A DNA stretch of 34,557 nucleotides from Candidatus Gastranaerophilales bacterium (lineage in GTDB: Bacteria > Cyanobacteriota > Vampirovibrionia > Gastranaerophilales > Gastranaerophilaceae): positions 1 through 34,557 of the forward strand of contig CALUVM010000016.1 in the NCBI GenBank assembly GCA_944324255.1, given 5' to 3'. The notes below the pieces were generated by a model that saw only the letters and a list, made by a program, of their open reading frames with translations, did no database searches and was not told where the DNA came from. The translations under genes were made by a program, and so were the position numbers. Shown piece by piece: positions 1-34,557 of the stretch; position 1 is the first letter of the stretch, and each line of letters starts with the position of its first letter.

Positions 1-248
1 ACTCTGCCGAAAAAAATCCGAACCATTGAGGATTTTTTGAGAGGAAGCGAACACGAAAGTGTTCCCGCTAACAACTGTGAAACGATGTTTTGAAAATTAA
101 ATAAATGGGTGCGTGGCGCAGTTGACTCTGCCGAAAAAAATCCGAACCATTGAGGATTTTTTGAGAGGAAGCGAACACGAAAGTGTTCCCGCTAACAACT
201 GCGAAACGATGTTTTGAAAATTAAATAAATGGGTGCGTGGCGCAGTTG
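1..248 (+). repeat. 124-bp tandem direct repeat, two copies
   Basis: Positions 1-124 and 125-248 are identical except one base (T at 78, C at 202). Each unit holds a T-rich inverted repeat (AAAAAATCC paired with GGATTTTTT), then a hairpin GAACAC-GAAA-GTGTTC with a GNRA tetraloop and an outer AGC/GCT clamp, then an AT-rich stretch, and finally the first 18 nt of tRNA-Lys. The second copy runs on into the complete tRNA. The window begins exactly at a unit boundary, so more copies may lie upstream. No reading frame is evident. Confidence 0.95.
107..124 (+). pseudogene. tRNA-Lys 5' fragment (18 nt)
   Basis: The bases are identical to the first 18 nt of the intact tRNA-Lys at 231-248, then the sequence leaves the tRNA at the repeat junction. 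It has no anticodon or 3' half and cannot be functional. It is a by-product of the tandem duplication. Confidence 0.85.
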
Positions 249-303
249 GTAGCGCAGTTGACTCTTAATCAATTGGTCGTGGGTTCGAGTCCCACCACAC
301 CCA
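231..303 (+). tRNA. tRNA-Lys (anticodon CUU)
   Basis: A full 73-nt cloverleaf can be drawn. The acceptor is GGGTGCG with CACACCC and discriminator A. The D stem is GCGC/GCGC, the anticodon stem GTTGA/TCAAT with loop CTCTTAA (anticodon CTT), and the T arm GTGGG-TTCGAGT-CCCAC. It decodes AAG. CCA is not encoded. The acceptor has a C6-A67 mismatch, and the same C6 is in the duplicated 5' fragment, so it is either tolerated or newly spread by the duplication. Two hairpins follow directly. Confidence 0.95.
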
Positions 304-336
304 TTTACTTTTTCTTTTTAGTAAAGAAAAAGTAAA
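304..336 (+). terminator. Hairpin directly after tRNA-Lys
   Basis: A perfect 14-bp inverted repeat, TTTACTTTTTCTTT (304-317) with AAAGAAAAAGTAAA (323-336), has a 5-nt loop and begins at the base after the tRNA. It is all A/T-rich with little GC, so it may be a processing or termination signal rather than a classic intrinsic terminator. Confidence 0.55.
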
Positions 337-354
337 CAAAAAGAAAAGAAAAAG

Positions 355-388
355 AGGCTTGTAGTAAAAAACTACGAGCTTATTTTTT
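355..388 (+). terminator. Intrinsic terminator of the tRNA-Lys transcript
   Basis: The stem GGCTTGTAGT paired with ACTACGAGCT (two G-U pairs, A5 loop) is followed by a TTATTTTTT tract. This is the best termination site downstream of tRNA-Lys and isolates it from infA. Confidence 0.75.
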
Positions 389-678
389 AGGTGGGCAGCA
401 GTATTTATATATCACTACGATTGTTTTTATAATAATAAGAAACAAATTATAAACTATAAAAATATCAAAAATCCCTTTAAGATAAACAGTTTAACCATGA
501 TTTTCTCATGTTGTGTAAATATCAATAAAACACCTAATATTATAAAAACAAACAGTAACAAAAGTTTACAAACATGCCTAAACTCTAATAAAATTGCTTG
601 CATTCAGAATTTTAGCAAGTATGATGATTATGATGCCGGATAGCGGTATCAATTTTGATAGCCGAAAATGAGGAAAAT
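389..678 (+). promoter_or_regulatory. infA operon upstream region with promoter and leader hairpins
   Basis: This 290-nt non-coding stretch is AT-rich. The best promoter is TTTACA (565-570), an 18-nt spacer, then TAAAAT (589-594), with transcription expected near 601. The roughly 78-nt leader can form CTTGC/GCAAG around 597-620 and a stronger hairpin at 644-664 (CGGTATCAA with TTGATAGCCG, one bulged G) just before infA. The usual upstream partners (secY, adk, map) are absent here, so this is the operon's own start. Apart from a small CATGA/TCATG dyad, nothing else was seen between 389 and 560. Confidence 0.5.
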
Positions 679-894
679 ATGTCAAAAGACGTTATAGAAA
701 TAGAAGGTACTATTCTTGAATCTATGCCGAATGCGATGTTTAAAGTTAAGCTTGAAAACGGGTACGAGATTCTGGCACATATTTCAGGGAAAATCAGAAA
801 GAATTTTATCAGAATTCTTCCGGGTGACAGAGTAAAAGTGGAAATGACACCTTATGATTTAACCAAAGGAAGAATAACATTCAGACTTAAATAA
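679..894 (+). CDS. infA: Translation initiation factor IF-1
   Basis: This is the small S1-like OB-fold protein that occupies the ribosomal A site during initiation. The 71-aa product contains the family signatures LPNAMF-like (here MPNAMFKV), [24 protein letters not shown] and [12 protein letters not shown], collinear over the whole length. The ATG at 679 is chosen because it gives the standard N-terminus [10 protein letters not shown] and has GAGGA just upstream. A TTG at 655 is in frame but lies inside the leader hairpin and would add eight residues not seen in the family. It is first gene of the ribosomal protein operon, 31 nt ahead of rpmJ, which is the common infA-rpmJ-rpsM order. Confidence 0.97.
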
Positions 895-925
895 CAAATA
901 TTAAATAAAGAAAAGGAATAAAAAA

Positions 926-1039
926 ATGAAAACAAGATCTTCAGTAAAACCTATGTGCGACAAATGCAAAGTTATCAAAAGAAAAGGCAGAGTTGCAGTA
1001 ATATGCGAAAACCCTAAACATAAACAAAGACAGGGTTAG
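926..1039 (+). CDS. rpmJ: 50S ribosomal protein L36
   Basis: The 37-aa zinc-ribbon protein L36 begins [19 protein letters not shown] and ends KHKQRQG. The zinc ligands Cys11, Cys14, Cys27 and His32 are all present, so it is the C+ type. AAGGA lies about 8 nt before the ATG. It sits between infA and rpsM as in most bacteria. Its short length makes it easy to miss, but length and motif match the family exactly. Confidence 0.96.
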
Positions 1040-1202
1040 ATTTTGCATAGAGTGACGGCGAACGAAGTGAGCCTAACTCGAAACAGCGCAGAGCTTATGA
1101 ATGTAGTTTTGCGGGAGTAAAACGAAATAAGTAACAGCGGAGCGTCAAGCAATAATCTAAAGAAAAGAAAGTAAAAGTACAAAATATAAAGGAAACAAGA
1201 AC
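1040..1202 (+). other. rpmJ-rpsM spacer with repeat-like GC-richer patch
   Basis: This 163-nt spacer is long for the inside of a ribosomal protein operon. It contains short related words (AACAGCGCAGAGC near 1083 and AACAGCGGAGCGTC near 1132), a GAACGAAGTGAGCC stretch, and a weak GTTTT/AAAAC hairpin. It resembles dispersed-repeat debris more than coding sequence. No small reading frame with an SD is evident. Confidence 0.4.
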
Positions 1203-1571
1203 ATGGCAAGATTAGTTGGGGTAGACTTACCTCGTAACAAAAGACTAGAAGTAGCTCTTACATACATATATGGTATCGGACCTGCTAGAGCTAAAAAGAT
1301 TCTTGAAGTTACCGGAATTTCACCGGACTTGAGAACAGATGATTTAACAGAAAATGATATTAAAGAATTGCGTAATGCTTTATCTGAATATCATATTGAA
1401 GGTGACTTAAGACGTGAAGTTGCTATGAACATCAAACGTCTTCAGGAAATCAATTCGTATAGAGGAATGAGACACAAAAGAGGACTTCCTTGCAGAGGTC
1501 AGAGAACAAAAACTAACGCAAGAACAAGACGCGGCAAGAAAACCGGACCTATTGCAGGTAAGAAGAAATAG
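1203..1571 (+). CDS. rpsM: 30S ribosomal protein S13
   Basis: The 122-aa product matches S13 end to end. The N-terminal [20 protein letters not shown] is followed by the helix-two-turn-helix region ([14 protein letters not shown]) and the basic tail [19 protein letters not shown] that reaches the tRNAs in the ribosomal head. AAGGA precedes the ATG by about 9 nt. It is third in the operon, and length is typical for the family (118-126 aa). Confidence 0.98.
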
Positions 1572-1635
1572 AATTTTAGCCGGAGCAGCAATGAACTAAA
1601 CAGGCTTGATTCAAATGCAGCAAAGCTATAATTCT
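1570..1635 (+). other. Inverted repeat in the rpsM-rpsK spacer
   Basis: AGAATTTTAGC (1570-1580) can pair with GCTATAATTCT (1625-1635), 10 of 11 positions, enclosing 44 nt. The left 11-mer also occurs at 606-616 in the infA leader. It could be an mRNA fold separating S13 from S11. The function is unknown and chance is possible in AT-rich DNA. Confidence 0.3.
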
Positions 1636-1679
1636 AATAAGACGAAAATAATAAATAGTAAAATATAAGGAAAAGAAAA

Positions 1680-2066
1680 ATGGCAAGACCAAAAACTACA
1701 AAGAAAAAAGAAAAGAAAAATGTATTGCAGGGTATTGTTCACATACAATCAACCTTCAACAATACAATAGTAACTTCTACAGATACTCAAGGTAATGCTA
1801 TTGCCTGGGCTACTGCAGGTGCTACAGGTTTTAAAGGTGCCAGAAAAGGTACTCCGTTTGCAGCACAGTCAGCAGCTGAATTGGTAGCTAAAAAATCTAT
1901 CGATCAGGGTATGAAAAAAGTTGAAGTTTATATCAAAGGACCTGGTTCAGGACGTGAAACAGCTATCAGAGCTATTCAGGCAGCCGGACTTGAAATTACT
2001 TTGATTAAGGACGTAACACCAATTCCGCACAACGGATGCCGTCCGCCTAAAAAACGTAGAGTATAG
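1680..2066 (+). CDS. rpsK: 30S ribosomal protein S11
   Basis: The 128-aa S11 binds 16S rRNA at the platform near the E site. Conserved blocks are visible: [18 protein letters not shown], the [12 protein letters not shown] loop and the C-terminal [18 protein letters not shown]. The lysine-rich N-terminus (residues 3-17) is normal. TAAGGA lies upstream of the ATG. It is fourth gene of the operon. Confidence 0.98.
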
Positions 2067-2143
2067 TATATAAAGTGACTATGAATGGTGACCAGATAAT
2101 TGAATTAGAACTCTATTCATCGCTCGCTATTCATCAAATAAAA

Positions 2144-2188
2144 GCGGGGGCTTGCTTTAAGCCAAAAAGTAAACCATAGATGCCCCGC
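2144..2188 (+). promoter_or_regulatory. Candidate rpsD leader structure
   Basis: GCGGG(G) at 2144-2149 can pair with (C)CCCGC at 2183-2188. Inside it GGCTT (2149-2153) pairs with AAGCC (2159-2163) around GCTTT. The fold closes about 10 nt before the rpsD SD. S4 is a known autogenous translational repressor in other bacteria (alpha-operon leader in E. coli, rpsD leader in Firmicutes), so this could be an S4-responsive leader. That link is inference. Confidence 0.4.
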
Positions 2189-2207
2189 AAAAGAAAAGGA
2201 GAAAAAA

Positions 2208-2810
2208 ATGGCAAGATATACAGGACCAACTAATAAATTATTCAGAAATAAGAAAGTTAAAGATTTGTCAAACAGAAAATTAACTTCTTCTATGAGACAA
2301 ACTGCTTCAGGGCAGCATGGTGCTGTCAGAAAGAAACTTTCTGAATACGCTATTCACTTAGCAGAAAAACAAAAAATCAGATTTACATATTTGGTAAGTG
2401 AAAAACAATTCGCAAGATATTATAAAGAAGCTGCAAGAAGAAAAGGTGTAACAGGTACTATTTTGTTACAGCTTTTGGAATCAAGACTTGACAACATTTT
2501 GTTCAGAGCAGGTTTTGGTGTAACCCGCAAGCAGTCAAGACAAATCGTTAACCATGGTCACGTTTTAGTTAACGGTAAGAAAGTAGATATTCCATCATAT
2601 CTGGTAAATCCGGGTGATGTAATTACAATCAAAGCAAAAAGTAATGAATACTTAAAAGTTGTTATGAGTGCGATTGATTTATCATGTGCTCCGGCTTGGA
2701 TTACAGTTGACAGCGACGCTTTGAAGATTACATTTGAAAGAATTCCTCAAAGAGAAGAACTCGATCCGGAAATTAAAGAACAACTAGTTATAGAGTACTA
2801 TTCAAAATAG
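2208..2810 (+). CDS. rpsD: 30S ribosomal protein S4
   Basis: The 200-aa primary 16S-binding protein also nucleates 30S assembly. Visible are the N-terminal MARYTGP, the central LLQLLESRLDNILFRAGFG block, and the S4 RNA-binding domain around residues 94-155 (TRKQSRQIVNHGHVLVNGKKVDIPSYLVNPGD). The N-terminal zinc cysteines of C+ S4 proteins are missing, so it is a zinc-free form. It ends in the usual YYSK. GGAG precedes the ATG, with the candidate leader fold just before it. rpoA follows after 19 nt. Confidence 0.98.
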   Translation: MARYTGPTNKLFRNKKVKDLSNRKLTSSMRQTASGQHGAVRKKLSEYAIHLAEKQKIRFTYLVSEKQFARYYKEAARRKGVTGTILLQLLESRLDNILFRAGFGVTRKQSRQIVNHGHVLVNGKKVDIPSYLVNPGDVITIKAKSNEYLKVVMSAIDLSCAPAWITVDSDALKITFERIPQREELDPEIKEQLVIEYYSK

Positions 2811-2829
2811 GCTGATAGGAGAGAATAAT

Positions 2830-3837
2830 ATGGAATTAAAAATTAAAACTGTTAATACGATGGCCGGTTCAGACGGTTCACAGTATGGAAAATTTACTAT
2901 TGAACCGCTCGAAAGAGGTTTCGGAACAACTATCGGTAACGCACTCAGACGTGTATTACTTTCAAGCTTGGAAGGTACTGCTGTAACTTCTTGCAGAATC
3001 GAAGGTATTACACATGAATACACCGCAATTCCGGGTGTTCTTGAAGATGTTATTGATGTAATGCTTAACTTAAAAGGTTTAGCAGTTAAGACTGATTCAA
3101 AAGAACCTCAGCATTTAAGAATTGATGTTGACAAATCAGGTCCTGTATTAGCAAGCGATATTCAGCTTCCTGCAGGAGTTAAAGTTGTTAACCCTGACTG
3201 GTTAATTTGTACAATAGCAGAAGGTGGTTCATTCCACGCTGATATTATTGTAGAAACAGGAAAAGGTTATGTTGCAAATGATGTTCCTAGAAATTCAAAA
3301 GCTGGTACACCAATCGACATGCTTCCTATTGATGCTACTTTTATGCCTATCAAAAGAGTAAGCTATGAAGTCGAAAATACACGTGTAGGTGACAGTATTG
3401 ATTTTGATAAATTAACTCTTGAAATTTGGTCAAACGGTACTGTTGATGTAACAACAGCTCTCTCTCAAGCAGCAGATCTTCTTATTGAACACTTTGTTCA
3501 GATTTCAGCTATTTCAGGAAAATCTTCTGTTAAAGAAGTTGAAGAAAAAGTTGCTGCAAAAGAACAGCCGGTTGTTGAAGAAAAAGAACAAGAACCTTCA
3601 ATTACAATTGATGAATTGGAGCTTTCCGTTAGAGCTTATAATTGCTTAAAAAGAGCAAGCATAAACTCAATGGCTGAACTTTTGAAGAAATCAGAACATG
3701 ATTTATTGAATATTAAGAACTTTGGTAAAAAATCTTCTGACGAAGTTATTGAAAGATTACATCACTTCGGTTTAGATTTGGCTCCAAATCCTGAAACTGA
3801 TGAAGAAGGACTTGTTTCACAAGGTTCTGAAGAATAA
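2830..3837 (+). CDS. rpoA: DNA-directed RNA polymerase alpha subunit
   Basis: The 335-aa alpha subunit starts RNA polymerase assembly by dimerising. The N-terminal domain (about 1-235) has the conserved GFGTTIGNALRRVLLSSLEGTA. A charged Glu/Lys linker (about 236-255) joins the C-terminal domain (about 256-315), which has LELSVRAYNCLKRASINSM and the helix-hairpin-helix LNIKNFGKKSSDEVIERL for UP-element and activator contacts. An acidic tail follows. AGGAGAG lies before the ATG. Placement after rpsD is typical. Confidence 0.98.
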   Translation: MELKIKTVNTMAGSDGSQYGKFTIEPLERGFGTTIGNALRRVLLSSLEGTAVTSCRIEGITHEYTAIPGVLEDVIDVMLNLKGLAVKTDSKEPQHLRIDVDKSGPVLASDIQLPAGVKVVNPDWLICTIAEGGSFHADIIVETGKGYVANDVPRNSKAGTPIDMLPIDATFMPIKRVSYEVENTRVGDSIDFDKLTLEIWSNGTVDVTTALSQAADLLIEHFVQISAISGKSSVKEVEEKVAAKEQPVVEEKEQEPSITIDELELSVRAYNCLKRASINSMAELLKKSEHDLLNIKNFGKKSSDEVIERLHHFGLDLAPNPETDEEGLVSQGSEE

Positions 3838-3882
3838 TTAGAAACGAAATAGAAATAGTAAAGATAATAAAAGGATAAAACA

Positions 3883-4311
3883 ATGAGACACCAAACAAAA
3901 AAACATACGCTTGGTAAAGCACAAGACCAGAGAAAGGCTTTGTTGCGTTCATTGGCTACCGAACTTTTTACTCACGGTGAAATTAAAACAACTATGGCAA
4001 GAGCAAAAGCTCTCCAGCCATATGCTGAAAATGTTATCACTCTGGCTAAAAAGGGTGACCTGAACTCAAGAAGACTTGCCGGTAAATATATCTACGATAA
4101 AGAAATCGGTAAACTTATTGACACAGCAACAGGCGAAATCTTTGATGCACCGCAAGAAGGTAAAAAATTGGCTAAGCAAACTGTTTTGAGAAAATTATTC
4201 AGCGTAATCGGCGTTAAATATTCTTCAAGACAGGGTGGTTATACAAGAATTTACAGATTGCCGCCAAGAAGAGGCGACGCATCAGAAATGGCATTGATTC
4301 AGCTGGTATAA
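3883..4311 (+). CDS. rplQ: 50S ribosomal protein L17
   Basis: The 142-aa L17 lines the peptide exit tunnel. The start MRHQTKKHTLGKAQDQRKALLRSLA and the end SSRQGGYTRIYRLPPRRGDASEMALIQL are diagnostic. Between them, after the RRLAGKYIYDKE helix, there are roughly 20-25 extra residues containing LIDTATGEIFDAPQEGKK, which compact L17 proteins of about 116-120 aa lack. AAAAGGA precedes the ATG. truA starts 3 nt after the stop. Confidence 0.96.
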   Translation: MRHQTKKHTLGKAQDQRKALLRSLATELFTHGEIKTTMARAKALQPYAENVITLAKKGDLNSRRLAGKYIYDKEIGKLIDTATGEIFDAPQEGKKLAKQTVLRKLFSVIGVKYSSRQGGYTRIYRLPPRRGDASEMALIQLV

Positions 4312-4314
4312 TCA

Positions 4315-5082
4315 ATGCGCTACGCTCTTGACGTTCAGTATAAGGGTAAAAACTATGCCGGAAGCCAGATTCAGTTCAGAGCCGGCAATCCCATAGAAGA
4401 ACCTACTATACAGGGCGAGATAGAGAAAGTTATTTGCACATTACTAGAGTCAAAGACTCAAATTAATAACAGACCGATAAAGACAATCTTCTCCGGCAGG
4501 ACGGATAGAGGTGTTAATGCTTTAGGACAGGTTCTTCATTTTGATTACGGCAGAGATATTGTTGCTTCAAAATTTGTCTATCAGATGAACGAAATTCTTC
4601 CCGCCGACATATCTGTCAGTAACTTGAGAATTGTTCCGGATTCGTTTCATGCTCAAAAGTCCGCTAAAAGCAGGTATTATGTTTATGAACTGATAAACAG
4701 ACGATATAAACAGGCTTTCGACGGTGATATTTTGAGAATAAAGTACGAACTGGATTTAGAGAGAATGCAAGCTTCTTTAAATTACCTTTTAGGTGAACAT
4801 GATTTTTCAAGTTTTAAAAGTGCCGGAACGCTTAACCCGAGCAAAGTTTGTCTTTTAACGAGAGCCGAAGTTGAAAAACAAGGCGACCGTATCTTTATCC
4901 ATCTTGAAGGAAACAGATTCCTCTACAATATGGTAAGGACAATAGTCGGTACCCTTCTTGAAATAGAGGGACATCATCTGCCTGTTGAACATATGAAAAA
5001 TGTTCTTGATGCACATGACCGCCGTAAGGCAGGGCAAACAGTGAGTCCATACGGGCTTACGCTAATGAAAGTAGAATATTAG
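4315..5082 (+). CDS. truA: tRNA pseudouridine(38-40) synthase TruA
   Basis: TruA makes pseudouridine at positions 38-40 of the tRNA anticodon arm. The catalytic aspartate is Asp64 in [14 protein letters not shown]. Most bacterial enzymes have GRTDAGVHA, so the A-to-R and H-to-N changes are noteworthy but keep the RTDxGVxA core. [16 protein letters not shown] and the C-terminal [17 protein letters not shown] motif are present. The length of 255 aa is normal. It starts 3 nt after the rplQ stop with no clear SD, suggesting translational coupling. Confidence 0.95.
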
Positions 5083-5137
5083 TGGTGAATCTAACGGAGA
5101 AAGCCGGAGGGTTTGCCGTGAAAAATGGAGAATAAGC

Positions 5138-5584
5138 ATGAAAACATATTCAGCAAAACCTCTTGAAGTTGAAAGAAAATGGTATGTAATCGATGCTGAA
5201 GGCGAAATCTTAGGACGCCTTGCAGTACGTGTTGCAAACATTTTAAGAGGCAAAAATAAACCTGAATATACACCTAACGTTGATACCGGTGACTTTGTTA
5301 TCGTTGTTAACGCTGAAAAGGTTCTTGTTTCAGGTAATAAAGAAACTGATAAAATTTATTATCACCATACCGGTTATCCGGGTGGTTTAAAAGCGGCTTC
5401 TGTTAAAGAAGTAAGAGAAAAAGATGCAACAAAATTGATTGAAAAAGCTGTTAAAGGTATGCTTCAGCACAACACTTTAGGTGCTGAACAGTTTAACAAA
5501 CTTAAAGTATACTGCGGACCTGAACATCCGCATGCAGCACAAAAACCAATCGTTTTGGAAAAAACTGCGAAAGGGGGTAACTAA
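5138..5584 (+). CDS. rplM: 50S ribosomal protein L13
   Basis: The 148-aa early-assembly 50S protein has recognisable blocks: [50 protein letters not shown] and the C-terminal [20 protein letters not shown] lies before the ATG. The stop TAA overlaps the rpsI ATG by one base (TAATG), so L13 and S9 are translationally coupled, as is usual for this pair. Confidence 0.97.
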
Positions 5585-5985
5585 TGGCTGAGAATAAAGA
5601 AATTATAATGGCTACCGGACGCAGAAAATGTGCTGTTGCTGTTGTTAAACTTGTTAAGGGTAAAGGAAGAATTTTCGTTAACGGAAAAACTTTACAAGCA
5701 TACATCGGTAATATGCCGGCTGTTGAAATGATGGTTTACAGACCTCTTGTTTTAACAGAAAATCAAGATAAATACGATGTAAGAGTTAAAGCTGTAGGCG
5801 GCGGTATTGTTGCTCAAGCAGCAGCTATCAGACATGGTATTTCAAGAGCTTTGTTAAAATCTAACGAAGATTACAAAAACGTATTAAGATCTGAAGGTCT
5901 TTTAACCCGTGATGCACGTGTTAAAGAACGTAAGAAATACGGTAGAAAAAGAGCAAGAAAACGTTTCCAATTCAGCAAACGTTAA
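5584..5985 (+). CDS. rpsI: 30S ribosomal protein S9
   Basis: The 133-aa S9 has a long basic C-terminal tail that contacts P-site tRNA. Conserved motifs are ATGRRKCAVAVVKL, the KAVGGGIVAQAAAIRHGISRALL core and the tail LTRDARVKERKKYGRKRARKRFQFSKR ending in the required Lys-Arg. AGGGGG in the end of rplM serves as SD. It is last in the operon, followed after 16 nt by a strong terminator. Confidence 0.98.
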   Translation: MAENKEIIMATGRRKCAVAVVKLVKGKGRIFVNGKTLQAYIGNMPAVEMMVYRPLVLTENQDKYDVRVKAVGGGIVAQAAAIRHGISRALLKSNEDYKNVLRSEGLLTRDARVKERKKYGRKRARKRFQFSKR

Positions 5986-6001
5986 TTTCATATCTTTATC
6001 A

Positions 6002-6034
6002 AAGAAGGGCAGAAACTTTGTTTCTGCCCTTCTT
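6002..6034 (+). terminator. Ribosomal protein operon terminator
   Basis: A perfect 15-bp stem (AAGAAGGGCAGAAAC with GTTTCTGCCCTTCTT) has a TTT loop, 16 nt after the rpsI stop. The trailing tract is ATTTAT, so the A run on the left and the T run on the right make it usable in both directions. Confidence 0.9.
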
Positions 6035-6054
6035 ATTTATCTATATATAACATT

Positions 6055-6084
6055 TTGTTCACGGAAAATATTTAATGCTATAAT
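6055..6084 (+). promoter_or_regulatory. uvrA promoter, leaderless spacing
   Basis: TTGTTC (6055-6060), an 18-nt spacer, then TATAAT (6079-6084) with an extended TGC before it. The last T of the -10 is 7 nt before the A of the uvrA ATG, so transcription should start on the start codon itself. No SD is present. A LexA-type box was not recognised. Confidence 0.75.
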
Positions 6085-6090
6085 TTTGTT

Positions 6091-8919
6091 ATGACAGATA
6101 AGATTATTATAAAGGGAGCGAGGGAACATAACCTCAAGGATGTGTCGCTGGAGATTCCTAAGAATGAACTGGTTGTTTTTACCGGGGTTTCAGGGTCAGG
6201 GAAAAGTTCACTTGCATTTGATACAATTTTTGCTGAAGGTCAAAGACGTTATATAGAAAGTCTTTCCACTTATGCACGCCAATTTTTGGGTCAGATGGAT
6301 AAACCTGATGTGGATTATATTGACGGACTTACACCCGCTATTTCTATTGACCAGAAATCTACAAGCAATAATCCCCGTTCTACAGTCGGAACGGTTACTG
6401 AGATTTATGATTACTTAAGACTCCTTTATGCAAGAATAGGCACCCCTTTTTGTCCTAAGTGCGGTAAACCGATTAAGCCTCAGACAATTGATGAGATTGT
6501 ATCCAGTATTTTAAGACTTCCGGAAGGTACAAAAATTCAGATTCTTGCTCCGCTTGTAAAAGGAAAAAAAGGAGAATTTCAATCACTTTTTGAAGAACTT
6601 AAGCAGGAAGGTTTTGTAAGAGTAAAAGTTGATGGTGAAGTCTATAATCTTGATGAAGATGAGATTAAGTTAGCAAAAACCAAAGCTCATACAATTTCTG
6701 TTGTTGTTGATAGAGTTGTCGTAAAAGAGAGTGCTAAATCAAGAATTGCAGATAGCGTTCAGATTGCACTCCAAAAGGCTGACGGGGTTGCAAATATTGA
6801 CAAACTCGACGGGGAAGAAATTGTTTACAGCGAAAAACTCGCATGCCCTGATTGTAATTTGAGTTTTGAAGAATTGACACCGAGGATTTTTTCTTTTAAT
6901 GCACCGTACGGTGCCTGTGATAAGTGCGGCGGTATCGGCTATGATTTTCAGATTGACCCGGACTTAGTTATACCGGATAGAACAAAATCTATTAAGGAAG
7001 GGGCTATTTATCCGTGGAGTAAATCATCAACAGGTTATTATGAAGATGTTTTAGCTGCCGTTCAGAGTGCTTATAATATGAATTATGATATCCCGTTTAA
7101 GGATATGCCTGAAGAACATCAAAATATTATTCTGTATGGCTCGGATGAGCGTATTCCTATGAGGATAAGAGAGTTTGGAAGCAAACGATATAGAACGACT
7201 CTCCAGAGATTTATAGGCGTAGTTCCTTTCTTGATGAAACATTATAATGTGGATAGTGAGTATTGGAAAGCTGAAATTGAAAAATATATGATAATGACCC
7301 CGTGCTCAAAATGCGGAGGTGCAAGACTTAAACCGTTCCCGCTTGCTGTAAGGATTAACGGGAAAAATATTCACGAGTTTTGCATGATGTCTGTTGATAA
7401 AGAATATGAATTTATAACGGATTTATATTTAACTCTTTCCGACTTTCAGATGCAAATCGGGAAACAAATTCTTGATGAAATCAGAGCAAGATTAAAATTC
7501 CTTATTGATGTAGGATTATCATACTTAAATCTATCACGTACGGCAGGAACTTTATCCGGCGGAGAAGCTCAGAGAATAAGGCTTGCAACCCAGATAGGAA
7601 GCGGATTATCAGGGGTCTTGTATGTTCTTGATGAACCGTCAATCGGTCTGCATCAGAGAGATAATGACAGATTGATTAAAACTCTTATCAAGCTCCGCAA
7701 TCTTGGAAACTCTTTGATAGTAGTAGAACACGACGAAGAAACAATAAGAAATGCCGACCATATAGTTGATATAGGACCTCGTGCCGGAGTCTACGGCGGT
7801 GAAATTATCGCTCAAGGCGGAGTCGAAGATATTACCAAGGCTAAAAATTCGATTACAGGTAAATATCTTAGCGGAGAGTATAATATTCCGATTCCGGATA
7901 AAGTAAGAGAAGGGAACGGAAATTTCCTCCAGATTAGAAATGCACACCTTAATAACTTAAAAAATATAGATATAGATATCCCTCTCGGAAAAATTGTTGT
8001 ACTGACAGGTGTTTCCGGCTCCGGAAAATCAACCTTAATGCAGGATTTGATTTATCAATATGCAATCCATAAACTCAGAGGAAACAAACCGAAACCGCAG
8101 GGGGTAGACGAGATTTTAGGGTTTGAATATCTGGATAAAATTATTGATATTGACCAGTCGCCAATTGGCAGAACTCCAAGATCAAACCCTGCTACATATA
8201 CGGATGTATTTACTCCGATAAGAGAATTGTATTCTAAAACTAACGAAGCAAAAATGCGGGGATACAAACCGGGAAGATTTAGTTTTAACGTGAAAGGCGG
8301 AAGATGTGAAGCTTGCTCCGGCGACGGCGTTTTAAAAATCGAGATGAACTTCCTTTCAGATGTCTATGTAAAATGCGATGTCTGCAAAGGTAAAAGATAT
8401 AATAATGAAACTCTTGAGGTTAAATACAAAGGAAAATCAATCTCTGATGTTCTTGAGATGAGTGTTAAAGAAGCGTATGAGTTTTTTGAAAACATTCCTC
8501 AGATAGCAAATAAATTAAAAACCCTCGTTGATGTCGGTTTGGACTATATTAAACTGGGACAAAGCGCCACAACTCTATCCGGCGGAGAAGCTCAGAGAAT
8601 TAAATTAGCTTCCGAGCTTAATAAACGGGCAACAGGTAAGACTCTTTACCTTCTTGACGAGCCGTCTGTCGGCTTGCACTGGCATGATTTGGATAAACTT
8701 ATTAAAATTATCCAAAAGCTTGCTGATAACGGAAACACTATTTTAATAATTGAACACAATCTTGATTTAATCAAAATTGCTGATTATATAATAGACCTCG
8801 GTCCGGAAGGCGGCGATGGCGGCGGTGAGGTTGTTGCCTGCGGCACGCCAAAAGAAGTTTCCAAAAACCCTGAATCATTTACCGGTCAGTATCTAAAACA
8901 GTATTTTATGGATAAATAG
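6091..8919 (+). CDS. uvrA: Excinuclease ABC subunit A
   Basis: The 942-aa UvrA is the dimeric ABC-type ATPase that finds bulky DNA lesions and loads UvrB. Both ATPase halves are complete. Walker A is GVSGSGKSS (about 32-40) and GVSGSGKST (about 640), and the signatures are [12 protein letters not shown] and [12 protein letters not shown]. Insertion-domain cysteine pairs are CPKCGKP, CPDC/CDKCGG and PCSKCGG, and the C-terminal zinc module is [41 protein letters not shown] and [15 protein letters not shown] are classic UvrA motifs. Length is normal. No SD is present and a -10 box abuts the ATG (leaderless). uvrC follows after 52 nt; uvrB is not in view. Confidence 0.98.
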
Positions 8920-8959
8920 AAATAGTTTCTATAAATTATATTTCGTGTATAAAATATAG

Positions 8960-8965
8960 TATAAT
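8960..8965 (+). promoter_or_regulatory. uvrC -10 box, leaderless spacing
   Basis: A perfect TATAAT ends 7 nt before the A of the uvrC ATG. No convincing -35 lies 16-18 nt upstream and no SD is present. The spacing points to a transcript beginning at the start codon, as for uvrA. Confidence 0.55.
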
Positions 8966-8971
8966 AAATCT

Positions 8972-10633
8972 ATGAATAACACTTTGCGTGAAACGATAAA
9001 ACTGGTACCGGAACAGCCGGGCTGCTATCTTTATTACGATAAAGACGGTGAGATTATTTATGTAGGTAAAGCAAAAAATCTAAAACGCAGAGTTTACAGC
9101 TATTTTCATAAACAGCACGATAATGTTAAAACGAGCGTGCTTGTATCTCAAATAGAAAAACTGGAATATATTATAACGGATTCCGAAGTCGAAGCTCTTA
9201 TTTTAGAATCCCATTTAATAAAAAAACATAAACCAAAATATAATATTCTGCTTAAAGATGACAAAAAATATCCGTATTTTTTAATTACGGATGAAGATTT
9301 TCCGAGAATACAAATTGTACGCAAGAAGAATCTTAATCCGGATAAGGGAAGGTTTTACGGACCATATACAGATGTTGGAGCAATGTATGCAACTCTGGAT
9401 TTTTTAAAAAGATTATTTCCTCTTAAACAGTGTAAGACACCTAAATTTTCTAACCGTCCGTGCCTTTATTATCATATAGGTAAATGTCTTGCGCCGTGTC
9501 AGGGGAAAGTTACACCCGAAGAGTATCAGAAATTAATCCGGCAGGTGGAATTATTCTTAAGCGGCAAACAGTCTGAACTTTTAAAACAAATTCAAGCTCA
9601 AATGCAGAAGTACGCTGAAGAAGAGCAGTTTGAAAAAGCTGCAAAAATGCGGGACAGCTATTTAGATTTGCAAAAAACACTTGAAAGACAAAAAGTTGTT
9701 TATGAAAATACTAAGCTTAATGAAGATATTCTTGCAGTTCTGTACGAGGACGGAATCCTTGCAATAGTCATAATGATGATTAGAGAAGGACGTTTGATTG
9801 ATAAAAAAGATTTTACCTATTTTGCGGATAATATTGATAAAACAGAATATTTTGAAACGTTTTTCAGAGATTATTATACCGGATTAAAACTCGAGTACCC
9901 TGATAAAATTATCTCTAAGGATTTAGAAGAAATCGGGGATAAGGATCTTTATCAGGATTGGCTCAAGATTATTTCCGGTAAAAAAATAACGATTAATTAC
10001 GGCAAGGGACGTGGCAAATACGGAGAATTATATGAACTTGCGCTAAAAAATGCAAGAAATCTTCTCGATAATGCCAGAATCAAAAAAATGTCCCAAATAA
10101 GGGATGATTTTAATGAAGTAGGCTCATATTTAGCAGAAAAATTACACCTGAAAAATTTCCCGAACAGGATGGAATGTTACGATATTTCACATATTCAGGG
10201 TACGAATACCGTAGCTTCAATGGTAGTATTCCAAAACGGTCTTCCTAAAAAATCTGCATACCGCAAATTTAAAATCCGTTCTACCGAGGGAAAACCTGAT
10301 GATTTTCTATCAATGAAAGAAGTTTTAACCAGAAGGCTTGCAAGATTAGGTACAAAAAATTGGGAAAAGCCGGATTTAATAATAATAGACGGCGGAAAAG
10401 GACAGCTTTCCAGTGTTATGCAGATAGTTGAAGAGTTAGGCATAACAGATATAGATTTTGTTTCGTTAGCCAAAAGAGAAGAAGAAGTGTTTCTTCCTCA
10501 TCAATCAAAATCAATTTTACTTCCAAGAGATTCAAATGCCCTATACCTTATCCAGCGTATACGTGACGAGGCACATCGCTTTGCTATTACATTCCACAGA
10601 GATTTAAGAAGCAAATCGATTAAAAAAGACTAG
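8972..10633 (+). CDS. uvrC: Excinuclease ABC subunit C, lacking C-terminal HhH domain
   Basis: UvrC makes the 3' and 5' incisions around lesions held by UvrB. The GIY-YIG nuclease is at the N-terminus (PGCYLYYDKDGEIIYVGKAKNLKRRV, about 16-40). The cysteine-containing middle is CLYYHIGKCLAPCQG, a UVR helical pair lies at about 200-235 for UvrB contact, and the RNase H-like 5' nuclease is at about 385-550 (MECYDISHIQGTNTVASMVVF, LIIIDGGKGQL, RDEAHRFAITFHRDLRSKS). The protein ends 553 aa in, right after HRDLRSKSIKKD, whereas typical UvrC (about 590-620 aa) continues with a tandem helix-hairpin-helix DNA-binding domain. Downstream DNA shows no HhH coding in any frame, so the truncation looks genuine. 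Confidence 0.95.
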   Translation: MNNTLRETIKLVPEQPGCYLYYDKDGEIIYVGKAKNLKRRVYSYFHKQHDNVKTSVLVSQIEKLEYIITDSEVEALILESHLIKKHKPKYNILLKDDKKYPYFLITDEDFPRIQIVRKKNLNPDKGRFYGPYTDVGAMYATLDFLKRLFPLKQCKTPKFSNRPCLYYHIGKCLAPCQGKVTPEEYQKLIRQVELFLSGKQSELLKQIQAQMQKYAEEEQFEKAAKMRDSYLDLQKTLERQKVVYENTKLNEDILAVLYEDGILAIVIMMIREGRLIDKKDFTYFADNIDKTEYFETFFRDYYTGLKLEYPDKIISKDLEEIGDKDLYQDWLKIISGKKITINYGKGRGKYGELYELALKNARNLLDNARIKKMSQIRDDFNEVGSYLAEKLHLKNFPNRMECYDISHIQGTNTVASMVVFQNGLPKKSAYRKFKIRSTEGKPDDFLSMKEVLTRRLARLGTKNWEKPDLIIIDGGKGQLSSVMQIVEELGITDIDFVSLAKREEEVFLPHQSKSILLPRDSNALYLIQRIRDEAHRFAITFHRDLRSKSIKKD

Positions 10634-10738
10634 TTAATTATTAAATTTTGTAAATAACTTTTTAAATTTTGGCAATTTCACTTCTTCAAGCAACTTATAT
10701 GCGGTATAAAATGTGTAGTAAAAGACAGGAGTAAATAT

Positions 10739-11509
10739 ATGGAAATTTTAGCCTTGAATAGTACGAGTGCCGCAGGTCATTTAAGCAAAACAAATAATGT
10801 AAAACAATTTAACAGGTTAAAAGAAACTCCGGCTGATACCGTTGAAATCTCTTCTAATCCTAATTTTAAAGGCGGAGCGACAAAAGTTGTCAATAAAGAA
10901 GCAGCAAAAAAAGGCACTGCTGTTTTGGCTTCAATTTTAGGCTTGTTTGGTATAAAAAAGGCAGTTGATGTTCAGGTAGAAAACACACCCGCAGTAGATA
11001 CAAAATACACTGCTTTAAAGGCAGCATACCCGGAAGCTGCAAAACTTCTGGAGAGTTTCTATCAGGTTGATGACCCCAATAATTTCGATAGATCATGGGA
11101 AATTCCATACTATAGAGAGTTTGTAAGACCTTTTATTCTTGAGGTGTATGATATTAATAAAGAACAAGGAGAAAAGTTATTAAATATTTTTTATAGAAAA
11201 GATGAACGAAGCTCTAAAGAAATTTTCGATGATATAGTATCGAATCCGACAAATATTGACAAATATTACGCAGAAACCGTTGATAGGTTGGGAAAAAATG
11301 TTTTACAGCGAGAAAAAGAACGTCAAGAATTACTGAATTGCGAGGTTCAGGTATTTCATCAACAGAAGGCTTTAGATGAAGCACAAGAAAACTATAATAA
11401 AGCCCAGCAGAATCTACAGGAAGCTGAATGTAAGCTTAAATTAACAAAAAAAGCTTTTGACCAAGCTATGAATGAGCTTAAGGAATGCGAAGCCAAACAA
11501 AACAGGTAG
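10739..11509 (+). CDS. Hypothetical protein with NPNFKG motif and C-terminal coiled coil
   Basis: I do not recognise a functional family. The 256-aa product has a low-complexity N-terminus with DTVEISSNPNFKGG (about 32-46), a motif style I associate with many Gastranaerophilales proteins. A short hydrophobic stretch follows (AVLASILGLFGIKKAV, about 61-76), then a mixed middle domain (about 90-190), then a long charged coiled coil (about 190-256, rich in Gln/Glu/Lys and ending NELKECEAKQNR). No signal peptide is clear. CAGGAG lies 8 nt before the ATG and TATAAA at 10705-10710 is a likely -10. It is convergent with the SprA-like gene. A surface or envelope role is only a guess. Confidence 0.75.
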   Translation: MEILALNSTSAAGHLSKTNNVKQFNRLKETPADTVEISSNPNFKGGATKVVNKEAAKKGTAVLASILGLFGIKKAVDVQVENTPAVDTKYTALKAAYPEAAKLLESFYQVDDPNNFDRSWEIPYYREFVRPFILEVYDINKEQGEKLLNIFYRKDERSSKEIFDDIVSNPTNIDKYYAETVDRLGKNVLQREKERQELLNCEVQVFHQQKALDEAQENYNKAQQNLQEAECKLKLTKKAFDQAMNELKECEAKQNR

Positions 11510-11625
11510 ATATATACTGTGGTAGAATGTAGATTAAAACCTATACAACTGCCGATTATTGAAAACACTCAATTCTTACATAGCAAGGTTTTTTAGTCAA
11601 AAAATTATATAAATCAATAATCATT

Positions 11626-11991
11626 TTAAGCATAATAATCTAACCTCTTGTTGTTAAGTAAACTTTGAGCCTGATTTTTTATCGCTCTCGCTTTTGATGC
11701 AACCTTATAGTCCTGACTTGATGGATCAGCCGGTGCCATGGCCGATTTTATAACCTGATTAGCCTGTTTGATGGTTTCTTCAGGTTTTTCAGGATTCAAT
11801 GCCGGCATTTTTATGTCAACATGACCTGCAACAGGAATTCCATCTGCATTCTTTTCAATTACAATAGCTCCGGCTAATGAGCCGCCTGCCTGTTTGTGAG
11901 CAAGCTCATGTTTATAGATTTCCGAATAATTCCTCTGCGCCAAAGCCTGCTGTTCCAAACTTCTGAAGGTTGAGATAGTCAAACAATCCAT
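11626..11991 (-). CDS. SprA-related putative metalloprotease, minimal form
   Basis: The 121-aa protein carries an HExxH zinc motif at His28-Glu29-x-x-His32 (YKHELAHKQAGGSLAG). It is followed by the family pattern VIEKNADGIPVAGHVDIKMP, then an ETIKQANQVIKSAMAP-DPSSQDYKVASKA block. This pattern is that of the SprA-related family (Pfam PF12118, often called putative metalloprotease), but family members I know are usually much longer at the N-terminus, so this is the core alone. There is no signal peptide. No SD is seen. TATATT (minus, 12003-11998) ends 7 nt before the ATG, suggesting a leaderless mRNA. Substrate unknown. Confidence 0.75.
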   Translation of the reverse strand: MDCLTISTFRSLEQQALAQRNYSEIYKHELAHKQAGGSLAGAIVIEKNADGIPVAGHVDIKMPALNPEKPEETIKQANQVIKSAMAPADPSSQDYKVASKARAIKNQAQSLLNNKRLDYYA

Positions 11992-12081
11992 TGGAATAAT
12001 ATACCCCTTTACACTTGTTTTATTATTATACTAAATTTTCTAAACTTTTCAAGTAGTGCTTTATAAAATCTTAATAAAATG

Positions 12082-12123
12082 TTGTAAAAACAATGTACTA
12101 TTATTTTATTTAGGCGGTATAAT
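12082..12123 (+). promoter_or_regulatory. pflB upstream region: TTGT-N4-ACAA dyad and TATAAT
   Basis: A 12-bp palindrome TTGT-AAAA-ACAA lies at 12082-12093 and a perfect TATAAT at 12118-12123. The -35 is poor, which would fit a regulated promoter. The dyad is only loosely like Rex or FNR half-sites, so the regulator is not assigned. The leader is about 47 nt and carries AAGGAG before the ATG. Confidence 0.35.
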
Positions 12124-12176
12124 ATAATTAGTGTAAATATGACGACTATGTACAAGTTAAAATAAGGAGATTACAA

Positions 12177-14258
12177 ATGTCAGAATTAACATTAGAAAGA
12201 GAATCTTCAACAACTGATTTCGTTGGCGGAAAATGGCAAACAGAAATCAACGTTAGAGATTTTATCCAGAAAAACTATACACCTTATGATGGTGATTCAA
12301 GTTTCTTGGCAGGTCCTACCGAAGCTACAACAAAATTGTGGCAGGAATGCTGCGAACTTTTCAAGAAAGAACGTGAAAACGGCGGTGTTCTTGATATGGA
12401 TACAAAAATTGTTTCTACAATAGTATCTCACGGTGCCGGCTATATTGATAAAGACTTAGAAAAGATTGTAGGTTTACAGACAGACAAACCTCTTAAAAGA
12501 TCTCTTCAACCGTTCGGCGGTATCAGAATGGCTGAAACTTCCTGCAAATCTTATGGCTATGAAGTAGATCCTGAAGTTGTTGAAATCTTTACAAAATACA
12601 GAAAAACTCATAACCAGGGTGTATTTGATGTTTACACTCCGGAAATGAGAGCTGCAAGACATGCTGCTATTCTTACAGGGTTGCCTGATGCTTACGGAAG
12701 AGGTCGTATTATAGGTGACTACAGAAGAGTTGCTCTTTATGGTATTGACAGATTGATTGAAGACAAAAAAGAACAGCATGCTTCAGTTGACGGAGATATG
12801 ACTCCTGATAAAATTCAATTGAAAGAAGAACTTGCTGAACAAATCAGAGCTCTTGAAGAAATGAAAGAACTCGGTCAAATTTACGGTTATGATATTTCTA
12901 AACCGGCTAAGAATGCTAAAGAAGCAGTTCAATGGTTATACTTTGGCTACTTATCAGCTGTAAAAGAACAAAACGGTGCAGCAATGAGCCTTGGCAGAAC
13001 TTCTACATTCCTCGATATCTTTATTGAAAGAGATTTGAAGAATGGTACTTTAACTGAATCAGAAGCTCAAGAATTAATCGACCACTTTATTATGAAGTTA
13101 AGATTGGTTAAGTTTGCAAGAACTCCTGAATACAATTCATTGTTCTCAGGCGACCCTACATGGGTTACTGAATCAATCGGCGGTGTTGGTGTTGACGGTC
13201 GTCATATGGTTACTAAGAACTCTTTCAGATACCTTCACACCCTTGAAAACCTCGGTACAGCTCCTGAACCTAATATGACAGTACTCTGGTCTAAGAGATT
13301 ACCGCACAACTTCAAACAGTATGCAGCTCATATCTCTATTAAAACTTCATCTATCCAATACGAAAACGATGACTTGATGAGAGTAACTCACGGCGACGAT
13401 TATGCAATCGCATGCTGCGTATCTTCAATGGTTGTAGGTAAAGAAATGCAGTTCTTCGGTGCTCGTGCTAACCTTGCTAAATGCTTGCTTTATGCAATCA
13501 ACGGCGGTGTTGACGAAAGATTAAAAACTCAAGTTGGTCCTAAATTCAGACCTATTACTTCTGAATACCTCAACTACGATGAAGTTATCGAAAGATATGA
13601 AGATATGATGGAATGGTTAGCAGGTCTTTATGTTAATACATTGAACTGCATCCACTACATGCACGACAAATACTGCTATGAAAGATCTCAAATGGCTCTC
13701 CATGACAGAGATGTTAAGAGATATTTCGCAACAGGTATTGCAGGTCTTTCAGTTGTTGCTGACTCACTTTCTGCTATTAAATATGCAAAAGTTAAAGCAA
13801 TCAGAGATGAAGACGGTGTTGTAGTTGACTACGAAATTGAAGGTGATTATCCTAAATACGGTAACAACGATGACAGAGTTGATGAAATCGCTGTTCATGT
13901 TGTTAAGAAATTCATGTCTATGATTAGAAAACACTTTACTTACAGAAATTCTATTCCGACAATGTCTATCTTAACAATTACATCAAACGTTGTTTACGGT
14001 AAGAAAACAGGTAATACACCTGACGGAAGAAAACAGGGTGTTCCTTTAGCTCCTGGTGCTAACCCTATGCACGGACGTGATTCACACGGTGCAGTTGCTT
14101 CATTAGCTTCAGTTGCAAAACTTCCGTTTAATGATGCTCAAGACGGTATCTCAAATACATTCTCTATTATCCCTAACGCTTTAGGTAAAGATGATGTATT
14201 TATGGGCGACCTGGATATCCAGCTTGATTGCGGATGCTGCGAAGGAACATGCCAATAA
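12177..14258 (+). CDS. pflB: Pyruvate formate-lyase catalytic body without glycyl-radical domain (split PFL)
   Basis: PFL converts pyruvate and CoA to acetyl-CoA and formate by glycyl-radical chemistry. This 693-aa protein matches PFL from the N-terminus through [14 protein letters not shown], including the adjacent active-site cysteines Cys413-Cys414 (AIACCVSSM) and the FGGIRMAE and GRIIGDYRR substrate-region motifs. It then diverges into a short tail with four cysteines (DCGCCEGTC) and stops. The C-terminal domain with the radical glycine, about 80 residues in E. coli PFL (about 760 aa), is absent and is instead encoded by the separate gene at 14382. Alone this subunit cannot hold the radical. 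SD AAGGAG; strong codon usage like the ribosomal genes suggests high expression. The PFL-activating enzyme is not in the window. Confidence 0.93.
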
Positions 14259-14261
14259 AAA

Positions 14262-14337
14262 GTGAATAGGTGAATAAGTGATTAAGTGACTAAGAAGTTT
14301 AAAACTCAGTCACTTAGTCACCCGCTCACTCAGTCAC
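14262..14337. repeat. Inverted arrays of 8-bp repeats
   Basis: Four direct 8-mers run from 14262 (GTGAATAG, GTGAATAA, GTGATTAA, GTGACTAA). After a 12-nt A/T-rich centre containing the dyad AGTTTAAAACT, four more lie on the opposite strand from 14306 (TCAGTCAC, TTAGTCAC, CCGCTCAC, TCAGTCAC). The consensus is GTGANTAA. As RNA it would form a long imperfect hairpin. It begins 3 nt after the pflB stop and ends 44 nt before the glycyl-radical gene. Confidence 0.9.
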
Positions 14338-14381
14338 CTTTTAAGAGTTAAGAGAATATAAAACATAGAAAGGCGATAAAA

Positions 14382-14621
14382 ATGACTACTCAACAAGAAG
14401 AAAATTTAATAAATCTTTTAGACGGTTATGTTGAAAAAGGCGGTCACCATTTGAACGTTAACGTTTTCAACAGAGAAACATTACTTGATGCACAGGCTCA
14501 CCCTGAAAAATATCCTCAACTTACAGTTAGAGTTTCAGGCTATGCCGTAAACTTCATTAAATTAACTAAAGAACAACAAGATGATGTTATTTCAAGAACA
14601 TTCCATGCTTCTTTAGGTTAA
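14382..14621 (+). CDS. Stand-alone glycyl-radical domain of pyruvate formate-lyase
   Basis: The 79-aa protein corresponds to the missing C-terminus of the upstream PFL. It runs from [17 protein letters not shown] through the [18 protein letters not shown] radical loop, where Gly53 is the expected radical site, to [15 protein letters not shown]. It resembles GrcA (YfiD), the spare part that rescues oxygen-cleaved PFL in E. coli, but here the main enzyme has no glycine of its own, so this subunit should be obligatory. The ATG has its own leader with AAAGGCG about 6 nt upstream. It is probably cotranscribed with pflB across the repeat hairpin. A strong terminator follows. Confidence 0.93.
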
Positions 14622-14640
14622 TCGGAAGTTAAAATAATGT

Positions 14641-14678
14641 AACAAAGAGGCGGCGGTTTTAACCGCCGCCTCTTTGTT
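14641..14678. terminator. Bidirectional terminator between PFL and nitroreductase
   Basis: A perfect, GC-rich inverted repeat of up to 18 bp (AACAAAGAGGCGGCGGTT and its complement) is flanked by A and T runs, between the convergent PFL small-subunit and nitroreductase genes. It can serve both. Confidence 0.93.
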
Positions 14679-14691
14679 TATAATCAAATGT

Positions 14692-15309
14692 TTATAAATT
14701 TGTTTTTTCTCCGATTTTTTCCATATAGATAACTTCGTTAAAATCTTTACGTTTTTTATCGGCAGGAGCAGGATTTTCTTCATATCCCAGAGTTATTATA
14801 GTTGAAATAATTTGAGTATCTTTAAGGTTTAATTTTTGTTTAACCTGCGAATAAATTTCAGGCAATACTCCTGTTATTTCGCTTCCGAAAGCTCCTATGA
14901 TACAAGAACCTATCCCTAAAGACGCAGCTTCAAGCATCATATATGATACAGGATAAATAACCTGTTCGAGTGAACGGATTAAGATTCCGTTTTCGCATTG
15001 CAGTGCGGGATTGAGAGCCGGTTTTTGAATATGAGTAATTTTAGCTTCTTCCCAGGAGTCAGGGTCTGCAACACATACAATTACGGCATCTGCATTTTTG
15101 ACTTGAGGCTGTCCGACAGACAGTTCTGATAACAAGTCTTTATTTTCTTGAGATTTTACAAGGATAAACTTCCAGCACTGAACATTCATCCAGGAAGGTG
15201 CCAGTCTGCCGGCTTCCAGAATCTTTTTTAAATCTTCATCTGGAATGTGCTTTCCTGTATATTGTCTTACACTTTTTCTTGATTTAATCAAATCTAATAA
15301 TTCAGACAT
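14692..15309 (-). CDS. Nitroreductase-family flavoprotein
   Basis: The 205-aa protein has the FMN-binding nitroreductase fold. The N-terminal LLDLIKSRKSVRQYTGKHIPDEDLKKILEAGRLAPSWMNVQCWKFILV is the classic signature (SRRSxRxF/Y, then AP-S--NxQPW-like). YMMLEAASLGIGSCIIGAF and a C-terminal IITLGYEENPAP complete the fold. Substrate cannot be assigned; likely NAD(P)H-dependent reduction of quinones, nitro compounds or an unknown metabolite. Its SD (AAGGAGG) overlaps the stop codon of the upstream LCP gene, so the two form an operon. Confidence 0.9.
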   Translation of the reverse strand: MSELLDLIKSRKSVRQYTGKHIPDEDLKKILEAGRLAPSWMNVQCWKFILVKSQENKDLLSELSVGQPQVKNADAVIVCVADPDSWEEAKITHIQKPALNPALQCENGILIRSLEQVIYPVSYMMLEAASLGIGSCIIGAFGSEITGVLPEIYSQVKQKLNLKDTQIISTIITLGYEENPAPADKKRKDFNEVIYMEKIGEKTNL

Positions 15310-15318
15310 ATTTCCTCC

Positions 15319-16629
15319 TTATTGTTCAGCCAGAACTACGGTAAAATCGCTGCCGACAGAATACATTTCGGTCGGGTCATATATAAATTGTGTATTTGCA
15401 AGTTCAGGAAGTTTTTTCTGAAGCCAATTAAAGAAATCAATAGTTACACTATTTTTATTTGCAACAAATCTTGTATGTGAAAGATGAGTAATCTTGAGCA
15501 TATTAACTTCAAAACCTAAATCATTTAACTTATCTTTTAGAGCAGCGGCGTCTTCTTCCCGCTTAGGAGAATACATAATGCCTGCCTTGAATTTCGCATT
15601 ATCAACCTGTGGTTTTATTCTATAAATCATCCTGTTAATCATTTCTTGAGTCTTAACAGGGTCTAAAATCCAATAACTTATATATCCTCTTTGGTTTGGT
15701 GCTCCCGGAAGAGTTGCGGTTTCTATTTTGCTTTCGTCGATGCTGCGTGCCATTGCCGCATATTGAGATAATTCATAAAAACTCATATCTGTTTTTATGT
15801 AATTATTCATAACGTTTAAAACTTCCGGTATTTTAGTTATAACCTGAGGAGAATGAAGTCTTTCAAATAAACTCTTCATGAACCATTGCTGCCGCTGGGT
15901 TCTTCCTATATCCCCTAATCCGTCTTTTCTATATCTCAAATATCCGACAGCCTGTTTCCCGTTAAGAACGGTATTTCCTTTTTGCAGGTCAATATGAAGT
16001 TTTGCAGAATTATCATTATAGTACATTCTTTTTTCGACATAAATTGGTATACCGCCTAAAGCATCTACAATTTTTTCGACTGCTAAATCGTGGACGATTA
16101 TATATCTGTCGATTTTTATTCCGAAAGTTTCTTTTAAAGTCTTTTTAACAAGATTAATACCGCCTAGAGCGTGGGCTGAATTAATCTTTTGAATACCCTT
16201 GTTGTCAGGCAGATAAACCTTGCTGTCACGTGGTATGGTAATTGCATTAACTGAATGAGTTTTAGGATCAACATTTATAACAATAATTGTATCGGACCGT
16301 GTTCCTTCCCATATATCAGTGCCGTTTCCGTTAGAATCTACTCCTAAAAGCAGAATATTTTGCCTTCTCGGTGAAAACGGTACATCAAACCCCTTTTTAG
16401 AGGCGTGTGAGTATTTGAAAACTCCGTGCATATCCTCGGGATTCGCTTCATCAATAGAGTTTAGAAACAGATTGTTTTCAACAAGAATAACGCAGACAAT
16501 TACAGCACAGAGAACTGCCATAATAATTGTAAAAACAAGTTTTACAAAATTTGAGGATTCTTCTTTTTCTTCTCTTATATTTTTTAAAAAAGCTTTGTAT
16601 TCTTCTTGCTGACTGTTTACAATTTTCAT
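15319..16629 (-). CDS. LCP (LytR-CpsA-Psr) family cell-wall glycopolymer ligase
   Basis: The 436-aa LCP enzyme type transfers undecaprenyl-linked glycopolymers to peptidoglycan. A short cytoplasmic N-terminus is followed by one membrane segment (about 27-53). The LCP domain (about 85-300) contains NILLLGVDSNG, TRSDTIIVINVDPKTHSVNAITIPRDS and GYLRYRKDGLGDIGRTQRQQ, including the catalytic arginines and Asp of the family. A C-terminal LytR_C-like domain (about 345-436) follows. It is first of a two-gene operon with the nitroreductase. The glycopolymer attached is unknown. Confidence 0.92.
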   Translation of the reverse strand: MKIVNSQQEEYKAFLKNIREEKEESSNFVKLVFTIIMAVLCAVIVCVILVENNLFLNSIDEANPEDMHGVFKYSHASKKGFDVPFSPRRQNILLLGVDSNGNGTDIWEGTRSDTIIVINVDPKTHSVNAITIPRDSKVYLPDNKGIQKINSAHALGGINLVKKTLKETFGIKIDRYIIVHDLAVEKIVDALGGIPIYVEKRMYYNDNSAKLHIDLQKGNTVLNGKQAVGYLRYRKDGLGDIGRTQRQQWFMKSLFERLHSPQVITKIPEVLNVMNNYIKTDMSFYELSQYAAMARSIDESKIETATLPGAPNQRGYISYWILDPVKTQEMINRMIYRIKPQVDNAKFKAGIMYSPKREEDAAALKDKLNDLGFEVNMLKITHLSHTRFVANKNSVTIDFFNWLQKKLPELANTQFIYDPTEMYSVGSDFTVVLAEQ

Positions 16630-16651
16630 GACTAGTATTCTCTCTAAAAAA

Positions 16652-16681
16652 ATTATATTATAAACAGTTTTAATAAGCCAA
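16652..16681 (-). promoter_or_regulatory. Promoter of the LCP-nitroreductase operon
   Basis: On the minus strand TTGGCT (16681-16676), an 18-nt spacer, then TATAAT (16657-16652). Start expected near 16645, followed by AGAGAGAA as SD. Confidence 0.55.
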
Positions 16682-16718
16682 AATAAAAACTCTTTTTTAC
16701 AAAAATATATACATTTAT

Positions 16719-17654
16719 TTACGCAAAAATGTTAATTGCAAAACCTGAAATTATACTTATTGCAAGAAGTATAATAACAATTTTAAACGTGTCTTTAAAG
16801 TTGTTGTATTTTAAAAGAACAAGTAATCCCAAACCGGAATTGGACAATAATCCGCTCATTGCTGTTCCGAATGTGACAGTTCCTTTGATGAGCATCATTG
16901 TAATTGCAATTGATACGGCGCAATTCGGGATTAAGCCTACCAGAGCTGAAATTACCGGCTGTAGTAATTTAGATGAGCTTCCGGCTAAAAGTCCGCCTAG
17001 ATGTATGTTTTCAAGGCAGAAGTTCAGAATCAAAGTTATTACAAGGATAAATCCGAAAATATTCAATGTATGAAATATAGGATGTAGAATGAGTTCTCTT
17101 TTATTTTCGGTTACGGGATTATGTTTACAGCAGCCCTCTTCTTCAATAACCACATTCTCTTTAGGCGGGTCTATTATTTGTTTTGAAAAAGCAAGGTCTA
17201 TAAAGTATCCCATTAAAATTGCTATGAAAAGTTTAATCCCGATAATCGGAATTACAAGGTAAGCCTTTGTCGGATGAGCTAAAAGTATCGGTATAGCTTC
17301 ATCGGATGTTCCCAGATATACAGCAAGCAGGCAGCCTTTTGTAATAATTCTTTTTGTATACAGACTGCTTGCAATAACGGAAAAACCGCACTGCGGGAAA
17401 ATTGAAGCAAGCGCACCAATAAGTATACTCCCTTTCTCAGATTTTTTTATCCATTCATCAATTCTGTTTGAAAAATAAAATTCAAACAGCTCTATGATTA
17501 CAAAGATAAAAAACAGAAACGGTAACAGATGAAAGCTGTCTGCCAATGCATCTGCTGCCCATTCCGGCAGCCCGAAAGATTCAATGAAGCTGTCTAGCGG
17601 GGAAAATATAAGTTCATTCAGGTTGTTTATTTTTTCAAGTATTGTTATTAGCAT
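16719..17654 (-). CDS. Putative 10TM heavy-metal exporter (ArsP_2 / 'putative manganese transporter' family)
   Basis: The 311-aa multi-pass membrane protein has two related halves. The motifs IFPQCGFSVIASSLYTKRIITKGCLLAVYLGTSDEAIPILL in the first half and LVGLIPNCAVSIAITMML in the second are typical of the PF11449-type permeases. The loop between the halves holds EEEGCCKHNP, a possible metal-binding site. The ATG at 17654 is chosen because a good minus-strand promoter (TTGACT-17-TTTAAT, 17702-17674) lies between it and the alternative ATG at 17714, and TTGGAG precedes it. Substrate (arsenical, manganese or other) is not resolved. Confidence 0.8.
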   Translation of the reverse strand: MLITILEKINNLNELIFSPLDSFIESFGLPEWAADALADSFHLLPFLFFIFVIIELFEFYFSNRIDEWIKKSEKGSILIGALASIFPQCGFSVIASSLYTKRIITKGCLLAVYLGTSDEAIPILLAHPTKAYLVIPIIGIKLFIAILMGYFIDLAFSKQIIDPPKENVVIEEEGCCKHNPVTENKRELILHPIFHTLNIFGFILVITLILNFCLENIHLGGLLAGSSSKLLQPVISALVGLIPNCAVSIAITMMLIKGTVTFGTAMSGLLSNSGLGLLVLLKYNNFKDTFKIVIILLAISIISGFAINIFA

Positions 17655-17673
17655 TCCGATTTCTCCAATATAA

Positions 17674-17702
17674 ATTAAACCTTTTCCATAAACATTAGTC
17701 AA
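17674..17702 (-). promoter_or_regulatory. Promoter of the permease gene
   Basis: Minus strand TTGACT (17702-17697), a 17-nt spacer, then TTTAAT (17679-17674). Transcription would start near 17667, giving a short leader with GGAG before the ATG at 17654. It decides the start choice. Confidence 0.65.
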
Positions 17703-17714
17703 TAAAACAAACAA

Positions 17715-17743
17715 TTGAAAAATTTTTGTGATAAAAATATAAA
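17715..17743 (+). promoter_or_regulatory. Promoter of the ferredoxin-nitroreductase gene
   Basis: TTGAAA (17715-17720), a 17-nt spacer, then TATAAA (17738-17743). AAGGAG follows 9 nt before the ATG. It is back to back with the permease promoter, only 12 nt apart, so the two genes may be co-regulated. Confidence 0.65.
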
Positions 17744-17757
17744 TAAGGAGTATTTAT

Positions 17758-18639
17758 ATGAAATCAATAGAAATTAATAAAGAAAAATGCACACAGTGTG
17801 GAATGTGTATCAAAGATTGTCTGGCGTCCGCTATAGAATTTGATAGTGAAAAATATCCAAAGTATGCACAGGGAGGTCAAGAAAGATGTATTTCCTGCCA
17901 GCATTGTATGGCAGTTTGTCCGACAGGTGCACTTTCTTTTTGCGGGAAAAATCCTGATGAAGCGGATAAAGTAAGATTTCCAAAACCTGATGAAGTTCTT
18001 TCTTTAATAAAATCCAGAAGAAGTATAAGACATTATAAAGATGAAGAAATTCCGGAAGAAATTTTCGACAGGCTGAAAAAAATGTTCCCGTATATACCGA
18101 CGGGATGCAATACCAATACTCTTCATTTTTCTATTATTGAGTCAAAATCTGCTATGGATGTAATACGTAACAAGGTGAGGGAAAAACTTCTTAAACTTAT
18201 TTCCAATAAAATTTTTTCATCACTTGGTAAAAAATTTGAACATTATAAAACTAATTTTGAAAATGGAGAGGATTTAATCTTTAGAAATGCTCCGCATATG
18301 ATTGTTGTATCTTCTTCAATTCATGCCCCTTGCGCTAATGTTGATCCTATAATTGCCTTAAGCTATATTGAGCTTTATGCACAGAGTCTTGGCTTAGGTA
18401 CATGCTGGTGCGGGTTTGCTCAGGCATGTTTTAAATTTATGCCTGAATTTGCTCCGATGTTAGATATTCCTGACGGATATAAGCCTGTTTATGTAATGCT
18501 GCTGGGAAAACCGGATATCAAATATCACAGAACAACTTTACCAGAAAGCTATCCGGTATCTGAGATTAAAGATGTTGAAGAAATTAAGCAGACTTTTAGT
18601 CAAAAAGCAAGACGGCTGCTTTTAAATTTTATAAGATAG
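17758..18639 (+). CDS. 2[4Fe-4S] ferredoxin-nitroreductase fusion protein
   Basis: The 293-aa protein has two [4Fe-4S] clusters at its N-terminus (Cys11, 14, 17, 21 and Cys44, 47, 50, 54; CxxCxxCxxxC twice). A nitroreductase-type FMN domain follows from about residue 78 (LIKSRRSIRHYKDEEIPEE, SYIELYAQSLGLGTCWCGFAQ). Such fusions are common in anaerobes and probably pass electrons from ferredoxin to flavin. Substrate unknown. It is divergent from the metal-exporter-type permease. Its stop is 7 nt from the stop of the next, convergent gene with no terminator between. Confidence 0.88.
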   Translation: MKSIEINKEKCTQCGMCIKDCLASAIEFDSEKYPKYAQGGQERCISCQHCMAVCPTGALSFCGKNPDEADKVRFPKPDEVLSLIKSRRSIRHYKDEEIPEEIFDRLKKMFPYIPTGCNTNTLHFSIIESKSAMDVIRNKVREKLLKLISNKIFSSLGKKFEHYKTNFENGEDLIFRNAPHMIVVSSSIHAPCANVDPIIALSYIELYAQSLGLGTCWCGFAQACFKFMPEFAPMLDIPDGYKPVYVMLLGKPDIKYHRTTLPESYPVSEIKDVEEIKQTFSQKARRLLLNFIR

Positions 18640-18646
18640 CAGTTTT

Positions 18647-21379
18647 TTAGGATAAGTCCATTACATATTCAAGGTTATCTTTATGGACATTTACGATAAA
18701 TTTGTGAATGCCGATTCTAACAATATATCTTAATCCGCCGTCAGGTAAGTTTTCGCTTACACGGGCTTGAATTTTCTCGCTTTTTAAAACAGGATACTGC
18801 TTAATTTTGAGCAGTTTATTTCCTACATGTCCTATAATCGTATAGCCGTTTTCATTCTTTGCAAGGTAACATCCCATATTGCCGGCAAAATCAGCGGAAC
18901 TCAGGATGGTATATGATTCCCCGTCCAGCATACATGTTACTTCTTTTTGAGGTTCCTGTTGAGATTCAGAAGAAGACAGTTCTTTCTTTTTCATCATAAT
19001 GCGGGTTCTTCTTGCCATTCTTTCCGCCCTATCCTGCTCGAGTTTTCTTGCAAGAGCTTCCGGAAGTTCAGATTTTTGCGGTTTTTTAATTTCCGGTTTT
19101 GCAGGGTTTTGATTTTTAATATTATCCGCTGCTTTTGGAGTTTCCTCAATTGCAATTTCTTCTAAAATATCATCCGAATCATTGTTATTTAAAATGCTTT
19201 TCAATTCGTCTAAGGTATTTTCGGCAGGTTTTGTATTATCTTGTTTTCCCCCGGATGTCTGTTTGTCCAAATCTACAAATTCATTGCGATAAAGTGCTTC
19301 AAAATCATCATAGTCATTCGGAGCGGTTGTTGTGATATCATCATCCTGATTGGATATTTCAAAGTTTCCAAACTGGCTGAATTCTTTTTGTATATCGGAA
19401 ACACTCGGTGTGTTTGAATCATCAAATTCATTTATTACTTCAAATTGTTCGCTGCCGTCATAGAATGGCTTAAATTGAACATTGCTTATATTTTTAAGTA
19501 ATGCATCTTCATCAACAACAACCGGTTCAGGTTTTGGATCTTCATATTTTTCAGGGTTTTTCATAACATCAGCCAAATCCGGAAGCTGGTTTGAAATATT
19601 CAATTTATCAACCTGATAGCTTGTGTCGGCATATTCTATTTTCTCAGAAGGTTTAAATTTATACGCATCCTCGTTATTGACTTCTTTAGACAGGTCAGGA
19701 AGAGCATCTTTTAATGATAGAGTTGCAAATTCATATCCTTCGCTATAATAAACCGTGACAGGTTTGACTTCGGATTCAATTCTTCTTCCGCCTTGTTTTC
19801 TAAGAGCTTCTGATAAGTCCGGAAGCATATCTTTTACATTCAAAGTAAGAATTTCAGAGGCTTTATGAGGTTTTTCCCGTTGTTTTTCTATTTCTGCCTG
19901 CATTTCTTTAGCACGTTCAGGGTTTGTTTTTAAATCTGTTACGAAATCAGGATCAATTTCAACATTAATGAGTTTATAAAGTGCATTAATATCTTCTCTG
20001 GTAAATATGATATTTTGTGAAACAGCATAAGTGGTAACAAGATCCTCAAGAATTTCCTGCTTTGTAGGGATTTTCTTAACAGGTATGGTTTTAGCAAATT
20101 TTTCAACATCTTTTAATGTAGCATCACTTATTTCAGTATTAAGAAGCTGATTAATTTTTTCCGTATCATTGTTATCAAAAGTTAAATTGTCATTATGAAT
20201 AGTTTCTTCATAAAGTTCTTCATCATATTTTCCGGTTTCTTCTTGAATTTCTTCATTATAAGCTTCTTCATCAAATGAAAAACCGCTCAAGAAATCTTCT
20301 AATGCTTGATTTTCATCTTCGTCAATTTCCGGAGCCTCTGTCTTTGCTTTTGCCTGCTCCTGGAATAATTCATCTAAATCTACAATATTGAGCTCTTCTT
20401 TTTCTTCTTCAACAACCGGAGCTGCAGGTTGCGTATATTCTGTATTTTTAGGTATAGATACCGGATTTTTATACTTAGTATCAAGGTTTTTGATAGTACT
20501 TTTTATTTTTCTTGAATTTTTAGTGTCTTTTTTCGCTTTTTTATTTTCCTTAGGTTCATCAACATCAATCGAGATTTGTTCTCCGGCAATTTCCGCAAGT
20601 TTATTTTTAGCTTTCAAGAAAAGATAAACTGAAACTCCGAGAACAAAGAATATTCCTAAAACAAGCAGAAAAGCCTCTGTAGGGTCGCCTTGTTCCTGCG
20701 GACGGGTTGATTCTACCGTAAAATCCTGTACATTTCCGGCTTGCGGCATGTCGGCAGAAGCCGCTGTAGATGCAGGGGTTTCTCGATGACTTGTATTTTC
20801 TTTCGGATATTCTCTATAGTTATTTTTATGATGCTCCGGCTCTTTACTATAATGCTCATAATCATCATTTTTTTCAGGAATATCTTTGTGTTCGACAACT
20901 TCTTCAGCTTCAGGAGCATTATCTTCAATACCGGCTTCGTTCTCCCAGGTGTCCTGAGTTGTGATAAGTTTCTGGGCGTTTCCGGCCGGTAAATAAACAG
21001 CTTTATCTGCTGTTAATACTGCATCTTCAAAAGTTTTTACCGTAATTCGTGTATAACCGTTACCGTTTTTTGTGTAAGGTAAGGTCTTTACTGATATAGA
21101 TTCAATCTGTGAAGAAACCTGACTCAAGTCCGGTGTTTGTGCCTGACTGTCAAATTCCGGAAGCAGCATCATATATGTTGTAGCATCTCTTCTAATTAGA
21201 GAAACTTTCCCGTCGTAATTTGTTTTGGTCTGTACAGTCATATTAACCGAGCCGTTTGGGTTAAGTTTGAAGGCTAAACCCATAAGACTGTTTTTATAGT
21301 TTTCGGCAGCAAAAGAGCCGGCAACCGTAATAACACTTGCCAGAACTAATGAGATTGTTCTCTTCTTATACTGCTTCAT
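18647..21379 (-). CDS. Large membrane-anchored acidic protein with three LPDL repeats
   Basis: No family is recognised for the 910-aa whole. A signal or anchor segment lies at about 5-25. An exported beta-rich region at about 30-140 (AFKLNPNGSVNMTVQTKT, SISVKTLPYTKNGNGYTRITV) is reminiscent of AMIN-like envelope domains. A Pro/Glu/His linker leads to a membrane segment at about 234-256 (AFLLVLGIFFVLGVSVYLFL), and a very acidic cytoplasmic region follows. Three copies of L-x-[LI]-x-[KSN]-x-LPDL occur at about residues 519, 560 and 599, about 40 residues apart. A basic helix (ARRTRIMMKKK) and a folded C-terminal domain (about 810-910) end it. No SD; a palindrome lies just upstream. An envelope-cytoplasm scaffold is a guess. 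Confidence 0.8.
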   Translation of the reverse strand: MKQYKKRTISLVLASVITVAGSFAAENYKNSLMGLAFKLNPNGSVNMTVQTKTNYDGKVSLIRRDATTYMMLLPEFDSQAQTPDLSQVSSQIESISVKTLPYTKNGNGYTRITVKTFEDAVLTADKAVYLPAGNAQKLITTQDTWENEAGIEDNAPEAEEVVEHKDIPEKNDDYEHYSKEPEHHKNNYREYPKENTSHRETPASTAASADMPQAGNVQDFTVESTRPQEQGDPTEAFLLVLGIFFVLGVSVYLFLKAKNKLAEIAGEQISIDVDEPKENKKAKKDTKNSRKIKSTIKNLDTKYKNPVSIPKNTEYTQPAAPVVEEEKEELNIVDLDELFQEQAKAKTEAPEIDEDENQALEDFLSGFSFDEEAYNEEIQEETGKYDEELYEETIHNDNLTFDNNDTEKINQLLNTEISDATLKDVEKFAKTIPVKKIPTKQEILEDLVTTYAVSQNIIFTREDINALYKLINVEIDPDFVTDLKTNPERAKEMQAEIEKQREKPHKASEILTLNVKDMLPDLSEALRKQGGRRIESEVKPVTVYYSEGYEFATLSLKDALPDLSKEVNNEDAYKFKPSEKIEYADTSYQVDKLNISNQLPDLADVMKNPEKYEDPKPEPVVVDEDALLKNISNVQFKPFYDGSEQFEVINEFDDSNTPSVSDIQKEFSQFGNFEISNQDDDITTTAPNDYDDFEALYRNEFVDLDKQTSGGKQDNTKPAENTLDELKSILNNNDSDDILEEIAIEETPKAADNIKNQNPAKPEIKKPQKSELPEALARKLEQDRAERMARRTRIMMKKKELSSSESQQEPQKEVTCMLDGESYTILSSADFAGNMGCYLAKNENGYTIIGHVGNKLLKIKQYPVLKSEKIQARVSENLPDGGLRYIVRIGIHKFIVNVHKDNLEYVMDLS

Positions 21380-21387
21380 ACTTATTA

Positions 21388-21406
21388 TTTTAACATAATG
21401 TTAAAA
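21388..21406. promoter_or_regulatory. 19-bp perfect palindrome upstream of the 910-aa gene
   Basis: TTTTAACAT-A-ATGTTAAAA spans the likely -10 region (TAAAAT on minus, 21392-21387, 8 nt from the ATG). It could be an operator. The regulator is unknown and AT-rich palindromes arise by chance. Confidence 0.4.
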
Positions 21407-21449
21407 AAGAGCCTATATATGTAAAGAAAAATCATTAATTTGTATCAGG

Positions 21450-22463
21450 CTACATCTCTGTTACAATAATACGTTTATCAGAAGTAATTTTATCGATATT
21501 TAAGACTGTATACAGTGTTTTATTATAGATAAATTCAGAGGCATAGTAGCTGTCTGAGAGCTCGTTGAAATCACTTTCCTGAAAGTCAAAGAGTTCATTT
21601 ATTTTATCAATTAAAAGCGCAAGTTTTAATTCATTGCATTTAATAATAATAACAGGGTTTTTATCATTTTTATTATCATCCTGAGAATTATCATTTGAAA
21701 TTTCAAGGAATTTTTTCAAATTTATAACTGTAATATAATCTCCTCTAAGGTTCATTATTCCTTCTATAAAATCAGGGGTTCCGGGCACTCTTGTTATAGA
21801 AGTGTCTTTTAAAACCTCTTTTACATAATCCAGTGATATACAGTAATAGTCATCGTACAAGTTAAAAGAGATATATTTATTCTTTGCATGTAATTCTCCT
21901 GAAACAAGTCTGAGAGCTGATTTTTCCGCAATAGCCTGCGTCCTTAGCTGCATGGTCATCTTAGATGCTTCATCTTTAGGAAAAAGCGAAGGTATATCAA
22001 CATCCGGATAATGAGAATCATGCTGTTTTAGCAGATTTTCCAAAGCATAAATATTTACAATAAATATAGTTTCATGATCTTGCTTGTATAATGATTCAAC
22101 AACCATTTTATTATCGACAAAAGGTATCGGATCAACACTTGTAGAGTCAAAAGAAGATATTCCCAGAATCTTATCCGTAATAATTCCGAAAATTACTTCA
22201 TCAGTCTTGACAATTAGTAATTCATTATTAGCACTGTAGGGCGGAACATCAATATTTAAGTAAAATCTTATATCTACAACATTGATAACGAAATTGTTAT
22301 ATTTCAAAAGCCCGACAATGTTGTTGGCAAGTTTTTGCGGGTAATCCAGTGCCGGAAGCTTCATTATTTCAAGCACATTGCCTGTATTTACCGCATACTT
22401 GCTCTCACCGATTTGAAAACACAGGTGGGAATTCTTTTTTTGTTCAAGATAATTACTGTTCAT
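21450..22463 (-). CDS. Tandem CheW-domain coupling protein
   Basis: The 337-aa protein has two CheW-like SH3-type domains. The first is at about 12-150 (LCFQIGESKYAVNTGNVLEIMKLP, NNIVGLLKYNNFVINVVDIR). The second is at about 190-335 (YISFNLYDDYYCISLDYVKEVLK, PDFIEGIMNLRGDYITVINLKKFL). The second has the consensus GIMNLRGxxxxVINL; the first is more diverged. CheW couples chemoreceptors to CheA, and a double CheW could bridge two partners. The gene start overlaps the end of the REC-GGDEF gene by 11 bp, so the two are translationally linked. Confidence 0.88.
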   Translation of the reverse strand: MNSNYLEQKKNSHLCFQIGESKYAVNTGNVLEIMKLPALDYPQKLANNIVGLLKYNNFVINVVDIRFYLNIDVPPYSANNELLIVKTDEVIFGIITDKILGISSFDSTSVDPIPFVDNKMVVESLYKQDHETIFIVNIYALENLLKQHDSHYPDVDIPSLFPKDEASKMTMQLRTQAIAEKSALRLVSGELHAKNKYISFNLYDDYYCISLDYVKEVLKDTSITRVPGTPDFIEGIMNLRGDYITVINLKKFLEISNDNSQDDNKNDKNPVIIIKCNELKLALLIDKINELFDFQESDFNELSDSYYASEFIYNKTLYTVLNIDKITSDKRIIVTEM

Positions 22464-23907
22464 ATAAAATTACTCTGTTTCTTCCGCCTTCTTTAGCCTT
22501 ATATAAAGCTTCGTCTGCTGATTTTAAGATTTCTGCCGATGTATTAAGGTTCTGATAGTTCATCGTAAGACCGATACTTACGGTAACTTTAGCTCTAACT
22601 CCGTTATAGTCAAAGTCGTAATCCTCTACCATTCGTCTTAGTCTTTGTACAGGAATAATTGCGCCTTCAATATTGGTTTCAGGCATAATCATAACGAGTT
22701 CTTCACCGCCATAACGATAAAGCAGGTCGGTTTTTCTGAAAGATTGTTTCATTAAATCCGCAACTGTTTTGAGAACATAATCTCCGTACTGATGTCCGTA
22801 TGTATCATTAACTTTTTTGAAGAAATCTATATCTAATATTGCAAGAGAAAAGTCGGAAGGGTGCCGTTTCGTACGGTTGCATTCCTGCTCCAAACTTATT
22901 TCAAACTGGCGTCTGTTATATAATCCTGTTAATCCGTCAAGAACAGACATAAACTCTTTTTCAGTGTATTGATATTTCATTTTAAAGATAGCCAGAAGCT
23001 CACTTATCATAATATCAAAGAATCTGAATGAAGAATAGTCAATGTCCTGCCTTGTATAGAAGCAGATTCCGCCTATGAGTTTTTTATCAAAAATCATAGG
23101 AATAATGATTTTTGAAGTAAAATCTCCGAACTGATAATCAAGTTCTTTCCCGAGAAGCATTCTTACCACTTCAAACTTGGAATTTTTTATATCTTTATGC
23201 TCTTCCATTTTTCTGAAAAAGTCATAGCTTATATCAGAAAGCAGATTCTTAGAGAAATTCCTTCCCAGAGTATCAATATAAAGCATATTTTCTGCAAAAT
23301 CATCCGGCGAGGCAAAATATATACCTGCAACATGGTATTCAACAAAAGAACTGAGAAGCGAAAAGAGCTTTTCAACCAGAATCCTTTCATAATTTAAAAA
23401 GTCGCTTAGATTCCTGAATTCGTTTGAAAAAACAGATTTGAGCAGCAGGTCATTAAGAACGGAGTTTAATCGCAGCTGTGCAGAGCTTTCCGTATCAGCT
23501 TTAGAAGCAATTGCTTGTTTATATTCGTCGCTTACCGGATATCGGCGGACAGTTGAATTTATATTAGCAACAAGCTCTTTAATATCAATCGATTTTGATA
23601 AAAATAATTGAGCTCCTGCTTTTTTACCCCAGAAACTGTCGATTTTTTTATCAAGAACAGTAAGGAGTATAATAGGAATCTTCTTTGTTTCATCCACGTT
23701 TTTTATCATACGGCACAATTGATAACCGTCAATAACCGGCATCATAATATCGGATACGATTACATCCGGAAGGTAGGAGTATACTTTCTTATAAGCTTCA
23801 GCACCGTTTGTTGCGGATTCAACTTCAAACCCGTTTTGTGTCAAGCCCTCTTTTAAAAATTTAAGCTGGGTATCGCTGTCTTCTACCAGTAAAATCTTAG
23901 TTGCCAT
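22453..23907 (-). CDS. REC-GGDEF response regulator (diguanylate cyclase)
   Basis: In this 484-aa protein the REC domain (1-120) has the phospho-acceptor Asp53 in PDVIVSDIMMP and acidic residues Glu9/Asp10. A middle region (about 140-310) with no clear motif may be GAF-like. A GGDEF domain (about 325-484) has the active GGEEL site at about 400-404 and an RxxD inhibitory site (RKTD) five residues before it. It should make cyclic di-GMP when phosphorylated by the neighbouring CheA and be product-inhibited. Its role matches WspR-type outputs. It is divergent from the MCP-CheA pair and overlaps the tandem-CheW gene. Confidence 0.92.
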   Translation of the reverse strand: MATKILLVEDSDTQLKFLKEGLTQNGFEVESATNGAEAYKKVYSYLPDVIVSDIMMPVIDGYQLCRMIKNVDETKKIPIILLTVLDKKIDSFWGKKAGAQLFLSKSIDIKELVANINSTVRRYPVSDEYKQAIASKADTESSAQLRLNSVLNDLLLKSVFSNEFRNLSDFLNYERILVEKLFSLLSSFVEYHVAGIYFASPDDFAENMLYIDTLGRNFSKNLLSDISYDFFRKMEEHKDIKNSKFEVVRMLLGKELDYQFGDFTSKIIIPMIFDKKLIGGICFYTRQDIDYSSFRFFDIMISELLAIFKMKYQYTEKEFMSVLDGLTGLYNRRQFEISLEQECNRTKRHPSDFSLAILDIDFFKKVNDTYGHQYGDYVLKTVADLMKQSFRKTDLLYRYGGEELVMIMPETNIEGAIIPVQRLRRMVEDYDFDYNGVRAKVTVSIGLTMNYQNLNTSAEILKSADEALYKAKEGGRNRVILYEQ

Positions 23908-23991
23908 ATATTCAGATATTCCAATTTTATCGCTTTTAGTATAAAATAATTATATAATAAATAACCAAAAAAAACTATAGGAGAGAAAGAA

Positions 23992-25038
23992 GTGGAGAAC
24001 GATTTAAAATTTAATTTAAAACAAAAATTTAATATAAAATGCGGTATAGATATTACAATTTTCGGTTTGATTTGTGTTGTATTTATTATCTTTGCATTTA
24101 GAAATCAAATACCTATGTACAGCTTTCTGACTTACTTTGCGCTGGTATTAGTATTATATCTTCCGGCACATTTTTTTACTACGCAGTGGATTTCAAGATC
24201 AATGAAAAAATCTTTGACATTACAGTCAGAAGCACTGGCTGAAACTACTTTCGATATAATGAATGCAATGAATGACCAGAAAAGAACTCTCGAAAAATTA
24301 TGTACTAATGCAAAAAACACTTCTACTCTTGTTGATAAATTAAAAACTCTTTCTGATGAAGTTCTTTTGACTTCTAAAAATACTGAAAAACAGGTAGGAC
24401 AGTCAATAAGTTTTTCTCAAAAGGAACACGAAGCAATTTCAGCAAATGCTGATAAAATGCTTGTTTTAAGACAAAAAATACAAATGATTGCAGAGCTTAT
24501 TCTTGAGCTTTCAGAACATACTCAACAAATCGGAAGTACAATCAGTGTAGTTGATGATATAGCAGAGCAAACTAATATGCTTGCCTTGAACGCTGCTGTC
24601 GAAGCTGCAAGAGCCGGTGAGCACGGTAAAGGTTTTGCGGTTGTTGCAGGTGAAATCAGAAAACTTGCAGATGAATCCAAACAGGCTATTACTAAAATTA
24701 CATCACTTACAAGTAATATTCAGTATACAACCAACTCAACGGTTATGGCAACGGAAGAAGGGTCTAAAGAAATTGAAAATGTTGTAAAGGATATCAACTT
24801 TGTATCTTCAAATTCCGAAACCCTTATGAATCTTATCGGCAGTATACTGGAATCTCTTGAAACTCTCAATCAAAATGCCGAGAAACAAAATGATATTATT
24901 GAACGGCTCAATGGGATTTATGAAGAAGGTAAGACAATTTCCGAAAATCTTACTCAAGCATTAAATGCAAATTCTGAAAAATTGGCAAAATTAAACAGCC
25001 TGTCAAATGATATAAAAATTTCGGCAACAGAAGGATAG
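23992..25038 (+). CDS. Methyl-accepting chemotaxis-type protein without periplasmic sensor
   Basis: The 348-aa protein has two closely spaced membrane segments (about 18-40 and 44-62) separated by only a few residues, no ligand-binding domain and no obvious HAMP. A cytoplasmic signalling coiled coil follows. The hairpin-tip motif [38 protein letters not shown] is well conserved. It begins with GTG (AGGAGAG upstream), giving MENDLKFNL. It likely senses a membrane or cytoplasmic signal and controls the downstream CheA, whose start is 5 nt after its stop. Confidence 0.9.
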
Positions 25039-25043
25039 TTTAA

Positions 25044-28013
25044 TTGGGCTTAGAAGATAATGAAAATAATATAACGGAGCTGCTTACAATCTTCCAATCA
25101 GAATCGGAAGAAATTTTGGAGCGGATTTTTGAGAATCTGGAAGAGTTTGAAAAAGACCCGTCTGACAGGGAGCTGGCTTCCGTTTTATATAGAGATTTGC
25201 ATAGTATTAAAGGCGCAATCAGAATGGTCGGCTTTAATAATATTCAAATGATTATTCATAAAATTGAGGATATTTTTGATGCAGTCAATACCAGAAATAT
25301 TATCCTTGATAAAGAAAAATTTGTTCTTATAAATAAATCTCTTGAGCTGGTATCAAAATATCTTAAAGAATCTATCAGTAACCGGAGAGAAATTATAGGA
25401 GAAGAGTTTACTCCGACTCTTTCAAGTCTTGAATATATTGTTGATATAGAATTAAATGAAGATTTCAGTCAGCCGATTAATTCTATTATTCAGGCAGAAG
25501 AAGCTGCTTCATCCGCATCCGTTAATTCCGCTCTGCAGGAAAATCAGGAGTTTATTAATCATACTTTTAATAATTGTTTTGAGATAATTGACAGTATAGT
25601 TCCGGAAGAAGAATCTCAGGATATAGTAATATTAAGAGAAGAAGTCGGCAAAATATATGATTTGTTAAAGGATTCCAATCTGTATGAAGTAAAAACTTCT
25701 TTAGAAAATGTTTTGGCAAAGCTTGACCTCGTAATGAGTGCTACAAACACTCTTACAATAAGTGAGATTCTTGAGATTAGAAACGAATTAAGTACTGCAG
25801 CTGCAAAATTTAATACATCTTGTATTGATACTGAAACATCCGGAAATACATTTTTTGATGTTGCCGAAAAAATCCCGATGCTTCAGGGAAGCAGTGTTTA
25901 TGCAAAAGAGATTAAAGACGATATCCTTGAGTTGAAAACAAATGTTTACGACAGCGGAATTTTAGAAATAATCAATATGATTATTGAAATCCTTGATTTT
26001 ATTATGGAAAATTCCGTACAGCTCGAAGAACAAATGACCCAGACTCTCAGAAGCGGAATTGAATATTGTGCGTCACCGGATGAAAGCATTGACGGGGACT
26101 TAATTGTACAACAGCTGGAAATTATGAAACAGCTTCTTGAACTTAATTTCAAAAAAGATTCCGGAGTCAGTGAGATAAAGAATCTTACAACTCAAACATC
26201 GATTTCAGGCAAAGGAAATGCTTCTACCGAGATTAAGACTTTACATGTTAATGCTCAAAAGCTTGATTTGCTGGTAAATCAACTCGGCGAACTTATTATT
26301 ACTAAAATTAAAACCGAAAAAAATCTGGATAAGATTGATGCAATAAAGAATGCTAATGAGAACTGTCAGAAAGATTTATTAAAAACATCAAATTATTTAA
26401 GGTACTATAACAGAAAGTATCTTCAAAGCGGCAGTCCGGATCAGTATGCCGGAGCATTTGTTAAACAGGTATTTTCGTTGCTTTCAGATATTACCCAGAA
26501 TGTATCCAGAACCATTTATGATTTGAATTCCCTTTATCGAGCTTATAAAGAAGATGATATGAAGATGCGTCTTATTATTGATGAGATGGAATCAATGGTT
26601 AAAAACATCAGGGTTTTACCGATTTCTACTGTGTTTAATTCTTTCTCAAGAATGGTAAGAGATATTGCAACGGAAAAAGGCAAAGATATAGATTTTATTA
26701 TAGAAGGCAAGGATACCTGTGCGGATAAAAAGATTATTGAGGAGATTAAAACCCCTTTAATTCATATTTTGAGAAATGCTATTGACCACGGTATAGAATC
26801 TAAAGAAGATAGAATCCTTGCAGGAAAAGACCCTGTTGGCAGAATCCTTTTATCTGCAAAACAGGATGATAATAAAGTTATTATTGAAGTATCTGATGAC
26901 GGACAGGGATTCAATCTTGAAAAAATTAAAGACAGAGCCGTATCGAGAGGGTTCCTAACTCAGGAAGATATTGATTCTATGACTGATGAAGCCATTATGA
27001 ATATTATTTTCTGGCCGGGATTTACAACGGGTGATTCAATTACAAGTATTTCCGGAAGAGGAATCGGGCTTGATGTAGTAAAAACAAAAATCTCTCAGCT
27101 TAACGGAAAAGTTAAAGTTATATCTGAATTTGGAAAAGGAAGCTGTGTTCATATAGAAATCCCTGTTACATTAACTACCTTAAGGGTATTTCTTGTTAAA
27201 ATTTCGGATCAAACATTTGCTATTCCGATTCAGATGATTACCACCTTTATTCTTAAACAACAAAATGAGATTAAAACAAATAACGGCATCCGCTCAATCC
27301 TGTATAATAATAAAATTGTTCCTTTATACTATCTGGCAGATATTCTGGGGCTTAAACCTATTCCTAGAGAGGATAAAGAAACAATTCTTATTATAGAAGC
27401 TGATGAAAAGATTATTGGATTAGTAGTAGACAGACTTCTTGGCGATCAGGATATATTGCAGAAAAAACTTTCTCCGCCTTTGTATAAAGTCAGAAATATT
27501 TCCGGAATTACAAACCTTGCTTCCGGTGAACTATGTCTTATTTTGAATATGCAGGATATTTTACATCATGACTTTAATAAAACAATTGCTGCGGGAAATA
27601 ATACAAAACTCCTTTCCTCAGATGTTTTATCTTATAAAAAAATATTGATTGTGGATGATTCAGTTACGACAAGAACAATGATTAAAAATATCCTATTAAA
27701 TATAGGATATACTGTTGATGCCGTACTGGATGCTTCAGAAGCTCTTGTTAAATTAAAAATGAATCATTATGATCTTATTATTACAGACCTTTCAATGCCG
27801 AAAATCGACGGATATGAGTTTATTGACCGTCTAAAGAATGATGAAATGTATATGGATATACCGGTAATTGTTATGAGTTCCATGGAAAAAGATAAAGCAA
27901 TGAAACGGTTGAAACAGTACAATATTGAAGGTTATTTACAGAAAGATGCTTTCGATCAGACCCAATTTGTTAATATGATAAAAGTTATTTTAACTGAATA
28001 CCATAACAAGTAG
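25044..28013 (+). CDS. cheA: Hybrid chemotaxis histidine kinase CheA-REC
   Basis: The 989-aa kinase starts with an HPt domain whose phospho-histidine is His53 (LYRDLHSIKGAIRMVG). A long low-similarity region follows (about 130-390). Next are the dimerisation helices (about 395-540), then the HATPase (about 560-710; HILRNAIDHGIES, DDGQGF, GRGIGLDVVK). A CheW-like P5 domain (about 715-850) and a C-terminal REC domain (about 864-989) complete it; the REC phospho-acceptor is Asp915 in LIITDLSMP. The start is TTG at 25044 with AAGGAT 8 nt upstream, just after the MCP gene. No separate P2 is obvious. The fused REC may act as a phosphate sink or a second output. The 3' end overlaps coaD by 29 bp on the opposite strand. 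Confidence 0.93.
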   Translation: MGLEDNENNITELLTIFQSESEEILERIFENLEEFEKDPSDRELASVLYRDLHSIKGAIRMVGFNNIQMIIHKIEDIFDAVNTRNIILDKEKFVLINKSLELVSKYLKESISNRREIIGEEFTPTLSSLEYIVDIELNEDFSQPINSIIQAEEAASSASVNSALQENQEFINHTFNNCFEIIDSIVPEEESQDIVILREEVGKIYDLLKDSNLYEVKTSLENVLAKLDLVMSATNTLTISEILEIRNELSTAAAKFNTSCIDTETSGNTFFDVAEKIPMLQGSSVYAKEIKDDILELKTNVYDSGILEIINMIIEILDFIMENSVQLEEQMTQTLRSGIEYCASPDESIDGDLIVQQLEIMKQLLELNFKKDSGVSEIKNLTTQTSISGKGNASTEIKTLHVNAQKLDLLVNQLGELIITKIKTEKNLDKIDAIKNANENCQKDLLKTSNYLRYYNRKYLQSGSPDQYAGAFVKQVFSLLSDITQNVSRTIYDLNSLYRAYKEDDMKMRLIIDEMESMVKNIRVLPISTVFNSFSRMVRDIATEKGKDIDFIIEGKDTCADKKIIEEIKTPLIHILRNAIDHGIESKEDRILAGKDPVGRILLSAKQDDNKVIIEVSDDGQGFNLEKIKDRAVSRGFLTQEDIDSMTDEAIMNIIFWPGFTTGDSITSISGRGIGLDVVKTKISQLNGKVKVISEFGKGSCVHIEIPVTLTTLRVFLVKISDQTFAIPIQMITTFILKQQNEIKTNNGIRSILYNNKIVPLYYLADILGLKPIPREDKETILIIEADEKIIGLVVDRLLGDQDILQKKLSPPLYKVRNISGITNLASGELCLILNMQDILHHDFNKTIAAGNNTKLLSSDVLSYKKILIVDDSVTTRTMIKNILLNIGYTVDAVLDASEALVKLKMNHYDLIITDLSMPKIDGYEFIDRLKNDEMYMDIPVIVMSSMEKDKAMKRLKQYNIEGYLQKDAFDQTQFVNMIKVILTEYHNK

Positions 28014-28473
28014 CAAGATATTTATAAACAGGTTCCGGAACGAACTGTCTAAAATCCCCTTTATTTTTTAGTATTTCTTTGACCATAGATGAGGATATAA
28101 AATTATATTCAGGTTTTGTCATAAGAAAGACAGTTTTTATATCCTTGGATAAATAGTTGTTTGTCTGAGATAATTGAAGCTCGTATTCAAAGTCAGAGGC
28201 TGTTCTCAGTCCTCTTAGGAGAATATGAGTCCCCCGGCGTTTTGCATAATCTACCGTTAATCCTTCAAAAGTATCAACTTCAACATTTTCAAGGTTTTTG
28301 ACACTTTCTTTTATAAGTTCGACTCTTTTTTCTACAGGAATAAGTCCTTGTTTTTCAATATTATATGAAACTGCAATAATCACTTTATCAAAGATTTCCG
28401 AGCCGCTTTTTAAAATATCAAGATGTCCGTTTGTTATAGGGTCAAAACTCCCCGGGTATATAGCTGTTGTCAT
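27985..28473 (-). CDS. coaD: Phosphopantetheine adenylyltransferase
   Basis: CoaD makes dephospho-CoA from 4'-phosphopantetheine and ATP, the penultimate CoA step. The 162-aa length is typical. The nucleotidyltransferase motif TNGHLD (His17) in AIYPGSFDPITNGHLDIL is present, with GLRTASDFEYELQLSQTN and the C-terminal ISSSMVKEI (usually ISSTxVRE). AGAAGG precedes the ATG. It shares a divergent promoter region with rseP, and its last 29 bp are antisense to the end of cheA. Confidence 0.97.
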   Translation of the reverse strand: MTTAIYPGSFDPITNGHLDILKSGSEIFDKVIIAVSYNIEKQGLIPVEKRVELIKESVKNLENVEVDTFEGLTVDYAKRRGTHILLRGLRTASDFEYELQLSQTNNYLSKDIKTVFLMTKPEYNFISSSMVKEILKNKGDFRQFVPEPVYKYLATCYGIQLK

Positions 28474-28496
28474 TTTTTACCTTCTTTTTTTATAAT
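28467..28496 (+). promoter_or_regulatory. rseP promoter
   Basis: TTGTCA (28467-28472), an 18-nt spacer, then TATAAT (28491-28496). It overlaps the first codons of coaD on the other strand. A leader of about 60 nt leads to GGGAGAG and the ATG at 28564, which supports that start. Confidence 0.65.
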
Positions 28497-28504
28497 GCTT
28501 ATTT

Positions 28505-28532
28505 ATTATAACATGAGATTCTTTTATGTTAA
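28505..28532 (-). promoter_or_regulatory. coaD promoter
   Basis: Minus strand TTAACA (28532-28527), a 16-nt spacer, then TATAAT (28510-28505). It is interleaved with the rseP transcript on the opposite strand. Confidence 0.55.
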
Positions 28533-28563
28533 AATTAACACAGCAAAAATCGGGAGAGAAATA

Positions 28564-29925
28564 ATGTCAATAGTTATAATGATACTTTTACTGAGTTTAT
28601 TAATTTTAGTACATGAAGCAGGTCATTTTCTTGCTGCAAGAGCATTCGGAATAAAGGTAGAGAAATTCGGCTTCGGGCTTCCTGTCGGGCCGACTCTTTT
28701 CAGAACAAAGTGCGGCGATGTGGAAATTCTTGTTCATGCTTTTTTACTCGGCGGTTATGTTTCTTTCCCTGATGACGATAAAGATTGTGACCTTCCTGCG
28801 GACTCTGAGGACAGGTTTGTAAACAAGCCTATCTGGCAGAGGGCTATTGTGGTATCTGCGGGGGTTATTGCAAATGTCCTTTGTGCGTTTGCTCTTGTGT
28901 TTTTTGTTGCTGCGTGGACAAAGCAGCTTCCTTCAGGTAACTATGAAATCTATGCCGGCGGTATAAGTGCTCCTAAAGGTGCAAGCGTTTGGGCTTCCGG
29001 ACTGCAGACAGGGGATAGAATTTTATCTGCTAACGGCTGTGATATTAAAAATATTTATTCTTTTGTAACTATAGTCAAAAACAGTGCAAAAGATAATGGA
29101 ACTATATCTTTGCAAACAATTGATAAAAATTATGATAAATTAAAGGCATTAAATCCCGGGCTGGAGAAAGACGAAATTATACCTGCAGACTTATCTCTAA
29201 GACTTCCGCAAGAACTCGAAAGAGATATTATTACTATGGATAAATATGCCGCTAAAGGTGCTAAATATTTTAAAAAAGAGGGTATAAAGCTTAATCCTGA
29301 ACTTAAAGCTTTGAAAAAAGAGCTTGAAGGAAAATCAATTTATATTTCTAACGGAAAATATACGCTTTATGAAATAGCGCAGGTGCTGTCTGATGGAATT
29401 CATCCAATAAATATTACCGTACTTAGAGAAGGCAAAGTTATTAAATTAAACCCTATTTATCCCGATGAAAAAGGTTTAATAGGAATAGGGCTTGCTGCTA
29501 AACAAACAATGATTAAAACAAATACTCCGGTTAAGATAATAAAAGGCGGAAGCAAGTACCTCTGGGATAACACATATATGATGATGTATTCTTTGGGACA
29601 GTTGTTTACAGGAAATGTTCCTCTAAAAGAAATGCATGGAGTGGTTGCTATTACAAAAATCGGCGGTGATATGATAGAAAAAGCCGGTAAGTCATCGGGA
29701 ATTCTCTTAGCAGCATTGATTTCAATGAACCTTGCTATTTTGAATATACTTCCGATTCCTGCATTAGACGGCGGACATCTGGTATTTTTATTTATAGAAA
29801 AGATTATGGGAAAACCGCTTGATGAAAAAATTATTGAAAACATTTCTTCGGTTTTCTTCTCTTTATTAATAATTCTAATGATATTTGTAGTATTTAACGA
29901 TATTACATTACTGGTCGGCAAATAA
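28564..29925 (+). CDS. rseP: RseP-type intramembrane site-2 metalloprotease
   Basis: The 453-aa zinc protease cleaves membrane-bound anti-sigma factors or signal peptides. The active site HEAGH (His17-Glu18, His21) is in the first membrane segment, and the third ligand lies in ILNILPIPALDGGH near the C-terminus. Between them is a PDZ-like region (about 120-330), where ASGLQTGDRILSANGCDIKN is the recognisable piece. The last segments are hydrophobic. The ATG at 28564 has GGGAGAG 5 nt upstream. A longer frame opens at 28423, but that start lies upstream of the promoter. No dxr or cdsA neighbour is present, unlike many genomes. Confidence 0.93.
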   Translation: MSIVIMILLLSLLILVHEAGHFLAARAFGIKVEKFGFGLPVGPTLFRTKCGDVEILVHAFLLGGYVSFPDDDKDCDLPADSEDRFVNKPIWQRAIVVSAGVIANVLCAFALVFFVAAWTKQLPSGNYEIYAGGISAPKGASVWASGLQTGDRILSANGCDIKNIYSFVTIVKNSAKDNGTISLQTIDKNYDKLKALNPGLEKDEIIPADLSLRLPQELERDIITMDKYAAKGAKYFKKEGIKLNPELKALKKELEGKSIYISNGKYTLYEIAQVLSDGIHPINITVLREGKVIKLNPIYPDEKGLIGIGLAAKQTMIKTNTPVKIIKGGSKYLWDNTYMMMYSLGQLFTGNVPLKEMHGVVAITKIGGDMIEKAGKSSGILLAALISMNLAILNILPIPALDGGHLVFLFIEKIMGKPLDEKIIENISSVFFSLLIILMIFVVFNDITLLVGK

Positions 29926-29930
29926 TCTCC

Positions 29931-29948
29931 CTCCGGCTAATTGCGGAG
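29931..29948 (+). terminator. Weak hairpin after rseP
   Basis: CTCCG (29931-29935) pairs with CGGAG (29944-29948), then TTTAATAAATTATTT. It is short and T-poor at first, so at best a weak terminator. It overlaps the possible -35 (TTGCGG, 29941-29946) of the next gene. Confidence 0.35.
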
Positions 29949-29975
29949 TTTAATAAATTATTTCACAATTTCGGT

Positions 29976-31325
29976 ATGAAAATTGTAATAATAGGCGGAG
30001 TTGCCGCAGGGGCGAAAGCTGCTGCAAAATCCAGAAGGATGCTGCCGGATTCGGATATTCACATATATACAAAAGATACCCATGTATCTTATTCTGCCTG
30101 CGGTTTGCCTTATTATATCGAAGGCAATTTTGAGGACTGGCAGAAACTCATTGTCCGCTCAAAAGAGGAGTTTGAAAAAAGCGGGATACATGTTCATACT
30201 TTGAATCAGGTTACAAAAATTCTTCCCATTGATAAAAAAATTATGGTGAAAGATTTGGAGTCAGGAGAATTGAGCTTTGTAAACTATGACAAACTCGTTA
30301 TTGCAACAGGTTCAATTCCTTATCTTCCGGAACTTCCGAAAGATAACTTAAAAAATATTTTTACTCTGAAAACCCTTCATGACGGAATTGCAATAAAATC
30401 TGTGATGCAGAAGGTTAACAACATAACCGTAATCGGCGGCGGATATATAGGAATAGAGCTTATAGAAGCGTTTGTTAAAAACGGTAAAAATGTTACTTTA
30501 ATAGAACGCTCTCCTTTTATCCTTTCTGTTTTTGATGAAGATATTTCCTCTCTTATTCAAAACTATATTATGGAAAATTCAAACAATCAGGTAAAAATTA
30601 TAACCGATGATATTATTAGTGAATTTATAGGAGAAGAAAAAGTAAGCGGAGTCTTAACCGCAAAAGGCTCCGGATTTGAAACAGAGATGGTTGTTCTTGC
30701 AGCCGGAGTAAGACCGGTTGTCGATATTGCAAAAGATGCGGGAATAGAGCTCGGAATAACCGGTGCAATAAAGGTTAACAGCCGAATGGAAACAAGTATT
30801 CCGGATATTTATGCCTGCGGCGATTGTGCAGAAAAGGTTAATATAATTTCGCATACTCCGGTCTGGATTCCGCTTGGTTCTACTGCAAATAAAGAAGGAA
30901 GAGTCGCTGCAATTAATTTATGCGGCGGGACAGAAGATTTCGAAGGGGTTTTAGGCTCAACAATTACAAGGTATCTGGATTTAAATATCTCAATGACTGG
31001 ACTTTCTGAAAAAATGGCGCAAAAACTGGGGTACGATACTGTTTCTATTGTGATTACCAAAAGGGATAAAGCCGGATATATGCCCGAGGTTCAAAATGTT
31101 ACCCTGAAACTTATCGCAGATAGAAGGTCGCATAAAATACTGGGAGCGCAGGCTATAGGATGCGGAGATGCGGATAAAAGAGTTAATACGGTATCTGCCG
31201 GTCTGGTCGAGGGTATGACTGTAGAAAATCTTCTTGATGTAGATATGACTTATGCTCCGCCGTTTTCTACCAGTGAAGATATTCTCCTTTCAGCCGGAAG
31301 AATTTTAAAATCTAAACTGTCATAA
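29976..31325 (+). CDS. CoA-disulfide-reductase-like FAD/NAD(P)-dependent oxidoreductase
   Basis: The 449-aa flavoprotein is of the single-cysteine disulfide reductase group (CoA-disulfide reductase, NADH oxidase/peroxidase). The FAD-binding N-terminus is VIIGGVAAGAKAAAKSRR, the redox cysteine lies at about 43 in VSYSACGLPYYIEG, the NAD-binding motif is VIGGGYIGIELIEAF at about 151, and the second FAD motif is DIYACGDCAEK at about 276. A dimerisation domain follows. There is no C-terminal rhodanese domain. It probably reduces CoA disulfide, polysulfide or oxygen; the choice is not visible. No SD is seen. CACAAT ends 7 nt before the ATG with TTGCGG 17 nt further up, so it may be leaderless. Confidence 0.88.
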   Translation: MKIVIIGGVAAGAKAAAKSRRMLPDSDIHIYTKDTHVSYSACGLPYYIEGNFEDWQKLIVRSKEEFEKSGIHVHTLNQVTKILPIDKKIMVKDLESGELSFVNYDKLVIATGSIPYLPELPKDNLKNIFTLKTLHDGIAIKSVMQKVNNITVIGGGYIGIELIEAFVKNGKNVTLIERSPFILSVFDEDISSLIQNYIMENSNNQVKIITDDIISEFIGEEKVSGVLTAKGSGFETEMVVLAAGVRPVVDIAKDAGIELGITGAIKVNSRMETSIPDIYACGDCAEKVNIISHTPVWIPLGSTANKEGRVAAINLCGGTEDFEGVLGSTITRYLDLNISMTGLSEKMAQKLGYDTVSIVITKRDKAGYMPEVQNVTLKLIADRRSHKILGAQAIGCGDADKRVNTVSAGLVEGMTVENLLDVDMTYAPPFSTSEDILLSAGRILKSKLS

Positions 31326-31336
31326 AATAGGAAAAA

Positions 31337-32725
31337 TTAAGCAGATGTTAGAATTTCTTTAGTGCATTCAAGTGCAATATCTGTTACAAAATCCATATCC
31401 TCTTCTTCAATAATCAGAGGCGGATTGAAATATATTACATCTCCGAGCGGTCTTAAAAGAACCCCTTTTTCCAGTGCTTTCTTGTAAATCCGGTATCCTG
31501 TACGCTTTGTGTAATCCAGCGGTTCTTTTGTTTTTCTGTCTTTTACAAGTTCAATTGCATTAATTAATCCGATTGAGCGGACTTCTCCGACATTTTCAAG
31601 CGGAAGGAATTTTTCTTTAATGATTTTATTAAAATATATTGCTCTTTTGTTAGCCTTTTCAATGATGTTTTCGTCTTTTAAGATTTTTAAGACTTCAATT
31701 GCAGCGGAGCAGGCAAGCGGGTTTCCTGCATAAGTATGTGAATGCATAAAAGCTTTTCCCTTAAGATAATCATCATAAAATGCGTCGTAAATCTTTTGGG
31801 TTGTAACAGCTATTGCCATTGGCATATATCCGCCGGTAAGTCCTTTAGAAAGGCACATAATATCAGGGCTTACGCCGGCATGGTCAAAAGCAAACATTTT
31901 ACCTGTTCTTCCGTAGCCTGTTGCTATTTCGTCCGCTATCAGGTGCACATTATATTTGTCACACAGTTCTCTTAATTTTTTAAGGTATAAAGGCGGGTAA
32001 ATTTTCATACCGGCAGAACCTTGAAGGAGCGGTTCAACAATAATTGCAGCTGTTTCATTACCGTATTTTTCAAAAGCTTCTTCGGCTTTTTGGAAGCACT
32101 CGCAGCAGCATTCTGTATTTTCTCCTTGCGAGGTGTTAATTTGCTCTGAATGTCCTGTACAATGTTTGCCATACGGACAGCGGAAACAGTCAGGTCCGTC
32201 AATTCTTATCACATCTAACAAAAGAGGTTTATAAAGCTGGGTGTATAAATCAACTCCGCCCATGGCAAGAGCGGCGAGAGTTTCACCATGATAAGCATCC
32301 GTAAGCGCCATAAACCTTTTCTTTTGCGGATTGCCCGTTTGATAGTGGTATTGAAAACTCATTTTTAAAGCCATTTCTATGGCGGAAGAACCGTTATCTG
32401 CAAAATTGAATTTACAAAGACCTTTTGGCAGAACTTTTACAAGTTCCTGACAGAGAGTTATAACAGGTTTGTGGGAAAAGTTGGCAAAAATGACATGTTC
32501 CAGCGTATCAATTTGTTTTTTTACGGCAGCATTAATACGTGGATTACAATGTCCCAGAAGATTACACCACCAGGAACTTATGACATCCTTGTAGCATTTG
32601 CCGTTAATATCATAAAGATTTATCCCGTTGCCCCGCTCAATAACAATAGGCGGAAGTGTTTCATAGTCCTTCATTTGTGAGCACGGATGCCAAATGTATT
32701 TTAAATCTTCTTTCTGCCAATCCAT
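31337..32725 (-). CDS. bioA: Adenosylmethionine-8-amino-7-oxononanoate aminotransferase
   Basis: BioA is a PLP enzyme of biotin synthesis that moves an amino group from SAM to KAPA, giving DAPA. The 462-aa protein has the substrate motifs IWHPCSQMKDYE and SSWWCNLLGHCNPRI, the PLP region ADNGSSAIEMALKM and DAYHGET, IADEIATGYGRTG, and the Schiff-base lysine at about 294 in CLSKGLTGGYMP. Between about 178 and 215 there is an insert with a run of cysteines (CFRCPYGKHC, then CCCEC). The short insert with CFRCP occurs in some BioA proteins; the second cluster is unusual. AAGG lies upstream of the ATG. No other bio gene is in the window. Confidence 0.95.
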   Translation of the reverse strand: MDWQKEDLKYIWHPCSQMKDYETLPPIVIERGNGINLYDINGKCYKDVISSWWCNLLGHCNPRINAAVKKQIDTLEHVIFANFSHKPVITLCQELVKVLPKGLCKFNFADNGSSAIEMALKMSFQYHYQTGNPQKKRFMALTDAYHGETLAALAMGGVDLYTQLYKPLLLDVIRIDGPDCFRCPYGKHCTGHSEQINTSQGENTECCCECFQKAEEAFEKYGNETAAIIVEPLLQGSAGMKIYPPLYLKKLRELCDKYNVHLIADEIATGYGRTGKMFAFDHAGVSPDIMCLSKGLTGGYMPMAIAVTTQKIYDAFYDDYLKGKAFMHSHTYAGNPLACSAAIEVLKILKDENIIEKANKRAIYFNKIIKEKFLPLENVGEVRSIGLINAIELVKDRKTKEPLDYTKRTGYRIYKKALEKGVLLRPLGDVIYFNPPLIIEEEDMDFVTDIALECTKEILTSA

Positions 32726-32848
32726 AATTTTTTACCTTTCTTAACTGAATTATTGTACAACCGTAAAGATTTTTTTACAAAAAGGAGCCGGAGGAAGCTT
32801 TTTCAAATTTTTTCTGAAACTCAAAAATAAAAGAAAAAGAATGAAGTA

Positions 32849-32876
32849 TTGACTAAAAAAAATCAGCATGTAAGAT
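32849..32876 (+). promoter_or_regulatory. tRNA-Gly promoter
   Basis: TTGACT (32849-32854), a 16-nt spacer, then TAAGAT (32871-32876). Start is expected near 32883, 8 nt before the mature tRNA. The rest of the bioA-tRNA gap (32726-32848) shows nothing else. Confidence 0.65.
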
Positions 32877-32890
32877 ATTCCTATGACCCT

Positions 32891-32962
32891 GCGGGGGTAA
32901 TTCAGTGGTAGAATGCCTCCTTGCCAAGGAGGATGTCGCGAGTTCGAGCCTCGTCTCCCGCT
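32891..32962 (+). tRNA. tRNA-Gly (anticodon GCC)
   Basis: The cloverleaf is complete. The acceptor GCGGGGG pairs with CTCCCGC (one G-U), discriminator T; the anticodon stem CCTCC/GGAGG has loop TTGCCAA (anticodon GCC), with a T arm around TTCGAGC. CCA is not encoded. It has its own promoter and terminator. Its 3' 16 nt are repeated 190 bp downstream. Confidence 0.96.
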
Positions 32963-33000
32963 AATTAAAAAGGACTAGATTTTTCTAGTCCTTTTTAATT
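32963..33000 (+). terminator. tRNA-Gly terminator
   Basis: A perfect 17-bp inverted repeat with a TTTT loop (core GGACTAGA/TCTAGTCC, then CTTTTT) begins at the base after the tRNA. It is a strong intrinsic terminator, symmetrical enough to act in both directions. Confidence 0.92.
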
Positions 33001-33021
33001 TGTAGAGTGCAGGATTCTGAG

Positions 33022-33131
33022 AACTTGCGACACGCGAGTTTGAGCGACCTGTGAGCAGAGTGCGGAGTGCTTTTGCCAAGTATTGAAAATACAAAGGCAA
33101 AACACGAAGACACGTTTAATGCGAACAGGTC
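33022..33131. other. Structured non-coding stretch between tRNA-Gly and its 3' remnant
   Basis: Three nested or serial folds are visible. AACTTGCG/CGCGAGTT (33022-33029 with 33033-33040, one G-U) comes first. An outer stem GACCTGT/ACAGGTC (33046-33052 with 33125-33131) encloses TTTTGCC/GGCAAAA (33071-33077 with 33096-33102), which is capped by GTATT/AATAC. No reading frame fits. A terminator follows at 33157. It may be a small RNA or a decayed repeat element. It does not match SRP RNA, tmRNA, RNase P or 6S RNA as far as I can tell. Confidence 0.5.
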
Positions 33132-33136
33132 AAGAC

Positions 33137-33152
33137 AGCCTCGTCTTCCGCT
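33137..33152 (+). pseudogene. tRNA-Gly 3'-end remnant (16 nt)
   Basis: 15 of 16 bases are identical to the tRNA-Gly 3' end at 32947-32962 (AGCCTCGTCTCCCGCT, with one C-to-T). As in the intact locus, a terminator follows at once. It is consistent with a duplicated 3' end, as left by integration at a tRNA gene or by local duplication and decay. Confidence 0.7.
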
Positions 33153-33156
33153 TTAT

Positions 33157-33188
33157 AAAAAAACAGACCTTAAGAGGTCTGTTTTTTT
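33157..33188. terminator. Bidirectional intrinsic terminator
   Basis: A perfect 14-bp inverted repeat (AAAAAAACAGACCT with AGGTCTGTTTTTTT) has a TAAG loop. It can end + transcripts from the tRNA-Gly side and minus transcripts coming from the toxin candidate. Confidence 0.93.
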
Positions 33189-33202
33189 ATGGAATTAAAC
33201 AC

Positions 33203-33230
33203 TTGAAAATATAAAAACATCGTTTATAAT
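33203..33230 (+). promoter_or_regulatory. Promoter of the antisense RNA candidate
   Basis: TTGAAA (33203-33208), a 16-nt spacer, then a perfect TATAAT (33225-33230). Start is predicted near 33236. It is one of the best promoters in the window, yet no protein gene lies downstream of it. Confidence 0.75.
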
Positions 33231-33235
33231 AAGAG

Positions 33236-33338
33236 TAGGGAGAGGGCATCCTAGAATACCCTCTATGCAGACCCTACAACAATGAAGAAATAATTAGTAA
33301 AATGTGTCCAATGACGAGTAGGACACATTTTATTTTTT
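33236..33338 (+). ncRNA. Candidate antitoxin antisense RNA, about 100 nt
   Basis: From the promoter at 33203 the transcript would begin with a two-part hairpin. GTAGGG pairs with CCCTAC (33235-33240 with 33272-33277) and AGAGGG with CCCTCT (33241-33246 with 33259-33264). A single-stranded A-rich middle follows, and it ends at a clear terminator: AAAATGTGTCC/GGACACATTTT (33299-33309 with 33321-33331), then ATTTTTT. It contains no plausible reading frame. It is fully antisense to most of the 27-codon reading frame on the minus strand. That is the convergent, 3'-overlapping layout of txpA/RatA- and bsrG/SR4-type type I toxin-antitoxin systems. Function is inference. Confidence 0.65.
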
Positions 33339-33357
33339 GCCTAATTTGTTCTAACAC
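33274..33357 (-). CDS. Candidate type I toxin peptide (27 aa, one hydrophobic helix)
   Basis: GTG at 33357 opens a 27-codon frame ending with TAG at 33274. The peptide starts with a charged decapeptide MLEQIRQKIK and continues with a purely hydrophobic run (CVLLVIGHILLIISSLL). It has the size and shape of small membrane-acting toxins. Upstream is AAAGGAGGTGAT (33376-33365), a 12-nt match to the complement of the 16S rRNA 3' end and far longer than any other SD here. The distance from GGAGG to GTG is about 11 nt, a little long. A GTG 12 nt upstream is in frame but lies inside the SD. I recognise no sequence homologue. Its transcript would end at the terminator at 33188-33157. Confidence 0.6.
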   Translation of the reverse strand: MLEQIRQKIKCVLLVIGHILLIISSLL

Positions 33358-33368
33358 AGCCGTAATCA

Positions 33369-33421
33369 CCTCCTTTCGTACACCTTATGCAGAAAAAGTT
33401 TTGTTGTGCGTTAAAAGGAAG
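33369..33421 (-). promoter_or_regulatory. Toxin leader: extended SD and complementary anti-SD
   Basis: On the minus strand CTTCCTTT (33421-33414) can pair with the SD AAAGGAGG (33376-33369): 8 bp including one G-U, loop about 37 nt. This would hide the ribosome binding site in the full-length mRNA, as in several type I toxin messages. It is seen as complementarity only; the fold is unverified. Confidence 0.5.
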
Positions 33422-33491
33422 CGAGGTCTGCTCTACTCTTGGAATCTCAGCCAAAATTTATTTAATGAATGTACAATTTGTTTTCAGTTTC

Positions 33492-33520
33492 ATACTAACA
33501 TGTAAATTTGATTTTTACAA
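33492..33520 (-). promoter_or_regulatory. Candidate toxin mRNA promoter
   Basis: Minus strand TTGTAA (33520-33515), a 17-nt spacer, then TAGTAT (33497-33492): 4 of 6 matches in each box. Start near 33485 would give a leader of about 128 nt. It is weaker than the antisense promoter, as expected if antitoxin must be in excess. Confidence 0.4.
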
Positions 33521-33721
33521 TGCTTCCGATAAAGAAACAAGATTTTTCATTCATAATTAAGCTATCCTTATTAAGATAAAAATTTTCAATTCTGTAAGCT
33601 TTATTGGACTATTATAAGCGGGGTTAGCTATATTGTGTATTATTCAAAAGTGCTATTTTTAAGCATGAAAATAGTTAAATATTGGATTACAATTTTACTT
33701 CAATAATTCCATAATCAATTT
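33521..33721 (+). other. AT-rich intergenic region before the XRE gene
   Basis: No gene seen. It holds a hairpin CTATTTT/AAAATAG (33653-33659 with 33668-33674). A possible promoter is TTGGAC (33604)-19-TATATT (33629). TTACAA (33687)-17-CATAAT (33710-33715) ends 7 nt before the XRE ATG. The hairpin or nearby dyads could be an operator for the XRE protein. Confidence 0.35.
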
Positions 33722-34042
33722 ATGACAGATTTTAGAAAGAAATTTGCGAAACGATTAAAAGAATTGAGAACATCTGCAGGATTAACGCAAGAGGAATTAG
33801 CCGGTGCTGTAGGTGTAGAAACAAAGACTGTAAGTTATTGGGAAAATGGGCATAACTCGGTTACATTTAATAAACTTCCGGTTATAGCTAAAGCTCTTGG
33901 CATTCCCGTATACAAGCTGTTTGTTTTCGGTGAGATTTTAGGCGGTGATAGCAGCGAAATTATGGATTTGCTTAATTCTATGAATAAAAGAGAACTACGT
34001 TGTATCTCTACTATAATCAAATCAATATTAGCTTTAAAATAG
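33722..34042 (+). CDS. XRE-family helix-turn-helix regulator
   Basis: The 106-aa protein has a Cro/CI-type HTH at about 8-63 (FAKRLKELRTSAGLTQEELAGAVGVETKTVSYWENGHNSVTFNKLPVIAKAL). A short hydrophobic link (YKLFVFGEIL) and a small helical C-terminus (NSMNKRELRCISTIIKSILALK) that may mediate dimerisation follow. There is no SD, and CATAAT ends 7 nt before the ATG, so it is probably leaderless. Proteins of this size often repress their own promoter. No partner toxin gene is adjacent on the same strand; the type I candidate lies about 360 nt upstream and diverges from it. The target is unknown. Confidence 0.88.
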   Translation: MTDFRKKFAKRLKELRTSAGLTQEELAGAVGVETKTVSYWENGHNSVTFNKLPVIAKALGIPVYKLFVFGEILGGDSSEIMDLLNSMNKRELRCISTIIKSILALK

Positions 34043-34132
34043 TTGTCGAATGTGGTAACTCTCTGGTTAACCGCATCAAAAAGCTCTATATTAACTCCTA
34101 ATTCATTTGCTTTTTTATGCTAAAATAAACTT

Positions 34133-34474
34133 ATGCTAAGACATATAACACCGATAGTATTATTACTGATTTCCAATATTTTTATGACATTTGCCTGGTA
34201 CGGGCATTTAAAGTTTAGAAGTCTTCCGCTTCTTATTGTTATTCTGGCAAGCTGGGGAATTGCTTTTTTTGAATACTGTTTTCAGGTGCCGGCAAACAGA
34301 ATCGGATATGATTGCTATAATGCAGTTCAGCTTAAAACAATTCAGGAAGTCATTACCCTTACTGTTTTTTCATTTTTTTCTATCTGGTATCTTAAAGAAC
34401 AATTCCGCTGGAATTACCTTGTAGGCTTTATTTTTATTGTCCTTGCCGTGATTTTCATTTTCAAATTTAAATAG
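34133..34474 (+). CDS. DUF486 (DMT-like) small membrane protein
   Basis: The 113-aa protein has four hydrophobic segments (about 5-24, 31-48, 68-85, 92-111). The motifs are NIFMTFAWYGHLKF, ILASWGIAFFEYCFQVPANRIGY and QLKTIQEVITLTVFSFFSIWYLKEQFRWNYLVGF. They are characteristic of the DUF486 family (PF04342), related to drug/metabolite transporters. Transport function is not established. No SD; the extended -10 TGC-TAAAAT (34118-34126) ends 7 nt before the ATG. After its stop only 83 nt of AT-rich DNA remain, with no recognisable feature. Confidence 0.92.
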   Translation: MLRHITPIVLLLISNIFMTFAWYGHLKFRSLPLLIVILASWGIAFFEYCFQVPANRIGYDCYNAVQLKTIQEVITLTVFSFFSIWYLKEQFRWNYLVGFIFIVLAVIFIFKFK

Positions 34475-34557
34475 CTTGTAACATTTCTTAATATTAACAA
34501 ACAAAAAAGGCAATTTTTTGGAAGTTATATACTTTATATATATGTAAGAGTTATTTA

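Follow-up and report, generated by a model that had tools for sequence, protein, structure and literature searches.

The S23/IVP gene, whose product is a four-helix-bundle protein, has so far been known mainly from insertions in ribosomal RNA. As described for these rRNA IVSs, complementary ends form a terminal stem around the IVP ORF and take the place of a small hairpin loop; the IVSs are sporadic, are thought to be horizontally acquired and are excised by RNase III, and the function of IVP/S23 proteins is given as unknown (PMC4990558). Short tandem words are described from other settings. The cyanobacterial STRRs consist of hairpin-capable 7-bp tandem units in intergenic or intercistronic positions, for example, between hupS and hupL, with a function described as unknown (PMC2670836). 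The TAACTGA heptamers of Beggiatoaceae, cyanobacteria and Bacteroidetes are dispersed, intergenic, patchy and presumably horizontally spread, and "no mechanism is evident" (PMC4679880). Cyanobacterial heptamer repeats are presented in these two sources as having no known function or origin (PMC2670836, PMC4679880), and the main text of the TAACTGA paper does not mention S23 (PMC4679880).

The array considered here lies in the window, that is, the whole 34,557-nt stretch of Candidatus Gastranaerophilales DNA that was analyzed (contig CALUVM010000016.1), between the two genes of a split PFL. Probably, it is an ORF-less member of a family of IVP elements, located in the spacer of an existing operon and predicted to form a hairpin in the mRNA. 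The Gastranaerophilales elements differ from the rRNA IVSs in that they reside in mRNA spacers of protein operons, have arms built of tandem words and include many ORF-less copies; their processing is proposed by analogy. At the PFL copy, the complementary ends are predicted to form a stem, the location is an mRNA spacer rather than rRNA, and there is no IVP/S23 ORF inside, unlike in the groES-groEL copy that this genome also has. A further likeness concerns the site: IVSs replace small hairpin loops, and in five sister species a simple hairpin occupies the position at which others carry the PFL array. Like the STRRs, the arrays are multicopy intergenic tandem repeats with a unit of about 7 bp (8 in this array and 7 in those of sisters); unlike the STRRs, they consist mostly of 8-bp words, occur in a non-photosynthetic order and are linked to IVP genes. 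Because the host, judging from its nearest named relatives, belongs to Gastranaerophilales rather than to the (heterocystous) cyanobacteria, and because the PFL words differ from those that we take to be the described STRR words, the PFL array is termed here STRR-like and not an STRR. In contrast to the array family, the TAACTGA repeats are direct and have one main word. The short ORF-less copies with terminal inverted repeats that are dispersed in the genome of one sister species (G044) resemble MITEs, although their terminal inverted repeats are tandem-word arrays, no target duplication was seen and no transposase was found.

The inverted array and its dispersed relatives

The stop codon of the upstream PFL gene occupies positions 14256-14258, and the array begins 3 nt later, spanning 14262-14337 (76 bp; Table 1). 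The direct octamers on the plus strand are GTGAATAG (14262), GTGAATAA (14270), GTGATTAA (14278) and GTGACTAA (14286); they are followed by the centre AGTTTAAAACT (14296-14306) and by inverted octamers, which are, listed outwards from the centre as minus-strand sequence, GTGACTGA, GTGACTAA, GTGAGCGG and GTGACTGA. This is the arrangement reported in a preliminary description of the window, namely, four direct octamers facing four inverted ones immediately past the stop codon. Period 8 was detected by TRF in both arms, and the strict word GTGANTAA matches three of the four direct units and one of the four inverted units. Single GTGANTAA octamers are not enriched across the window (5 observed against 5.6 expected by chance); it is the ordered tandem and inverted layout, not the single octamers, that exceeds chance. 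The predicted folding of the spacer is strong (z = -5.8), and none of 200 shuffles of the 151 nt at 14250-14400 reached the native folding strength. The array was not flagged as an intrinsic terminator, as it does not combine a GC-rich stem with a T run, and a terminator reading of it is unsupported; a terminator-like site instead follows grcA3. Rfam matches in the whole window are limited to two tRNAs. The contig starts with two 124-bp tandem copies (positions 1-248) that are 99% alike and adjoin a tRNA.

Table 1. Coordinates of the PFL array, its neighbours and the related array in the rpsK-rpsD spacer
Feature	Positions	Strand	Basis or remark
Decayed inverted array of 7-bp type, rpsK-rpsD spacer	2074..2135		intact array in many sisters
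PFL large subunit, 693 aa	12177..14258	+	TIGR01255 positions 5-663 of 744, without the glycyl-radical C-terminus
Left arm, four direct octamers GTGANTRA	14262..14293	+	sequence, TRF
AT-rich centre, loop region of the predicted hairpin	14294..14305		sequence, folding
Right arm, four inverted octamers	14306..14337	-	sequence, TRF
GrcA3 glycyl-radical subunit, 79 aa	14382..14621	+	NF038360, 162.9 bits, cut-off 158
GC-rich terminator-like hairpin after the second gene (grcA3)	14641..14678		terminator search

The octamer pattern has 142 matches in the genome of the window (the reversed pattern also matches the array and so does not provide a valid control). Within the examined parts of this genome, these matches form 36 clusters of at least three octamers, none of which lies inside an ORF of at least 80 aa; the neighbouring genes are found in all orientations. 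Most of these arrays are one-directional and ORF-less, and the clean layout of four plus-strand units followed by four minus-strand units (++++----) belongs to the PFL array alone. Among the 65 genomes of the genus, arrays of GTGANTRA were found in 44, of GTGATCAA in 10 and of GTTTAGAA in 22; for the latter two words, the reversed-pattern controls yielded zero. A count of this kind, genome-wide and in sister genomes, had been proposed in the preliminary description, and the contention made there that the array is not ordinary spacer DNA is borne out, given that its word family recurs at all these clusters and other words recur across the genus. A single species-wide word dialect is excluded because genomes carry several words. 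A G-rich hairpin repeat (CCCCTCCCCTGATTGGGGAGGGTTAGGGTGGGG) alternates with octamer arrays at many sites of the genome and near contig ends (L043, L045, L046, L055, L058, L060).

The degenerate relative of the array that had been noted in the rpsK-rpsD spacer is real: most sisters in the array group have a clear inverted array of 7-8 bp words in this spacer. Several other genomes have no array there, with spacers of 75-89 nt. Between the decayed array and rpsD, positions 2143-2188 comprise a strongly conserved, structured-looking stretch (GCGGGGGCTTGC..GCCAAAAAGTAAACCATAGATGCCCCGC) that is found in complete rpsK-rpsD spacers; it has no Rfam match and is a candidate S4-type leader.

IVP genes between tandem-word arms

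The domain PF05635 was detected in 31 of the 65 genomes of the genus (30 above the cut-off) and in 84 of the 286 genomes of the order (65 above the cut-off). The sole IVP gene in the genome of the window (125 bits) is located between groES and groEL and is flanked by two facing GTGANTRA arrays about 390 bp apart; in the RNA of this element, a long terminal stem is predicted around the ORF (z -3.3). Altogether, 91 IVP loci were analyzed, leaving aside some matches above the cut-off, including those in G107, G194 and G238 and fragments in G049 and G112, as well as weak matches below it. Under one uniform rule, strong inverted arms were identified at 79 of the 91 loci (79 of the 90 with complete flanks), whereas the rule picked out 1 of 65 other ORFs from these loci and 2 of 910 shuffles; of the 12 loci below the threshold, several nevertheless have word arrays that are visible by eye. 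The left arm matches itself best at a lag of 8 in 44 elements, 7 in 29 and 9 in 6. At most of the IVP loci of the genus, the arms start within about 15 nt of the start and stop codons. In elements located before korB-like genes (L313, L314, L274), the left array starts at or just after the stop codon of the preceding gene, and the reading frame of IVP seems to open inside this array.

Across the 79 armed elements, IVP identity correlates with word similarity (Mantel r (Spearman) 0.46, reached in 0 of 2000 permutations). Nearly all pairs with more than 80% IVP identity have a common word, and 12 pairs of different IVPs from the same genome have unlike words. By these sequence comparisons, words go with IVP subtypes rather than with genomes, and the arms and the gene thus behave as one unit. 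No IVP was found in viral contigs.

The IVP gene is co-directional with both neighbours at 85 of the 91 loci, with four loci having a divergent upstream neighbour and two lacking a readable downstream neighbour. By flanking motifs, 29 sites lie before groEL and 21 before nusA, followed by those before cysE-, rmlB-, korB- and rmlD-like genes (7, 5, 4 and 4, respectively); the names of the neighbours rest on the reading of motifs, except for groES and groEL, which were assigned by Pfam in the genome of the window. The same spacer is occupied by different IVP subtypes in different species. At the groEL site, IVP identity is below 0.7 in 182 of the 242 pairs in which GroEL identity is at least 0.95, and G042 and G119, which belong to different genera, have GroEL identity of 0.92 and IVP identity of 0.95. 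At the sequence level, these identities are consistent with a site at which elements have been replaced or transferred repeatedly; for some of the pairs, rapid divergence of IVP in place may be the explanation. The 30 groES-groEL spacers include 19 with an IVP gene (442-549 nt), 9 that are empty (11-35 nt) and 2 of intermediate length (124 and 137 nt), of which the 137-nt one holds an inverted ORF-less array. Likewise, G008 has an IVP element in the fliP-fliQ spacer, in which the genome of the window has an ORF-less array.

Origin and possible role of the PFL array

The near-identical dispersed copies with terminal inverted repeats come from the sister species G044. In G044, the ordered 33-nt array GTGATCAA-GTGACCAA-GTGATCAG-GTGATCAAG is exact at 8 of the 10 examined loci and has at most two mismatches at the remaining two. 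In three copies of about 143 bp, this array forms the terminal inverted repeats (one copy minus one octamer); these copies have their interior in common and part from the flanking sequence at the array ends, with no target-site duplication visible; thus, the ORF-less array-ended copies look mobile. In G036, the left arm of the PFL array is nearly equal to the left end of the G050 IVP element, and the likeness extends into the first IVP codons, the kind of match that a copy with an internal deletion would show. Across 16 genomes (spacers shorter than 100 nt or with z > -3 were left out, as were G004, G007 and G064), the PFL arms are more similar to the IVP arms of the same genome (mean 0.59) than to those of other genomes (0.43), a difference reached in 0 of 5000 permutations, which, however, overstates independence because related genomes inherit words in common. 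The IVP element of the same genome ranks first or second for the PFL arms in 11 of the 16 genomes; in the other five (G035, G036, G044, G048, G049), the PFL word is unlike the IVP word of the same genome, so the parent element need not be present.

The Gastranaerophilales harbor a family of small elements, both ends of which are inverted arrays of a 7-8 bp word, with one sense-oriented IVP/S23 (PF05635) gene between the arms of full-length members. These elements occupy intergenic spacers, the IVP-bearing ones in sense within operons. We propose that the 76-bp PFL copy, ORF-less and in this respect MITE-like, belongs to this family; it would derive from an IVP element and would have entered the spacer between an already separate large-subunit gene and grcA3. 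In the PFL mRNA, the two arms are predicted to pair as a long imperfect hairpin, which, by analogy with the 23S rRNA IVSs, could be cut by RNase III (the gene for which is present in this genome) or could otherwise separate the fates of the two cistrons, and which may affect the ratio of the PFL subunits.

The PFL junctions of the genus, 54 of which are readable, were sorted according to the large-subunit tail rather than by a tree. Where this tail is CCEGTCQ or TCGC, a spacer hairpin is predicted in 26 of 26 genomes (z -2.5 to -8.0), comprising 19 inverted arrays of 7-8 bp words, 5 short simple hairpins and 2 other hairpins; among the other 28 junctions, z is -3 or lower in 5. The array words vary among sisters and include GTGANTAA, GTGAATA, GTGAAGA, GTGAATCG, GTGATCAA and GTTTAGAA. 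Within word groups, no covariation of the stem was detected (22 of 25 pairs are invariant for the 8-mers and 25 of 25 for the 7-mers, with no two-sided change); the stem being nearly invariant, covariation does not lend support to an RNA hairpin there. An orphan, second grcA3-like gene was detected in the genome of the window (L146, G000:C6:30731-30961) and in part of the set L103, L105, L106, L108, L109, L111 and L117-L133. In many genomes, it is preceded by a promoter resembling TATAAT and by a conserved TTGTTGTATAAACAACAGAAATGTTGT palindrome, and it is found mostly in genomes that have the pfl spacer hairpin. In 18 genomes of the genus (L074, L076, L081, L087, L088, L091-L094 and others), the small PFL subunit is extended at its C-terminus by about 50-65 aa, to 128-145 aa overall, and the spacers are mostly short and array-free.

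The location of the array at the junction of the PFL genes led the preliminary description to suggest that it may be the insertion that broke a formerly intact pfl gene, a scenario to which we assign virtually no probability. The large subunit stops at position 663 of the 744 of the formate C-acetyltransferase model TIGR01255 and is followed by GrcA3, so that the glycyl-radical domain is a separate subunit; with a start of its own, this second gene codes for the C-terminal domain that the large subunit lacks. Of the 65 genomes of the genus, 62 contain a match to the small subunit, and a separate small ORF lies downstream in 76 of the 80 named relatives of the large subunit, usually without an array (among the remaining four, three contigs end too early and one has no small ORF that could be found). 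These relatives come from Gastranaerophilales, many Clostridia, Atopobiaceae and a spirochaete, the split ones being mostly from Clostridia, and in 18 relatives the spacer between the two subunit genes measures just 4-36 nt. The split is thus far older and wider than the array, which is not its cause, and split relatives without arrays rule out a gene-splitting insertion. As grounds for abandoning its reading, the preliminary description had named absence of the array from other split-PFL genomes together with the lack of other copies in this genome; many split-PFL genomes indeed lack the array, but copies abound, and the combination is uninformative. Growth of the array in place, with a small spacer hairpin acquiring tandem units by slippage and the arms being matched by template switching, would require no insertion. 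Tandem units of 7-8 bp are prone to slippage, the spacers of five relatives (G031, G034, G058, G060, G064) hold at this site a simple hairpin that is perfect or nearly so, and the flanks of G031 and G032 agree on both sides of the spacer element. Nevertheless, this route appears unlikely: the words are common genome-wide and track the IVP subtype, ordered multi-word arrays are copied exactly into unrelated sites, and the two arms of IVP elements often keep an identical word order.

A palindromic repeat of the REP/RAYT type, mobilized by a Y1 transposase, would also be short and dispersed, and Y1 genes were found in 3 of the 8 genomes searched; there are, however, no Y1 matches in the genome of the window or in G041, G053, G040 and G034, the array consists of tandem words and not of a single REP palindrome, and the gene actually located between the arms is IVP, making this derivation very improbable. 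IVP is not known to have a nuclease fold. Copying aided by a reverse transcriptase, with IVP as an Avd-like partner, was considered in view of weak Avd/bAvd matches seen for IVP and rejected, as no RVT_1 was found in 7 of the 8 genomes searched, including that of the window. Selection might keep the hairpin, whatever its origin, as a device that tunes the ratio of the large subunit to GrcA3 through mRNA processing or stabilization; tuning of the subunit ratio by a hairpin was also raised in the preliminary description, and we regard it as possible, if on the unlikely side. It would accord with the contrast between the CCEGTCQ/TCGC-tail genomes and the other junctions, and an effect on transcript stability has been suggested for the 7-bp-repeat hairpins between hupS and hupL in cyanobacteria (PMC2670836). 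Against it, elements of this kind form hairpins anyway, the members of the tail group are related, and they also carry the orphan grcA3-like gene, such that the coupling of PFL and GrcA3 may simply be relaxed. The interpretation of the PFL array as an ORF-less IVP-family element is the one that we prefer.

Many of the clostridial split PFLs (L164-L193 and others) have 210-350 nt between the large- and small-subunit genes. These spacers apparently hold a further small ORF with a cysteine-rich end (for example, GACCQP by eye), so PFL may be three-part in these bacteria.

Possible cyanobacterial relatives and wider reading

Inverted arrays of 7-8 bp words above shuffles are present at 14 of 16 S23 genes of cyanobacterial plasmids, with words such as TAGGGAG, AACAGGG, GGGTGTA and AGTCAGG; the two genes among the 16 without such arrays are those of Nostoc HK-01 and a broken Calothrix gene. 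This test covered 16 of the 20 matches listed (32 records in total), with H19 tested separately and H11, H17 and H20 left out. One Gemmatirosa plasmid also has inverted word arrays. In 100 kb of two Nostoc plasmids, there are 14 arrays, all with period 7 or 8 and none with period 5, 6, 9 or 10, including some facing ORF-less pairs. These sequence patterns suggest that the cyanobacterial STRRs are ORF-less relatives of the IVP-element class.

Taken more broadly, the data would fit a single class of mobile elements in which IVP/S23 partners tandem arrays of 7-8 bp words, with a subtype-specific word, as the element ends; the elements would home, in the sense orientation, to the same operon spacers and to structured RNAs, and the STRRs, perhaps also the TAACTGA repeats, would be ORF-less derivatives, the PFL array among them. 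We put the chances of this generalization at about even. Among the papers listed in searches of the open-access literature, none, judging by titles and abstracts, pairs IVP genes with tandem-word arrays, which is weak evidence because most subscription papers are outside this literature. Given the tight pairing of subtype and word, the functions of IVP and of the heptamers become accessible to experiment, the prediction being that each IVP binds the array of its own word, in RNA or DNA form. If the generalization is correct, the IVSs would turn from rRNA curiosities into a general class of operon-spacer elements, and IVS-type elements in operon spacers may determine the ratios among the cistrons of groESL, rimP-nusA or pfl mRNAs.

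Some of the IVP genes on cyanobacterial plasmids lie inside CRISPR operons (L406, L410, L417), namely, between cas6 and cas4 in Anabaena 90 and Pseudanabaena galeata, and between cas10 and a Cmr3-family gene in Picosynechococcus.
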